Source: Nitrospira sp. CG24C (lineage in GTDB: Bacteria > Nitrospirota > Nitrospiria > Nitrospirales > Nitrospiraceae). Taken from it: a stretch of 54,496 bases of DNA. Made by a program: the position numbers and the translations under genes. The stretch is taken from assembly GCA_002869885.2 (NCBI GenBank), contig NEWR02000017.1:1-54496 (forward strand), in the 5' to 3' direction. Below, one piece after another: positions 1 to 54,496 of this stretch (positions are counted from its first letter, which is position 1; each line of letters starts with the position of its first letter). Below the pieces are notes generated by a model. The model did not search any database. It worked only from the letters and a program-made list of their open reading frames with translations, and was not told the DNA's origin.

Positions 1-281
1 GTCACAAAATCCTCCCGATCGAGCCCCTGGCGTTTGGGCACAAAGAACACGTTGCTGTCGTAGCGCTGTCCGACGGAGAGGGACGGAATCACCTGGAAGC
101 CCTCGCGGACCTGCACCATGCTCGGATCGATGGCGCCGCCGAAGGGCGTGCCCGGAATCGTGCCCGCCCCGATCCCCGCGGCGCCCGCCCCCATCTGCTG
201 CGCCTGGGCCCCGGAGCTGAACCCGACCATGAGGGCGACCAGCCCGCCCAGCGCCCAGGCATACCGTAATACGTTACTCAA
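1..281 (-). CDS. N-terminus of outer-membrane beta-barrel protein (partial)
   Basis: The reading frame runs off the left edge, so only about 93 N-terminal residues are visible. From a TTG at 281-279 it encodes a classic signal peptide: a short polar start, a hydrophobic core and an AQA|Q-type cleavage site near residue 28. A Gly/Ala-rich stretch follows, then a segment reading VIPSLSVGQRYDSNVFF. That wording is typical of exopolysaccharide or PEP-CTERM-associated outer-membrane barrel proteins (TIGR03016/EpsL-like). No strong Shine-Dalgarno precedes the TTG, so the exact start is uncertain. The family call is an inference from the N-terminus alone. Confidence 0.6.
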   Translation of the reverse strand, partial: MSNVLRYAWALGGLVALMVGFSSGAQAQQMGAGAAGIGAGTIPGTPFGGAIDPSMVQVREGFQVIPSLSVGQRYDSNVFFVPKRQGLDREDFV

Positions 282-596
282 TGAGACACCATAATCACGC
301 CGCCGATCTGAAGAAAGAAATTGCCTGAAACGGGGCCGTTGAGGAGTTCTTGTACAAGGTAACGTCTGCCTTAACGATGATGGAATAATTTTCAGGCTAT
401 CCTAAAATCCAAGGAAGTCAAACAATCTGATAAAATGACGTGCGTGAAAACTATGGTGTGGCCTGTAACTCGACCCGGAATCGCCCAGGTTTCGGATCAA
501 CCCATCAGAGGTTGAAGAAACTCTCTATTTAGTGGGAAACTGCCGACAACGACAGAGCGGATTGGCAGAACGAAATGTTGGGACAGGTTAAATGTT
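282..596. other. gene-free stretch between divergent genes
   Basis: This 315-bp spacer lies between the leftward barrel gene and the rightward formyltransferase gene, so it should hold promoters for both. I see AT-rich -10-like words (TAAAAT at 431-436) but no convincing -35 partner, and no RNA gene or repeat. Confidence 0.4.
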
Positions 597-1667
597 GTGA
601 ACCCGCACTCCCGCATTGATAAAATGGTTCCTGCCGGACCAGCGCTACGGCTCTTAGTCCTTTCAGATATTGATGACTGGGATGTTGGCCGGCGATTGAA
701 AGATTGCGGCCATACTATTGTCGCCTGGGCTCGCCCTAGGTGGAAGCAAGGGCCCAAATGTGGCGCCCTTCGTCATGCGATCAGAACGACCGTCAGAACT
801 ATTTTGTGCCTGCCCAGACCGATACGGACCATTCCACCTCAATTCGATGCCTGGAAATGGCTGGATAAAGAACAGATACCGCGTATTCCCTGCCCCAACG
901 TGAACGATCCGAAATTTATTGAGTATGTGAAGGGCTTGAACATCGATCTTGTCGTGGTCTATTTCTTCTCACAGATTTTAAAGCCGGCCATTCTCCAAAC
1001 CCCTCGGTTGGGGGTCATCAATTGTCACCCCTCGCTGCTCCCTCGATACGGAGGACCACATCCGGCATTTTGGATGCTCAAGAATGGTGAATCGATCGCA
1101 GGGGTCACCGTTCACATGATGACGGAAGGCATCGATACAGGGGCGATCGTCGCTCAACAAGAACTACTGATCGGAGAGAACGAAACGAACGGGCAATTGA
1201 CGCAGCGGCAACACCGTGCGGCCACGACACTTTTGACTGAAGCCGTCAATGCCATGGCGCAAGGAACCACCGCTCCCAAGGCACAAAACATCGCGGAGCG
1301 CAGCTATTTCGGAAAGATGAAGGCGGCCGACACCATTGTTGATTGGAACGGGTCTGCAAAACAAATCGCCAACCTGTGGCGCGCGCTACAACCCTATGAA
1401 CCCCTCGCAGCATGTCTCAATGGCATCACCATCAAGATTTTCGATGCGCGCCATCGAGAGGGGCCTCCGTCAGGGAGAGCTCCTGGAGAAATCATGTCCA
1501 AGCAATCGGGAAAACTCCTCGTCCAGACCGGCAACGGGTATTTCGAGATCCGGTCCTATGAAATCGAACCGTTTCACGGTTGGATCAATCGTCTTGTCCA
1601 AGCGTTCCTGCTGCCTGTCGGCAGTCGTTTCGACCACTGCCCAGTCGGCAGTGGAGCTGGCATATAA
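597..1667 (+). CDS. formyltransferase-fold enzyme (Fmt-like)
   Basis: A 356-residue protein of the formyltransferase family, which transfers formyl from 10-formyl-tetrahydrofolate to an amine. The catalytic Asn-x-His...Asp set is visible: N142 and H144 in INCHPSLLPRYGGPHP, and D180 in EGIDTGAI. The C-terminal part (about 225-310) resembles the Fmt C-terminal domain (DTIVDWNGSAKQIANLWRAL). The N-terminus does not match canonical Fmt (MRIVFMGTPEFA type), so the substrate may be a sugar amine or another amine and not Met-tRNA. The GTG start at 597 has GGACAGG 9 nt upstream; an in-frame ATG at 624 is an alternative. An exported-protein gene begins 9 nt after its stop codon. Confidence 0.75.
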   Translation: MNPHSRIDKMVPAGPALRLLVLSDIDDWDVGRRLKDCGHTIVAWARPRWKQGPKCGALRHAIRTTVRTILCLPRPIRTIPPQFDAWKWLDKEQIPRIPCPNVNDPKFIEYVKGLNIDLVVVYFFSQILKPAILQTPRLGVINCHPSLLPRYGGPHPAFWMLKNGESIAGVTVHMMTEGIDTGAIVAQQELLIGENETNGQLTQRQHRAATTLLTEAVNAMAQGTTAPKAQNIAERSYFGKMKAADTIVDWNGSAKQIANLWRALQPYEPLAACLNGITIKIFDARHREGPPSGRAPGEIMSKQSGKLLVQTGNGYFEIRSYEIEPFHGWINRLVQAFLLPVGSRFDHCPVGSGAGI

Positions 1668-1676
1668 AGGAATCTC

Positions 1677-2054
1677 ATGAACGGAATATGCACACCCGAC
1701 AGAATCAAGGGCCTCGCCTCTGCACTGCGTATGACCCTGACAGTCATCGCTTCATTCGTCTGCTTGATGGTCAGCTCGTTACCGGTCAACGCTGCCGGGC
1801 CCCCCACGCCTCTCGATAAAAAGTCTTTCAAGACAGTCCCTTTCGATCCAGCGCCACCGGAAGCGCAGCGGCATGAACTCGAACGGGTGGTCGCCCTCTG
1901 CATAAAGACCGTTGGAGAAGATTTACCGGACGGCCATTTCGAAGCCTCTGTGAACGGCGGTATCGTCAATATTGTCGGCATCGATAGGGAACGATTTAAG
2001 TTTTGGAAGTGTATGATGGACAGCGGACACCCGCTTGCTCCAATCAACAAGTAG
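1677..2054 (+). CDS. small exported protein, unknown function
   Basis: A 125-residue protein with a signal peptide (hydrophobic segment about residues 18-35, cleavage near VNAAG). The mature part is about 85 residues with two Cys (VVALCIKTV and FWKCMMD), which could form a disulfide. I do not recognise a family. The start ATG follows AAAGGA with 6 nt spacing, and the SD overlaps the end of the formyltransferase gene, so the two are probably co-transcribed. Confidence 0.7.
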   Translation: MNGICTPDRIKGLASALRMTLTVIASFVCLMVSSLPVNAAGPPTPLDKKSFKTVPFDPAPPEAQRHELERVVALCIKTVGEDLPDGHFEASVNGGIVNIVGIDRERFKFWKCMMDSGHPLAPINK

Positions 2055-2159
2055 GGTGCCGTAACGTCGTTGAATGCAGCCCATGAGCAACAGCCGCCCC
2101 GAGTGTAAACCCTCACCACTGAGGCTCTCTTTGACTGCAAGAAACACAAGGTGGATCGC

Positions 2160-2528
2160 ATGACAGGCTTGAACGCTTTGATTGTCCTTCTCTTAGCCAT
2201 CACGATGAATATTGCGCCGGGGATGTCGATGTTGCGCGCTGAAGATGCGTTACCTGTCCCGATACAATTGACACAGTTGAGCCAGCCGCCAGGAAAAGGG
2301 CCGATCCCGGAAGATTCACAAATGGTGAAACCTACGCAGAAGGAGCGAGAGGCTATCCATCAATTGCTTGCGACCAAACCGCGGCAGAAGGCTCTGCCGA
2401 ATGCTGATAGGAAATACCTGAAGGGACTGCTCGACAAGGCAACATGGCTTGGTTTCGAACGTCGAATGGTCCATGAAATGTGGACAGAGATGAGCGGTAG
2501 GGAGTGGCGTGATGCTGAGAGGCCTTAA
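2160..2528 (+). CDS. small exported protein, unknown function
   Basis: About 122 residues. The N-terminus (MTGLNALIVLLLAITMNIA) is a signal peptide. The mature part is Pro-rich and then helical and charged, ending in ERRMVHEMWTEMSGREW. I chose the ATG at 2160 because AAGGTGGA sits just upstream; a GTG at 2151 would add three residues but would overlap that SD. No family recognised. The only informative neighbour is the similarly sized exported protein before it. Confidence 0.65.
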   Translation: MTGLNALIVLLLAITMNIAPGMSMLRAEDALPVPIQLTQLSQPPGKGPIPEDSQMVKPTQKEREAIHQLLATKPRQKALPNADRKYLKGLLDKATWLGFERRMVHEMWTEMSGREWRDAERP

Positions 2529-2558
2529 CCCCCATGACGACAACGTGGAATCGGCACA

Positions 2559-2876
2559 ATGAAGTGGACCGTCTATATCCTGGAGTGTTCGGACACCAGC
2601 CTGTACACCGGCATCACCATCGATCTGGAGCGACGACTGGAAGAACATCGAGCGGGCCGAGGCGCAAAGTACACGAAACATCGAAGTCCGTTGCAGGTAC
2701 GGTATACCGAACATCGTCGCACAAAAAGTGCGGCGCTCACACGTGAAGCGGCGATCAAATCCCTCGCCCGCTCAGAAAAACTGGCACTCATCGCCGCTCA
2801 GCCCGCAACCTGGCTCTCTAAGCCACCCGAGAGGCTGTTGACCAAGCCTCTCCATCGGCGTACGATAATCGCCTGA
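2559..2876 (+). CDS. GIY-YIG nuclease-like protein (YhbQ/UPF0213 type)
   Basis: A 105-residue single-domain protein. It starts with [20 protein letters not shown], the GIY...YTG core of the GIY-YIG fold, then [20 protein letters not shown] with the catalytic-type Arg. [18 protein letters not shown] carries the conserved Glu. Length and order match the stand-alone YhbQ-like family, whose physiological role is poorly defined (structure-selective DNA cleavage is proposed). It lies 30 nt after the preceding exported-protein gene. Confidence 0.85.
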
Positions 2877-3263
2877 CGTTCCAGTACGGTGGCTGCTGAA
2901 TCTTCCGCACGCTACTACCTGGCATCCCGCGCGCCGGATCTCACACAGCCCCTTCACTTCTACGCCGGAATCTTTTCAGAACGTATCACCGTATGAATTC
3001 CGGCCCTTGCGATCGAGGGTCCCATGGTCACTGTCAGCTGCCGAGCGCTCTTTCCCCTCTTGGCGCCGATCCTTGCGCCAACTGTCCGTCCCACACTTGC
3101 ATCACATCCAGTTCCGACCGGTGAGACTGCGTCCTTTCCCGGTACATCATGCAAACAAGGAGTTCGGCATGATCTATCCCGGACCGAAAAGCAAGCTGCC
3201 AATGGGAGGAGGTCGTATTTGAAATTGCGGTGAACGTCCGAACATCAGAGGGAGGGTCTGATC
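2877..3263 (+). other. gene-poor gap with possible very short ORFs
   Basis: A 387-bp stretch without a confident gene. Two weak coding candidates exist. A 17-codon ORF at 3169-3222 (MIYPGPKSKLPMGGGRI) has AAGGAG 7 nt upstream. A 69-codon ORF at 3024-3233 has GAGGG upstream of its ATG and a hydrophobic N-terminus. They overlap in different frames, so at most one is likely real. No RNA gene or repeat seen. Confidence 0.25.
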
Positions 3264-3503
3264 ATGGCTTCACATACACCTGTGACTGATCGCATTCTCG
3301 GAACAGTCCAACGTATGCATGGATGCGACCTGGATACCTTGACGAACAGTCTCACCGACCTGTCCTGGGGCCAGGTCTTTCTTGAAGTCGATCGGCTGAG
3401 CCGGGATGGACAAGTGCTGGTGACGCTCGGCACCGGAGGCCGCTACCTGATCCGGTTGCCGGATCACGACAGAGAGTCCGAGAACAACCTCGTCCGTTCC
3501 TGA
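3264..3503 (+). CDS. small conserved-looking protein, unknown (winged-helix-like)
   Basis: A 79-residue protein with a strong SD (GGGAGGG, about 9 nt before the ATG). The pattern of helices, then LSWGQVFLEVDRLSRDGQVL, then a beta-hairpin (LVTLGTGGRYLIRL) resembles a small winged-helix DNA-binding module, but I cannot name a family. The last residues are charged and probably disordered. It stands alone, followed by a repeat-rich gap. Confidence 0.65.
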   Translation: MASHTPVTDRILGTVQRMHGCDLDTLTNSLTDLSWGQVFLEVDRLSRDGQVLVTLGTGGRYLIRLPDHDRESENNLVRS

Positions 3504-3923
3504 TCGACGAAGGGATCGCGAGGGACGCTAAGGTTTCGTGTGCTTTTTCACACCCGTGGGGTACGCCTGCCCCATAGCCCCCCGTCCAACTCTCCCATTT
3601 CTCTCTTCGGAAAGCGGCCTGTTTGGTCTCCCACTGCGCGCGTCGAACGAAGTAAATGCTCCCTCCAAGCTCGCTCGTTATCTCACAGGGATGGGGGCTG
3701 ATTGATCTTCCACTGCGCGCGTCCAACGAGCACATTCCTATCGTGCGCGTTCTGCGAGCAAGAAGGATGGTCTGGCGACTCCCGATCCCCTCTTCCCAAC
3801 TCTCTTACTTCTCTCTTCAGAGGGCGGCCTGGATCGGTCCCAACGTGCGCGCGTCGAACGAGCACATTCCTATCGTGCGCGTTCCGCGAGCACAGGGACC
3901 GACCAGGCTGCCCTCTTCTTCCT
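3504..3923. repeat. local array of degenerate intergenic repeats
   Basis: This 420-bp gap holds related blocks. One word (GCGCGCGTC[G/C]AACGA) occurs near 3638, 3715 and 3847. In the second and third copies it is followed by the same GCACATTCCTATCGTGCGCG tail (to about 3751 and 3882). A second shared block (CCAACTCTC...CTCTCTTC...GCGGCCTG) occurs near 3588-3630 and 3796-3830. The blocks form imperfect tandem units of about 100-130 bp. No gene is credible here. Confidence 0.7.
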
Positions 3924-4559
3924 CTATTCGAACAGCTTCCTCACCCCCGCTTTAATCTGGTCCAGGCCTTCGCGCAAGTCAGCCTCAAGCACATCGGCCT
4001 TGGCCTGCACCACCACGCGCTTGGCCTTGAGCTGGTCCTTGAACAACACCAGCTTGGTCAGTAGCTCCTCCTTCTTCCACTCCAACGTGACTTGCTGCTT
4101 AGCTTTCTCGCTCTCAAACCGATCCTTGAGTGCCTCATACTCAGCTTCAAGCTTGCTCGTCCGGCCCACGAGATCCTCCCAGACTTTCCCTGACTCGAAC
4201 GTGGCACCTTTCAATTTCTGCTCCGCAACTGATTCGAATTCATTCAGCGCCTTGAGAATCTTCGTCCTCTGTTCCTCAAACGTATCACGGGCGTCCGCTT
4301 TACCGAGGGCCAATTGCACTTGAAGATGCTCGAGCTTGGCCTGCACCTCCAACTTCGCCTGCTCGGCTATTTCCTTCGACTTCTGTACATCGGCCTGGAC
4401 TTGCTTGAGCAGATCCCCTAGCTGCTGCTTGCGCTGTTCCAGCCCCTGTAGCGCCTGATCTTTCGTCCGGGTGAGTTGCGCTTCCAGCGCCAGAGCCTGA
4501 TGCTCCAACGCATCCATCTTCTTGTCGAACGACGCTCTGAGCTCTGTGATTCGCGACAT
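3924..4559 (-). CDS. long coiled-coil protein, unknown function
   Basis: A 211-residue protein, almost entirely heptad-patterned alpha-helix rich in Glu, Lys, Gln, Leu and Ala. There is no signal peptide, membrane segment or Cys. It recalls apolipoprotein-like or structural coiled coils, and no enzyme family fits. GGAGGG lies about 6 nt before the ATG. It sits 83 nt downstream of the VOC enzyme on the same strand, so it may share the transcript, but nothing in the sequence links it to that pathway. Confidence 0.75.
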   Translation of the reverse strand: MSRITELRASFDKKMDALEHQALALEAQLTRTKDQALQGLEQRKQQLGDLLKQVQADVQKSKEIAEQAKLEVQAKLEHLQVQLALGKADARDTFEEQRTKILKALNEFESVAEQKLKGATFESGKVWEDLVGRTSKLEAEYEALKDRFESEKAKQQVTLEWKKEELLTKLVLFKDQLKAKRVVVQAKADVLEADLREGLDQIKAGVRKLFE

Positions 4560-4642
4560 GAGGCCCTCCTTTGTGTGAAACGGAAATGATATGCCGGCTA
4601 GGTTCTGCCCAGCGTATCCTCAATGCAGGGTGGGGCAGAACG

Positions 4643-5239
4643 CTACCGGACAACAGTGGATTTCATTAAACTGTCTGCCTGAGGAGGGGAAAATCCCTGA
4701 TACCCGCGGTGGCGCTCAGCGAGTTCCAATACGGAAAAGGGCTGCCCATCCACCATTTCCGGCGCAGTGAAGATTTGCCGTAGCTGGCCACCACGGGCGC
4801 CGACGATCTGGCCGGTAAAGACTACTCCTTGTGTCTTCAACCGTTCAATCGCCTGCTCGATGTCTTCCACGCGCACCGCCACGTGATGGAACACTTGGTC
4901 GCCAAACTTATTGACCCAACCAGGGATGATGCTCGTGCGGCCCCGATCGTCGGAGTACGCTTGATCCACGAAGAGCGCTGGATACCCAACCTTCCGATAG
5001 ACCTTCGCATACCAGTCTTGATATTCAATCGTTTCACTGTACCCATATCCAAGCCTCGTGAACTCCTCCGCCCGCTGATCGATATTCAACGTTCTCAACG
5101 TGAGATGGTCTGCGACCGGATAGAAACCGACTCCCGCCTTGTCCAGCGAGTCCCGTAGCGCCTGGGCGGCCCGATTGCCTGAGATATACTTCGCGATCAT
5201 TCTCTCAATGAGCCCATCCAACTCCGCATCATGATCCAT
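4643..5239 (-). CDS. VOC-fold metal dioxygenase-like protein
   Basis: A 198-residue protein of the vicinal-oxygen-chelate superfamily. Likely metal ligands are H45 (ADHLTLRT), H119 (FHHVAVRV) and a Glu near 172-175 (VLELAERH), the 2-His-1-Glu set of non-haem Fe(II) oxygenases. The N-terminal half resembles DUF1338 (HglS, 2-oxoadipate dioxygenase/decarboxylase), but the protein is less than half the usual HglS length as I recall it. The C-terminal LRQIFTAPEM...LELAERHRGYQGF recalls the 4-hydroxyphenylpyruvate dioxygenase end. I chose the ATG at 5239 because AAAGGAG lies 8-9 nt upstream. It follows ALDH and a saccharopine-type dehydrogenase, so a role in aminoadipate or oxoadipate breakdown is inferred. 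Confidence 0.65.
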   Translation of the reverse strand: MDHDAELDGLIERMIAKYISGNRAAQALRDSLDKAGVGFYPVADHLTLRTLNIDQRAEEFTRLGYGYSETIEYQDWYAKVYRKVGYPALFVDQAYSDDRGRTSIIPGWVNKFGDQVFHHVAVRVEDIEQAIERLKTQGVVFTGQIVGARGGQLRQIFTAPEMVDGQPFSVLELAERHRGYQGFSPPQADSLMKSTVVR

Positions 5240-5314
5240 GTTGGCGACTCCTTTCCCGAGTATTCCGTCGTTCATCAGTCATAGTCTTGACTCTACGGTT
5301 GACGAATGACGGGC

Positions 5315-6844
5315 TCACTCTCCAAATTTAATCCCCTGGGCCAACGGCAACTCGTGACCCCAATTAATCGTGTTCGTCTGCCGCCTCATATAGGCTTTCC
5401 AGGCATCCGAGCCGGCTTCGCGTCCTCCACCGGTTTCCTTCTCGCCTCCAAAGGCGCCGCCGATTTCCGCTCCTGATGTCCCGATGTTCACATTGGCGAT
5501 CCCGCAGTCGCTGCCGACGGTGGACGTAAACCGCTCGCCGCTCTGCATGTCCGCGGTAAAAATCGAAGAAGACAGGCCTTGGGGCACCGCATTCTGCAAC
5601 GCAATGGCATCGTCAAGCTCCTTGAACGGCATGACATAGAGAATCGGCGCAAAGGTTTCGCGCTGGACGATGGGCCAATGGTTCTCCGCTTTCACAATGG
5701 CCGGTTCCACAAAATAGCCAGGCTGATCCAGTACCTGTCCCCCGTAGAGGACTTTCCCTCCCGTCTGTTTCACTTCTTCAATCGCCCTCCGATAGGTCTC
5801 GACCGCGGCGCGATCGATCAGCGGACCCAACAGCACCTCCGGCTCCAATGGATTGCCGATACGAATCTGTCTGTACGCCGAGATCAGCTTCGCAACCACT
5901 TCATCGTATCGAGACTCATGGACGAACAGCCGTCTGGTCGTCGTACAACGTTGGCCGGCGGTGCCGACCGCACCGAACACGATGGCGCGAATCGCCAAGG
6001 AGAGGTCCGCCGTCTGATCCACGATGATCGCATTGTTCCCACTCAACTCCAAGAGCGTCCGCCCCAGCCGGCGCGCGACCGTCGCAGCCACAGATCGACC
6101 GACCGGTACAGACCCGGTAAATGAGATCAGGGGCAATCGGCGATCCTGGACCAACGTCTCCGCAATGGTCTTCTCAGCCGTCACGATCAGCGAGAAGATC
6201 CCCCGATAGCCCTGTTGCTCCATCACGCGGTTACAGAGATGCTGCACGGCGATCGCACAGAGCGGGGCCTTCGGCGAAGGCTTCCACACGACCGTATCTC
6301 CGGCAATCGCGGCCAGGAAGGCGTTCCAGGCCCAGACCGCAACGGGAAAATTGAAGGCGGTAATCACGCCGACCGGTCCAAGCGGATGCCATTGCTCCGA
6401 CATCCGATGCTGCGCCCGCTCGGAATGCATCGTCGCTCCATACAACATGCGCGACTGGCCCACGGCAAAGTCCGCCATATCGATCATTTCCTGAACTTCA
6501 CCGTCTCCCTCCGCCTTGATCTTGCCGACTTCGAGAGAGACGAGTGAGCCGAGCAGGTCCTTGTGCTCACGCAACGATGCACCGAGCAACCGGACGAATT
6601 CTCCCCGCTTGGGAGCCGGGACAAGCCGCCATTGCTGAAATGCCGCAACAGACTCCCGCACGATGTGCTCATAGTCATCGGCTGAACAGGCGTGAATTTT
6701 TGCAATCGCCTCGCCTGTCGATGGATTCACGGACTCCAGCAGCGAGGCCTGCTCGCCGGAGGCCCACCAATGGGCTCCGGTGCTACCGCCGGAGTTGACT
6801 GCGCTCAAGCCCAATCCCTTGAGGATTTCCCCGGCGGACATCAT
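5315..6844 (-). CDS. aldehyde dehydrogenase, ALDH7 (aminoadipate-semialdehyde) type
   Basis: A 509-residue NAD(P)-dependent aldehyde dehydrogenase. The catalytic Cys lies in [12 protein letters not shown], the general base Glu in [10 protein letters not shown], and the cofactor segment in [11 protein letters not shown]. The [19 protein letters not shown] end and SGNNAIIV wording are characteristic of ALDH7 (antiquitin / alpha-aminoadipate semialdehyde dehydrogenase). The start is the ATG at 6844, whose ATGA overlaps the stop of the upstream dehydrogenase gene, with TTGGAG upstream. That overlap indicates translational coupling. The likely reaction is oxidation of aminoadipate semialdehyde (from lysine or saccharopine) to aminoadipate. 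Confidence 0.88.
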
Positions 6845-7929
6845 TTGTAGCAGGCTCCAAATCGATTCTTGAGCACATCTTGTAACGGAAAGGATTCCTG
6901 GGTCACGAATCCTTTGTACTGTGTAGGAGCCGCCAGCACGAGGTCGGCTACGGCGCAGAGGCTCGATGCGGTGGTCACTTGAATAGCGGACCACAGCTTC
7001 CCTTTAATGCATTGGGGATAGATCTTCTTCACGTAGTTCTCCTCGAATAGAGCGCCTTCTCTCATCCCCATGACGGAAGCATAGATCAGCACGACATCCT
7101 GCAATGTCTGGGGAACCGCCCGTTCGAGGATTCGTTTGAGCGTTTCACGGTCCTCGTTCAGCTTCAGATCTTTCATCAAGAGATGAATTTTCTCGCAATG
7201 GCCAGGATACCGCAGCGTCTTGTAGTTCATAGTCCGGACTTTCCCTGCATAGGTATCGGCTAACGTTCCCAATCCTCCGGAGGTGTTAAATGCTTCGTAC
7301 AAGAGTCCATCCACCTCAATCGTCTCATACCCTTCGAGAGGCAAGAGAGGCACCTTCTCCCCCTCTTCAATTCCGTAGCAGATATTGCCGTACTCGTTGA
7401 TGAGCCCATCGGTGGACCAGGTCAGTGAATACTTGAGCGCGTTACTAGGATGTACCGGCAAGGCGCCGACCCGCATTTTGACCGTATCCACCGTATCAAA
7501 GTGGGTGATCAAGTCGTGCGCTGCAATGCTGATGAACCCGGGGGCCAGACCGCATTGCGGCACAAAGGCTTGCGATGAGTCAGCGCTCAGGACTTTGACC
7601 TGAGCGGTGACTTCGACATCCTCCGTCAGGTCAAAATAGTGAAGCCGGTGTTCACGGGCCAATCCGGCGACAACTGGGTTACAGAAATAGGGCAGGCTCG
7701 ACAGAACCGCATCGAATCGATGTGCCGTCAGATATGCGCTGACCGCGTCGGGGTGTCGGACGTCGAGGTGCAGGGGTGTCACGCGCGCGAGACCGAGGTC
7801 CTCGACAAACCGCTTGGGAGCATCGAGGCTGATGTCACCGAGAGAGACCTCATAGTCCCCGCTTTCTGACAAAAGGCAGGCCACCAGGGATCCAATCTTT
7901 CCAGCACCTAGGACAAGCACGCGATGCAT
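6841..7929 (-). CDS. saccharopine dehydrogenase / lysine dehydrogenase family protein
   Basis: A 362-residue oxidoreductase. The N-terminal Rossmann motif reads [14 protein letters not shown] (about residues 4-17). CGLAPGF and [26 protein letters not shown] and [10 protein letters not shown] are typical of bacterial saccharopine-dehydrogenase-like and lysine 6-dehydrogenase proteins. The product would be aminoadipate semialdehyde, the substrate of the overlapping ALDH gene. The start is the ATG at 7929 with GAGG 6 nt upstream; a GTG at 7941 is possible. A TATACT -10-like word lies at 7950-7955 without a clear -35. Saccharopine cleavage and direct lysine deamination cannot be told apart from sequence alone. 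Confidence 0.82.
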
Positions 7930-8136
7930 AGTCGGCCTCACTTTCGGTCAGTATACTCCTGCCCTAGCAGGCCCAGGAAACCTTTTCGCAAACCGAAACC
8001 TCTAACTTCTAATCGCGCTTCACGCGTCATGATCTTGGGAGAAAAATAGTCTAACACATTGACTTGTATGAACATATCAATCATGAAGCGGGAACGAACT
8101 TTGTGTTATCCTAACCCACTGTCAGGAGCAATGGTT

Positions 8137-8385
8137 ATGTTACGCATGCCTTCTCGAGTTGTGTTTCCGTTCGGCTATCGGATCTCCATCCGCCAACTTT
8201 CCGATACCGACATGGACCGTCGTGATCCGAATGCCGACGGAATCTGGGACGATGCCACGAAGACCATCTATCTTCGCAAGCGCTTGCCCGTGACCAGACG
8301 ACGCTACATTCTCGCCCACGAACTTGGCCATGCCTGGCTTGATTGGCAGCATCGGCATCTCGACAACGGCAAAGCCAAAACTTAA
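8137..8385 (+). CDS. minimal ImmA/IrrE-type zinc metallopeptidase
   Basis: An 82-residue protein dominated by a zinc-protease motif: HELGHAWLDWQHR near residues 63-75 (HExxH with a third potential ligand downstream), preceded by TIYLRKRLPVTRRRYILA. This is the core of the ImmA/IrrE fold. The length is far below that of ImmA-type proteins with a DNA-binding partner domain. The ATG at 8137 has AGGAG 8 nt upstream; an ATG at 8131 is too close to that SD. Its stop codon is directly followed by a 124-bp palindromic repeat. No repressor gene is adjacent, so its substrate is unknown. Confidence 0.72.
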   Translation: MLRMPSRVVFPFGYRISIRQLSDTDMDRRDPNADGIWDDATKTIYLRKRLPVTRRRYILAHELGHAWLDWQHRHLDNGKAKT

Positions 8386-8509
8386 CAGGCTGCCCCAAAA
8401 GCTCGCCAGCGGCGTTCTCGCATCGTTCAGATCCTCAACGTACCCGAGAGGGTACGCTTCCGGTCTTCACTCGCTGCGGCCTTGCTGGACGAACTTTTTG
8501 AGCAGCCTG
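8386..8509 (+). repeat. 124-bp palindromic dispersed element, copy A
   Basis: A full copy of the dispersed element. It begins CAGGCTG and ends CAGCCTG, with a central GTACCCGAGAGGGTAC palindrome and an internal ACTCGCTGCGGCCTTGCTGG block. It begins at the base after the stop codon of the metallopeptidase gene. The other full copies start at 15812 (inverted), 32186 and 48840. Confidence 0.9.
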
Positions 8510-8596
8510 CGATGCTATTTGCCTTTTGCTCCAGACATGCAAGTCACCTAAGTCCTCGTGTGTCATCACCGTTTCCCCAGCCACCTCATTATGCCG

Positions 8597-9079
8597 CTAG
8601 CTGACCTTAGCTCCGGCTAACTTCAGCACCACAGCCCATTCGGATTCGGTCACAGGCTGGACGGAGAGGCGGGAGCCTTTTTGCAGCAAGACCATGCCCT
8701 TCAGCTTCGGTTCCTGCCTCAGTCGATCGAGCGACAGACTGGCATTAAAGGTCTGACGATACCGGATGTCCACCATGTCCCACCGTGGAGCAGAGGGAAC
8801 ACTGGCTGCGTCGTAGTGGTGGCTGGTCTTGTCGAACTGCGTCTGGTCCGGATAGGCAATCCTCGCAACTTCCGCAATCCCCACCACAGCCGGCGGTTCG
8901 GCATTACTATGGTAAAAAAATACTTGGTCTCCGACGGCCATTTCACGCATGAAGTTGCGTGCCTGATAGTTCCGCACCCCATCCCAACAGGTCGTCTGCT
9001 TGGGAGATTGCGCGAGATCGTCGATCGAAAATACACGTGGCTCCGATTTCATCAGCCAATAACGGCGCCCTTGTGCCAT
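8597..9079 (-). CDS. EVE-domain protein
   Basis: A 160-residue single-domain EVE protein (PUA-like superfamily, related to thymocyte nuclear protein 1). The hallmarks are RRYWLMKSEP at the N-terminus, WDGVRNYQARNFMREM, VGDQVFFYHSN, and P.WDMVDIRY in the second half. EVE domains bind modified nucleobases in nucleic acid and often accompany restriction or RNA-modification systems; none is adjacent here. The start is the ATG at 9079 with GAGAGGTGA upstream. The longer frame to 9205 would overlap the divergent DUF218 gene. Confidence 0.9.
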   Translation of the reverse strand: MAQGRRYWLMKSEPRVFSIDDLAQSPKQTTCWDGVRNYQARNFMREMAVGDQVFFYHSNAEPPAVVGIAEVARIAYPDQTQFDKTSHHYDAASVPSAPRWDMVDIRYRQTFNASLSLDRLRQEPKLKGMVLLQKGSRLSVQPVTESEWAVVLKLAGAKVS

Positions 9080-9161
9080 CACGTCACCTCTCTCTGCTTG
9101 GTCATTCAACTCACTCCGTGTATGCTGTCGGCGATGCCCTCTGTTCGATTGAGGTCTGCCG

Positions 9162-9974
9162 ATGGAATTGACTCCATTCTTCTTCGGTCTGTATAAGTTC
9201 GTCAAGTACGGCCTCTACCCTCTGACGTGGGTGGTATTACTCCTCGTCGCGGCGACGATTTTGGCCCTCTTCCCTTTCTCGCCAACACGCCTGAGGTGGG
9301 TGCGCCAGCTCGTCGCATCCTCCCTCCTCCTCCTCGTGACGTGCTCCAGTCCATGGATCGCCTACCCGTTGATCGGCTCACTCGAATCGTGGTACCACCC
9401 GCCACAGCTCACGCCCTCCGATCACTTCGATGCAATCGTGGTCTTGGGGGGAGGCATCGATGAGAAGGGCTCGCTTCGACCGACCGCCGAGCCGAATTCC
9501 TATTCCAAAAATCGAACCACCTGCGGCGTAAACCTCTACCAGCAAGGCTATGCCCCCACGTTGGTGCTGACAGGGGGAGACGCCAGAGTTTTCGGCACGG
9601 GGCCGCAGGTAGCGACCGAAATGAGACGATGGGCGGTTCGCCTCGGCGTTCCCGAGTCCGCCACTAAAATCGATACAGAAGCGAGAAACACCTACGAGAA
9701 CGCGACAGGGACCAAACGGCTGATCGGGCCCGCATCAATTCTACTCGTCAGTTCCGCCAGCCATCTGCCACGCGCGGTCCCAGTGTTCACCAAGCAAGGC
9801 TTCCGTGTCACGCCGGCCCCCTGCGACTATGTCGCACAGAACCTACCGCGAGAGAGCTGGGACAACATCGACCCGCTTGATTTCTTGCCAGACGATACTG
9901 CATTACAATACACCACAGAAGCGGTCACGGAAGTGGCCGGCATTATTGTCTATTGGCTGGCAGGGAAGCTTTAG
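9162..9974 (+). CDS. DUF218 / ElyC-SanA-YdcF family envelope protein
   Basis: A 270-residue protein with two N-terminal membrane segments (about residues 20-38 and 48-66) and a DUF218 domain. The domain has IVVLGGGIDEKGSLRPTAE, LVLTGGDARVFGTG, DTEARNTYENA and LLVSSASHLPRA. The two-TM-plus-domain layout matches ElyC (YcbC), a factor in envelope and peptidoglycan precursor homeostasis; the biochemical activity of the family is unresolved. GAGGT precedes the ATG by about 6 nt. Divergent from the EVE gene, with 82 bp between them for promoters. Confidence 0.82.
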   Translation: MELTPFFFGLYKFVKYGLYPLTWVVLLLVAATILALFPFSPTRLRWVRQLVASSLLLLVTCSSPWIAYPLIGSLESWYHPPQLTPSDHFDAIVVLGGGIDEKGSLRPTAEPNSYSKNRTTCGVNLYQQGYAPTLVLTGGDARVFGTGPQVATEMRRWAVRLGVPESATKIDTEARNTYENATGTKRLIGPASILLVSSASHLPRAVPVFTKQGFRVTPAPCDYVAQNLPRESWDNIDPLDFLPDDTALQYTTEAVTEVAGIIVYWLAGKL

Positions 9975-10084
9975 CAAGCGTCTGAGCAAGTCGCGCTTGT
10001 AGACCGTAAAAAGTTAGAGGCAAAAGGTGAAATGTGTGTTTCGTGAATCAAAAGATGGACTTTTTCATGAACCTATTGGCGGCA

Positions 10085-10462
10085 TCATAGAGAACTCTCT
10101 TGATCATGTGATCCAATATAGTGAATCAGGGCTCGATAGGTTAACTCCCTGACCCTGACCTTACCGGCGACTTGGCTCCCGATATTTCCCTCCAGCCACA
10201 CCTGGTCGGACACCTGGGCGGTCGCTTCATTACAGAGGCTCCACATGTAGTGGAGAAAGCCCTCTGGCAGACCCACCTGCATCCCTTCAGATTCAATACG
10301 GTCATCCAGCAAGGCGAGGAGATCAGAAATCGCCTGATCCGGACGATAGGGCGTAGCGGAGAAACCAAAGGAAGCATGGGCCGCCGTCTCCTGCTTCGCC
10401 TGCTCAACCAGATCCCGCATATACTCTTTGAGCAAGCCCACCACATGACCGGACAATGCCAT
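10085..10462 (-). CDS. conserved-looking protein, unknown function
   Basis: A 125-residue soluble protein with no signal peptide or membrane segment. The first third is helical (LLKEYMRDLVEQAKQETAAH) and the rest mixed. I recognise no domain. The ATG at 10462 has AAAGGAG 8 nt upstream, a strong start signal; the longer frame to 10510 only covers the SD. Its upstream side carries a long hairpin repeat. Confidence 0.7.
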   Translation of the reverse strand: MALSGHVVGLLKEYMRDLVEQAKQETAAHASFGFSATPYRPDQAISDLLALLDDRIESEGMQVGLPEGFLHYMWSLCNEATAQVSDQVWLEGNIGSQVAGKVRVRELTYRALIHYIGSHDQESSL

Positions 10463-10517
10463 AGCGTTCTCCTTTGCCCACATTATGCGGCGGTAAGGGA
10501 GAGGGAGCAAGAACCAG

Positions 10518-10640
10518 CTGGTTGATCTGGTTTGTTTGGTTGATTTGGTTCATCTGGTTAGTTTCGTTCAACCAAAAAACCAGACAAACCAAACAGACCA
10601 AATGAACAAGACAAGCTGGCGGACTTTTTCAACAGCCTGC
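10518..10640 (+). repeat. composite repeat E: short-word hairpin plus 26-bp element end
   Basis: From 10518 to 10606 lies a long imperfect hairpin whose arms are runs of TGGTT/TGGTTTG words and their complements. Its centre (GGTTCATCTGGTTAGTTTCG) reappears inverted in the composite near 45480-45600. At 10615-10640 follows GCTGGCGGACTTTTTCAACA..., the reverse complement of the left end of the 124-bp element. No gene is seen in the gap 10463-10730. Confidence 0.8.
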
Positions 10641-10730
10641 GAGTGCCGCGCGGTTGACCAGCCATTGAACGGTTCTCTATGATGCCGACCAGAAAACGGT
10701 TCAAGGCAGGCACGCGAGGCTCAGGGTTCC

Positions 10731-11513
10731 ATGGTCGAACGGTTTGAGGTTGCGCTGAATACCCCGGTCGGACGGCTGACCACAGCCATCGATGTGCCGA
10801 CAGGACTCATCCCCATCACGGCCATTGTCCCGGTTGCACGTCGCCTGGGGGAGGAAGCCGCACAACTGGAAATCCAGCACGCCACCGAAGCAGGCCAGGC
10901 TATTTCCTGCCGGATAGGCTGCGCCGCCTGTTGCCGCATGCTAGTTCCACTCTCTGCTCCGGAAGCGTTCGCGCTACGAGACTATGTGGAACAGCTGCCG
11001 ACGGATCGACGCGACCTTCTATTGAACCGCCTCGGTGACACGAAGGATCGCATAAAGCGAGCTGGCCTGTGGGATCGGCTAAACGACGTGTCTGAGGCAT
11101 CGAAACCGATAGCAGATGAAGAACTCGATCCGATCAATCGCTCTTACTACGCGTTGAGAATGCCTTGTCCCTACTTAGAGAATGAACTCTGTTCAATTTA
11201 CGAAGCGCGACCAGCGGCCTGTCGAGAACTCCTCGTCACCTCGCCGGCGGAACTCTGCCAGGACCTGGCGCAGAATCCGGTCACTCCCCTGCCGGTCTCG
11301 ATGCGAATCAGTTCCATATTGGGGCTGGCCTGGGGAACCCTGACCGACTCTCCCCCTCGACTCATCCCCCTCCCGATGGCCCTAGAATGGGCCGAACGGC
11401 ATGAAGAGGAATCCAGACGGACCTGGCCAGGCTCAGCGCTTTTAGACCAGGTGCTTGACCACATGTGGCGGTTTCTAAGCCAGGCATTTCAAACCCGCAG
11501 TTCTGAGTTATAA
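10731..11513 (+). CDS. YkgJ-type cysteine-cluster protein
   Basis: A 260-residue protein with the YkgJ (CxxCxxCC) cluster: CRIGCAACCRM near residues 60-70, then MPCPYLENELCSIYEARPAACREL near 144-167. In this family the cysteines bind zinc or an iron-sulfur cluster; the role is not established. The N-terminal 50 residues are unlike the bare domain. The C-terminus (QTRSSEL and stop) is encoded by the left arm of a short-word hairpin, suggesting repeat insertion changed the gene end. No clear SD before the ATG at 10731. Confidence 0.8.
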   Translation: MVERFEVALNTPVGRLTTAIDVPTGLIPITAIVPVARRLGEEAAQLEIQHATEAGQAISCRIGCAACCRMLVPLSAPEAFALRDYVEQLPTDRRDLLLNRLGDTKDRIKRAGLWDRLNDVSEASKPIADEELDPINRSYYALRMPCPYLENELCSIYEARPAACRELLVTSPAELCQDLAQNPVTPLPVSMRISSILGLAWGTLTDSPPRLIPLPMALEWAERHEEESRRTWPGSALLDQVLDHMWRFLSQAFQTRSSEL

Positions 11514-11575
11514 GTTCTGAGTGCTGAGTGGGAACTTTCCGGGAACTCAGAACTCAAAACTCAGGACTCAGAACT
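11499..11575. repeat. short-word hairpin (AGTTCTGAGT family)
   Basis: Tandem AGTTCTGAGT-like words on the left, then GGAACTTTCCGGGAACTC and complementary ACTCAGAACT words on the right, give a long stem-loop. The left arm supplies the last codons and stop of the YkgJ gene; thrH starts 22 nt after the right arm. Confidence 0.75.
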
Positions 11576-11596
11576 AATAGAGAAAGTGAGAAAATA

Positions 11597-12214
11597 ATGC
11601 ACAAACCCGTAATCGCCTGCTTGGATCTCGAAGGCGTGTTGGTGCCGGAGATCTGGATCAATGTTGCGCTCAAGACCGGCATCGACGAACTGAAAATTAC
11701 CACCAGGGAGATGCCGGATTACGATGCCTTGATGAAACGTCGGCTGGCCATTCTGGATCAGCACAAACTCACCATTCACGATATCCAGGCGGTCATCGAC
11801 AAGATGGGCCCACTTGAAGGCGCCCTGGACTTTGTCTCCTGGCTCCGCGAGCGATGCCAGGTGATTATCTTATCCGATACGTTCTATCAGTTCGCCCAAC
11901 CGCTGATGCGCCAGCTGGGATTCCCGACGCTCTTTTGCAACCAGCTGGAGATCGATCAAGCCGGCCGCATCGTCAATTACCACATGCGGATGCAGAACCA
12001 GAAAAAACATTCGGTGGCGGCGCTGAAGTCTCTCAACTTTCACGTCCTGGCCGCCGGCGATGCCTACAACGACACCGCCATGCTAGGAGAGGCCCACGCA
12101 GGATTCTTCTTTTGCCCTCCGGATCACCTGCCCAAGGAGTTCCCGCAGTTTCCGGTGACGAAGACCTACGGAGAACTGCAAGCACGTTTCGCACAAGCAG
12201 GGAATCTCAAATAG
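11597..12214 (+). CDS. thrH: ThrH phosphoserine phosphatase / homoserine phosphotransferase
   Basis: A 205-residue HAD-superfamily enzyme very close to Pseudomonas ThrH along its length. HAD motif I reads CLDLEGVLVPEIW (nucleophile D11), motif II is VIILSDTFYQF, and motif IV is AAGDAYNDTAMLGEAHAG. ThrH dephosphorylates phosphoserine and can pass the phosphate to homoserine, serving serine and threonine synthesis in the cytosol. The ATG at 11597 with GAAAGTGAG upstream matches the family N-terminus; the upstream frame extension lies in a repeat. Confidence 0.93.
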   Translation: MHKPVIACLDLEGVLVPEIWINVALKTGIDELKITTREMPDYDALMKRRLAILDQHKLTIHDIQAVIDKMGPLEGALDFVSWLRERCQVIILSDTFYQFAQPLMRQLGFPTLFCNQLEIDQAGRIVNYHMRMQNQKKHSVAALKSLNFHVLAAGDAYNDTAMLGEAHAGFFFCPPDHLPKEFPQFPVTKTYGELQARFAQAGNLK

Positions 12215-12234
12215 CTGTCAGCCTTCAGCCGATT

Positions 12235-12255
12235 CCTCCCCTTTGTAAGGGGAGG
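12235..12255. repeat. 21-nt perfect hairpin, copy 1 (left of recQ)
   Basis: A perfect 9-bp stem (CCTCCCCTT / AAGGGGAGG) with loop TGT between the convergent thrH and recQ ends. The wider word CTCCCCTTTGTAAGGGGAGG is repeated exactly at 14286-14306 on the other side of recQ. It may act as a bidirectional terminator, though no U-tract follows. Confidence 0.7.
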
Positions 12256-12312
12256 GTAGGAGGGGTAGAGACTATCGTCTCGCATTGGGCATAGACGTTT
12301 GCGAGCTGATGG

Positions 12313-14175
12313 CTACTTCTCCCCGTTCACCACCGCCAGCACTCGGCGGCCATATCGTTCTGCCTTCAGCGCGCCGATACCTGGAACCTCCATGAGGGCA
12401 GCGGGTGACACGGGTTTGTGCCCGGCAATGGCCTTCAGGGTTTTGTCATGAAAAATTAGAAAGGCCGCGACGCCTTCTTCTTCGGCAAGCTCCGTGCGAA
12501 GTTGCTTGAGCCGTTCAAAGAGCTGCGGGTCCGCCGGCGATGCTCGCAGGACAACTGCGGACAGGGCCTTCTCACGAACCGGCTTTGCCGCCGGTAAATC
12601 AGGTCGCGGCTCTTCTGTCTGCTTCAACTGCACTGCCCCGATCCCTTGGAGGATCTCCCGCCCCTTGCGAGTCACATCGAGAATAGGATATTCCGTGCCT
12701 TCGACCTGAAGATAGGCTGAGTCGATCAACTCTCTCACCAGACCGGTCACAGACAATTTCGAGCGTGCACGACACATCCCGTATGTCGGGCAGTCTTCCG
12801 CGCCATAGGCTTGCATCGCTTTCGAACGGCTTCCGCGAAGAATCTCGACAATTCGACTCACGCCGAACCGACCCCTGCACCAGGACACGGTCTCCAAGAC
12901 GGCCTTCGCGGAAGCGGCATCGTCGTGCGAAACCTCTCTGCTCGGTTGCCGGACAGGCGCAACACAGCGATCGCAGAGGCCACAGGGGCCCAGGGCCCGT
13001 TCATCGTCATCGCTGAAATATTCAAGGATTGCAAGCTGCCGGCAGTCCAATACCGACACATATCCCAGCATTTCTTGGAGTAGCGTCTTCATCCGCTCGG
13101 CACGATCTGCGCCTTCAGGATCTTGCGCCGCCTGCTGAATGAAGTATTCCTGCGTGGCCAGATCCCGCTCATGGAACAGCAAGCAGCAGGCAGCAGGTCG
13201 GCCATCGCGACCGGCACGCCCGACCTCTTGATAATAGGCCTCCACACTTCCCGGAATGTCGAAATGGACGACCAGCCTGACATCCGACTTATCGATGCCC
13301 ATGCCGAAGGCATTCGTTGCAGCCAGAATCCTCACATTCCCCCGGCGAAAGTCGTCGTGTACAAGCTGCCGTTCCACATCCGAGAGACCTGCATGGTAAT
13401 AGCCGACCGACTGGTGAGACTGTCCCAGCCAATCCGCGACTTCCTCCACCGCCCGGCGCGTCGCGCAGTAGATCAGGATCGTGCCTTTCTCCGTCTCCCG
13501 AACCAACCGCTCCAACGCAGCCAGCTTTTCCTGGCGGGACTGGCAGAGACGAACAGACAAGGCGAGATTGTCTCGGCGGAAGCCTGCGACCAGCTTGAAG
13601 GGATCGCGGAGCGACAATCGTTTGCACAGATCCGTTTGAACGCGGGATGTGGCGGTGGCGGTCAGAGCCAGACAGGGAGGATTCGTGAGTTCCTGGCGAA
13701 GGCGGCCGATTTTCAGATAATCGGGTCTGAAATCGTGGCCCCACTGGGAAATACAATGCGCTTCGTCGACCACCAGCAGCGAGACCCAGAGGGAACGCAA
13801 CAGTTGGAGAAATCCCTCGTGCTGCATCCGTTCCGGCGCCAGATAGAGCAACTGAAGCCGTTTCTGATTGAGATCCTGAATGACGCGGTGCTTTTCAGAC
13901 CCGGTAAGGCCAGAGTGAAACGCCGCTGCTGCGATCTTCCGCTGCTTCAAGCCGGCAACCTGATCTTGCATCAGCGCGATGAGCGGAGAGATGACCAGGG
14001 TCAACCCGGGCAAGAGGGTCGCAGGCAATTGGTAGCAGAGCGACTTGCCCTGCCCAGTCGGCATGACCGCCATCGCATCGCGCCCAGCCAACACGGCCCG
14101 AACGACCTCCTCCTGGCCTGGCCGAAACTTTGCGAAACCGAACTGTTCGCTGAGCTGTCGAGTCAGATCATCCAC
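12313..14175 (-). CDS. recQ: ATP-dependent DNA helicase RecQ
   Basis: A 620-residue SF2 helicase. Motif I is MPTGQGKSLCYQLPA, motif II LVVDEAHCISQWGHDFRP with DEAH, motif III LTATAT, and motif VI QEVGRAGRDGRP. An RQC zinc site follows (DCRQLAILEYF...PCGLCDRC, four Cys). The C-terminal HRDC domain (about 540-615) includes LMEVPGIGALKAERYG. This is full RecQ architecture. It unwinds DNA 3'-5' in recombination and fork repair. The start is a GTG at 14175 without a good SD. Identical short hairpins flank the gene on both sides. Confidence 0.95.
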   Translation of the reverse strand: MDDLTRQLSEQFGFAKFRPGQEEVVRAVLAGRDAMAVMPTGQGKSLCYQLPATLLPGLTLVISPLIALMQDQVAGLKQRKIAAAAFHSGLTGSEKHRVIQDLNQKRLQLLYLAPERMQHEGFLQLLRSLWVSLLVVDEAHCISQWGHDFRPDYLKIGRLRQELTNPPCLALTATATSRVQTDLCKRLSLRDPFKLVAGFRRDNLALSVRLCQSRQEKLAALERLVRETEKGTILIYCATRRAVEEVADWLGQSHQSVGYYHAGLSDVERQLVHDDFRRGNVRILAATNAFGMGIDKSDVRLVVHFDIPGSVEAYYQEVGRAGRDGRPAACCLLFHERDLATQEYFIQQAAQDPEGADRAERMKTLLQEMLGYVSVLDCRQLAILEYFSDDDERALGPCGLCDRCVAPVRQPSREVSHDDAASAKAVLETVSWCRGRFGVSRIVEILRGSRSKAMQAYGAEDCPTYGMCRARSKLSVTGLVRELIDSAYLQVEGTEYPILDVTRKGREILQGIGAVQLKQTEEPRPDLPAAKPVREKALSAVVLRASPADPQLFERLKQLRTELAEEEGVAAFLIFHDKTLKAIAGHKPVSPAALMEVPGIGALKAERYGRRVLAVVNGEK

Positions 14176-14285
14176 GGTGAGATTAATCAGAAAGAAGGAT
14201 GGTGGTGGAACATGTGCGCGAGGGGAGTATAGAGGACCGCCTCACCGTGGGCAAGCTGGATGAACCGAACGGCTTTTGAGCTATT

Positions 14286-14306
14286 CCTCCCCTTTGTAAG
14301 GGGAGG
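14286..14306. repeat. 21-nt perfect hairpin, copy 2 (right of recQ)
   Basis: Same 9-bp stem and TGT loop as at 12235-12255 and in the same context (CTATTCCTCCCC... / GATTCCTCCCC...), upstream of the recQ start. Confidence 0.7.
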
Positions 14307-14367
14307 CCAGGAGGGGTAGAGCTTCTGTTCTAGACCAGGACGTTGTCAGGGGCATAAGAGGAAAACT

Positions 14368-14438
14368 AAAGGGGTCGGGAATCATTTCTCACCATGACTT
14401 GGAAGCTTCCGCGTCAAACAATGACTCCCGACCTCTTT
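14368..14438. terminator. long inverted repeat downstream of the Sel1 gene
   Basis: Arms 14368-14385 (AAAGGGGTCGGGAATCATT type) and 14420-14438 (AATGACTCCCGACCTCTTT type) are near-perfect complements enclosing 34 nt with a small GGAAGCTTCC palindrome. It lies just past the stop of the minus-strand Sel1 gene. It could terminate transcription, or be a remnant of a REP-like insertion. The terminator role is inferred. Confidence 0.5.
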
Positions 14439-14451
14439 TCTTCATCCTTAC

Positions 14452-15579
14452 TCAGCACCCCTTGAATTTCCGAGCCTGACACTGTCCCGCGAGTAGCTGG
14501 GCTTCTGCAATCTGTGCAGGTGTTAGCTGTTTTGCAACAGCGTCTCTACGTTGTACCGACTCCATACTCGTTCCGCCCTGTCGTAGATATTGCTCGACTG
14601 CGAGCTTGAACCACATATAGGCACGTACATTGTCCTGCGGCACGCCGCGTCCATCGCGGTACATCTCGCCGAGTGAATCTTGCCCGTTTGCGTCTCCCTG
14701 CTCGGCAGCTTTGCGTATCCACTCCACTCCTTTTATTTCGTCCTTCGGAACACCCTTGCCATCGACGTAAAGATAGCCAAGGTCGTTCTGCCCCCCCGCG
14801 TCCCCCTGAGCAGCCGATTTCTCAAACCACTCCCGCGCCTTGGTGTGGTCCTGCGGCACGCCGTGCCCGTTGTCATACAACATCCCAAGGTTGTCCTGTG
14901 CCACCGCGTCCCCTTGGACAGCGGCTTTCTCGTACCACTGCCGTGCTTTCGCGTAATCCTGCGGCACGCCCTGTCCGGTTTCATACAGAAAACCGAGGGA
15001 GACCTGCGCGTTTTTGTTCCCCTGGACAGCCGCTTTCTCGAACCACTGCCGTGCCTTCGTGTAGTCTTGCGGCATGACCTGTCCGACTCGATATAGCACT
15101 CCGAGGTCGTACTGCGCCTTTGCGTATCCTTGAACAGCGGCTTTCTCACACCATTCCCGCGCCTTGGTGTGGTCCTGCGGCACGCCGTGCCCATAGTAAT
15201 AGAACGATCCGAGCGAGTGCTGCGCCATCGCAAGCCCCTGGGCAGCCGCTTTCTCGAACCATCCCCGCGCCTTTATGTAATCCTGTGGCACGCCCAGTCC
15301 ATCGCGATACAGGACCCCGAGGGCTCCCTGCGCCCCACTGTTCCCGTGAGCGGCGGCTTTCTCCCACCAGCCCCGTGCAGCCGCCCAGTTCTTGTTATTA
15401 GCCTCTATCCAGCCGAGGGTGTTCTGCGCCTTCACGTCGCCTTGTGCTGCCTGTGTGTATAACCTTGCCAACTCTCTTGCCGTGTCTTCATCTGAAATGT
15501 CGATCGTTGGGGAAGCGAATGTATGCCCAGAGGGGAGAACGAGCGCAACGAGGAGCGTTGTGACAAAGAGTGCGCGCAT
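14452..15579 (-). CDS. exported Sel1-repeat (TPR-like) protein
   Basis: A 375-residue protein with a signal peptide (MRALFVTTLLVALVLPSGHTFA). About eight Sel1-like repeats of 36 residues follow (LG.LY..G.GVPQD..KAR.WFEKAA.QG). The repeats are very alike, so the gene is internally repetitive. The tail (about 330-375) ends with a Cys pair (LLAGQCQARKFKGC). Sel1 proteins form solenoids that mediate protein-protein contacts; the envelope location is inferred from the signal peptide and the partner is unknown. It stands alone between repeat-bearing gaps. Confidence 0.88.
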   Translation of the reverse strand: MRALFVTTLLVALVLPSGHTFASPTIDISDEDTARELARLYTQAAQGDVKAQNTLGWIEANNKNWAAARGWWEKAAAHGNSGAQGALGVLYRDGLGVPQDYIKARGWFEKAAAQGLAMAQHSLGSFYYYGHGVPQDHTKAREWCEKAAVQGYAKAQYDLGVLYRVGQVMPQDYTKARQWFEKAAVQGNKNAQVSLGFLYETGQGVPQDYAKARQWYEKAAVQGDAVAQDNLGMLYDNGHGVPQDHTKAREWFEKSAAQGDAGGQNDLGYLYVDGKGVPKDEIKGVEWIRKAAEQGDANGQDSLGEMYRDGRGVPQDNVRAYMWFKLAVEQYLRQGGTSMESVQRRDAVAKQLTPAQIAEAQLLAGQCQARKFKGC

Positions 15580-15811
15580 AAAACACTATCGCCTTAGTGC
15601 CGTAGACCGTCAAGAATTAGGGGATTGCTCGCACGGACGCTTAGGTACTCAATGAGGAAAACCGTAATTGGTCTCCGAGGCATCAAATAGATTTGTTTTT
15701 GAACCGGCGGAAAGGATACGCCGAAGCGCTCGATAAATCGAGGTGTGCTAGCGCGGGATTTGAGCGAGGATTTTGAGCGCTAGATAGGCGATGAGCCGAG
15801 CTGACTCTGCG
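15580..15811. other. gene-free gap with a small inverted repeat
   Basis: No gene in this stretch, which together with repeat copy B separates the Sel1 and porin genes by 358 bp. A 7-bp inverted repeat (CTAGCGC at 15748-15754, GCGCTAG at 15777-15783) and several GAGCG words are visible. I see no RNA gene. Confidence 0.4.
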
Positions 15812-15936
15812 CAGGCTGTTCAGAAAGGCCGTCCAGCAAGGCCGCAGGCAAGTCGAAACCGGAGGCGTACCCTCAAGGGTACGTTGAGGATTTCGATGAG
15901 CCGAGAACGAAGCTGGCGGACTTTATCAACAGCCTG
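15812..15936 (-). repeat. 125-bp palindromic dispersed element, copy B (inverted)
   Basis: The reverse-orientation copy of the element at 8386, 32186 and 48840. Ends are CAGGCTG and CAGCCTG, with a central GTACCCTCAAGGGTAC palindrome. It ends one base before the stop codon of the porin gene, so it sits directly at the gene's 3' end. Confidence 0.9.
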
Positions 15937-15937
15937 C

Positions 15938-17632
15938 TTAGAAGTTCACCCAGAGCTGCGCATACGCCCAATCCTGGTCAGCCTTGGTGCCCAGGTTCTC
16001 CTGGATATAGGCGCCGGCGAAGAGGTGCCCATAGCCGGCCTGGAAGGATAACTTGCCATCCATGAAAAAACGCGTCCAAATAATATCCAATTCGTTGCCG
16101 ATGTGCCTCGTGGTGTTGTTCGTCTTTGAAAAGACATACACGCCCTGTGCGGCACGATACCAGTTATCTTTCGTATTGGCCAGGTTCAGATTGGTGGCCC
16201 AAATTTCAATATGATCATCCTTGGTCGGACGGAATTGTAAATTAATCGAAGGTTTCATCATGTTCTTCCACGCAATGGTATCCATGTAGCCCATGTGGAT
16301 ATGGTTAGTCCCCCACAAGTTCTCAAACGTGTTGGCTGTTTTACAATCTGTGTTCCCACCGATCGTGCAGTTTGCCCTGCCATCACCCGAGGCATAGTCG
16401 AAGTTGAACGCCAACCGAGGCTTCCAGTCCCACTCGTAATGGGTGTAGCCGATCCAGGTTCTGGTCGCCCAGGCACTGATGTGGAGGTTCTTTGAGTTGC
16501 CGTACCCGTTCTGCGTTGCGTTCAGACCATCCGTGTCGCCCATTTGACCGAACTGGTAGATCGTTTCGTTGTATCCGTCGAAGTTGTCTTTCCGCAGCTC
16601 GATCCGATTTCCGACCATATGACGAGTCTGATTCGAGTGCTTCGGCGTACCGAGACCCTGGTTTCGATTGTCCCCCGAGTTGTACCGGTTGGAATAGAGG
16701 ATGTAGTAGGGCTCGATCACGAATCCCGGAACCGACTTGATCTGGTTGTAGAATATGAACACGTCGGAATCGGTGTTCGCGCTGCCGTTATTCAGTGTGG
16801 GGTTGCTGCTACCAGCAACAGGAATGTTCGTCGTCAGAGCGCCGAGAGGCGATCCTTGCGCGAGGTCTGACTCAGATGTGCGGAACCAACCAACGTTGCT
16901 ATCCCAGGCCTTGGTGCTGTATTGCAGCATGATACCGTCAAAAGAAAATCCCGTATTGGACCAGTCGAAGGCGCCGAATATCGAGTGGCTGCCGAACACG
17001 ATATATTGCCGACCGGCCTTCACGCTCAGATTTTCTATCCCGGCGAAGTTTCGGATCAACATATAGCCGGCCCGGACGCCCAAGACACCGCCGTTTCCGA
17101 AACCACTCACGGTCGAGCCGCTATTGGTCCTCTGATTGTCGTTGAGCGGGGTGCCCTGCGACCCGTTGCCGCCCCACACGGCTGAATAGATGAGTTCCAT
17201 GTAGAAATTCACGTCCGGTGAGATGTCATAGCCGAAACCTAAACGCGCCTTTTGGAGACCAAAAGACTCATTCGCCTTGCCTTGTTGTCCGTTCGCAGTT
17301 GTGCCGCCGTTTGGACTGTTGCAGGCAGCATTGCCCACCATGGCGCTACCAAAGCACGTATTGTTCCGAATTTCATACCGCGTTCGAAAGTCAGCGCGCA
17401 TCCAGAACTTCTTGAGGTCGAAATTCTTCCCGATCTTCGGATCGTAGAGTTCGTAGGCTTCTTTATCCGGAATCGCTCGAGCCACGACCGCAGCATGGGT
17501 GATTTTTTCGCCCGGCGGTAATTCAAACGCGGCTTGCGCCGGGGCCGTTACGAATGACAGCCCCGCTACTATCGCGGCAGCATGACCATAGGCGACCAAA
17601 TTGGCCCACCATGTTCGTCCGATGACTCTCAT
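15938..17632 (-). CDS. outer-membrane porin, alginate-export (AlgE-like) family
   Basis: A 564-residue barrel protein with a signal peptide (residues 1-34, ending APAQA|A). It has many alternating aromatic strands and a C-terminal Phe (AQLWVNF), as expected for outer-membrane barrels. The order of motifs (KFWMRADFRTRYEIRNN, LGFGYDISPDVNFYMEL, LSVKAGRQYIVFGSHSIFG, NELDIIWTRFFMDGKLSF) matches the alginate-export porin family. The substrate is unknown; alginate is not implied. GGAG lies 7 nt before the ATG, and a sigma70-like promoter is visible at 17832-17861, leaving a long leader. Confidence 0.85.
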   Translation of the reverse strand: MRVIGRTWWANLVAYGHAAAIVAGLSFVTAPAQAAFELPPGEKITHAAVVARAIPDKEAYELYDPKIGKNFDLKKFWMRADFRTRYEIRNNTCFGSAMVGNAACNSPNGGTTANGQQGKANESFGLQKARLGFGYDISPDVNFYMELIYSAVWGGNGSQGTPLNDNQRTNSGSTVSGFGNGGVLGVRAGYMLIRNFAGIENLSVKAGRQYIVFGSHSIFGAFDWSNTGFSFDGIMLQYSTKAWDSNVGWFRTSESDLAQGSPLGALTTNIPVAGSSNPTLNNGSANTDSDVFIFYNQIKSVPGFVIEPYYILYSNRYNSGDNRNQGLGTPKHSNQTRHMVGNRIELRKDNFDGYNETIYQFGQMGDTDGLNATQNGYGNSKNLHISAWATRTWIGYTHYEWDWKPRLAFNFDYASGDGRANCTIGGNTDCKTANTFENLWGTNHIHMGYMDTIAWKNMMKPSINLQFRPTKDDHIEIWATNLNLANTKDNWYRAAQGVYVFSKTNNTTRHIGNELDIIWTRFFMDGKLSFQAGYGHLFAGAYIQENLGTKADQDWAYAQLWVNF

Positions 17633-17831
17633 GTGATGCTCCAGTGAATGGGAAAGGGTAGCCGTGAGTGAATCATGAGGTAGTGGCGGAACTAGTCGAA
17701 GAGACTACAACGAAGGTGGGACTGACGGTCAACGCCAAACTGGATTAGCGGCAACATCCGGCCTATATGAAGGGGATGGCCATAGAGACAGCTTCCGTGA
17801 AGCTTAGATCGTATGTATACCATGGGGGGGA

Positions 17832-17861
17832 CTTATACCATCGAGCCAAGCCGGCTGTAAA
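17832..17861 (-). promoter_or_regulatory. putative sigma70-type promoter of the porin gene
   Basis: Read on the minus strand: TTTACA at 17861-17856, an 18-bp spacer, and TATAAG at 17837-17832. Each hexamer has five of six consensus bases. A G7/C7 tract and two direct TATACCAT words (17816-17823, 17834-17841) overlap the start region and could bind a regulator. The gap 17633-17931 holds nothing else obvious. Confidence 0.45.
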
Positions 17862-17931
17862 TACCGGTCGGTCGACGGCCTAGTGGCCAGAGCTTACTCG
17901 TCTCGCCTTGTCTACTTTTCTCTCCGCACCG

Positions 17932-18231
17932 TTACGCCTGATTGGGTGGTCCCTTTGAATCAACCTGTTTCTCTGCCGACGTCGTCACAGCCTTAATCTG
18001 TTCTTCAGCGTCTTTGATCGAGGCCTGAAAATCCTGTTCGACCATCTTCACTTCCTGCTGGATCATGTTGAGCTCCGGTTCCACCGACTTCCGCAAATCG
18101 TCCGCCGTTTCCTTGAACCCCTTGACCAATTTCCCAACCTGGCGAGCGACTTCAGGCAGCTGCTTGGGGCCAAACAGCAAGAATGCAATCACCAAAATAA
18201 TAAGAACTTCGCCGATGCCCAATCCGAACAT
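17932..18231 (-). CDS. tatB: Sec-independent translocase TatB-like subunit
   Basis: A 99-residue protein: MFGLGIGEVLIILVIAFLLFGPKQLPEVARQVGK is a TatA/TatB N-terminus. It comprises one membrane helix, the FGPKQLP hinge and an amphipathic helix, followed by a long charged coiled coil (about 45-85). The GP hinge and long tail suggest TatB. It acts with TatA and TatC to export folded proteins. A tatA gene lies 103 bp upstream on the same strand; tatC is not in the window. The A/B assignment is by motif only. Confidence 0.8.
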   Translation of the reverse strand: MFGLGIGEVLIILVIAFLLFGPKQLPEVARQVGKLVKGFKETADDLRKSVEPELNMIQQEVKMVEQDFQASIKDAEEQIKAVTTSAEKQVDSKGPPNQA

Positions 18232-18334
18232 GGTTCGTCATACGTAAAACGTCACGCGTCATGCGAAAAGCAAAAAAGGAAGCGGCTGATTCCTCTTGGC
18301 GCTTCACGCTTCACGCCTCACGCGTCACGTCCCC

Positions 18335-18598
18335 TTACCCTTGCTTGACCTGCGTCCCTGATTGAACAGGCGCCGTGGCCGGCGGAGCGGCCTGCGCTAC
18401 CTGCGAGGGTGGCGCTTCAGGCGTATCGGAAGGAGGAGGCGTCACGTCGATGGCATCGGCCTCGTTGACGCTCTTCTTAAATCCTTTGATGGCCTTCCCG
18501 AGCCCTTCACCCAACTGCGGAATCTTGCCGGCGCCGAAAATGATCAAGACAATGACCAAAATCAGGACCAATTCCATCCATCCGAACGATCCAAACAT
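18335..18598 (-). CDS. tatA: Sec-independent translocase TatA
   Basis: An 87-residue protein: MFGSFGWMELVLILVIVLIIFGAGKIPQLGEGLGKAIKGFKKSV is a textbook TatA, with a membrane helix, FGAGKIPQLG hinge and amphipathic helix ending GFKKS. The tail is Pro/Ala-rich and probably disordered. TatA multimers form the pore for folded-protein export. The start is the ATG at 18598; the TTG before it is unnecessary. The 103-bp gap to tatB holds CACGCGTCA-type words. Confidence 0.9.
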   Translation of the reverse strand: MFGSFGWMELVLILVIVLIIFGAGKIPQLGEGLGKAIKGFKKSVNEADAIDVTPPPSDTPEAPPSQVAQAAPPATAPVQSGTQVKQG

Positions 18599-18813
18599 CA
18601 ATCACCCGCTTTCTCTTCTTGTCCCACCCAAACCCGCTCGCTCTGCGGCGTTGAACCGATCGAAAGGTGAGAACCTTCCTCATGCGAGGGGGAAGTCTAC
18701 AAAGGCTATAGGAGAACAAGAACTGAGTCAAGCAGAATTCCGCATACTTTGCTCATGAGTGCTGCTGCACGCGCCAATGTCCGGGCGAGACTCGGGACCA
18801 GCGGCGAGAAGGA

Positions 18814-20400
18814 TCAGCGAGGCCGGACGGAGGCATGAAAGTAATCCACAGGGCTCGGTGGTGCAGTCAAGGCAATCATAAACGACTGCGGATCGTAGCC
18901 GATGTCCTCGAGATCCTTCGAGGCCAAGGTCAGCTCTTCCTCTGTGAGATAGGCAACGGTGTCCGGAATGCCTGTCGGCGTGAGCGCGCGCACAAGGGCC
19001 TGAAGCGCTTCACGCTCTTCCGGCGGCACCTCCAACGGAATGGGGAAATCCAGAGGGCGTGCGTAGGGGCTCCGATAGGTCTCGTTCAATGAATGGAGAG
19101 TCTTGAGCATCAGACGGTCCTGTTCCCATGGCGCCATTTTTGTACCGGCGGAAGGATGGGTGGCAATGAGATCCATGAGGGTCAAGACGTTGGTCCCCAA
19201 GCTGCGCCCTACGAACTCACGCTGGCTTTCTATGGTCATCGTGCCGGCCTCCAACTGCCTGGCGACCGCTTCGGCCAACGCAAAGTTGACCATAAAACTC
19301 TGTTGCCCGCCAAATTGGCCATAACAAGGCTTTTCCGGATCGTTCAGCACCTCCATGTCCGCTGTACCTGCATCGAAACTACTGAAACCAATCGCATCGG
19401 GAGCCAACAAACGCTTGGCTTCCTTGATCGTGGCATAGGCCCCCAGATTGACGGGAACCAGCACTCGCTCATCGATACGTTTGAGAAAATCCGCGATCGT
19501 CTTCCGGTAGGGAACCTCTTTCCATTCGACCGCCCGATATTCACGCTCCCACACCAGGTCGTCGAGAAACGGAGGGAAGCCTCTGAGTGCCTCCATGTCC
19601 ATGGTTTCGAACGATCGGAGAAAGGCCTGCCAATCTGAAATTTTCGCATGTGCGGCCTCGCTCAAGTTCGGCCGCATGAACTCCTCTTCAATGTCTCCCC
19701 CCTGGCGCGACATCAATTTCGTTGAGAGATCGTTCCACAGTTCGTTACAGATGATGCGATCGACGCTGCCATCCGCAACCGCATCGAGCCGATCAACAGT
19801 CCCTCGATGTGTCTCGACCCGGTTGCGGTGGGACGCGAGTTCTGGATGAGTCATGGCTGCGTCGAGCACGGCTTGTTCCCAATCGACCAGTACATATCGA
19901 ATGCGGGGATACACCACTCCATCTTTATCGAGAACCTTGAGATGGCTCAAGAAGCAAGCGGCAAGATTGCCGTTGCCAGGCCCGAGTTCTAAGATCGTAA
20001 GGGGCGACGCAGGGTGTAGGGGGGTAGCCGGGGTATCGGTGGAACCGGATTCAGCACTGCCCCGCTGTCCCGTTACCCCTTCACCCCGTGACTTTTCGCG
20101 TTTCACGACTTTTTCGAAATAGTCCGCCGCGAGAGCATGGGCAAGCCGATAGTCGGCTGAAGCAAATGTTTGGTAGAAACTGCGGACCTGATCGCCCCGG
20201 AAACGGTAGAAAAGCCTATTGATGTGGACTTGCCACTGATCGACCGGCTTGTAGTCGCCGATGAGCTGGGGTAAAGCGTCTGCGTCCTGCAACATCACAA
20301 TCCTGGTGCGGTCTGCCCTTCTCGTTTCAGCTTCAAAGAAGGGGAACTTTAGCAGATGACGGGAAACAGCCGCAACGGGCTTTCCTGCAGCTGTCGGCAT
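18814..20400 (-). CDS. MidA-like SAM-dependent methyltransferase with in-frame insert
   Basis: A 528-residue class I methyltransferase of the MidA/DUF185-like type. SAM motif I is TILELGPGNGNLA near residues 135-147, and ICNELWND near 220 corresponds to the NELxD motif of MidA proteins, which methylate a complex I subunit. The substrate here is unknown. Residues about 101-133, just before motif I, form a low-complexity stretch (GEGVTGQRGSAES...TPATPLHPASP) encoded by a palindromic repeat at 20002-20100. The stretch looks inserted. It begins at an ATG with AAGG about 4 nt upstream. Confidence 0.75.
   Translation of the reverse strand: MPTAAGKPVAAVSRHLLKFPFFEAETRRADRTRIVMLQDADALPQLIGDYKPVDQWQVHINRLFYRFRGDQVRSFYQTFASADYRLAHALAADYFEKVVKREKSRGEGVTGQRGSAESGSTDTPATPLHPASPLTILELGPGNGNLAACFLSHLKVLDKDGVVYPRIRYVLVDWEQAVLDAAMTHPELASHRNRVETHRGTVDRLDAVADGSVDRIICNELWNDLSTKLMSRQGGDIEEEFMRPNLSEAAHAKISDWQAFLRSFETMDMEALRGFPPFLDDLVWEREYRAVEWKEVPYRKTIADFLKRIDERVLVPVNLGAYATIKEAKRLLAPDAIGFSSFDAGTADMEVLNDPEKPCYGQFGGQQSFMVNFALAEAVARQLEAGTMTIESQREFVGRSLGTNVLTLMDLIATHPSAGTKMAPWEQDRLMLKTLHSLNETYRSPYARPLDFPIPLEVPPEEREALQALVRALTPTGIPDTVAYLTEEELTLASKDLEDIGYDPQSFMIALTAPPSPVDYFHASVRPR
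20002..20100 (-). repeat. palindromic repeat inside the MidA-like gene
   Basis: On the minus strand a left arm of GGGGTGAAGGGGTAACGGGA-type words faces a right arm of CCCCGGCTACCCCCCTACAC type. The same GGGTAxCGGGACAGCGGG vocabulary occurs at 23430-23507 inside the ArnT-like gene. The frame is kept through it. Confidence 0.65.
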
Positions 20401-20529
20401 TCAGCCTTCAGCTCCGGAGCTAGTGTGGACTGTTCAAACACCTCCTTTGCCCTGACTGACTGCTGAAAGCTGATCGCTATAGCTTCCCATATCCTTGACA
20501 GTTCCCATCGACCAGTGTACCAAGACGCT

Positions 20530-21108
20530 ATGGCGAACAGCATGAGACGAGCGGGGCGAGGGCTAATCGCGGCGGTCATTATCATGGCCCTGTCGCCGCT
20601 GGCGACCGTCCGGGCAGCGGAGCTGCCGATCACCAAGAATCCTCCCATCCCTGATTTTCAGAACCGCACCCAAGACGTCACCCCCTACAACTTCGATGCT
20701 CCACCGCAAGGCCTGTTCCGCACCATTACAACAGCAGAAGGATTTGACGAGCAACTGGGCCTTCACCGGACGCACGAAATTGTGCCGGTGAAACCGACGG
20801 ACCGGTTCCGCCCCAACACTCCTGCGGTCTTCATTGTCTTCCTCCTGCACCAGCATTATCAGGGATTCCAGGTGATCGGACGCTGTTTCCCTGAAGCGGT
20901 AGCCGGCCTCGATCCCACCGTTTCGATCGGACAAGACGCGATGTACATTGCGCTCGAAGACGACACTGGCTATCTCACGTTCTCTCCTCCACTCGGCGCC
21001 TGGAAGCCCGGCCGATATAAAGTGGAAATTCACGTGGGGGAACAGATCAACGAGATGAGCCTGATGGGCGCAATGCGCTTCACAGTCGTCGCGCCGTCAG
21101 GAGGGTAG
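20530..21108 (+). CDS. exported protein, unknown function
   Basis: About 192 residues. The signal peptide has Arg-rich MRRAGRG, a hydrophobic core and cleavage near VRAAE. The mature part begins with a Pro-rich linker. A likely beta-sandwich follows (AVFIVFLLHQHYQGFQVIGRCFPE..., LGAWKPGRYKVEIHVGEQ), which looks Ig-like. No family named. The start is ambiguous between ATG at 20530 and 20542. A TTGACA at 20495-20500 has only a poor -10 17 bp later (TACCAA). Followed by a 201-bp spacer and the GT2 gene on the same strand. Confidence 0.65.
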   Translation: MANSMRRAGRGLIAAVIIMALSPLATVRAAELPITKNPPIPDFQNRTQDVTPYNFDAPPQGLFRTITTAEGFDEQLGLHRTHEIVPVKPTDRFRPNTPAVFIVFLLHQHYQGFQVIGRCFPEAVAGLDPTVSIGQDAMYIALEDDTGYLTFSPPLGAWKPGRYKVEIHVGEQINEMSLMGAMRFTVVAPSGG

Positions 21109-21140
21109 CGAGAAGAGCGCGGCGTACAGGCCGGGCAACG

Positions 21141-21193
21141 GTTCGAGGTCCGAAGTTCGAGGTTTTCGGAATTCGAACCCAGAACTTCGAACG
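21141..21193. repeat. short-word hairpin (GTTCGAGG family), copy 1
   Basis: GGTTCGAGG and TTCGAAG words form a stem-loop. The first 30 nt (21141-21170) match 24345-24374 exactly, beyond the ArnT-like gene. A TCCCG-word tract follows at about 21197-21240. No gene in 21109-21309. Confidence 0.75.
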
Positions 21194-21309
21194 TCAGATC
21201 GCGCCCGTCCCGCCTGTCCCGCTACTCTCGCTATTCACGCCCGCCGCGCCGACCTCGCGGCGCGGTTTGACGCTCCCTCCATCATTCTGTAGAATGCCCG
21301 CGTGAGCCT

Positions 21310-22080
21310 GTGGACCCCCTTCTGCGTCAGGAATATCTGCCCCGCATGACCGTGCCATCCCATCCATGGGCCTCCGTTATCATCCCCATCAAGGATGAGC
21401 GAGATAATCTCGTTCCACTGATTGAGGGGCTCCTGGCCGTCATGGACTCACATGCGACCTCGCGGACTCGACCGTTCGAAATTATCTTTGTGGACGATGG
21501 CAGCAGTGATGGCAGCGGCGAAGAGCTGGACCGCCTGGCGGGGCAACATCCCCAGATTCGGGTATTCCACCTCGACCGAAACTACGGCAAGACCTGTGCG
21601 CTCGACGCGGGCTTTAATCAATCTTCCGGAGACATCATCATTCAAATCGACGGCGACCTTCAGCAGGACAGTGCGGACATCTTGAAGCTTCTGCCCCATA
21701 CTGACACCCACGATCTCGTGTGTGGATGGAGACTGGAACGGCAAGATGGCTTGGTGAAAAAAATATCGTCCCGAATCGCCAACCGCGTGCGGAACTTCTT
21801 TACCCACGACGGCGTCCACGATACAGGATGCCCGCTCAAGGTATTCCGGCGGCCCGTGCTGGAGCGGCTGCGCCTCTTCGAAGGCATGCACCGATTCTTT
21901 CCCGCGCTCGCGATCATGCACGGATTCACGGTCACGGAAGTGCGGGTCCGGCATTATCCGCGCATTCACGGCGTCTCCAAGTACGGCATGGGCAATCGAT
22001 TATTCAAATCGCTCTATGACCTGATTGCCGTGCGGTGGATGCAAACCAGGGTGTTGCGATATACATTCCGTGACAAGTAA
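21310..22080 (+). CDS. family 2 glycosyltransferase (polyprenyl-phosphate sugar transferase type)
   Basis: A 256-residue GT-A enzyme: ASVIIPIKDERDNL, IIFVDDGSSDGS, and the QIDGDLQQD DxD-type motif. This pattern is typical of dolichyl/undecaprenyl-phosphate sugar transferases (DPM1/ArnC-like), here without C-terminal membrane helices. It likely makes the lipid-linked sugar used by the ArnT-like transferase two genes downstream. The start could be the GTG at 21310 or the ATG at 21346; no clear SD for either. Confidence 0.82.
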   Translation: MDPLLRQEYLPRMTVPSHPWASVIIPIKDERDNLVPLIEGLLAVMDSHATSRTRPFEIIFVDDGSSDGSGEELDRLAGQHPQIRVFHLDRNYGKTCALDAGFNQSSGDIIIQIDGDLQQDSADILKLLPHTDTHDLVCGWRLERQDGLVKKISSRIANRVRNFFTHDGVHDTGCPLKVFRRPVLERLRLFEGMHRFFPALAIMHGFTVTEVRVRHYPRIHGVSKYGMGNRLFKSLYDLIAVRWMQTRVLRYTFRDK

Positions 22081-22196
22081 CGAGTCTGCAAGCGAGAAGG
22101 GCGAGAGATGCGCGACAAGCGAGACTCCATGGACTGTGAGAATCCGCTACCTTACGCTTCACGCACGTCTCGTCCGTCGCGCATGACGGTTCCATT

Positions 22197-22496
22197 ATGA
22201 GTCTCGAGAATATCTGGCTTGCCATCGGATTTCTTGGTCAAGGGCTGTTTTTCGGCCGCTGGGTGGTTCAATGGATTGCGTCTGAAAAGAAGGCGGAGAG
22301 CCAGGTCCCTGTCTCGTTTTGGTACATGAGCCTGATCGGCGGGCTCATCACGCTCGCCTACGCGATCTATCGGGAAGATCCGGTCTTCATCGCAGGACAG
22401 AGCATTGGATCGATCGTCTATGTTCGCAACCTGATGCTGATCTCGCGCGCGAGCCAGGCCAACCCGCCGGTCAGCCCCTCCTCTCCACAAACATAA
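22197..22496 (+). CDS. LAB_N (lipid-A-disaccharide synthase N-terminal-like) membrane protein
   Basis: A 99-residue membrane protein of the LAB_N family: GQGLFFGRWVVQWIASEKK, SQVPVSFWYMSLIGGLITLAYAIYREDPVF and the SIVYVRNLMLI end. About three membrane segments. Such small proteins commonly sit between a GT2 and a GT83 (ArnT) gene in lipid A or sugar-lipid modification loci, as here; they may help flip or present the lipid-linked sugar. The ATG at 22197 lacks a strong SD. Confidence 0.85.
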   Translation: MSLENIWLAIGFLGQGLFFGRWVVQWIASEKKAESQVPVSFWYMSLIGGLITLAYAIYREDPVFIAGQSIGSIVYVRNLMLISRASQANPPVSPSSPQT

Positions 22497-22523
22497 TTCT
22501 TTGAGATCTAATCAGCTCAACGT

Positions 22524-24326
22524 ATGCAGTCACCAAACAATCCCAACGATTCTATGACCACAACCGATCGTTCTCCCCATGCCCTGCTCCTTCTGGCCCT
22601 CCTCCTCCTGTCTGGGCTGTTGTTCTTCTTGGGACTCGGCGACATGGGGTTGACGGATCGTGACGAGGGACGGAATGCCGAGGCCGGTCGGGAAATGTTC
22701 GAGTCGGGGGATCGCCTGACGCCGACGTTCAACGGTGAGTTGCGCGTCGCGAAGCCAGTCTTGCTCTATTGGTTGATGGAACAATCCTATCGTCTGTTCG
22801 GGTCCAACGAGTTCGCCGCACGATTCCCCTCAGCCCTCTTCGGCGTGGGGTTGATCCTCATGCACTACCTGTTTCTTGTGCATCAGCGGGATCGAACCGT
22901 CGCGCTCTTCGGCGGATTGATGCTCTTGCTCAACTTGGAAATCCTTGGACTCGGGCGCATGGCACTGACCGACAGTGTCTTGATCTTTTTTACCACGGCA
23001 TCGCTGTACGGATTTTGGCTGGGCCTGCATGGAACAGGCGGTGCCCGTCGATGGGTCTGGATGTTCTATATCGGCATGGCGCTCGCCACGCTGACGAAGG
23101 GTCCGGTCGGATTCGCCGTGCCCCTCATTGTCGCGGCACTCTACCTCACCTGGACGCGCCGATGGCACGAGTATTGGCAGAAGGGTGTCCCCCTTGCAGG
23201 CACACTGCTGTTCATTTTGCTCGCCGCCCCCTGGTATGCGGCCATGTTCCTCGTGCATGGCGACGCCTATGCCACAGGCGCAAAAGCCCATACGATCGGT
23301 CGATTCCTCAGTCCTATGGAAGGACACCAGGGCACCATCTTCTTTTACCTCCCGGTCCTGCTCTTAGGTTTCTTTCCTTGGAGCGCACTTCTTCCTGTCC
23401 CGCTCTACCTCGCGTTCAAAGATTGGCGGAACCGCGGGATAGCGGGACAGCGGGATAGCGGGATATCCACTTACCCCGATACCCCTCATCCCGCTACCCC
23501 GGCTCGTGAGCTCGATCTCTTTGCCGCTCTATGGCTTGTAGGCACCCTTGTGTTCTTCACAGTCTCTGCAACCCGCCTGCCCCACTATATCGGTCCATTG
23601 TTTCCCGCCGCCGCCCTGTTGACAGCCTCGTACTGGTCCCGGTGTCTGAGTGATCCGACGACGAAAGGGATTCGGGGGTCTATACATCTCATGATGGGAG
23701 TGGGGTATCTCTTGGCGATCGGTTTTGCCTGCCTCCCCACCCTCTACACAACCTACGCCTCCAAGATGGTGCGGGAGTTCCCCTTGGCCGGGCAGGTAGA
23801 TCTCGGCAGCGGTCCCTATCTGATTGCAGCCCTGTTGTTACTCGGGATGACGTTGGTGGGATACCTTGGATTGAATGACGAACGGCGCGGAGGAGCCTTC
23901 TGGGCAGCTGGGGGAACCTTGGCCGGTCTGGTTCTGATTGTCATCGTCATCACATTTCCGCACATCAATCGATATGTGATCGCGCCACCGCAGGAACTCG
24001 CCTATGCCGCAGGACTGAACTTGGATCGCCAGGATCAATTCATTGCCTATGGCACCGTAAGACCATCGTCCGTATTTTACGCGAAACGCAAGACGCTCTT
24101 CGTCCCCTTTGGGGAGGAGGATAAGATACGGGCGGCCCTGAAAGAGTCGAAGAAAGTGATGATTCTCTTGCCGGAGAGCGCACAGTCGAAATTGCCGGCG
24201 GAAGCAAATGGACTGGTCCCCATCTTGAAACGCTACGGCTACGTGTTACTGGCCAACCAACCGATGGTGACGATTCCAGAGGGCACCACTCCGCCTCCAC
24301 CGCCGCCCACCATTCTCGGCCATTGA
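22524..24326 (+). CDS. ArnT-like (GT83) lipid-linked glycosyltransferase with in-frame insert
   Basis: A 600-residue polytopic membrane protein with about 12 helices. The first periplasmic loop carries DRDEGRNAEAGREM, the conserved DE motif of ArnT/PMT-type transferases that move a sugar from a polyprenyl phosphate onto lipid A or another acceptor. KPVLLYWLM and LTKGPVG are also typical. Residues about 303-328 (RGIAGQRDSGIS...TPHPATPA) are a polar stretch encoded by a palindromic repeat. It falls in a loop between helices, so the fold could tolerate it. Start at ATG 22524 or 22554. Confidence 0.85.
   Translation: MQSPNNPNDSMTTTDRSPHALLLLALLLLSGLLFFLGLGDMGLTDRDEGRNAEAGREMFESGDRLTPTFNGELRVAKPVLLYWLMEQSYRLFGSNEFAARFPSALFGVGLILMHYLFLVHQRDRTVALFGGLMLLLNLEILGLGRMALTDSVLIFFTTASLYGFWLGLHGTGGARRWVWMFYIGMALATLTKGPVGFAVPLIVAALYLTWTRRWHEYWQKGVPLAGTLLFILLAAPWYAAMFLVHGDAYATGAKAHTIGRFLSPMEGHQGTIFFYLPVLLLGFFPWSALLPVPLYLAFKDWRNRGIAGQRDSGISTYPDTPHPATPARELDLFAALWLVGTLVFFTVSATRLPHYIGPLFPAAALLTASYWSRCLSDPTTKGIRGSIHLMMGVGYLLAIGFACLPTLYTTYASKMVREFPLAGQVDLGSGPYLIAALLLLGMTLVGYLGLNDERRGGAFWAAGGTLAGLVLIVIVITFPHINRYVIAPPQELAYAAGLNLDRQDQFIAYGTVRPSSVFYAKRKTLFVPFGEEDKIRAALKESKKVMILLPESAQSKLPAEANGLVPILKRYGYVLLANQPMVTIPEGTTPPPPPPTILGH
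23430..23507 (+). repeat. palindromic repeat inside the ArnT-like gene
   Basis: Four GCGGGATAG/GCGGGACAG words are followed by TACCCCGATACCCC and CCCGCTACCCC, complementary to them. The vocabulary is that of the 20002-20100 repeat. About 78 nt, and the frame is preserved. Confidence 0.7.
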
Positions 24327-24343
24327 ACGGTTAGACGCGGGAG

Positions 24344-24408
24344 AGTTCGAGGTCCGAAGTTCGAGGTTTTCGGAACTTCGAACCATGAACTTCGAACTTC
24401 TGACCTCG
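24344..24408. repeat. short-word hairpin (GTTCGAGG family), copy 2
   Basis: GTTCGAGGTCCGAAGTTCGA on the left, CGAACTTCTGACCTCG-type words on the right. It lies between the convergent ArnT-like and PAP2 genes and shares an exact 30-nt core with 21141-21170. Confidence 0.75.
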
Positions 24409-24418
24409 CGCGTCGCGC

Positions 24419-25519
24419 CTACATTGGCACAATACCTTTCAAGGCATAGCTCGCCACCAGCATCAGCAGCGTGGCTGCGACAAACAGGCCCTCTGCCATG
24501 GCTGGCCATAACCCCCGATGACCCTCAGCCATGGGCTCGACCTGACCAAGGAGAGCGTCCAACCAATGGGCAGCACAGACAAGCAACACGATGACCGTGA
24601 CAAAGAGAGAGCCGGTCGTCATCCCTACCCCCAATCCCACGAGCCCGCGAGCCAGTGAGCCGGACAGCCAAGCCGGACACCATGACCATCGCACCCTCCA
24701 CAAGACATGGCCCACGAGTCCTGCCAGGGCGAGCAACAGACCGCCCCACACAAGCTGCTGGAATGGCCAAGTCTCCGACGGGAGAGATACGATCGTCCAG
24801 ACGAATGCGAGCGTCGCCACAAAAAATGGGGTCATCCGATAGACAGCCATCCCAATCGAGGTACGCCATTCACGCCAGGGATGGGCTGCAACCATCCCCA
24901 TGATACAGCCCAGCGCCGTTCCTCCGGCCACGTCGGTCAGATAGTGAGATCCGCGGAACACTCGGCTGGCGGCAATGGCCACCGCCGCTGCAAGAATAGG
25001 CCATCGCGCTCGCGGGAACCTTGCCGCCAGCACGGTTGCAACTGCAAATGCCGCCGCCGCATGCCCGGACGGGAACGAATCCCATCCGCTGCCGCTGACT
25101 GGGGAAAGCTCGAGGTTGCCTGCATGCATGAACTTAGGCCGTGGGCGACCGATGGCATGTTTCAAAATATTGGCGCTCAGTGCGGCAAGACCGTGCGCAA
25201 TGAGACTCTGCCAGCCCGCGTCTTTCCACTGCGGATGTTTCAATCCGTACCCAACCGCCAGCAGCGAGAGGCTCAGGATCACCAGAGACTCTCCCTTGCC
25301 CAGGCGGTCACCGATACTGCTGAGCTGAGCCAGCCAGGGATTGGTGAGGTGGTCCATGTGAAGATCGTTCAGGGAACGGACGAACCGGGTCAGCGGTACA
25401 TCCCACTCAAATAACCCCACGAACGCAAGGATGAGAGCGGCGAAGGAGAGAAGAACGGCCGCAATAGATGTGAATCGTGAAACGTGAATCGCGGGAGAAC
25501 CATGAGAATCGGTCTGCAC
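24419..25519 (-). CDS. PAP2-family membrane phosphatase
   Basis: A 366-residue polytopic protein with the complete PAP2 signature: KHAIGRPRP (motif 1), FPSGHAAA (motif 2) and SRVFRGSHYLTDV (motif 3), all in the N-terminal half. About four further helices follow motif 3, so it is longer than bare PAP2 enzymes. Substrates of this family include undecaprenyl pyrophosphate and lipid A phosphates. Facing the ArnT-like gene, a role in lipid A or carrier-lipid dephosphorylation is plausible but not proven. The GTG start at 25519 lies in a repeat-like ACGTTTCACG tract, so the extreme N-terminus is uncertain. Confidence 0.83.
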   Translation of the reverse strand: MQTDSHGSPAIHVSRFTSIAAVLLSFAALILAFVGLFEWDVPLTRFVRSLNDLHMDHLTNPWLAQLSSIGDRLGKGESLVILSLSLLAVGYGLKHPQWKDAGWQSLIAHGLAALSANILKHAIGRPRPKFMHAGNLELSPVSGSGWDSFPSGHAAAAFAVATVLAARFPRARWPILAAAVAIAASRVFRGSHYLTDVAGGTALGCIMGMVAAHPWREWRTSIGMAVYRMTPFFVATLAFVWTIVSLPSETWPFQQLVWGGLLLALAGLVGHVLWRVRWSWCPAWLSGSLARGLVGLGVGMTTGSLFVTVIVLLVCAAHWLDALLGQVEPMAEGHRGLWPAMAEGLFVAATLLMLVASYALKGIVPM

Positions 25520-25551
25520 GTTTAACGACTCACGTCCAACGATTAACGGCT

Positions 25552-26679
25552 TTAGGGCACCCAGTCGGCGAGAAAAACATTAAACTCTCCAGGCGTCTTG
25601 GCCTGTCGATCCGATACCCAAACCAGTCTGGTACCGTCCGGCGAGAACATGGGAAAACTGTTGAATTGTCCCTCGAACGTCAGCCGTTCGAGGCCCTGCC
25701 CGTCCTCGCCGATCGCGTAGAGATGAAAGCTGGGCCGGCCTCCCTCACCCTTCGTTTCAATATTCGATGAGAAGATGATCCTTCTCCCGTCAGGGAAATA
25801 GAACGGCGAGAAATTCGAGGCGCCGTTCGACGTGACGAGCCGTTGCCCGCTTCCATCGGCGTTCATGACGTAAATTTCAAGTTGCCCCGGCTCCACCAGA
25901 CTCTGCTTGAGCAAGTCCCTGTACTTGTCGATCTCGGCCTGATCGGTGGGATGTGACGCCCGATAGACGATGCGCTTGCTGTCCGGCGAAAAAAACGCTC
26001 CGCCATCGTAGCCGATTTCGTGCGTCAACCGCCGGGGTTTCGAGCCGTCGAGATTCATGGCATAGAGATCCAAGTCTCCGTCTTTCACTGATGTCCAGAC
26101 GATCGTCTTGCCGTCCGGCGATATGGTCGCTTCCGCATCGTAGCCCGGTGTGGAGGTCAGCCGCTGCAGCTCCTGGCCGCCTATGTTCACAGCATAGATA
26201 TCGTAATCGTCCAACGCCCAGCGGTAGGCCCCCTCCCGCTTCGGCTTCGGCGGACAGTTCGGCGCCGACCCATGGGTCGACGAGTAGAGCACGCGGCGAT
26301 CCCCCGGGAAAAAGTATCCGCACGTCGTGGCCCCCGTGCCGGTGCTCACCAATCGAACAGCATCGCTATCCAGGTCCATCACATACATTTGATAACATCC
26401 CAACCCGGCGTCGGCCTGTTTGAGCGGGGCTGCATCGGTATCTTCCACCCAATCGTTTGTAGACTGGAAAATCAATTTAGTCCCGCTGAAGGAAAAGTAG
26501 GCTTCGGCATTCTGCCGGCCCACCGTCAGCTGGCGAATATTCTTCAGATGCCGCTCAGCCTGATGAGCGGGAACCACCCGAGCCTTCGACACAAGGTCCT
26601 CTGCCTGTCCCGCCTGTTCACCCAGGAACAGACAGACAAGTCCGATCACGCACCACCTACCGAATGGGATTGCCTGCAT
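25552..26679 (-). CDS. exported TolB-like beta-propeller (PD40) protein
   Basis: A 375-residue protein with signal peptide (MQAIPFGRWCVIGLVCLF, cleavage near AGQAE). PD40/WD40-like propeller repeats follow: ISPDGKTIVWTS, FSPDSKRIVYRAS, YFPDGRRIIFSS, FSPDGTRLVWVSD. This resembles the TolB C-terminal propeller but without a clear TolB N-domain. The ATG at 26679 has GGAGGT 8 nt upstream, inside the end of the truncated M1 gene that overlaps it. A 54-residue copy of its N-terminus survives at 27866-28028, showing that the locus was tandemly duplicated. Confidence 0.85.
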   Translation of the reverse strand: MQAIPFGRWCVIGLVCLFLGEQAGQAEDLVSKARVVPAHQAERHLKNIRQLTVGRQNAEAYFSFSGTKLIFQSTNDWVEDTDAAPLKQADAGLGCYQMYVMDLDSDAVRLVSTGTGATTCGYFFPGDRRVLYSSTHGSAPNCPPKPKREGAYRWALDDYDIYAVNIGGQELQRLTSTPGYDAEATISPDGKTIVWTSVKDGDLDLYAMNLDGSKPRRLTHEIGYDGGAFFSPDSKRIVYRASHPTDQAEIDKYRDLLKQSLVEPGQLEIYVMNADGSGQRLVTSNGASNFSPFYFPDGRRIIFSSNIETKGEGGRPSFHLYAIGEDGQGLERLTFEGQFNSFPMFSPDGTRLVWVSDRQAKTPGEFNVFLADWVP

Positions 26680-27856
26680 CGAGACGCACCTCCATACGAT
26701 CGCTGGCGAGCGGCCATTCCCCGCGGACAGCCACTGCTCCATCTTTGAACAGCACGAAACTATTCCATCCGTAAAAAAAGAGCAGCCGCGCGACCTTCGC
26801 CACGGCCTGTGGCGAGGCTGCATACAATACCGTGACGACGCTGCCTGGACGATCGACCCTATGACAACTGGCCAACAGGGCCAACCCTGCACCTTCGTGC
26901 TCCGTCCCCATCACGGTTACACCCCTCTCGTTCAAAGCTGCGCGCTCGCCGCAGTGATGGGTCAGGATCGATTGAATCCCCGAACGGGATTCTGGACCGC
27001 CCAATACTAACACCGAACCTTCCTGGGGCAATAGTCCATCCTGAGCCAGCGAGGCAATCGTCGTTCGCTCGCTGGCCGGTTTCGGCTGCTCCTGGGTTTC
27101 GATCCGCGCAACTATTTCACGAAACGGCGAGGGGTGGCCCGGCTCATCAGTAAACGCTGTCAGCACCGATCGGCGACGATCGGTGACATAATGATTGAGC
27201 ACTGGTGACAGCGATTGTCTGGCGATCCGCCGGAAAGTCATGAACTCAGGGTCGAGATCGATCGTGACCGGTCGCGCGGGCAAGGTCACAGAAATCGCCT
27301 CACGCAGGGAACGCAACGGCACAGTCAGGATCTGCTCGCGGCCATCCTCCATCCGAATCCGCATCTGGAGGGAAAGACGAAAGGGCTTGTTCGACTGGAC
27401 GATCGTGGCTTCCAGCTGAAAGGTCGGCGCCCCCACCACCCGACGGGCAGTGGCCTCCAGCAATGACAGAACCGGCGCCCCATCCTGTTCCAGCCATTGC
27501 GCGAAAAACCACCGGAGATCCTGCCGGCTCTCTTCTACGAAGACTCGTTCAAGATCGCGCCATTCCGCATGCCTGCCACGATACTGCGCTACCAAATTTT
27601 TTAGAGTCCGCCAAAATATCTCCTCTCCCACCTCCTCGCGTAGGAGGTGGAACAGCATGGCAGATTTTTGATAGCCGATAGCGTTGTCATGCTCATCCAA
27701 TTTCTGCGTGAATTGTGCGACTGGATAGTCCCGCTCCGGCGGCACGTGGAGATTGTAGCTCTGGACCATCAGGCGGCGCTGGTCCTGCGCCTGCGCGCGG
27801 TCTCCCATCAGTTCATGCCAGTAATAATTGGCCAGGTATGTCGTCAGACCCTCCAC
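26657..27856 (-). pseudogene. 5'-truncated second copy of the M1 peptidase gene
   Basis: An open frame of 399 codons matches the C-terminal half of the complete M1 gene at 28006-30258, with about 44 amino-acid differences (about 89% identity). It begins at a GTG corresponding to the Val before the third zinc-ligand Glu, so the HExxH motif and the whole N-terminal domain are absent and it cannot be a peptidase. The frame is free of stops and frameshifts. Its end overlaps the SD and start of the PD40 gene. It may be a decaying remnant or still expressed as a non-catalytic domain. Confidence 0.8.
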
Positions 27857-28028
27857 CCAATTCCCGCCCCACCGTCAGCTGGCGAATATTCTTCAGATGC
27901 CGCTCAGCCTGATGAGCGGGAACCACCCGAGCCTTCGACACAAGATCCTCTGCCTGTCCCTGCTGCTCACCCAGCAACAGCAAGACGAGTCCGATCATGC
28001 ACCACTTACCGAACGGGATTGCTTGCAT
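27813..28028 (-). pseudogene. truncated N-terminal copy of the PD40 gene
   Basis: From the ATG at 28028 the first 54 codons match the start of the PD40 protein, including signal peptide (MQAIPFGKWCMIGLVLLLLG). At the duplication joint the frame runs into M1 sequence in the wrong frame and stops after 17 more codons. It retains the GGAGGT SD upstream. If translated it would be a short secreted peptide. Confidence 0.8.
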
Positions 28029-30258
28029 CGAGACGCACCTCCGTACGATCGCTGGCGAGCGGCCACTCCCCGCGGGCAGCCACCGCTCCCTCTTTGAACA
28101 GCACGAAACTATTCCATCCGTAAAAAAAGAGCAGCCGCGCCACCTTCGCCGCAGCCTGTTGCGAAGCCGCATACAACACCGTCACGACGCTGCCTGGACG
28201 ATCGACCCTATGGCAACTAGCCAGCAGGGCCACCCCTGCCCCTTCGTGCGTCGTCTCCATCACGGTCACACCCCTATCGTTCAGGGTCGCCCGCTCGCCG
28301 CAATGATGGGCCAGGATCGACTGAATTCTCTGACGGGATTCCAGGCCGCCCAATACTAACACCGAACCTTCCTGAGGCAATAGTCCATCTGGAGCCAGCG
28401 AGGCAAGCGCCGTTCGCTCGCCGGCCGGTTTCTGTTGCTCCTGGGTTTCGATGCGCGCAACTATTTCACGAAACGGCGAGGAGTGGCCCGGCTCATCTGT
28501 AAACGCTGTCAGCACCGATCGCTGTCGATCGGTGACATAATGATTGAGCACCGGCGACAGCGCCTGCCGAGGGATGCGCCGGAAGGCCATGAACTCGGGA
28601 TCGAGATCAATCGAGATCGGTCGCGCCGGCAAGGTCACGGAGATCGCCTCACGCAGGGAACGCAACGGCACAGTCAGAATTTGCTCGCGGTCACCCTCCA
28701 TACGAACCCGCATTTGGAGGGGAAGGCGGAAGGGTTTGTTCGATTGGACAATCGTGGCTTCCAGCTGAAAGGCCGACGCCCCCACCACTGGACGGGCAGT
28801 GGCCTCCGGCAACGACAGAACCGGCGCCCCATCCTGTTCCAGCCATTGCGCGAAAAACCACCGGAGATCCTGGTGGCTCTCTTCTACGAAGACTCGTTCA
28901 AGATCGCGCCATTCCACATGTCTACCACGATACTGCGCCACCAAACTTTTCAGAGTCCGCCAAAATACCTCCTCTCCCACTTCCTGGCGCAGGAGGTGAA
29001 ACAGCATGGCGGCCTTTTGATAGCCAATGGCATTATCATGCTCGTCCAATTTCTGCGTGAATTGTGCGACTGGATAGTCCCGCTCCGGCGGCACGTGGAG
29101 ATTGTAGCCCTGCACCATCAGACGGCGCTGCTCCTGTGCCTGCGCGCGGTCTCCCATCAGTTCATGCCAGTAATAATTGGCCAGGTATGTCGTCAGACCC
29201 TCCACCCAATTCCCGCGCTCGGCGCGATTGAAGACAGCATTGCCGATCCACGAATGTACGATCTCGTGACCGAGCGCGTAGGGCTGCACATAATGCCGCT
29301 TAATGATGCCGCTCCCCAGCAGGGTAAACGAAGGCATGCCGAGCCCGCTCGCAAAGAAGTTCTCCACCACGGCGAACTTCTCGAACGGATAGGGGCCCAA
29401 CAGAGGAATATAGGCGTCCAAGTAACGCGCGGTGGCATTGAGGTATTCCTCTGCCAGATTCGCATCTTCAGGGAAGAGATAGGTCGAGAGCAGAATCCGC
29501 TGGCCGGTTTTGGCCGTCCAGTCGCGTGACATTGAGACAAATATATTCGCCACGAGCGTGAGGGCTTCGCTCGGCTGTGTCACGATCCATTCCGTCATCA
29601 CCATGTTATCGTCGCGGCAAAGCCAAGCGGGACAAGCACGCGATTCACCGGACTTTCCTTGGGTCACAACAGTCCACCCAGCCGGCACGGCGACTTGCAA
29701 TGCATAGGTACTCAGCGATTCCGGGACATCGGGATACCAGGAGCTTTCGCTGCTGATATAGACGCCTTCCGGCCCGATATGTCCGGCAGTCTCACTGGGC
29801 GTCACAAAACGAAGATGGCGCGGATCTCGCGGCGGATCGTTGATGACGCCATGGTAGTGCACATCCAGCGTCACTAGTCCGGCGGGTACGGCCTGAGAAG
29901 GGATAAGAATCTGTTGCGCCGACTCCGGCAAAGAACCATGCTCGATTTTGAACGGCACATCCTGAAGCGAGACCTTCGCCTCGGCCGATGTCTGTATGAG
30001 TATCAGGCGATCGAGCTGGAGTGTGGGGGCGAGAGAAAAACGAATCGGAATCTTCTGCTGCGGCACTTCAAGGGTCAGCCGGTCCTTCGCGATGAGGACA
30101 TGCTGCTCAGGGACGATCTGTACGAATAACTCATGATGCCGGATGGCGACTCGCGGCAGGACCGGGTCGGCGGCACGGGCAATATCGATCGCGCCATAGC
30201 TCAGGAGTGCGGCGAGAAACAGACAGGAAAAAGTAACGATTCTGCTTCCGATTGGCAT
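28006..30258 (-). CDS. exported M1-type metallopeptidase (aminopeptidase N-like)
   Basis: A 750-residue protein with an N-terminal signal sequence (SCLFLAALLSYGAIDIARA). The N-terminal beta domain precedes a gluzincin catalytic centre: HEIVHSWIGN (331-335) and the third ligand Glu353 in WVEGLTTYLANYYW. The spacing is one residue shorter than the usual HExxH-x18-E. The exopeptidase GxMEN loop is replaced by GLGMPSFTLLG. It is therefore a divergent M1 member, perhaps not a classical aminopeptidase. I chose ATG 30258, 11 nt after the response-regulator stop; no strong SD. It lies upstream of the PD40 genes, with which it was duplicated. Confidence 0.85.
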   Translation of the reverse strand: MPIGSRIVTFSCLFLAALLSYGAIDIARAADPVLPRVAIRHHELFVQIVPEQHVLIAKDRLTLEVPQQKIPIRFSLAPTLQLDRLILIQTSAEAKVSLQDVPFKIEHGSLPESAQQILIPSQAVPAGLVTLDVHYHGVINDPPRDPRHLRFVTPSETAGHIGPEGVYISSESSWYPDVPESLSTYALQVAVPAGWTVVTQGKSGESRACPAWLCRDDNMVMTEWIVTQPSEALTLVANIFVSMSRDWTAKTGQRILLSTYLFPEDANLAEEYLNATARYLDAYIPLLGPYPFEKFAVVENFFASGLGMPSFTLLGSGIIKRHYVQPYALGHEIVHSWIGNAVFNRAERGNWVEGLTTYLANYYWHELMGDRAQAQEQRRLMVQGYNLHVPPERDYPVAQFTQKLDEHDNAIGYQKAAMLFHLLRQEVGEEVFWRTLKSLVAQYRGRHVEWRDLERVFVEESHQDLRWFFAQWLEQDGAPVLSLPEATARPVVGASAFQLEATIVQSNKPFRLPLQMRVRMEGDREQILTVPLRSLREAISVTLPARPISIDLDPEFMAFRRIPRQALSPVLNHYVTDRQRSVLTAFTDEPGHSSPFREIVARIETQEQQKPAGERTALASLAPDGLLPQEGSVLVLGGLESRQRIQSILAHHCGERATLNDRGVTVMETTHEGAGVALLASCHRVDRPGSVVTVLYAASQQAAAKVARLLFFYGWNSFVLFKEGAVAARGEWPLASDRTEVRLDASNPVR

Positions 30259-30268
30259 CGGAAGAGTT

Positions 30269-31045
30269 TTAGCATTCGCGACAGACGAGCACAAGCTGGA
30301 TGGATGTCAACAATTGCTCCAAGTCGATCGGTTTCCCGATAACTTCTTGCGGCCCCAGGGCCCAGGCTTCATCGAGAATATCTTCGTCGTGACTCCCGGT
30401 GATGAGGATCACTCCACCGGCATAGTCACGTTGACGGAGTTGTCGGAGCGCCTCGGCGCCGTCCATACCCGGCAAAAATAGATCGAGAAGGATCAGATCC
30501 GGAGGTGCTTGCTCTACCATCGCGAGGGCATCGGAGCCGTCTTTCACGCCAAGTGCCCGATAGCCTCGGAGACTGAGAAACTGAACGAGCAAGTCGCGGA
30601 TCAACGGCTCATCATCGACGACAAGGATCGTTTCCCCCATATCGGCTACGCTGCCCGATGCCCGCAGAGATGAAGGAGGTTTAGCCGGAAGCTGTACCAC
30701 CCGATTGACGGATGCGACCAGCACATCGAGCGACAGGCCCTTTCGGATAAAGTCGGTCACGCATAATCCGCGTGCTTGATTTTCCTGCTCCTCGGTCGCT
30801 CCGCCACCCAGAATGATTACCGCCGCTTGGGGATCGTATGCACGGATTTCTTTGAGGACGGTCAGCCCGTCCATTTCAGGCATGCGAAGATCGAGAATGG
30901 TGACGCGCGGGGCATGCTGGCGAAAGAGAGTCAGTCCTTCAAACCCGCTCGTCGCCGACAGCACCTGATACCCATTTCGGTTGAAGACGGACTTAATCAG
31001 ATCGCAATTCATGCGATCGTCGTCGATGACCAGAAGCTTGACCAT
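30269..31045 (-). CDS. response regulator with two receiver domains and no output domain
   Basis: 258 residues. Receiver 1 spans about 2-118: acidic pocket IDDD, phospho-acceptor D52 in ILDLRMPEMDG, K102 in FIRKG. Its conserved Thr/Ser position is Gly (VIILGGG), so signalling may be altered. Receiver 2 spans about 138-256 and is complete: VVDDEP, LLDLFLPGMDG, LITGS, GKPID. There is no DNA-binding or enzymatic domain, so it probably acts by protein contact or phosphorelay. No kinase gene is nearby. The M1 peptidase gene follows after 10 bp and may be co-transcribed. Confidence 0.9.
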   Translation of the reverse strand: MVKLLVIDDDRMNCDLIKSVFNRNGYQVLSATSGFEGLTLFRQHAPRVTILDLRMPEMDGLTVLKEIRAYDPQAAVIILGGGATEEQENQARGLCVTDFIRKGLSLDVLVASVNRVVQLPAKPPSSLRASGSVADMGETILVVDDEPLIRDLLVQFLSLRGYRALGVKDGSDALAMVEQAPPDLILLDLFLPGMDGAEALRQLRQRDYAGGVILITGSHDEDILDEAWALGPQEVIGKPIDLEQLLTSIQLVLVCREC

Positions 31046-31127
31046 GGCTCAGCCTAGCACAGGCGATGCCGACGGAGAAGAAAATGAAGGGATCTCACCG
31101 GGGGCGACGCGGACTGCCACGCAAGAT

Positions 31128-31227
31128 AGGCTGAGGTCAAGGTTGAGCGAAGAATTGACTGCCTTCATCTCAACCTTAGCCTGAACCTTAACCTTCCATA
31201 ATGCTGGTGAACTTTTTCAGCATCCTG
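31128..31227 (+). repeat. composite repeat F: short-word hairpin plus 25-bp element end
   Basis: 31128-31195 is a stem-loop of AGGCTGAGGTCAAGGTTGAG against CTCAACCTTAGCCT words. 31203-31227 is GCTGGTGAACTTTTTCAGCA..., the end of the 124-bp element, and it stops exactly at the ftsY stop codon (31228). Confidence 0.75.
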
Positions 31228-32166
31228 TTATGCGGAGGGCGGCGCCGATGTCCCGATGAGCGCGTCCACGAACGCGTCGCTCTTGAAATCCTGCAGATCC
31301 TCAACTGACTCCCCGACTCCGATGAGCCTCACGGGCAACTTGAGTTCCTCGGCAATCGCGACGACGATCCCTCCGCGAGCAGTGCCGTCGAGCTTCGTCA
31401 GGACCAAACCGGTAACACCGACCGCTTGATGGAATTGACGGGCTTGGGACAGCGCGTTTTGCCCAACCGTGGCGTCCAGTACGAGGAGCACCTCGTGCGG
31501 TGCGCCAGGCAATTCCTGCCCAATGACGCGGGTAATTTTGCGGAGTTCGTCCATGAGATTCGATTTCGTGTGCAGCCGACCGGCTGTATCGATCAAGACA
31601 ACGTCCACCTGTCGCGCTTTCGCTGCGGCAATCCCATCGAACGCAACAGCGGCCGGGTCGGCTCCGTGGCGGTGACGAATCACATCGACGCCGACTCGGT
31701 CGGCCCAGACTTGCAACTGATCAATCGCCGCCGCGCGAAAGGTATCGGCTGCTACCAGCAACGGCGCCTTTCCCGCCTGCACCAGCCGTTGTGCGATCTT
31801 GGCAATCGTGGTGGTCTTGCCGACACCGTTTACGCCCACCGCCAGGATGACAAAGGGCTTGGGGCCTTTCGCAAGGAGAGACTCCAACGATAGCCCTTGC
31901 ACGGGCGTCAGCACATCGAGCAGGGTGTCCCGCAATACTCTATGAACCTGACCAGGTTGTGAGGCATCGGTCCCTTGAAGCTGTTTCTTGAGACGCTCCA
32001 ACACGCGATCTACGACGCTGGTACCGAGATCGGAGGCGATGAGGGCCGCTTCGAATTCTTCCAACAGGGCAGGATCCGCCGCACGGCCAAGCAGCCGATC
32101 CATGGACCCGCGAACAACATCGCGCGTTTTGGTAAGCCCGTCGCTCAGTCGCTGCAACCATCCCAT
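31228..32166 (-). CDS. ftsY: signal recognition particle receptor FtsY
   Basis: 312 residues: the N domain (about 1-95) and SRP GTPase G domain with P-loop AVGVNGVGKTTT (109-120), DTFRAAA, VLIDTAGR and TKLDGTARGG. The acidic A domain of E. coli FtsY is absent, as in many bacteria. It docks ribosome-SRP complexes at the membrane for co-translational insertion. The gene is bracketed by an isolated element end at its stop and a full 124-bp element (copy C) upstream. Confidence 0.95.
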   Translation of the reverse strand: MGWLQRLSDGLTKTRDVVRGSMDRLLGRAADPALLEEFEAALIASDLGTSVVDRVLERLKKQLQGTDASQPGQVHRVLRDTLLDVLTPVQGLSLESLLAKGPKPFVILAVGVNGVGKTTTIAKIAQRLVQAGKAPLLVAADTFRAAAIDQLQVWADRVGVDVIRHRHGADPAAVAFDGIAAAKARQVDVVLIDTAGRLHTKSNLMDELRKITRVIGQELPGAPHEVLLVLDATVGQNALSQARQFHQAVGVTGLVLTKLDGTARGGIVVAIAEELKLPVRLIGVGESVEDLQDFKSDAFVDALIGTSAPPSA

Positions 32167-32185
32167 AATTCTACTCGTGATCTAG

Positions 32186-32309
32186 CAGGATGCTGAAAAA
32201 GTCCGCCAGCAGCGTTCTCGCATCGTTCAAACCCTCAACGTACCCCAGAGGGTACGCCTCGGGCCTTCACTCGCTGCGGCCTTGCTGGACAGCCTTTTTG
32301 AGCATCCTG
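32186..32309 (+). repeat. 124-bp palindromic dispersed element, copy C
   Basis: Full copy, CAGGATGCTGAAAAAGTCCG to the matching inverted end AGCATCCTG, with central GTACCCCAGAGGGTAC. It lies between ybeY and ftsY on the non-coding side of both. Confidence 0.9.
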
Positions 32310-32377
32310 CAGAAGTCTTCCCCAATTGTGCTCACATACCCACCATCGAAACTCTCGCTTCTCAATATGATCTTCCC

Positions 32378-32899
32378 TCAGCCTGCCCGGTTCATCAACC
32401 GCGCAATCGACCGAAGAATCATCCCTTCACGACGATGCATCCGGCGCGCTTCTTTCTCGCCCCGCTCATGATCGTAGCCGCAAAGATGCAGAATGCCATG
32501 GACCAGCAAGCAGGCGAGCTCCTCGTCCAGGGACCGTCTGGCTTCTTTCGCCTGTCGCCACGCCGTGGGGATCGAGATCACCACATCGCCCAGCATATCC
32601 GGCATGAGATGAGCGGCTGGGGACAGGAGTATCTTCCGTTTCACTCGTAGCCCCTTGCCTCTTGCCCCTCGCCTCTTGCCCGCGTGAACGTCTCGCATGG
32701 CAAAGGCCAACACGTCGGTCGTGCGATCCTTGCCTCGATATCGGCGGTTGAGACCCCGCATCCGCTGATCGCCCACGAACAGGATGCCCAGCTCCGCCGA
32801 CGTTTCCCCAACATCGGCAAGAATCTCCCGAGCCGATCGTTCCAGGCGCGCCTGGTCATATGTGATACGTCGAACCTGGCTCCGCATATGGATCAGCAT
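32378..32899 (-). CDS. ybeY: endoribonuclease YbeY with a low-complexity insert
   Basis: 173 residues. The zinc site HGILHLCGYDH is complete, and NRRYRGKDRTTDVLAFAM and LGDVVIS are the conserved family blocks. YbeY acts in 16S rRNA 3'-end maturation and ribosome quality control. Between those two blocks lie about 17-25 extra residues (AGKRRGARGKGLRVKRK) encoded by repeated GGCAAGAGGC/GGGGCAAGAGG words at 32630-32683. The family normally has a short loop here. The insert looks like an in-frame repeat insertion. Weak SD at the ATG. phoH precedes ybeY on the same strand, a common pairing. Confidence 0.92.
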   Translation of the reverse strand: MLIHMRSQVRRITYDQARLERSAREILADVGETSAELGILFVGDQRMRGLNRRYRGKDRTTDVLAFAMRDVHAGKRRGARGKGLRVKRKILLSPAAHLMPDMLGDVVISIPTAWRQAKEARRSLDEELACLLVHGILHLCGYDHERGEKEARRMHRREGMILRSIARLMNRAG

Positions 32900-33051
32900 T
32901 GTAACAACTCAGGGGTTCAGGCTGAAGGCCGAAGGTTATACATCATCTCGTAAGGCACAAATTAAGCCGTTCAAATGCTCGAAGTTGTGTGTGGTCACGC
33001 ATGCTGGACTCCTGAAAGCCTTCAGCCTATCTACCTAGTAATTGCCCTGAA

Positions 33052-34122
33052 TCAATGCGACTGGCCCCAAGGGCCCGTGAGCGGTGAAGAAGAAGTGGCA
33101 GGCTTCGGCTGCTTATTTTGCGGCGCAGATGACGGTCGCCGCCCAGTTGTGCCAGATGAGGGGCCGGAAGACTGAGCAGGGTTCTGATGCTGATCGTAGG
33201 CTTTGATAATGTCCTGCACCAACTTGTGGCGGACCACGTCCCGCTCGTCGAAATAGACGAATTCGATGCCCTCGACGTCGCGCAGAATCTCCCGCACCTC
33301 AATCAGGCCGGAGACCCGTTCAGGCGGCAGATCCACCTGCGTGATGTCGCCCGTAACAACCACCTTGGAATGGAAACCAAGCCGGGTGAGAAACATCTTC
33401 ATCTGCTCCGCCGTGGCGTTCTGCGCTTCGTCGAGAATGACGAACGAATCGTTCAATGTACGGCCCCGCATAAAGCCGAGCGGCGCAATCTCGATGTCGC
33501 CCCGCTCGATCGCGCGCGTAGCCCGTTCCATATCCATCATGTCGAACAAGGCATCGTACAGGGGGCGGAGATAGGGATTCACTTTGGCATACATATCGCC
33601 GGGCAAAAAGCCGATCTTTTCGCCCGCCTCAACAGCCGGCCGCGCGAGAATGATGCGGCTCACTTCTTTCTTCATGAGGGCACTGACCGCCATCGCCATA
33701 GCCAAATAAGTTTTGCCGGTCCCAGCGGGGCCGATACCGATCACGATGTCGTGCGTCTCAATGGCTTCGATATAGGCTTTTTGCGTCGGCGTTTTTGGCG
33801 CGACGAATCGTTTCTTGGTGACGATGGTCGCGGCGTTGGAGAGAAGTTCTTTGATCGGAGTCTCGGGACTCTGCCGGAGCGCGCTCAAAGCATGGGTAAT
33901 GTCGTCCGGCTGAAGGACCATCCCGTCATTGGCAAGGGTGGCGAGTTCCGTGAGGACGCGTTCTGCGTGGCGAGTGGCGTCTGCCGTACCGTCGAGGGTG
34001 AGTTCTTCTCCGCGCGCCGAGAGGCGCACACCGAGGTCTTCTTCGATCAGCTTGAGGTGCTGGTCGTGGTGACCGAACAGTACGGCGGTATTGGTGCCTT
34101 CTCTAAGTTTAAGTTTACGCAC
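33052..34122 (-). CDS. PhoH family ATPase
   Basis: About 356 residues. The N-terminal KH-like segment (about 10-90) is followed by a PhoH ATPase domain: Walker A GIGPAGTGKT (129-138), ARPAVEAGEKIGFLPGD, Walker B FVILDEAQNAT, and VVTGDITQVDLP. The C-terminal 45 residues are Ser/Pro/Gln-rich and likely disordered. PhoH proteins are thought to act in RNA metabolism with YbeY, encoded just downstream. The start is probably GTG 34122 (MRKLKLREGTN), because the longer frame to 34170 runs through a palindrome. Confidence 0.92.
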   Translation of the reverse strand: MRKLKLREGTNTAVLFGHHDQHLKLIEEDLGVRLSARGEELTLDGTADATRHAERVLTELATLANDGMVLQPDDITHALSALRQSPETPIKELLSNAATIVTKKRFVAPKTPTQKAYIEAIETHDIVIGIGPAGTGKTYLAMAMAVSALMKKEVSRIILARPAVEAGEKIGFLPGDMYAKVNPYLRPLYDALFDMMDMERATRAIERGDIEIAPLGFMRGRTLNDSFVILDEAQNATAEQMKMFLTRLGFHSKVVVTGDITQVDLPPERVSGLIEVREILRDVEGIEFVYFDERDVVRHKLVQDIIKAYDQHQNPAQSSGPSSGTTGRRPSSAPQNKQPKPATSSSPLTGPWGQSH

Positions 34123-34140
34123 GCGTGATGAGCAGAACCT

Positions 34141-34159
34141 CCACCAGTAATACTGGTGG
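34141..34159 (-). promoter_or_regulatory. perfect 9-bp palindrome upstream of phoH
   Basis: CCACCAGTA-A-TACTGGTGG, two perfect 9-bp arms with one base between, 18-37 nt upstream of the phoH GTG. The tight spacing fits a dimeric repressor operator better than an RNA hairpin. Role is inferred. Confidence 0.4.
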
Positions 34160-34223
34160 CATTGTAGCAAACAAGGAAAAGCCGTGACAAGGGAAAGGGA
34201 TTAAGCGGGCAGACAGAGGATAC

Positions 34224-35258
34224 TTAGGCCCCCTCTGATTTCGACAGAATCGGATCGGTAAGCGTCACATCAAATTCTTGGAAAGCAGTCCCTCCCTGAG
34301 CATCTTCGGCCACCACTCGGACTTTGAATGTGCCGGTGAGTTTCGGCGCGACTTGCCATGCAATATGGCCCGTATCTGCCTCGATCGTCATCCCGGGAGG
34401 AGCGATCTCAAGCCGATAGCGAATGGGGTCTCCTTCAGGATCGATGGCTTTTACCAGATATTCATATCGCTCCCTGCCGGCCGGAACGGAGGGAGTAGAC
34501 ATGATCGTCGGGGGGCTGTTTCCGATGACGAGAGGGTCTGATTTTATCGGCTTGCCCGTGGCGGTGCGATCTCGCGAAGTCACTTCTACTATCACAACAT
34601 CCTTTGGAGAGAAGCCGGTCGTATCGAGAACTGGTTCGTCTCCTTCCTTGGCTACCGTTGCGTTGCGCCACCAACGAAACGATAGCTCAATTCGGTCCTG
34701 ATCCGGGTCATTCGCCTCAACCTGAGCCTTTACGACATCTCCCGGCTTAATGGATTGGGGCTCCAGCGAGAGGCTCACGATGCGAGGGGGAGTATTTACG
34801 ACGGACACGATCTTCGTCTGATAGGCGTCACCGCGCGTTTTCCCATCATCAGGAACCACGGTGGCACTGACTACGTCGCCGCGTTTAATGATATCAGGAG
34901 GTAACGTGGAGTTTGTCTGCCCAGCGATCGGAGATCCATTGACTGCCCACTGGTAATGATAGTTGACGGTATCTCGTTCTTGATCTTCGGTCGTAATCAA
35001 AACGGAAATCGGCCCGCTTAGAACAATCGGGTTTGGCGCCAGCTCAGCTTGGCGAATGATTGGAGGATGGTTCCCCGCCACGTTTGAACCGGCCACCTCG
35101 TCCGACGACGATTTGAACGTGCATCCATTGATCGTAAAGACCAATACTATGGTGACCAGGAAAAGGAACTCTCCTGGCAATCCACATCGACAACCGGGAG
35201 GACAATCTTCCCCCGGTTGTCTTATGATGGTCCCGATTCGAAGCCAACTCACTTTCAC
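34224..35258 (-). CDS. predicted lipoprotein with Ig/cadherin-like repeats
   Basis: 344 residues. A long N-terminal region with hydrophobic segment FLFLVTIVLVFTINGC gives a probable lipobox Cys near residue 46. About three beta-sandwich modules follow: HPPIIRQAELAPNPI..., TPPRIVSLSLEPQSIKPGD..., and a He_PIG-like module PAGRERYEYLVKAIDPEGDPI. Its ATG overlaps the pilY1 stop (ATGA), so the two are translationally coupled. A role as a pilus-tip or envelope accessory to PilY1 is inferred from that coupling. Confidence 0.75.
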   Translation of the reverse strand: MKVSWLRIGTIIRQPGEDCPPGCRCGLPGEFLFLVTIVLVFTINGCTFKSSSDEVAGSNVAGNHPPIIRQAELAPNPIVLSGPISVLITTEDQERDTVNYHYQWAVNGSPIAGQTNSTLPPDIIKRGDVVSATVVPDDGKTRGDAYQTKIVSVVNTPPRIVSLSLEPQSIKPGDVVKAQVEANDPDQDRIELSFRWWRNATVAKEGDEPVLDTTGFSPKDVVIVEVTSRDRTATGKPIKSDPLVIGNSPPTIMSTPSVPAGRERYEYLVKAIDPEGDPIRYRLEIAPPGMTIEADTGHIAWQVAPKLTGTFKVRVVAEDAQGGTAFQEFDVTLTDPILSKSEGA

Positions 35259-38200
35259 TCTCGTTGACTCATCCAGGATAGATATCGACTTGTTACGGAC
35301 CCCACTGGCTTAGTGCAGTACTGGCTCAAAGTACCAGTACTGGACTGAAGGAACCCCGTCACTCCCCCTTGGCAGCCTGCCCCGCTCGAGCTGCCTCCGC
35401 CCCCGCTTCCCTGGCCGCCTATATGGATGGCCAAGCCTGAGGCCATGCCGGTTCCGCTTCCCAGAGAGATCGATCTGTTGTTATTAGTATTTCCCCCCGA
35501 AACGGCTGTCCCAATGACCGGCGAGGTATGGGCGCTGCCGGTCAAATAGAACAAGGCATAGAGCCTTCCGTCACCGTTCGGCTGGCAGACATCGTTCAAT
35601 GGAATGAACGATGGAAAAAATACGACCCCCCCGAGTATAACTGGAGTAGCAAGAACGCGCTCGCGGGCGAATGGCAAGTTGGTATACCAGCCATCTTTAC
35701 TCTGAACGAGTCCTTGAAGCGTATTGGTCGTCGTGCCAAGCAGCGTCGTCACTCCTGTGTTATTTGAGTCAGTGACCTGATTACCGGCGCAGACGGAGCA
35801 GACCGTTGCTGCCGATACATTCACCAAATCATTGTCTAGGCAATTGGTTGAGCTTGACTGGGAACAGGCTCCACTCAATACAGAGTCCTTGATCCCAAAG
35901 AAGTATTGCGGGTCGGTATTGGTCTTATCGCCGTTCGTATAATACCGGCCTGTGCCGAAGAACACCCACAGGTTCGCAGCATCATCTAAGGCGAGTGCAG
36001 GAGCCGTCAAAATCGGTCCTGGGTCCAACGCATTCGATGCTGGAAAACTGGCCAGCATCTCTGTCGGGTCATTGCTATATCCCCAATCAGTGGGATCTGT
36101 TTCTTCTCCAAACTTCACGGCAGGAGCCGATGCAGAGACGTCTCCCGTCGTCAGTCGATAGAATTTACCAGTCCAAGGATTTGACCCGTCGGTCAAGGCT
36201 CTACCCATATAGACAGCGTCGGCTCGATAGTCAAAATTCTTATCGACCGACACAGTATCGCCTATCCACGAAGCGAAAGACCCAGGTGTAAACGTCGCTG
36301 CCAGCACAGAACCAGCCGGAGAAAGGGTGGTAGGCCCAGTTGCGAGATTCAGGACATAGACCTTCGATTTTTGCGGGCAAGTGACCCCGGGCCCCGGCGT
36401 GCAGGATGGAGGAAAGCCGGACGCCTGTTCATCGGCCCTAGCCACAGTTCCACCATATCCACTTGGACCTGAACCCACCACAACAAACCACTTCGCATTC
36501 GTGTTGTCCGTTTTCGCAGACCCAGCTGGATTCACGCGAACGATCGACGGGTAACTGGTCGTAAACCCTTGATCGACGTCGCTAAATATCCAGAGCAGCT
36601 GCGGATCCTTCTCCGGATTCGTCACGTCCATTGCGAAATAGGCGCTATAGAAGTAGCGATCCGTACCACCAATATTCACCACCATAGGCTTTCCACCAGA
36701 GGCCAACTCACAATTGCCGCAACTACCTCCCATGCGGAACCCGCCGATCAATACGGTTCCCCATCCGTCCGGATGATCGGCGTCTGGAGTGAAAATCCTC
36801 GCGTCAGTAATTTTCGGCTTCAAATCCACATAGTAGACATGTTGATAATCCGGCCGAGCTAACCACTTGAGATGAGGAAGGAGCTGATAGGGAATAAAAC
36901 CCCACATTTCAGCACCGACAGGAAGCGTGGACGAACGCAAGGGGCCTGGCCCGGTATTTAATAAACCATCCGGAGCCGTGGAGAACCATCCGTGCTCAGT
37001 CACACCAGCCGGAGCCCCTACGCTGGTATCGTCTCCTGCATGGTAAAAACCGGCATTAAAGGCATGCAACATGCCGTCATTCGCCCCCATGTACGCGACC
37101 TGTCTCCGGTTTCGATACTGTTTGAAGAAGTTCGCGTAAGTCGCATCCCCGTAGAGGACGTCATATCGCTCCTTCGGCGCTCCCACCACCGACGGAGTGG
37201 AATGGATCGGATCTCCGAGCTTCCAGACCTTGAGCGAAGCGGGGCCAGTGTCCGGTGTGACGGTCAACCGGCGATCTCGCAATCCGCTGATTTGCGGATC
37301 AACTCCCCGTATGAAGTTGATCAGGTTGTCGGCTGTGTAGACTGAGGGGGATATTTCTGCCTGTAAATATGGGCCCAATGTGGGGCTATTGGTCGTATCG
37401 AAATCAATGACCTCGCTGCTCTGAACCTTTCCATCTCCAGCTCCACCGTCCACCCAGGTAATGAGGCGACGACAGTTCACTCCCCCGCTGTTCGCGGCGC
37501 ACGTCGCACCAGCGTCAGTGAGGGCGAGGCGTCGGCCCGCCTCCCAGATTGGAGCAATCGCTGTCAGCGCCAATCCCCGTTCTCCGGGAATGGTATCGTC
37601 TGCATCGTCCGTATCTGCCGGAGGGAATATTCCGTCTCCGTCGCAGTCGTCGATCCCGTTGCAGATTTTCCCGTTGGTGCCATTGATGTCGTCGGCTTTC
37701 CCGTCTATCGGCGTCGTATCTCTATACTTGTCGACAAGGACTACCTTGTTTGTCGTATCGTAACGGGTTTTGATGATCTTATCCTGGTCGTACACCAGTC
37801 TTCCGTCTTGATTGGTATCCTCTCTCAGATTTCCCAACAGATCGAGAAAGAGGCCCTGCGTATAGCCGGTCCATTTCACATCTGCGCCTGTCGCCACCTC
37901 TAACCGGCTGGGGAAAAAATAGGACTGATAGAGCGCGCCTTCTCCCGTGGCCGAGGTTGCAAGCACGGACACAGCCGTACCTGATGCAGCCTTCTGCAGA
38001 AGGCTCACTAACGCGCTCGTAAGCTTGCCCTTAATATCGTCGGCATTTTGCGCTTCAAAATAGGTGTCAGGGAAACCATCTGCGCCAGGCAGACCTGTGT
38101 CGTTATTGACCCTGTCCCAATCCGCCTGTATGTCAGGCGTATCTACCCCGCCCGGTCCGAGGTTATCGTTGTTCGTGTCTTCGAACCCTCCCTGCTTGGC

Positions 38201-40120
38201 TGCTTGCATGACCAACTCGCGCCCGTTGATATCTCCGAAGGCAAACACCGAATACAGCGTAACATTCTGAAAGCCTGGAACGTCCCGTCCGGCCTCGGCG
38301 ATTCCGGCGACCGTTGCCGCCCGCAAGTCTGTCACATGGCCCCAGAAAGCGATGTCGTCCAAACTGTGGTTCTTGTTGATATTGGGGCTACTCGTATCGA
38401 GCAAGTTGTAGTCGCTGCGATGTTTTTTCAACAATACGTCCGGCGCGATTGGATTCTGGGATCGCCAACAGCCTGAACCGCCTGTGTATGCTGCTGCAGT
38501 CGGTGGGGGGGTGGTTGGAGAAAAAGAGCCGGTACAGTGAGTATTATTGCCGTGCGATAAATGAGCGTAGTCGTCGATAGTAGACGGAAGATTATTGTCG
38601 GAATTGGCCTCCCCGTCCGTCAGAAAGAGGATAAACGTTTTACAGCAGGTGACTTGCGCCGAACTGCTGACCCAGTTGGGAGATGGATAGCTCGTGGGGG
38701 ACCCAAGGTTGCTCTTGAAGGGGTCTGCGCCGATAAAATAGGGATCTCTACCGCAGGCATCCGTGATGTACCCAGCGCTCGGAGCAGCGGTATTGCAGGT
38801 CTCACCGGTTTTGAGCACATTGACTTCTAATGTCCCAAGTCCGCCGGCTGTCTGTCCGGCCCGATACGCCGGACCGCACCCGCTAAAGGCACAGGGATAG
38901 AGGTACGATCCCGTCACGCCGAAGGGCTGTGGCAACTGGGCAATGTACCTAATTCCCGTGTAGAGCGTTTCGGCCAATGGGGTGTAGGTGGAGGACCCGG
39001 CCTGTTCGATACCGACGATCATCGCTGCCAGGTTGTTTGCATAGGTTGTAACGGTTGTCGCATCATAGGGCCGGGATTGGTTCGAGCCGATGGGTACGAC
39101 CACGATCCCTCCGTCGTTGGTCGTGGTATTCTGCCTGAATTCCAACAGACCGAACCGGGCCTTGGCGCCGAGCGACTGAATGAGACCCGTGGGCTCCGTT
39201 GGAACCGTAAAACGAACGACAAACTTACCGCCGGTCGAGCTGCCGGTCGGTGTCGTGGTGCAGGAATTTGCTCCGTTGCTCGGAGGACTCGTAGTCGAGA
39301 CCGTAACGCAGAATGAACCATTCAAGGTTCCCGAGCCTCGAAGATGAAAGACGAGCGAGGCGCCGGCTCCTCCCAGGCTAGATTGAAGCGCAGTTGGCAC
39401 ACGGCCATCGGCGCAGGACACCGTACCAGGCAGCGAGAGAGTACAGGCGCCCTTTACTATGGGGTGGGTTGAATTGTCGTCACAGCAATCGTGGTAGGTG
39501 CCGTTATCGTTTTTCATGGTGATCGCCAACGGACTGCCGCTCGGCGGACAGGCAGCCAGAGGGTCCGTGTTGGTGCGGGCCACGGCACATTGAGCCCCAA
39601 TGAAAGCTTGTTTGAGGGCATCGTGGCGGCGATAGGTGATGTAGTTCAGGAGATTGCCGTCCCATTCAGTGCCACCGCAGGCAGTGCCGATTGCAGCCTT
39701 GACTGTCACAACATAGACGAAGCGGTTTTGACCGCTGTCATAGGTATAGCAGCGCATCGGATCGAAGAGCCCTTTGAAGGTCACGGTCTCTACGAAGGGC
39801 GCGCCGGTCGGCAACGGCGACGAAATGGCGGCTCCGCTGCCATTAACATACTGCGCCGGGATTGTCTGACAATTGGTATAAGGAGTGCCGTCATTATCCT
39901 GCTGACCGCCGCAGTAGGCTCGGTACCCCATCGTGCCGGAGTTGTCGAACATCACTAGTACGTTAGGCGTCACCGCATCCGCGATGAAAGGAGGCTGCGA
40001 CGCATAGTCGCTGTTGCTGGGCACTGCGCCGGCGTCGCTCGCGATTCCCAGGAACCAAACAAGCCCCAGTACAAGGACGACCATCATGGCACCGCTGTGT
40101 TTCAACTTCTCGCGTGTCAT
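35255..40120 (-). CDS. pilY1: type IV pilus tip adhesin PilY1
   Basis: About 1621 residues. A signal peptide (HSGAMMVVLVLGLVWFLG...) precedes a von Willebrand A-like region with a MIDAS-type DNSGTMG near residue 63. A C-terminal PilC/PilY1 beta-propeller (about 1000-1480) follows. Ca-binding-like loops are seen (DTNQDGRLVYDQD; DCDGDGIFPPADTDDADD). PilY1 sits at the pilus tip with minor pilins, promoting assembly and surface sensing. The ATG at 40120 has GGAGGAAA upstream. The last 100 residues are Gly/Ser-rich. It follows the minor-pilin genes in the classical order. Confidence 0.92.
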   Translation of the reverse strand: MTREKLKHSGAMMVVLVLGLVWFLGIASDAGAVPSNSDYASQPPFIADAVTPNVLVMFDNSGTMGYRAYCGGQQDNDGTPYTNCQTIPAQYVNGSGAAISSPLPTGAPFVETVTFKGLFDPMRCYTYDSGQNRFVYVVTVKAAIGTACGGTEWDGNLLNYITYRRHDALKQAFIGAQCAVARTNTDPLAACPPSGSPLAITMKNDNGTYHDCCDDNSTHPIVKGACTLSLPGTVSCADGRVPTALQSSLGGAGASLVFHLRGSGTLNGSFCVTVSTTSPPSNGANSCTTTPTGSSTGGKFVVRFTVPTEPTGLIQSLGAKARFGLLEFRQNTTTNDGGIVVVPIGSNQSRPYDATTVTTYANNLAAMIVGIEQAGSSTYTPLAETLYTGIRYIAQLPQPFGVTGSYLYPCAFSGCGPAYRAGQTAGGLGTLEVNVLKTGETCNTAAPSAGYITDACGRDPYFIGADPFKSNLGSPTSYPSPNWVSSSAQVTCCKTFILFLTDGEANSDNNLPSTIDDYAHLSHGNNTHCTGSFSPTTPPPTAAAYTGGSGCWRSQNPIAPDVLLKKHRSDYNLLDTSSPNINKNHSLDDIAFWGHVTDLRAATVAGIAEAGRDVPGFQNVTLYSVFAFGDINGRELVMQAAKQGGFEDTNNDNLGPGGVDTPDIQADWDRVNNDTGLPGADGFPDTYFEAQNADDIKGKLTSALVSLLQKAASGTAVSVLATSATGEGALYQSYFFPSRLEVATGADVKWTGYTQGLFLDLLGNLREDTNQDGRLVYDQDKIIKTRYDTTNKVVLVDKYRDTTPIDGKADDINGTNGKICNGIDDCDGDGIFPPADTDDADDTIPGERGLALTAIAPIWEAGRRLALTDAGATCAANSGGVNCRRLITWVDGGAGDGKVQSSEVIDFDTTNSPTLGPYLQAEISPSVYTADNLINFIRGVDPQISGLRDRRLTVTPDTGPASLKVWKLGDPIHSTPSVVGAPKERYDVLYGDATYANFFKQYRNRRQVAYMGANDGMLHAFNAGFYHAGDDTSVGAPAGVTEHGWFSTAPDGLLNTGPGPLRSSTLPVGAEMWGFIPYQLLPHLKWLARPDYQHVYYVDLKPKITDARIFTPDADHPDGWGTVLIGGFRMGGSCGNCELASGGKPMVVNIGGTDRYFYSAYFAMDVTNPEKDPQLLWIFSDVDQGFTTSYPSIVRVNPAGSAKTDNTNAKWFVVVGSGPSGYGGTVARADEQASGFPPSCTPGPGVTCPQKSKVYVLNLATGPTTLSPAGSVLAATFTPGSFASWIGDTVSVDKNFDYRADAVYMGRALTDGSNPWTGKFYRLTTGDVSASAPAVKFGEETDPTDWGYSNDPTEMLASFPASNALDPGPILTAPALALDDAANLWVFFGTGRYYTNGDKTNTDPQYFFGIKDSVLSGACSQSSSTNCLDNDLVNVSAATVCSVCAGNQVTDSNNTGVTTLLGTTTNTLQGLVQSKDGWYTNLPFARERVLATPVILGGVVFFPSFIPLNDVCQPNGDGRLYALFYLTGSAHTSPVIGTAVSGGNTNNNRSISLGSGTGMASGLAIHIGGQGSGGGGSSSGAGCQGGVTGFLQSSTGTLSQYCTKPVGSVTSRYLSWMSQRE

Positions 40121-40166
40121 GGTATTTTCCTCCTCGTCTGCTAGCAACCTATGAACTCATTCCGAC

Positions 40167-40550
40167 TCATTGAGGGAACAGCACCACGATGTGATCGATG
40201 AGCCCTTCCGTCACACGGACTTTGACATTGAACCCCGGGTCGAGGTCTTTGGCTTCAAGTTCTACTCCATGCCCCTCACCGTCTATCAGCTTTACTTGAG
40301 GATGAAATGGATAGGTCTTACCGTGATTAATCTGAAGCGCGGTTCCGTGATTCTCCGTGACTTTACCTGAAACAACGATGGCGCCCTCTTGCTGATTCGT
40401 TTGTTGAGCCCACAGGACCGAGGGAACAACAAAGCCAAGACAGGCCCCTAAGCCGATAATAATCGCAAGGATCAGTACCGCGCCCAGAGATGGGATGCGT
40501 TCATTTTTTCGCTGTTCCGAAGCGCGAACAATTTCCGGGTTGAGCACCAT
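40167..40550 (-). CDS. small membrane-anchored protein in the pilY1 operon, unknown
   Basis: 127 residues. One membrane segment (about 23-48, SLGAVLILAIIIGLGACLGFVV) precedes an exported domain of about 70 residues (SGKVTENHGTALQINHGKTY...LIDHIVVLFP) that looks like a small beta-barrel. I recognise no family. The ATG at 40550 has GGAGGAG upstream, overlapping the pilX end. Its place between pilX and pilY1 suggests a role in pilus assembly. Confidence 0.7.
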   Translation of the reverse strand: MVLNPEIVRASEQRKNERIPSLGAVLILAIIIGLGACLGFVVPSVLWAQQTNQQEGAIVVSGKVTENHGTALQINHGKTYPFHPQVKLIDGEGHGVELEAKDLDPGFNVKVRVTEGLIDHIVVLFPQ

Positions 40551-40563
40551 AGTCTCCTCCGTT

Positions 40564-41190
40564 TTATAGCTGGCGCTGGCAACTTTCCCCACTTAACGTA
40601 CAGGCATATACAGCCGTCACAGGACTCGCAGTACCGGTGGCTGTGTTCGTTGCCACGCAGTTGATCCGATAGAAGATTTCCACTCCTCCACTAGCAGCGC
40701 TTGACCCTGTACCTTCATACGCACCGGCAAATTGCAACCCGCTCCCTGATTTGGCCTTTATGTAGAGCCGATCGATATCACCATTCACTGTGTAAGGGGG
40801 AAGGCTGAGCACAATGTCTGGGCCAGCAGCGCCCACTCCGTTCGGTGCGTCAGGGTCGGCTTCGGCGCCAACCTCCCCGCGGATTTCCGCTGCTAAGGTT
40901 GGGGGGCCCGCGAGACTGGCGGCCGGCACAGGGGATGGCGAGAAGGCCAAAGCCACCTCTCCGTCATCCAACGCTCGCTGCAAAACGTTAACGGATGTGC
41001 CGAGACAGGATTCTGCCGCAATTCCTGCGGTCTCCATTGAGGCGCCAAAGCCGGCCATGCGATTTTCAAGCCCGGTCGCAGTGATGGCAGCTATTGCTAA
41101 TGTAGTCATAATCACCAACAGCAATACGACCGTCAGTAAGGCGATCCCCTGCTCAGACCCTATGCGGTTTCTTTTCGATTCTTTCCTCAC
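40564..41190 (-). CDS. pilX: minor pilin PilX
   Basis: 208 residues. Prepilin leader ends EQG|IALLTVVLLLVIMTTLAIAA, lacking the usual Glu at +5 as in PilX/GspK proteins. The globular part contains four Cys. GTG start with GGGAGG 6 nt upstream. It lies between pilW and pilY1 genes in the usual minor-pilin order; PilX helps PilY1 reach the pilus tip. Confidence 0.85.
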   Translation of the reverse strand: MRKESKRNRIGSEQGIALLTVVLLLVIMTTLAIAAITATGLENRMAGFGASMETAGIAAESCLGTSVNVLQRALDDGEVALAFSPSPVPAASLAGPPTLAAEIRGEVGAEADPDAPNGVGAAGPDIVLSLPPYTVNGDIDRLYIKAKSGSGLQFAGAYEGTGSSAASGGVEIFYRINCVATNTATGTASPVTAVYACTLSGESCQRQL

Positions 41191-41201
41191 TGCTAGCCTC
41201 C

Positions 41202-42323
41202 CTACTGGCCGATGTTCCTCACATCGACTGTCCGAGTCAAAACACGCCGCCTCACGCTCGAATAGGGTGGGGTAAGCGTGCCGAAGTCGGCTGCTGCGAA
41301 CACCCCCTGTGCATGGTTATGATCGCTCACCTGCCATGCAGTCGGCGACAACGTTCCTGCGCCATTCGCTTCGCCTAGCCCTTGGTCTCCCATTGTCTGC
41401 CTGCCCACAACGGTCACCTGCACGAGACGAACCTTGTCCGGAGTCATCGGTGGCGTGGCCCATAAACTGTCAGTAACGAAATCCGCCTGATCAAACCCTG
41501 CAGCGCCTGCTTGGTCGTCAATAACCCTGTCGGGATTCCCCCCGTTGATGACAGTCCTACATCCGTCGCAAGCATAGGCAAATTGTATATCTTCTATGCC
41601 ATCCACGATGGCCACAGCATTGGCTGCGACGGCAGTCGTATTTCTTCGCAAACATGGTGCGGTTCCTCCGTTGCACAGTGCGGTGGTGGAACCAATGTCA
41701 TAGGTCACACATTGCAGTAGGTACACCATCAGGCCTGCGGGCAACGCAGCTGGAGGGGGAATAGGAGCAAAGTTGATGTCATTCCCGCTCACAGAAATGA
41801 CCTGAGCGGTTACGATGCCGCCAAGAGAGATGAATGCGTTATTCAAACTCCCCCCTGCTTCTACGGCCATGTTCGCAACGGCGCCGGCTGGGAGTGTAAC
41901 TTTATTGAGGGTGGCAACCCCTCCAACCGCGGACGTCAATGTCCATGCTGGCGCAGCAGAATTTCCCAAAGGCACTAAAAGCCGAATCGAGTCCGGGCCT
42001 GTATCCGCCCCTCCTGTATTCGCGTCAATAGGAACAATCGCCGTGGCACAGGATCCTACGGGCGCAGTCATCCCAAATCCTGCCAGTTTGACGTCGCGAG
42101 AAATGATGTCCATGGCGGCGCGAACGTTCTGTTGTGTCGCTACGGTTTGGTCATTCGCCACCGTAGCTTTATTTGTAGTGGTCATGATCGTAAAACCTGC
42201 GGTGGCTATGATCACAGCCACCAATGCCCCTATCATCACCTCTATCAGCGTCATGCCTCCCTGATTGGAGGACATACCGCGATCAGTCTCTAGCGGTGAC
42301 ACACTGGTGAAGTTACGTATCAT
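41202..42323 (-). CDS. pilW: minor pilin PilW
   Basis: 373 residues. Leader cleavage QGG|MTLIEVMIGALVAV with Glu+5, and RAAMDIISRDVKLAGFGM, the hallmark block of PilW. The large C-terminal domain has Cys pairs including CDGC. It starts 6 nt after the pilV stop. PilW is part of the minor-pilin tip complex that primes pilus assembly. Confidence 0.88.
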   Translation of the reverse strand: MIRNFTSVSPLETDRGMSSNQGGMTLIEVMIGALVAVIIATAGFTIMTTTNKATVANDQTVATQQNVRAAMDIISRDVKLAGFGMTAPVGSCATAIVPIDANTGGADTGPDSIRLLVPLGNSAAPAWTLTSAVGGVATLNKVTLPAGAVANMAVEAGGSLNNAFISLGGIVTAQVISVSGNDINFAPIPPPAALPAGLMVYLLQCVTYDIGSTTALCNGGTAPCLRRNTTAVAANAVAIVDGIEDIQFAYACDGCRTVINGGNPDRVIDDQAGAAGFDQADFVTDSLWATPPMTPDKVRLVQVTVVGRQTMGDQGLGEANGAGTLSPTAWQVSDHNHAQGVFAAADFGTLTPPYSSVRRRVLTRTVDVRNIGQ

Positions 42324-42329
42324 CTTGAC

Positions 42330-42857
42330 CTATTCAGGAGCGACAACTGACCTTAGAATTATCTGCCTCGGCCTCGCCGTCTTATTCGCACCGGTTGTCC
42401 CGGTCCATGTCATCGTGAGAACAACGAGATTTTGGTTGAGCGGTGGTACTGTCGGACCCGTTACTGTCACTGCCACCTGACCTCGCAAGCCAGTTAGATT
42501 TGCAGCAAAGGTACTGGACAATAGGGCCCTCCATTGATCGCAGTCTCCGCGCGCCATCGGCTGTGTGGTCGCATTGATTGTGCAAGCCACCGACGTATCG
42601 ATGCCGTTATAGGCTATTACATTCCTTCGATTGAAATGAATTCTGTCCATGATGTCAGTTGCAAGAGTTGTCACTCTTGTTAATTCATTTGCGTCGACAT
42701 TCCGACTGAATGTCATCGCTTGCATGCCTGATATGCCAAGTAATCCAACTGCCAAAATAGCCCCTGCAATCATCCCTTCTATGAGAGAAAACCCGCGATC
42801 GCCAATCATCAACGGTCCCCTCTGCTGTATCGTATCTACAAGTCCGTTCATGCTCAT
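42330..42857 (-). CDS. pilV: minor pilin PilV
   Basis: 175 residues. Leader DRG|FSLIEGMIAGAILAVGLLG with Glu+5; the block LGISGMQAMT...NELTRVTTLATDIMDRI is typical of PilV. The ATG at 42857 overlaps the fimT stop as TAATG, implying coupled translation. Two Cys in the globular part (VACTI, GDCDQ). Confidence 0.87.
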   Translation of the reverse strand: MSMNGLVDTIQQRGPLMIGDRGFSLIEGMIAGAILAVGLLGISGMQAMTFSRNVDANELTRVTTLATDIMDRIHFNRRNVIAYNGIDTSVACTINATTQPMARGDCDQWRALLSSTFAANLTGLRGQVAVTVTGPTVPPLNQNLVVLTMTWTGTTGANKTARPRQIILRSVVAPE

Positions 42858-43366
42858 TACGCACACGTCGAAGCGGCGCACCACTTTATTTTCCCACGAG
42901 GCGTGATCTGAACTGAGTAGGAAAGGCCTTGGTTATTCGAAATTACAATCAGTTGGTTTGTAGTCCCTCCACCAGAACGTGTACCTAGGGGAGAAAAAAT
43001 GACGTTGGCTGGCCCTGGGCTAAGACCTGTTACCGTCGACATCATCTGGATTGGCTGTATCACCTGAATCGAGTTAGCATCCGTGGCTGAAAATTGTACT
43101 TTCCCCGCACTTAAAGCGAGAGTCACTGTCACCGGCGAGTTTCGGCTCATTGCTGCAAGTCTGGCTAAGGTTAATTGGCCCTGAATTTCCGTTGCCGCCT
43201 GCTTCAGTTGATAGCGGGCATTCCATGTGAGGTAGTTTGGAACTGCTATCGCTGAACCAATCCCAATAATCGCCACGACGATCATCATCTCCACCAGCGT
43301 AAACCCACCCTCGCGGTTCTTCTGTCCGAGCATATCATTCGTCCAATTTTGTCTTGTTATACCCAT
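42857..43366 (-). CDS. fimT: minor pilin FimT/GspH-type
   Basis: 169 residues. Leader REGG|FTLVEMMIVVAIIGIGSAIAVPNYL and the GspH/FimT globular domain with the AATEIQGQLTLARLAAMSRNSPV block. I chose ATG 43366 (AAGGTGA upstream) over 43333, which would give a shorter leader. First gene of the operon fimT-pilV-pilW-pilX-small protein-pilY1-lipoprotein. The gap to pilB (43367-43597) has no clear promoter by eye. Confidence 0.86.
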   Translation of the reverse strand: MGITRQNWTNDMLGQKNREGGFTLVEMMIVVAIIGIGSAIAVPNYLTWNARYQLKQAATEIQGQLTLARLAAMSRNSPVTVTLALSAGKVQFSATDANSIQVIQPIQMMSTVTGLSPGPANVIFSPLGTRSGGGTTNQLIVISNNQGLSYSVQITPRGKIKWCAASTCA

Positions 43367-43597
43367 AGCGCCAGTCACCTTCACGCAAGGGACATACCAT
43401 TGAGAACACAAGGGCTGGCAGCCATAAGCCATTGATATTAAACGCTACGAGAAAGGTTGCTCTATTACGTATGAACCTTTTTCGGACTTACGAGAGACAA
43501 TTTTCGTCGGAGAAAAATACCTCAATTGGAGGATTTTCTGAGCGGGCTGGAACGATGAGACGGAAGAATGCTGCCTGATGCGGATGCTATAGCTCGG

Positions 43598-45406
43598 CTA
43601 TTTCATCGCCACAGCTCTCACTTGGCGATAGGTGGTGATCCCCTGGAGCGCCTTTCGAACTCCGTCTTGGACCAATGTGACCAGCCCCTCTTTCATCGCG
43701 AAAGTCAGCATTTGGGCAGTTTGCGACCGAGTCTGGATGAGATGTTTCATGCCTTCAGAGGGAAGCAGCAATTCGTGGAGTGGCACCCGCCCCTTGAAGC
43801 CGGTTCGGTTGCAAGCCTCGCAGCCCCGTCCACGGTACAAACTCCAATCGGCTCGGTACTCGATGCCGACGGTGGGCCAATCCTGAGCCCCGTACCCCTG
43901 CACCAGTTCGTCGTACTCCTGTCGGCTCGGATGATAGGCCTCCTTGCACTGGATGCAGATCCGTTTGCAGAGACGCTGGGCGAGCACTCCCAGCATAGCG
44001 TCGGCAAAGTTGAACGAGTCGCAGCCAAGATCCAACAGACGGATCACCGTCTCGACCGCACTGTTCGTATGGAGCGTACTGAGAACCAGGTGGCCGGTCA
44101 GCGAGGCCTCAATGGCGATGTCTGCCGTTTCTTTGTCCCGCATCTCGCCGATCATGATGACGTCTGGGTCGGCGCGCAGAAACGCCCGCATCGCGGTCGC
44201 GAAGGTGAGGCCGATCTTCGAATGAACCTGGACTTGGCGGAGACCGTCCTGGGTTATTTCAACAGGGTCTTCGGCCGTCCAAATCTTTCGTTCGTCGGTA
44301 TTGATGTGTTTGAGAATTGCGTGCAAAGTGGTCGTCTTGCCGGACCCGGTCGGTCCGACACACAGGATGATTCCGTACGGCTTCTCCGCAATCGCTTGCA
44401 TGGACTGCAAAGTGGCTGGAGCAAAGTCCATTGCGTCGAGCGGCATCGGGCGCTTGGCCGTCAGGAGACGCAGCACGACATCTTCGTCCTGCCCGGATGT
44501 GGGCAGGGTCGCAACACGTAGCTCCACCTCTCGATCCCTTGCCAGCCGGTACCGGATCTTGCCGTCTTGAGGTTTGCGCCGTTCCGCGATGTCAAGGTTG
44601 GCCATGATCTTGATGCGTGATACGACCGCGCGCCGATAGGCTGCGGGAATCCCCATGTAGGTGAAGCAGGTACCGTCGATGCGCAGACGCACAGCCATGT
44701 CTTTACGATCCTCGTATGGTTCGATGTGAATGTCCGAGGCGCCGAGGCGGTCGGCTTCGGCAATGACTTGATTCGTCAGCCGCACAATGGCTGAGTCGTT
44801 CTCATCGATCCCGCCGGATACTGGATCGATGGCAGGCTCAAGATGGATTTCATTGATCAACTCACCGAGAATGGAGCCGATGGATCCGCTGGTTCCCTGC
44901 CCCTTGGCCAGATGCAGAAATTGCTCGATATCCCGACGCAGGCCTACGGTATAGCGAATGGTCATCCCAGGAAATGCGCGCCGCACGTCCCAGCCCTTGT
45001 CGAGATCGTGCGGATCGCTGGTGAGCACGTCGATCAGGGAGCCGCGACGGGCGATAGGCAACCAGAGATTCTTCCTGAGATAGTCGAGGTTGAGCGTTTT
45101 CAACAGGTCGGCGTCGATGACCGTTCGCTCGTCATAGGGTAGGTAGGAGCATTGATAATACTCGCTCAGGGCGGACCCTAAGGCGTCCTTCGGAACACGA
45201 TAGCGGTCGAGGAGCATCGTTTCGAGATCGGCGCTGCCATCCTTTGAATCCTCGACCGCCGCTGATACGTCGGCTTGACTGATGATTCCGCGATAGACCA
45301 GCGTATCCAGCACGTTCTGCTCAATCGTGCAGCGAGAGAGTTTCGACCAACGGCTGCCCTTCTTCCCTCCAGTCCCTCCAGCCACCAGATCTGTCTCAAC
45401 CGTCAT
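43598..45406 (-). CDS. pilB: type IV pilus assembly / type II secretion ATPase (PilB/GspE)
   Basis: 602 residues. An MshEN/GspE-type N domain (about 25-170) is followed by the ATPase: Walker A GPTGSGKTTT (near 350), Asp box TAEDPVE, Walker B VIMIGEMRDKETA, and His box LSTLHTNSA. A zinc site is formed by CIQCKEAYH and CEACNRTGF. It powers pilin polymerisation from the cytoplasm. AGGAAAGG precedes the ATG. It lies between two minor-pilin operons; pilC, pilT and pilMNOPQ are outside the window. The PilB/GspE distinction rests on context. Confidence 0.92.
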   Translation of the reverse strand: MTVETDLVAGGTGGKKGSRWSKLSRCTIEQNVLDTLVYRGIISQADVSAAVEDSKDGSADLETMLLDRYRVPKDALGSALSEYYQCSYLPYDERTVIDADLLKTLNLDYLRKNLWLPIARRGSLIDVLTSDPHDLDKGWDVRRAFPGMTIRYTVGLRRDIEQFLHLAKGQGTSGSIGSILGELINEIHLEPAIDPVSGGIDENDSAIVRLTNQVIAEADRLGASDIHIEPYEDRKDMAVRLRIDGTCFTYMGIPAAYRRAVVSRIKIMANLDIAERRKPQDGKIRYRLARDREVELRVATLPTSGQDEDVVLRLLTAKRPMPLDAMDFAPATLQSMQAIAEKPYGIILCVGPTGSGKTTTLHAILKHINTDERKIWTAEDPVEITQDGLRQVQVHSKIGLTFATAMRAFLRADPDVIMIGEMRDKETADIAIEASLTGHLVLSTLHTNSAVETVIRLLDLGCDSFNFADAMLGVLAQRLCKRICIQCKEAYHPSRQEYDELVQGYGAQDWPTVGIEYRADWSLYRGRGCEACNRTGFKGRVPLHELLLPSEGMKHLIQTRSQTAQMLTFAMKEGLVTLVQDGVRKALQGITTYRQVRAVAMK

Positions 45407-45479
45407 GCACAGCGCCTTTCCTGCTCGCCCTTCTGCAAGCAGGCTATGGAAAAATCTGTGGATACGCCGGAGACCCGCC

Positions 45480-45600
45480 TAGTCTATCTGGTCTATTCGG
45501 TCTTTCTCGTGTATTTGGATGAACGAAACTAACCAGATGAACCTGATAGACCGGATAGACCAGACGAACAAGATCGGCTGGCGGCATTTTTGAGCATCCG
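45480..45600 (+). repeat. composite repeat G: short-word hairpin plus 24-bp element end
   Basis: 45480-45573 is a long stem-loop of TCTGGTCTAT/TAGACCGGATAGACC words. Its centre (GAACGAAACTAACCAGATGA) is the reverse complement of the centre of composite E at 10518. 45577-45600 is GCTGGCGGCATTTTTGAGCA..., the end of the 124-bp element, one base before the stop codon of the PilX/GspK-like gene. Confidence 0.8.
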
Positions 45601-45601
45601 G

Positions 45602-47089
45602 CTAGTACTTCGCCAGCCAGGTTCCCGGCGCCCGATACACAACCGGAACCCCTCGAAACAGTCCCTGCGCCAAATCGGCGTTATACCAAACCTCGATACC
45701 GATGCCGGGTCCGATCGACGTCACGCTCTGCCCTGCCATCATCGCCCCGTACAGGCGAATAGATCGTTCCGTCCTGATCGCACCAGCCGCATACAGCAGA
45801 CCGTTGACATGGATACCGGATAATTGCACCGGTACCCTTGCCCCTAGCGATTCTGTCCCAGGCTGCGATGGGCTGAGGGCCGGAACAGATTTCCCTGCTG
45901 CGCGAGGCCTCCATACCACATGACCCTGCACGACCAGAAGCCCTTCAAAATAGTCCGTATCCAGAACCAGCGTTCCCATATTATCGGCACGCGGCGCTTG
46001 CCCATCGACTGTGTCGATAAAGACCAATCCACGATGGTCTCCGATAACCTGAGATTTCAGGGCCTCTGCAGGCGCGATTCCCTGATCCGAGTCCGTGGCC
46101 CCCTGCGGATGGAGCCGCCCCACAGGGTCGAGTCGATAATAGGTTCCCCAGCGCAGCGCGATCTTTTTGAGCTGGTCGTAGTCCCACTGATCGAGCCTCA
46201 CCCCGGGCGTCGGATATTGTTGCTGGTGAACATTTTCAGGTAATGGAGGATTCGTCCCTTGCCCTGGCGGAGGAGCGATGACCGAGACGGTCCCTCCAAT
46301 CCAATATTCCGTCCAGCGATCCTGCGCAGACGGCATCTCGCGATAGGACTGACCGGTAACTGGAGCCCCTGTGCTCTTGAGGGCAAGATCTTCGACTCGC
46401 TGCACTGCAAGATCGCCTAATACCCGTTGATCGCCCCAATGGACCATGACGGGAGACTCACTGCCTACCTGCATGGCGCCGAGAGTCTGTCCAACTTGCA
46501 CCGCCGAACGAACTGCGGGAATCGACAGAGCTCCAAGCTGAAGCTGAACCGTTCGCGTGACCGGCCGGTGATCGACCGTCGTGGCCGTGACCTCAACTGT
46601 GCTCAGCAAGCCTGGCTGCAGAGGGCCATACACTTTCAACTTCAATATCCGGCCAAGCCCTCCCAGGGCATTGGAAAATCCGCTGGGCGAATCGTTGAGC
46701 GTCTGATTGTCCGCCTGGTTTGCCGCATCAAGGAGGATGTCGGGACGGTCAGCGGTCCCGACAAACTGCGAACGCCCCGCTACATCGAAGAACGATGGCC
46801 CACTCGTGAGATCTCCCTGGCGCTTCACGAGCAATCCAGCCACCGATGTCGGAGTGACAGTCGGATCGTGGAACCAACTCACCACCACATCCGCCGCACC
46901 GTCGGCCAGCTGCTGCGCGACGTTGTCCTCTTTCATGGCGCTGATACCCGGTCCATCCTGACCTGCCAGATACAGAGATGTCATGCCGGCGACCCCAAGC
47001 AGAAAGATCAGCATGAGCGACGCGAGAAGCACGTGCCCCTCGTCGCAACGATTCATAAATTCTGATGCGCGCCGTTCTTCTATCTTCAT
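45602..47089 (-). CDS. large PilX/GspK-like pseudopilin
   Basis: 495 residues. Prepilin-like N-terminus DEG|HVLLASLMLIFLLGVAGMTSLYLA without Glu+5, the mark of PilX/GspK tip pseudopilins. The protein is more than twice the length of the PilX of the other operon. The C-terminal half (about 280-495) includes segments such as LVFIDTVDGQAPR, YFEGLLVVQGHV and GIHVNGLLYAAGAIR, a beta-helix-like pattern resembling polymer-forming (bactofilin/PilX) repeats. GGGAG lies 7 nt before the ATG. Last gene of the fimT2-pilV2-pilW2 operon; no pilY1 follows. Confidence 0.72.
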   Translation of the reverse strand: MKIEERRASEFMNRCDEGHVLLASLMLIFLLGVAGMTSLYLAGQDGPGISAMKEDNVAQQLADGAADVVVSWFHDPTVTPTSVAGLLVKRQGDLTSGPSFFDVAGRSQFVGTADRPDILLDAANQADNQTLNDSPSGFSNALGGLGRILKLKVYGPLQPGLLSTVEVTATTVDHRPVTRTVQLQLGALSIPAVRSAVQVGQTLGAMQVGSESPVMVHWGDQRVLGDLAVQRVEDLALKSTGAPVTGQSYREMPSAQDRWTEYWIGGTVSVIAPPPGQGTNPPLPENVHQQQYPTPGVRLDQWDYDQLKKIALRWGTYYRLDPVGRLHPQGATDSDQGIAPAEALKSQVIGDHRGLVFIDTVDGQAPRADNMGTLVLDTDYFEGLLVVQGHVVWRPRAAGKSVPALSPSQPGTESLGARVPVQLSGIHVNGLLYAAGAIRTERSIRLYGAMMAGQSVTSIGPGIGIEVWYNADLAQGLFRGVPVVYRAPGTWLAKY

Positions 47090-47124
47090 CTTCGTACTCC
47101 CGTACTTAATTGGTGGCGCCGGCA

Positions 47125-47865
47125 TTATGTCCTGAGGCTGATTTCTCGAACCGCGCGAATCCCTCGATCGGACATCGTCACCTCAACAACGACCAACTTG
47201 ACGAGCGCCGGTTCTGTCACAGCCTGCCCCATTTCATTCCAGTAGGAGAACCGCGCCTCCCTGATATCTCCGACCAGGACGCTCGCGCCGCCATCGACCT
47301 GCCGCAGCAACCTCAGAACACCCTGCTCGTCGCGACGGCTGTAGTAGCGGACACGATTCAGAAGGGAGACAGAGGCTCCGGATGGAATTGCCACCGTCAG
47401 CGGCTGCGTCATCGTAAGCAAATACCGTTGTCCGTCGCGAGCCAGGACCAGCGTCTCGCAGCGCTCGGCCCAACAGGCCACAATGGTCTTCCGGTCATCC
47501 CACCCTTGCCCATCTTCGACCGACAGAGCCATTTGGCCGATTGCCGCCGCTGCGGTGAGCGTCGTCGAGAGGGCGTGCAGATTCGCCGAAAACGCCACTG
47601 AGTCCGTAGCCGTCAGGGTGAGAGAACTAGACCCAGCGAGCCGCAATTCCTGCTCAAGAACTTCTAACCCAAGGCGAAGATCCTGCTGTTGCGCGGCCTC
47701 ACGTTGCTGCCTCATAAACTGCTGCTGGAAATAGGACAGGGCTTGAAGCGTCGCGCCCAAGACGACCAACCCAGCCGCCATGGCAATGATCAGCTCAATC
47801 AGGCTAGTCCCAGCCTCCGTCCGTACTCTATGGTGCCTGCCTCTTGTATGCTGTCCTGGCCTCAT
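47125..47865 (-). CDS. second PilW-type minor pilin
   Basis: 246 residues. Leader EAG|TSLIELIIAMAAGLVVLG with Glu+5; the block DLRLGLEVLEQELRLAGSSSL is PilW-like. One Cys pair (ACWAERCE). The ATG at 47865 has GGGAG 7 nt upstream; alternatively GTG 47892, whose GTGA overlaps the upstream stop. Not closely alike to the PilW of the other operon by eye. Confidence 0.78.
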   Translation of the reverse strand: MRPGQHTRGRHHRVRTEAGTSLIELIIAMAAGLVVLGATLQALSYFQQQFMRQQREAAQQQDLRLGLEVLEQELRLAGSSSLTLTATDSVAFSANLHALSTTLTAAAAIGQMALSVEDGQGWDDRKTIVACWAERCETLVLARDGQRYLLTMTQPLTVAIPSGASVSLLNRVRYYSRRDEQGVLRLLRQVDGGASVLVGDIREARFSYWNEMGQAVTEPALVKLVVVEVTMSDRGIRAVREISLRT

Positions 47866-47888
47866 CCTGTCACTCCCAGTGCTGCACG

Positions 47889-48380
47889 TCACCGGCTCCC
47901 AACGAACAGGGGATTGGCCCGCAGAGTGCCGACCCGTATTTCACGCTGGCCCTCACCAGCAGCGTAGGCTGCGCGAGCCTCAATCAGAGCACGCCCTGAG
48001 GCCGATAGTGAGCCGGCACGGCTTGGCGTCACCATCCAAACCAGTTGAACACCATCTTGGTTCCAACTACCGGAGTACACCCCATCGCCTGCTAACACAT
48101 CGCCACCTGTTCCATCATCACGCATGACAAGGTCCGGGACACCATCGTGATTCAGATCGTCCAGCAAGAGGCGATCCCATCGCGCAGATCGTTTTGCTTC
48201 AATCCGCGACTCTGCCATCGCCAGGGCACGCGTCGCCAAAGTGCCTATTCGAAGACTTCGTTCTGACGCCTGAAACGCCCCCATCGCAGCAACCAGCCCA
48301 ATCATTGTCAGCGTCATAGCCACCAGCACTTCGGAGAAACTGGCCCCTCCCTCTGCATGGAATAATCGGTCCCGCGTCAT
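47889..48380 (-). CDS. PilV-type minor pilin with EF-hand-like loop
   Basis: 163 residues. Leader EGG|ASFSEVLVAMTLTMIGLVAAMGA with Glu+5. The globular domain contains DDLNHDGVPDL followed by RDDGTGGD, a dockerin or EF-hand-like DxNxDGxxD calcium loop unusual for a minor pilin. The ATG overlaps the fimT2 stop (ATGA), so the genes are coupled. Assigned as PilV-like from position and N-terminus. Confidence 0.75.
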   Translation of the reverse strand: MTRDRLFHAEGGASFSEVLVAMTLTMIGLVAAMGAFQASERSLRIGTLATRALAMAESRIEAKRSARWDRLLLDDLNHDGVPDLVMRDDGTGGDVLAGDGVYSGSWNQDGVQLVWMVTPSRAGSLSASGRALIEARAAYAAGEGQREIRVGTLRANPLFVGSR

Positions 48381-48826
48381 GAGACAGACACTCTTCCGGT
48401 GATGCTCACGGTGAATGTGGTTTCCCAGCCCTGACTATCGCGTACGCGAATGGTTGTCGGGGTCACAGAGCGACCGCTGGGATGAAACAGAAGTTCAGGG
48501 CCTGCGGTTGGCTCCTCGACAACCACTCCTTTGTCCGTATACTGATAGACGTGCAGGATGCCTTCGGCATCCGCGCGTCGAAGCGTGATCGTACGGCCCT
48601 CTCGATCAAATATGACGCGAAGGCGCTCGCGCCTGGCCATCGCCAGCTGTCTAGCGAGCCGAAGCTCCGAAGCAATCTCTATGGTGGCGCTACGAGCCTG
48701 GCCTCTAGCGATTACTGACTGATAACTCGGCACAGCCAACATAGCCATAATACTCATGATCGCCAGTACGATGAGGAGCTCTGTCAGACTCCAGCCTTGT
48801 TCCCATTTCAGTGATTCTTTTGGCAT
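48377..48826 (-). CDS. second FimT/GspH-type minor pilin
   Basis: 149 residues. Leader EQG|WSLTELLIVLAIMSIMAMLAVPSYQ with Glu+5, then the FimT/GspH block RSATIEIASELRLARQLAMARRERL. First gene of the second minor-pilin operon. AGTAGG-type SD at the ATG. A full 124-bp repeat lies 13 bp upstream, so the promoter must lie beyond or within it. Confidence 0.83.
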   Translation of the reverse strand: MPKESLKWEQGWSLTELLIVLAIMSIMAMLAVPSYQSVIARGQARSATIEIASELRLARQLAMARRERLRVIFDREGRTITLRRADAEGILHVYQYTDKGVVVEEPTAGPELLFHPSGRSVTPTTIRVRDSQGWETTFTVSITGRVSVS

Positions 48827-48839
48827 GCCTACTCTCTAG

Positions 48840-48963
48840 CAGGACGCTGAAAAAGTCCGCCAGCATCGTTCTCGCATCGTTCAGGTCCTTAACGTACCCC
48901 AGAGGGTACGCCTCCGGTCTTCACTCGCTGCGGCCTTGCTGGACGGACTTTTTGAGCATCCTG
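48840..48963 (+). repeat. 124-bp palindromic dispersed element, copy D
   Basis: Full copy (CAGGACGCTGAAAAAGTCCG ... AGCATCCTG) with central GTACCCCAGAGGGTAC. It is nearly identical to copy C at 32186 over its length and lies in the 5' region of the second minor-pilin operon. Confidence 0.9.
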
Positions 48964-49290
48964 TGCGTGGTTCTCCTGTTGTCCTAGATGTGCGGATCAT
49001 TGAAATTCCACCGTGCCACAAAAGTTTTCCGCTGCCTGCTAACGGAGGAGTTCCCCTTACAAGGATAAACAAAGTCTCCAAGACCCGTGCCCACGTTCTG
49101 CCGCACCGGATGGCTCAATGCTTCGTGAGGAGCGAGAGAGAAATACCTAGCAGGTTCACGCGGTTTCGTTTTGCCGCAAGGAAATATGGAGGTAGAGAAG
49201 GCGCTGTACTTGGCCAAAGAGAGGAAGAAAACCGGAAAAGCGTCACACTATTAGATACAGAGATCAGCCCGAAGAGATACAGAGAGAATC
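48964..49290. other. gene-free leader region of the second minor-pilin operon
   Basis: A 327-bp stretch without a credible gene. A minus-strand frame at 48984-49217 lacks family features. On the minus strand short stems are visible (GCGG...CCGC near 49157-49178). A perfect sigma54 -24 half (TGGCACG) near 49011-49017 lacks the -12 GC. Any structured RNA here is unproven. Confidence 0.3.
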
Positions 49291-50073
49291 TCAGTAGCCT
49301 GGGTCAAGCAGACCTTGATACCAGTCGAGGAGCGGCTGGGCAAAAAACAGGGAAAGGAGGGCCCCCAGCACAAGGAAGGGGCCAAAGGGGATATAGTCAT
49401 CACGCTTGATGATGCGCAGAGAGATCAAACTGATGCCGATAATCGAACCGGTGAGCGAGCCGATCATGATAGTGAGGAGCGCCGGCTTCCAGCCAAGAAA
49501 TGCACCGATCATCGCCAGCAGCTTGATGTCGCCACCTCCCATACCTTCCTTACCGAAGAGATAGGGACTCAGCCAAGCCAGGAGCCAGAGGAGACCGCCC
49601 CCCAGGGTGAGACCGATCACAGAATTGATCACACCCACCGGCAACACAGTCACTGCGCCCAGAAGTCCGACCACCATTCCCGGCAGGGTAATGACATTGG
49701 GAATCATCTTATGGCTGAGATCCGTTCCTGTCACCACGACCAACGCCGAAAACAACAGGGCATAGAGGGCCGCCGTCCAGGTTGGACCGAAGTACCATAA
49801 GATCGTGAGAAAACCGAGGGCGTTAGTGGCTTCGACGAGGGGGTATCTTATTGAAATCGGCACGCGGCAGGCACGGCAGCGCCCGCCAAGCCATAGGTAG
49901 CTCAGCAGAGGAATGTTGTCGTAGAACCCAATAGGGTGAGAACACGAAGGGCAATGGGAGCCGGGCCAGGCGATCGATTCACCTCGGGGCAGTCTGAAGA
50001 TGCAGACATTGAGAAAACTGCCGATCAGCGCGCCGAGGATCCCGACTACAAGATAAAGTGACCATTCATGCAT
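49291..50073 (-). CDS. pilD: prepilin peptidase (PilD)
   Basis: 260 residues, about eight membrane helices. GALIGSFLNVCIFRLPRG, then the zinc loop CPSCSHPI...CRACRVPIS (two CxxC), and the two aspartate sites GTDLSHKMIPN and GMGGGDIKLL of this aspartic peptidase family. It cleaves the Gly|Phe leader of prepilins and N-methylates the new terminus. I chose ATG 50073, matching family N-termini; the frame extends to 50130. No clear SD at either. It heads the minus-strand pilus region. Confidence 0.92.
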   Translation of the reverse strand: MHEWSLYLVVGILGALIGSFLNVCIFRLPRGESIAWPGSHCPSCSHPIGFYDNIPLLSYLWLGGRCRACRVPISIRYPLVEATNALGFLTILWYFGPTWTAALYALLFSALVVVTGTDLSHKMIPNVITLPGMVVGLLGAVTVLPVGVINSVIGLTLGGGLLWLLAWLSPYLFGKEGMGGGDIKLLAMIGAFLGWKPALLTIMIGSLTGSIIGISLISLRIIKRDDYIPFGPFLVLGALLSLFFAQPLLDWYQGLLDPGY

Positions 50074-50291
50074 AATCGGCTCGGGAGAAGATTCCGGCTC
50101 GGTCCACTCGAATCGTTTCGCAGACAACATGAAATAAATTAGGTAGCTTCACTGAAACTGATCTCCGATAGTTTACTTATGGCGAGAGAGTTCTTATAAT
50201 TGTTGCCCGCTGAGTAAGGGCTTGTTCTTGCCCTTACTCCGTGAAGGTGAATTATACCGTACTATTCTATTGGTTAAAGGAGAACATGATA

Positions 50292-50567
50292 ATGGCACGG
50301 ACTACGAAGACGAAAACCAAACCTTCCCTGTCCAATCTGACCCCGCCACCACGCAAGAAGCGTCCGGAATCGCTCACCAGCCGGGAAAAAGAGATTCTCG
50401 AACTGATTTGGTCCGGATTCAAAAACAAGGAGATCGGTCAACGGCTCAAGATCAGCGTCAAGACCGTCGAGGCGCATCGGGCCAACATGATGAAAAAGAT
50501 GCGTGTGTCGAACACGGCTCAGTTGCTCAAAACAGCGATCCAAGATGGGACGATCAAGATTCGCTAG
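50292..50567 (+). CDS. stand-alone LuxR/GerE-type DNA-binding protein
   Basis: 91 residues: a basic N-terminal tail, then a complete LuxR-type HTH (LTSREKEILELIWSGFKNKEIGQRLKISVKTVEAHRANMMKKM). There is no receiver or ligand domain. AAAGGAG lies 9 nt before ATG 50292; ATG 50286 is possible but too close. It diverges from pilD and so is a candidate regulator of the pilus genes. Its 3' end overlaps the convergent rlmB by 14 bp. Confidence 0.87.
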   Translation: MARTTKTKTKPSLSNLTPPPRKKRPESLTSREKEILELIWSGFKNKEIGQRLKISVKTVEAHRANMMKKMRVSNTAQLLKTAIQDGTIKIR

Positions 50568-51435
50568 GCTTCGCTTGAGGTACGACGCTTTTGCGGCGCT
50601 GGCGAACCGCTTCGAACAACGTGACGGCTGCTGCGGCTGAGACATTCAGCGACTGTATGTGCCCTAGCATCGGAATCCTGATGCGGTCATCGCATTCCCC
50701 CAACACACCAGGGCGAAGACCTTCTCCCTCCCCTCCTAATACCAGCGCAATCGGCCCGGTCATATCGATGTCGGTATGGAGCTTCGGCGCCTGTGGGTCC
50801 ACGCCGTAGACCCATAGACCGGCCTCTTTGAGATCCTGAATCAGACGAATCAAATTGCCCACGCGCCCGACAGCGATATGATCGAGCGCTCCAGCCGATA
50901 CTTTTGCCACAACCGATGTCAGGCCGACTGCGCGGCGCTCCGGGATGAAGACCCCGTGGACACCTGCCGCTTCGGCCGTCCGCAAGACTGCTCCTAAGTT
51001 GTGCGGATCTTCGACCCCGTCAAGGAGCACGAGAAATGGTTTCTCACCTCGGGCCTTGGCCCGATCGAGGATCTGCTCCGTCGTGTCGTAAGATTTCGCG
51101 GCGATAAGTGCAATCACACCCTGGTGGGTTCCGCCAGGCGCCAAGCGATCGAATGCCGTCGGAGGTTCGATGTGGACAGGAACTCCTTGCGCCTTCGCAA
51201 GTTGGACAAGGTCGTGGAATTGCCGATCGGTGCGGAGGACAAGAAGCCGCTGCAAGGGCCGCGTGCCAGCCCTCAAGGCCTCGCGCACTGCATGCAACCC
51301 GTAAATCAGTTCCGGCTGACTATCGCTTCCACCGGCTGGTGCCGTCTGGCTTGTCCTCGATGACGATGCCGTTGGACGCGAGGGACTGACGAATCTCGTC
51401 AGCTTTCTTGAAGTTCTTCTGTTTTCTGGCTTCAT
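50554..51435 (-). CDS. rlmB: 23S rRNA 2'-O-ribose methyltransferase RlmB (TrmH family)
   Basis: About 293 residues. An N-terminal substrate-binding domain (IYGLHAVREALRAG...) precedes a SPOUT domain: VLLDGVEDPHNLGAVLRTAEA, VLGGEGEGLRP and IPMLGHIQSLNVSAAAAV, the three SpoU motifs. It modifies G2251-type guanosine in 23S rRNA. The start (ATG 51435 or 51444) lies inside cysS, an overlap of about 116 nt in another frame. The overlapping 39 residues (TSRKLTRFVSPSRPTASSSR...) are low-complexity and not part of the conserved fold. Confidence 0.92.
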   Translation of the reverse strand: MKPENRRTSRKLTRFVSPSRPTASSSRTSQTAPAGGSDSQPELIYGLHAVREALRAGTRPLQRLLVLRTDRQFHDLVQLAKAQGVPVHIEPPTAFDRLAPGGTHQGVIALIAAKSYDTTEQILDRAKARGEKPFLVLLDGVEDPHNLGAVLRTAEAAGVHGVFIPERRAVGLTSVVAKVSAGALDHIAVGRVGNLIRLIQDLKEAGLWVYGVDPQAPKLHTDIDMTGPIALVLGGEGEGLRPGVLGECDDRIRIPMLGHIQSLNVSAAAAVTLFEAVRQRRKSVVPQAKPSES

Positions 51436-52861
51436 TGCGTTCATCTACCTTCAATTGAACCTGGGTATCCGAAAAATCAGATTTTGGCTTGGCTGCACTC
51501 ACTATGGGCTTGGGGGGGTCTGCCTCTGCGGCTTGATCAATCCGCACAACCCTTCCCCTCGTGATAGCTGAAACTTGGCTTAACTCCATAGCCTGACCAA
51601 TCGGCATCTGGCTAAACTGCCACTTTCCCAACTGAAACAATCCCAGATTAATACCAAGCGATCGGAATTCTTCTCTAGCAATCTTTCGCGCCTCAGTCGA
51701 GAGACCTTGGCTCAGCAATTTATTGACGTCGCTTTTCAACCGCTGCAGTGCCGCAAGGGCCACTGACGTATTGAAGTCATCGTCCATCGCCTCACGGAAT
51801 GCGACCCTACATCGCTCGATCGCTTCCATCAGCCCCTTGTCAGCCGTGGATTTATCTCCAGCCTCTTCCAGTCGTGCGAATAGACCATAGAACCCATCCG
51901 CCGCATTCTTGGCCTCCAACAAGCTTTGATCGGAAAAATCTAATGGGCTGCGATAGTGGGTTCCTAGTAGAAAATATCGCAGCATCTCTCCGGTTTCTGC
52001 CTCAGGCCACCGAGATTTCTCAAAAATTTCCCTGATCGTGAAGAAGTTCCCCAGGGACTTGGACATCTTCTCCCGGTTGATCTGCACGAAACCATTGTGC
52101 GCCCAGTATCGCGCAAATTCTTTTCCCGTCGCCCCACATGACTGCGCGATTTCATTTTCGTGGTGCGGGAAAATCAGGTCCATCCCCCCGCCATGAATGT
52201 CGAACGTTTCACCGAGGTGCTTCATGGACATAGCCGAGCATTCGATGTGCCAGCCAGGACGGCCTGGGCCCCAAGGGCTGTCCCATGAGGGCTCGCCAGG
52301 CTTGCTGCTCTTCCAAAGCGCAAAATCCATCGGATGGCGCTTTCGTGCATCCACCTCAACCCGTGCGCCGGCTTGCAGATCTTCGAGCTTGCGTTTCGAG
52401 AGACGGCCATAGTCCTGGTATTTCTCGACCTGGAAATAGACATCGCCGGCTACTTGATAGGCGAGGCCTTTTTGAATCAGCGTCCCGACCAGCTCAATGA
52501 TCTCGGCCATATGCTCGGTCGCTTTCGGTTCATTCGTCGCCCGTCTGATTCCGAGCTTCCCCATGTCCTGATAATAGGCCTCAATGAACTCGGCGGTGAT
52601 TGCGTCGCATGATACGCCTCGTTCATTTGCCCGCTTGATGATCTTGTCATCGACATCGGTAAAGTTCTTGACGAATGCAACCTGGTAGTCGCTGAATTCT
52701 AGATAGCGCCGGATCACATCGAACACGAGCGCGCTACGCGCATGGCCTATATGGCAGTAGTCGTAGACGGTCACGCCGCAGACATACATACGAACGGTCT
52801 TCGGCTGGAGCGACTGGAACGGCTCTTTTTTCCCTGTGAGGCTGTTGTAGATCGAGAGCAT
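51320..52861 (-). CDS. cysS: cysteinyl-tRNA synthetase
   Basis: 513 residues. Class I signature HIGHARSA (near 37-44), zinc Cys in MYVCGVTVYDY, KMSKSLGNF (near 270), and GPGRPGWHIECSAMSMKHLG...HGGGMDLIFPHHENE. The C-terminal anticodon region ends with LKVDERNEARKQKNFKKADEIR. A poorly conserved linker (about 435-465) precedes that block. It charges tRNA-Cys. Followed by the overlapping rlmB. Confidence 0.96.
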   Translation of the reverse strand: MLSIYNSLTGKKEPFQSLQPKTVRMYVCGVTVYDYCHIGHARSALVFDVIRRYLEFSDYQVAFVKNFTDVDDKIIKRANERGVSCDAITAEFIEAYYQDMGKLGIRRATNEPKATEHMAEIIELVGTLIQKGLAYQVAGDVYFQVEKYQDYGRLSKRKLEDLQAGARVEVDARKRHPMDFALWKSSKPGEPSWDSPWGPGRPGWHIECSAMSMKHLGETFDIHGGGMDLIFPHHENEIAQSCGATGKEFARYWAHNGFVQINREKMSKSLGNFFTIREIFEKSRWPEAETGEMLRYFLLGTHYRSPLDFSDQSLLEAKNAADGFYGLFARLEEAGDKSTADKGLMEAIERCRVAFREAMDDDFNTSVALAALQRLKSDVNKLLSQGLSTEARKIAREEFRSLGINLGLFQLGKWQFSQMPIGQAMELSQVSAITRGRVVRIDQAAEADPPKPIVSAAKPKSDFSDTQVQLKVDERNEARKQKNFKKADEIRQSLASNGIVIEDKPDGTSRWKR

Positions 52862-52867
52862 GGTGGG

Positions 52868-53506
52868 TTACAACTCCGGAGTGATGCGGCGCCTCGGCCA
52901 ATGGGACCAGAGGAAATAACCCACGGCAAGCGCCAGGCAGAGGCCGATCACGATATCGAACTGATGGAAATAGTCTCTCAGGTGCTCCCACTGCTCTCCC
53001 ATTTTCACGCCGATATAGGCCAGTAGATAGCACCAGGGCAATGCGCCTAAAAACGTGTAGAGCATGAACCGATAAATATTCACTCTGGCGATACCGGCCG
53101 GCAACGAGATGAAGGTCCGGACGACCGGGAGCATCCGGCTAAAAAATACGGCGGCATCGCCATATTTTGCGAACCATCGATCCGCCATCTCGATGTCTTT
53201 TTTCGACACCAACACATAGGGACCATAGCGCTCGACAAAGGGACGACCGCCCCACACACCGGCGTAGTAGGCGACAACCGACCCGGCAACGTTCCCGATG
53301 GCGCCGGCCAAAGTCACGCCCAGCATCGTGAACTGTCCCGTCGCCACGAGATACCCGGCAAAGGGCATGATGATTTCGCTGGGCAATGGAATGCAGGCAC
53401 TCTCAATGGCCATGGTGATGAAAATGCCGGTGTAGCCGAATGTTGAGATCATCGACACGATAAACCGGCTCAACTCTGTAATGATCGCTTCTATCAGACT
53501 CCCCAC
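52868..53506 (-). CDS. DedA family membrane protein
   Basis: 212 residues with several membrane helices. The DedA block reads ESACIPLPSEIIMPFAGYLVATGQ, followed by AGVWGGRPFVERYG and the FFSRMLPVVRTFISLPAGIARV motif with the conserved F-x-R-x-x-P-x-x-R. DedA proteins are implicated in recycling lipid carriers such as undecaprenyl phosphate. The GTG at 53506 has GAGGAG 8 nt upstream, overlapping the surE stop, so the pair is probably an operon. The ATG far upstream would run through surE. Confidence 0.9.
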   Translation of the reverse strand: MGSLIEAIITELSRFIVSMISTFGYTGIFITMAIESACIPLPSEIIMPFAGYLVATGQFTMLGVTLAGAIGNVAGSVVAYYAGVWGGRPFVERYGPYVLVSKKDIEMADRWFAKYGDAAVFFSRMLPVVRTFISLPAGIARVNIYRFMLYTFLGALPWCYLLAYIGVKMGEQWEHLRDYFHQFDIVIGLCLALAVGYFLWSHWPRRRITPEL

Positions 53507-53510
53507 GGCC

Positions 53511-54314
53511 CTAGCTCCTCTGTTTGCCCTTCGACTTCGGTAATACAGCCATCCGGCCCATACCTTGTCGTCGCCCCGTTTCCCACTTCCTGAATCGATC
53601 CAACACCCCATGGTTCGTCGTATCGAGGTGAATGGGGGTGAGCGAAACCGCCCCTTGCTCAAGTGCCTCATGATCGGCATCCTTGCTGCGGCTCCACGAC
53701 ACACGGGTTCCGGCAATCCAGTAGTAGGTCCGGCCATGCGGGTCGATCTTTTCAATGATCGGATTGTCGAAGCGCCTGCGGCTGAGACAGGTGATTCGAA
53801 CCCCGGTGATCGACTTGAATGGCCGATTTGGGATATTCAGATTCACCAGTGTTTCGTCCGGCAAACCTTCTTTCAAAATCAAGCGCGCGATACGAACGGC
53901 ATACCGAGCGCCGGCGTCAAAATGAAAATGTTCCTGCCCCTCCTGCGACACGGCCATCGACGGAACACCGAGAATCGTTCCTTCCATCGCTGCAGAGACA
54001 GTCCCGGAATACAACACGTCGTCGCCAAGATTTACGCCTTTATTGATTCCCGACACGAGGAGATCGGGTGGCGCCGGCAGAAGTTTCAATACTGCCAGGT
54101 TCACACAATCGACCGGCGTGCCGCTGACAGCGTAGACCCTTGTCCCGCACTGCTGCACTCGCAGCGGTTTATGGAGCGTCACCGCATGCGCCGCCGCAGT
54201 CCGCTCACGATCCGGCGCGACCACCCATACCTCTCCCACTTTCGACAGAGCTTTGGCGAGCGCCGTCAAACCAGGCGAATGAATCCCATCATCGTTCGTA
54301 ACCAATATGCGCAT
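53511..54314 (-). CDS. surE: 5'/3'-nucleotidase SurE
   Basis: 267 residues: MRILVTNDDGIHSPGL with metal-binding D8 and D9, then VVAPDRERTAAAHAVTL, VSGTPVDCVNLA, and LVSGINKGVNLGDDVLYSGTVSAAMEG. This is full SurE architecture. It dephosphorylates nucleoside monophosphates and is linked to stationary-phase survival. The C-terminal 30 residues are basic. No clear SD before the ATG. It follows the tRNA-Pro terminator and precedes the DedA gene by 4 bp. Confidence 0.95.
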   Translation of the reverse strand: MRILVTNDDGIHSPGLTALAKALSKVGEVWVVAPDRERTAAAHAVTLHKPLRVQQCGTRVYAVSGTPVDCVNLAVLKLLPAPPDLLVSGINKGVNLGDDVLYSGTVSAAMEGTILGVPSMAVSQEGQEHFHFDAGARYAVRIARLILKEGLPDETLVNLNIPNRPFKSITGVRITCLSRRRFDNPIIEKIDPHGRTYYWIAGTRVSWSRSKDADHEALEQGAVSLTPIHLDTTNHGVLDRFRKWETGRRQGMGRMAVLPKSKGKQRS

Positions 54315-54329
54315 GGGTTCGTCAGGAAC

Positions 54330-54354
54330 AAAAAGAGCTGCTCAGGGCAGCTCT
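54330..54354 (-). terminator. rho-independent terminator of tRNA-Pro
   Basis: On the minus strand: AGAGCTGC - CCTGA - GCAGCTCT followed by TTTT. A perfect 8-bp stem and U-tract, between the tRNA and surE. Confidence 0.8.
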
Positions 54355-54362
54355 CTGGTCAC

Positions 54363-54413
54363 GTGCTGAGTGCTTGATATCCTCTTCGTCTCAGCACTCA
54401 TCGCTCAGCACTC
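54363..54413. repeat. short-word hairpin (GTGCTGAGTGC family)
   Basis: GTGCTGAGTGC on the left and CTCAGCACTC, CTCAGCACTC on the right, between the tRNA and its terminator. Similar in style to the 11499-11575 hairpin. Confidence 0.6.
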
Positions 54414-54420
54414 TATGTTT

Positions 54421-54496
54421 TGGTCGGGGCGAGCCGATTTGAACGGCCGACCACTCGCACCCCAAGCGAGTACGCTACCGGGCTGCGCCACGCCCC
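54421..54496 (-). tRNA. tRNA-Pro (anticodon GGG), missing its first base
   Basis: Read on the minus strand it forms a complete cloverleaf. The acceptor stem is [C]GGGGCG / CGCCCCG, with its first C beyond the window edge. The D arm is GCGCAGCCCGGTAGCGT, the anticodon arm CTCGC-TTGGGGT-GCGAG with GGG at positions 34-36, and the T arm carries TTCAAAT. The 3' CCA is encoded (54421-54423). Confidence 0.93.

Follow-up and report, generated by a model that had tools for sequence, protein, structure and literature searches.

In-frame word hairpins in Nitrospira enzyme genes, exchanged between families at one spot and recurring beside S23 genes, suggest a little-studied family of mobile hairpins

Introduction

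Intervening sequences (IVS) of 23S rRNA, from which the S23 protein is known, are stem-loops with complementary borders that in some bacteria carry an S23 ORF inside, and according to the available part of their description the extended stem-loop took the place of small tetraloops in rRNA helices (PMC4990558). The Nitrospira elements described here are similar: an S23 gene is found within complementary arms or between them, and some word hairpins sit inside another hairpin. We take the candidate unit, termed a word hairpin, to consist of two mutually complementary arms of tandem 6- to 9-mers plus a loop. Unlike IVS as portrayed in that excerpt, the arms consist of words in tandem from many families, and the elements studied occupy spacers between protein genes or, without an ORF, in-frame positions in protein genes rather than the helices of rRNA genes. 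Complementary borders around an S23 ORF are a feature of the S23 copies, and the in-frame inserts lack the ORF. Excision by RNase III is a further trait of IVS.

Other described repeats share some of these properties. The P6b stem-loop of the Nostoc trnL intron is built from heptamers, TDNGATT in Class I and NNTGAGT in Class II (PMC4476775). Both systems have a stem of 7-base words and independent replacement of the word class at a fixed site, but the accessible text on P6b concerns one RNA site and two classes, whereas protein-coding and spacer sites, many classes, and a link to S23 are found here. The RPE hairpin repeats of Rickettsia are 105-146 bp long, have terminal inverted repeats, and occur both between genes and in frame in conserved genes, with 19 reading frames named in the portion of the report available (PMC2229807). 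In-frame hairpins in conserved protein genes (MidA-, ArnT-, and HerA-like) and intergenic copies are likewise present in our material; word families, replacement by other families, and the S23 link distinguish it from RPE as described there.

The TAACTGA heptamer repeats of Beggiatoaceae, Cyanobacteria, and Bacteroidetes form many short intergenic arrays (PMC4679880). They are direct repeats of one word that, in the principal genome of that study, usually sit immediately ahead of start codons, and hairpin arms such as those seen here are absent from the part of their description at hand. PARCELs are coding repeats with dyad symmetry for which mobility was suggested (PMC2996958); the available text describes a protein motif of 25 residues repeated in tandem, whereas we observe interchangeable words in enzyme linkers. 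Among the matches listed in the openly licensed PMC literature, we found no account of word hairpins in Nitrospira, nor of such hairpins flanking S23 genes at non-rRNA locations.

Results

Two enzyme genes carry in-frame word segments

The window, i.e., the whole 54,496-nucleotide stretch of Nitrospira sp. CG24C DNA that was analyzed, contains two enzyme genes with in-frame word segments and several word hairpins between genes (Table 1). Pfam assigns the host genes to Methyltransf_28 (MidA-like) and PMT (ArnT-like), and the ArnT structure 5ezm matches the ArnT-like protein with an E value of 4e-26. The MidA-like insert lies directly ahead of the methyltransferase domain match, which starts at residue 130 (Pfam), and the region just after the insert is presumably methyltransferase motif I. 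The ArnT-like insert, which reads GCGGGATAGCGGGACAGCGGGATAGCGGGATATCC...TTACCCCGATACCCC...TACCCC at 23434-23501 (+), coincides with a stretch gapped in the 5ezm alignment and is probably a loop between helices. AlphaFold2 models were unusable for both the MidA-like (7 sequences, pLDDT 37.8) and the ArnT-like protein (13 sequences, 39.9).

Table 1. Host genes, in-frame inserts, and other word-bearing features of the window
Feature	Coordinates	Strand	Basis
MidA-like SAM methyltransferase gene, host of insert 1	18814..20400	-	ORF, Pfam, orthologues
MidA-like insert: in-frame word segment, GGGGTA/TACCCC family	20008..20094 (about)	-	
ArnT/PMT-like glycosyltransferase gene, host of insert 2	22524..24326	+	Pfam, structure match
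ArnT-like insert: in-frame word hairpin, GCGGGATA/TACCCC	23430..23504	+	
TTCGAAG hairpin nested between GCGGGAG/CGCGC hairpin remnants, convergent ArnT-PAP2 spacer	24340..24418	.	
TTCGAAG hairpin nested in GCGAGAA/TCTCGC words, spacer upstream of GT2 gene	21141..21233	.	
GCGAGAA word hairpin, GT2-LAB_N spacer	22092..22190	.	
9-mer CTGGTTTGT word hairpin	10518..10610	.	hairpin census
GTTCTGA word hairpin	11499..11575	.	hairpin census
9-mer CTGGTCTAT word hairpin	45487..45564	.	hairpin census
One-armed CGCTTCA word array, intergenic	18295..18329	.	tandem scan
GTGAAAC words, N-terminal end of PAP2 ORF	25470..25491	-	

The first-pass annotation had described palindromes that are in frame in both genes, read on opposite strands, and yield similar peptides. 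Segments of GGG/CCC words are visible in the DNA where it had placed them, the two inserts match in inverted orientation with 74% identity over 50 nt, and the peptides read GVTGQRGS...DTPATPLHPASP and GIAGQRDS...YPDTPHPATP. Its term "palindrome" is firm for the ArnT-like segment when folded as single-stranded RNA (z -3.3; 2 of 200 shuffles equally good) and weak for the MidA-like segment of this genome taken alone, which folds no better than shuffles (z -1.1; 28 of 200). Rfam at the gathering threshold gave 0 matches across the whole window.

Further copies, as anticipated, were found by a genome search. With the ArnT-like copy as the query, the MidA-like copy ranked 14 among 29 rows (E<=10) with an E value of 0.03, and other copies matched more clearly (best E 8.8e-6). 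A genome search also provided a third gene with an in-frame insert, encoding a HerA-like ATPase, which behaves like the other two. Between genomes, the left arm of the ArnT-like insert is inverted (28/31) at equal length. Two word families are present in 8 of 22 same-genus ArnT-like loci, and the other 14 are without words, as are (by eye) the 10 order-level MidA-like loci that cover the site. We therefore judged the segments to be insert-like, as had been proposed.

Different word families occupy the same site in relatives

At the MidA-like site, relatives carry at least eight word families, including GGGGTA/TACCCC, GGCGTCA/TCACGCC, CTCAGCA, GAGGCAA/CTCGCCC, and TTCGAAG, with all family labels set by eye from the printed DNA. 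Within the genus, four families were recognized and words are present in 17 of the 18 loci covering the site; in other genera, inspection by eye showed words in 13 of the 26 loci. Among the MidA-like rows, L089, without the site, and L097, which starts behind it, were dropped. The HerA-like gene has five families, with words in all 15 loci covering its site once the partial matches L337-L346 are left out. Spacers likewise hold differing word families at one location. The first-pass annotation had regarded orthologues with unrelated codons in this segment as evidence against insertion; such orthologues exist in part, yet many of their segments are word hairpins themselves.

Word periodicity was detected in 24 of 33 MidA-like segments, compared to 7% of control windows, and the period of the inserts is mostly 7 and 8 bases, out of step with codons. 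Arm complementarity of the MidA-like segments as a set exceeds that of mismatched pairs (0 of 10,000), and only 11 of the 33 individually exceed the 95th percentile. Furthermore, 9.0% of MidA-like insert 10-mers recur in bare hairpins versus 0.9% for control windows; ArnT-like inserts show no excess (1.3% versus 1.0%).

Shuffled labels fit the gene tree as well as the observed MidA-like word families do: 10 changes were counted on the MidA+ArnT tree, and 200 label shuffles averaged 9.5. For example, G009 and G022, with families C and A, are sisters (99/93) within a 100/100 clade that includes family D, with the limit that G022 covers only 34% of the MidA+ArnT columns; on the MidA tree the pair is supported at 81/93. 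The three genes of one genome tend toward a common word family, agreeing in 6/11, 6/6, and 3/4 pairs (permutation total 5e-5; 0.00045 with one per clade).

Word hairpins are common between genes

STRR-like heptanucleotide repeats are tandem heptamers with many copies per genome, and the same feature is evident here, where word-periodic arms are present in 15 of the 19 strong hairpins across 252 kb, mostly with a lag of 7 and otherwise of 6 or 9. This hairpin census, used in place of a strict lag-7/8 tandem scan in which N runs interfered and degenerate words went undetected, undercounts, since both inserts fall below its main score limit. Within open frames elsewhere, it returned 3 of 48 word hairpins (samples from 15 genomes); by eye these frames look non-genic, one perhaps being the start of a real gene. 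Thus, further in-frame cases look rare at the census limit.

In relatives, the GT2-LAB_N spacer holds S23-bearing elements, and the wording at the N-terminal end of PAP2 varies. A candidate array at 24636 in PAP2 was rejected as an ordinary conserved stretch. No target-site duplications were seen by eye in the compared spacers. Separately, the L101/L102 spacer aligns with 76 identities inverted and 71 direct, which separate poorly because the spacer is itself palindromic; its loop reads inverted.

S23 genes lie within matched word arms

The words that form intergenic hairpins also flank S23 (PF05635) genes, and the two arms of a copy are complementary to each other. Among non-redundant copies in the genus (defined by crude position-by-position identity, with L127 excluded and L142 and L183 passed over because their flanks were short), 32 of 35 exceed the 95th percentile of mismatched pairs and 16 of 35 exceed the 99th. 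The 95th percentile is also exceeded by 18 of 21 copies outside the genus (partial matches L207, L209, L210, and L212 left out), a comparison in which 7 of 232 control ORFs stood at 16 or more, and by 14 of 19 beyond the order, a set without L318 and L320 and, because of their short flanks, without L309 and L317. Permutation of the arm matching gave 0 of 10,000 for each of the three sets.

One spacer presents a deletion series of the S23-bearing element, from 421-426 bp to 193 and then 130 bp with the arms kept, so that little more than the hairpin is left at its end. In the source genome, an S23-bearing and an S23-less GGGGTA/TACCCC hairpin have the loop in common: their loops, 1.4 kb apart, fall within a 98-nt stretch present in both (91 identical). 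Hairpin density and S23 count are not correlated within the genus (rho 0.21, p 0.53, n=11); overall, with n=24, the correlation reaches significance (0.74) and is confounded by genus.

Discussion

We consider it probable, though by no means assured, that the palindromes found in frame belong, as members without an ORF, to a dispersed family of S23/IVS-like hairpin elements and are tolerated in protein linkers. At permissive sites (spacers and protein linkers), a resident hairpin would be repeatedly replaced by another family or partly inverted, and inside genes only in-frame, open outcomes would survive. The fuller element would carry the S23 (23S rRNA IVP) four-helix-bundle gene within or between its arms, as in rRNA intervening sequences, and would decay by deletion to a bare hairpin. 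Within a genome, hairpin copies presumably move or convert each other, and we infer that hairpin DNA or RNA is the form in which they spread.

Alternatively, nothing moves. Hairpin-prone linkers and spacers could grow tandem words by replication slippage, hairpin-templated copying (quasi-palindrome repair) could keep the arms complementary, and concerted evolution could change the families, with S23 genes merely located in such hairpins. Words of different families are indeed often 1-2 bases apart and mixed within an array (by eye), arm inversions are consistent with hairpin-mediated copying, and insert centers resemble each other across families slightly more than permuted ones do (2 and 3 of 300), a weak signal for conserved centers with rewritten arms. 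We regard this origin in place as rather unlikely, given that one spacer has 7-mer families in place of 9-mer families and vice versa, genes that are unrelated but share a genome agree in family, different sites have a common vocabulary, and nested, closely similar copies are scattered through the genome. Moreover, five S23-carrying genomes from outside the genus (G072, G049, G064, G066, and G075) show no bare word hairpin in 40-kb samples, and three of the four S23 loci tested from them exceed the 95th percentile in arm matching (L195, L206, and L191; not L201).

The first-pass annotation had proposed one mobile palindrome of the Rickettsia type, able to create protein segments. In-frame insertion into three unrelated conserved genes of the source genome and dispersed intergenic copies fit this idea, and the likeness stands for the way of working. 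It does not extend to family membership: RPE copies have one family sequence in common, whereas several unrelated word families occupy one site here, with no single consensus. The family changes already contradict a single element, and we consider this reading highly improbable.

Ordinary fast-evolving, low-complexity linkers with no DNA-level meaning are scarcely credible: both sites are linkers and many orthologues have plain variable linkers there, but the periodicity is not codon-phased and already contradicts this view, as do the arm complementarity and the occurrence of identical words in spacers. Least credible are REP elements mobilized by a RAYT (Y1_Tnp) transposase, for although REPs, which carry GTAG/CGTC tags, are likewise small palindromic repeats and Y1_Tnp, present once in the source genome, occurs in 14 of the 26 genus genomes, it has no match in the other 12 (several of the 26 are incomplete drafts), and eight genomes without a match (G001, G003, G004, G009, G011, G013, G017, and G018) contain word inserts.

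Returning to the S23/IVS-like family, a bolder form is tentative and more doubtful than the family itself: S23 (IVS) genes may mark phylum-wide mobile hairpins with interchangeable word arms, whose spread through genomes as hairpin DNA or RNA would be aided by the S23 protein and whose continued mutual re-wording at fixed sites would create and recast in-frame protein segments of housekeeping enzymes. That the S23 protein participates in spread is only a guess, and S23 might instead be a passenger landing in hairpins. Four separate puzzles come together in these elements: palindromes that code for protein, repeats of heptamers, where rRNA intervening sequences came from, and what the orphan S23 protein does. 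Should this reading be correct, non-coding hairpins yield protein segments repeatedly at the same sites, and dozens of species serve as natural replicates in which the origin, movement, and coding of repeats are directly testable.

Membership of the S23 protein in bAvd, the family of the DGR accessory protein Avd, would call for a reverse transcriptase partner; its match to bAvd (PF22296) scored 25.7 bits, under the cut-off of 40.

Word segments in the MidA-like and ArnT-like genes

The first-pass annotation placed palindromic segments within two unrelated genes, and both segments, made of short words, are present (see table). Their peptides also follow the proposed pattern G-x-x-GQR...TP...HPA[S/T]P, and they resemble each other because common words are translated in the same frame. 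The palindromic character is firm for the ArnT segment, which folds better than its shuffles (z -3.3), and weak for the MidA segment of this genome, which does not (z -1.1). Further copies were recovered as well, since a search of the 2.99-Mb genome with the ArnT segment gave 29 rows at E<=10 including itself, the next best at E 8.8e-6. The ArnT-like protein matched 16 named loci, from Nitrospira, Nitrospiraceae and Nitrospirae MAGs.

Features of the window and of contig C16 of the same genome
Feature	Location	Strand	Remarks
MidA-like gene	18814-20400	-	Pfam Methyltransf_28
Word segment in MidA-like gene	about 20008-20094		related to the ArnT segment
ArnT-like gene	22524-24326	+	ArnT 5ezm match, E 4e-26
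Word segment in ArnT-like gene	23434-23501		GCGGGATA words, then TACCCC words
S23-bearing GGGGTA/TACCCC hairpin	C16, about 7060-7890
S23-less GGGGTA/TACCCC hairpin	C16, about 8908-9262

Wordings at one site differ among relatives

At a single coding site, the words differ from one relative to another and stay in frame. The MidA site carries word segments in 17 of the 18 same-genus loci that cover it, which by eye fall into four families: GGGGTA/TACCCC (6), GGCGTCA/TCACGCC (5), CTCAGCA (3) and GAGGCAA/CTCGCCC (3). The family's other genera supplied 26 loci; by eye, words are present in 13, absent from 11 and doubtful in 2, and new word families there include TTCGAAG, CGTGAAG, AAGGTTGAGG and GGCAATA (likewise by eye). 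Numerical tests used the 33 of 44 MidA segments that are at least 60 nt long. Words are periodic in 24 of these, versus 7% of control windows, and half-to-half complementarity is 11.3 within a copy versus 7.6 between copies (0 of 10,000 permutations), although only 11 of the 33 exceed the 95th percentile. At the ArnT site, 22 same-genus loci comprise seven of GGGGTA type, one of GAGGCCA/CGCCTCT type and 14 without words.

Among the genome copies, a related palindrome also falls within an open frame of 828 codons on contig C22, whose HerA/DUF87 matches are weak and below curated cut-offs. All 15 loci covering this site, that of the window's genome included, have an in-frame word segment (GGGGTA 6, GAGGCTA 4, CTCAGCA 2, CGTGAAA 2, CGTCAGG 1). 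This HerA-like case is an outcome predicted from the pattern, outside the two genes first given. Separately, the PAP2 ORF translates, at its N-terminus (window 25470-25519), words that differ among relatives; this gene start may be a fourth coding site. The window also holds a 108-bp tandem repeat (14797-15295, 4.6 copies) within an ORF at 14452-15579 (-).

Most tested S23 genes lie in matched arms

In the spacer between the GT2 and LAB_N genes, the arms in several relatives enclose an ORF that belongs to the S23 family (PF05635), known from 23S rRNA intervening sequences (IVS). S23 is present in 22 of the 26 genomes of the genus, in 28 of 57 sampled across the order and in 32 of 61 sampled across the phylum, with five copies in the window's genome. 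Most tested copies sit in matched arms. Of 60 genus loci fetched, 57 were tested, and arms of the same copy scored 20.4 versus 10.9 for mismatched pairs; 45 of the 57 (32 of 35 in the non-redundant set) exceeded the 95th percentile of mismatched pairs, as did 18 of 21 outside the genus and 14 of 19 beyond the order. As a control, flanks of ordinary ORFs on contig C9 scored at least 16 in 7 of 232 cases.

At one site, S23 elements decay to near-bare hairpins: the GT2-LAB_N spacer measures 421-426 bp with S23 (L115, L054, L059; the frame is split in the L054 genome), and deletion has shortened it to 193 bp in L112 and to 130 bp in L057, where the arms are kept. The two hairpins on C16, one with S23 and one without, belong to the same word family as the MidA and ArnT inserts of the window. 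Their loops are 1.4 kb apart and lie in a common 98-nt stretch (91 identical); the S23 gene is inside the left arm, with words on either side. Another GT2-LAB_N spacer (L101:763-1043) holds a broken S23 remnant, cut by a hairpin-like segment ending in ...TTTTCCGCATCCTGCTA, with CTCAGCA words at its end.

We suspect, as a guess, that the S23 protein helps the hairpins to spread or be exchanged; it could instead be a passenger, and among genomes of the genus hairpin density did not follow the number of S23 genes (rho 0.21). Two AAGGTT word hairpins, mutually inverted copies, enclose a 156-aa ORF that we take to be MEKHLA-like (G000:C9:210018-210489, L154:15523-15993; flank score 58); this may be a hairpin element with a different cargo gene.

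Word hairpins across the genome

Contig C9 (252 kb) contains 19 strong hairpins, whereas three shuffles gave none; the arms of 15 are word-periodic, versus 3.4% of background windows. A census of 24 genomes (samples of 40-252 kb each, score at least 15) gave 35 word hairpins in this genus (11 genomes, three of them without any) and no word hairpins in the samples from 13 genomes of other genera. Compared with control windows of the same genes, 10-mers of MidA inserts were ten times as frequent in bare hairpins (9.0% versus 0.9%) and three times in S23 flanks (15.5% versus 4.8%). Those of ArnT inserts were enriched in S23 flanks (19.8% versus 4.0%), with no excess in bare hairpins (1.3 versus 1.0%).

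Spacers vary in the same manner as the coding sites. The one between the ArnT and PAP2 genes carries, depending on the relative, a TTCGAAG, CTGGTCTAT, CTGGTTTGT or GCGGGACGAGG hairpin or none; in the window, L105 and L109, a TTCGAAG hairpin is nested in remnants of a GCGGGAC-type hairpin (all by eye). Eight dispersed copies in the window's genome (L002, L005, L006, L007, L008, L009, L012, L025) have in common the core GGGGGTAGCGGGATACAGGGATAGTCGGGGTAG with few changes and, in most, outer AGGCTGAAGGCT words (by eye). Of the evidence from this genome, they point most clearly to recent dispersal.

Agreement between genes and origin of the segments

A MidA+ArnT protein tree (1,023 columns, inserts removed) left 10 of 24 inner branches unresolved. 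On it, MidA family changed 10 times among 17 genomes (shuffle mean 9.5, n=200; 85% of shuffles at 10 or fewer). Two changes are better supported: G009 (family C) and G022 (family A; 34% of columns) group together within a clade that also holds family D, and G005 (family B) adjoins G019/G024 (family A). In the HerA-like gene the family changed 6 times, a number as low in just 6 of 300 shuffles, and therefore some kinship signal is left in it.

Families agreed within genomes more often than permuted labels did, for MidA-HerA (6 of 11, p 0.017), ArnT-HerA (6 of 6, p 0.0008) and ArnT-MidA (3 of 4, p 0.09). Over the three pairs p was 5e-5, or 0.00045 with one genome per clade, in permutations that do not fully remove kinship. 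We infer that copies of one genome replace each other, by insertion or by conversion via hairpin DNA or RNA, and the coding sites may simply be places where the reading frame tolerates a hairpin. A point against this reading is that by-eye inspection of spacers showed no target-site duplications.

It is rather unlikely that the segments arose in situ, by slippage and hairpin-templated copying. Such an origin accounts for mixed words and for arm inversions, as between two GGGGTA-type ArnT loci (L056 and L041) in which one left arm is the other's inverted left arm at 28 of 31 bases with protein length unchanged, but fails to account for the replacement of 7-mers by 9-mers or for family agreement between genes.

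Relation to known elements

The likeness drawn earlier to Rickettsia palindromic elements (PMC2229807) does not extend to membership, because the copies have no common sequence family. The elements extend the 23S rRNA IVS/S23 system beyond rRNA. Among the matches listed in the openly licensed PMC literature, none described interchangeable hairpins in coding sequence, or S23 genes with word-arm flanks at sites other than rRNA.

Two further spacer features were observed. A CTTTTTCAGCATCCTG-like end recurs at window 31200-31230 and in spacers of L105, L106, L113 and L051, with an inverted partner in some relatives, and looks like a second hairpin family. The LAB_N-ArnT spacers of L106 and L053 share a conserved insertion of ~190 bp (CTGCTACGAC..CTTCGGCC...) in which no word structure is visible.
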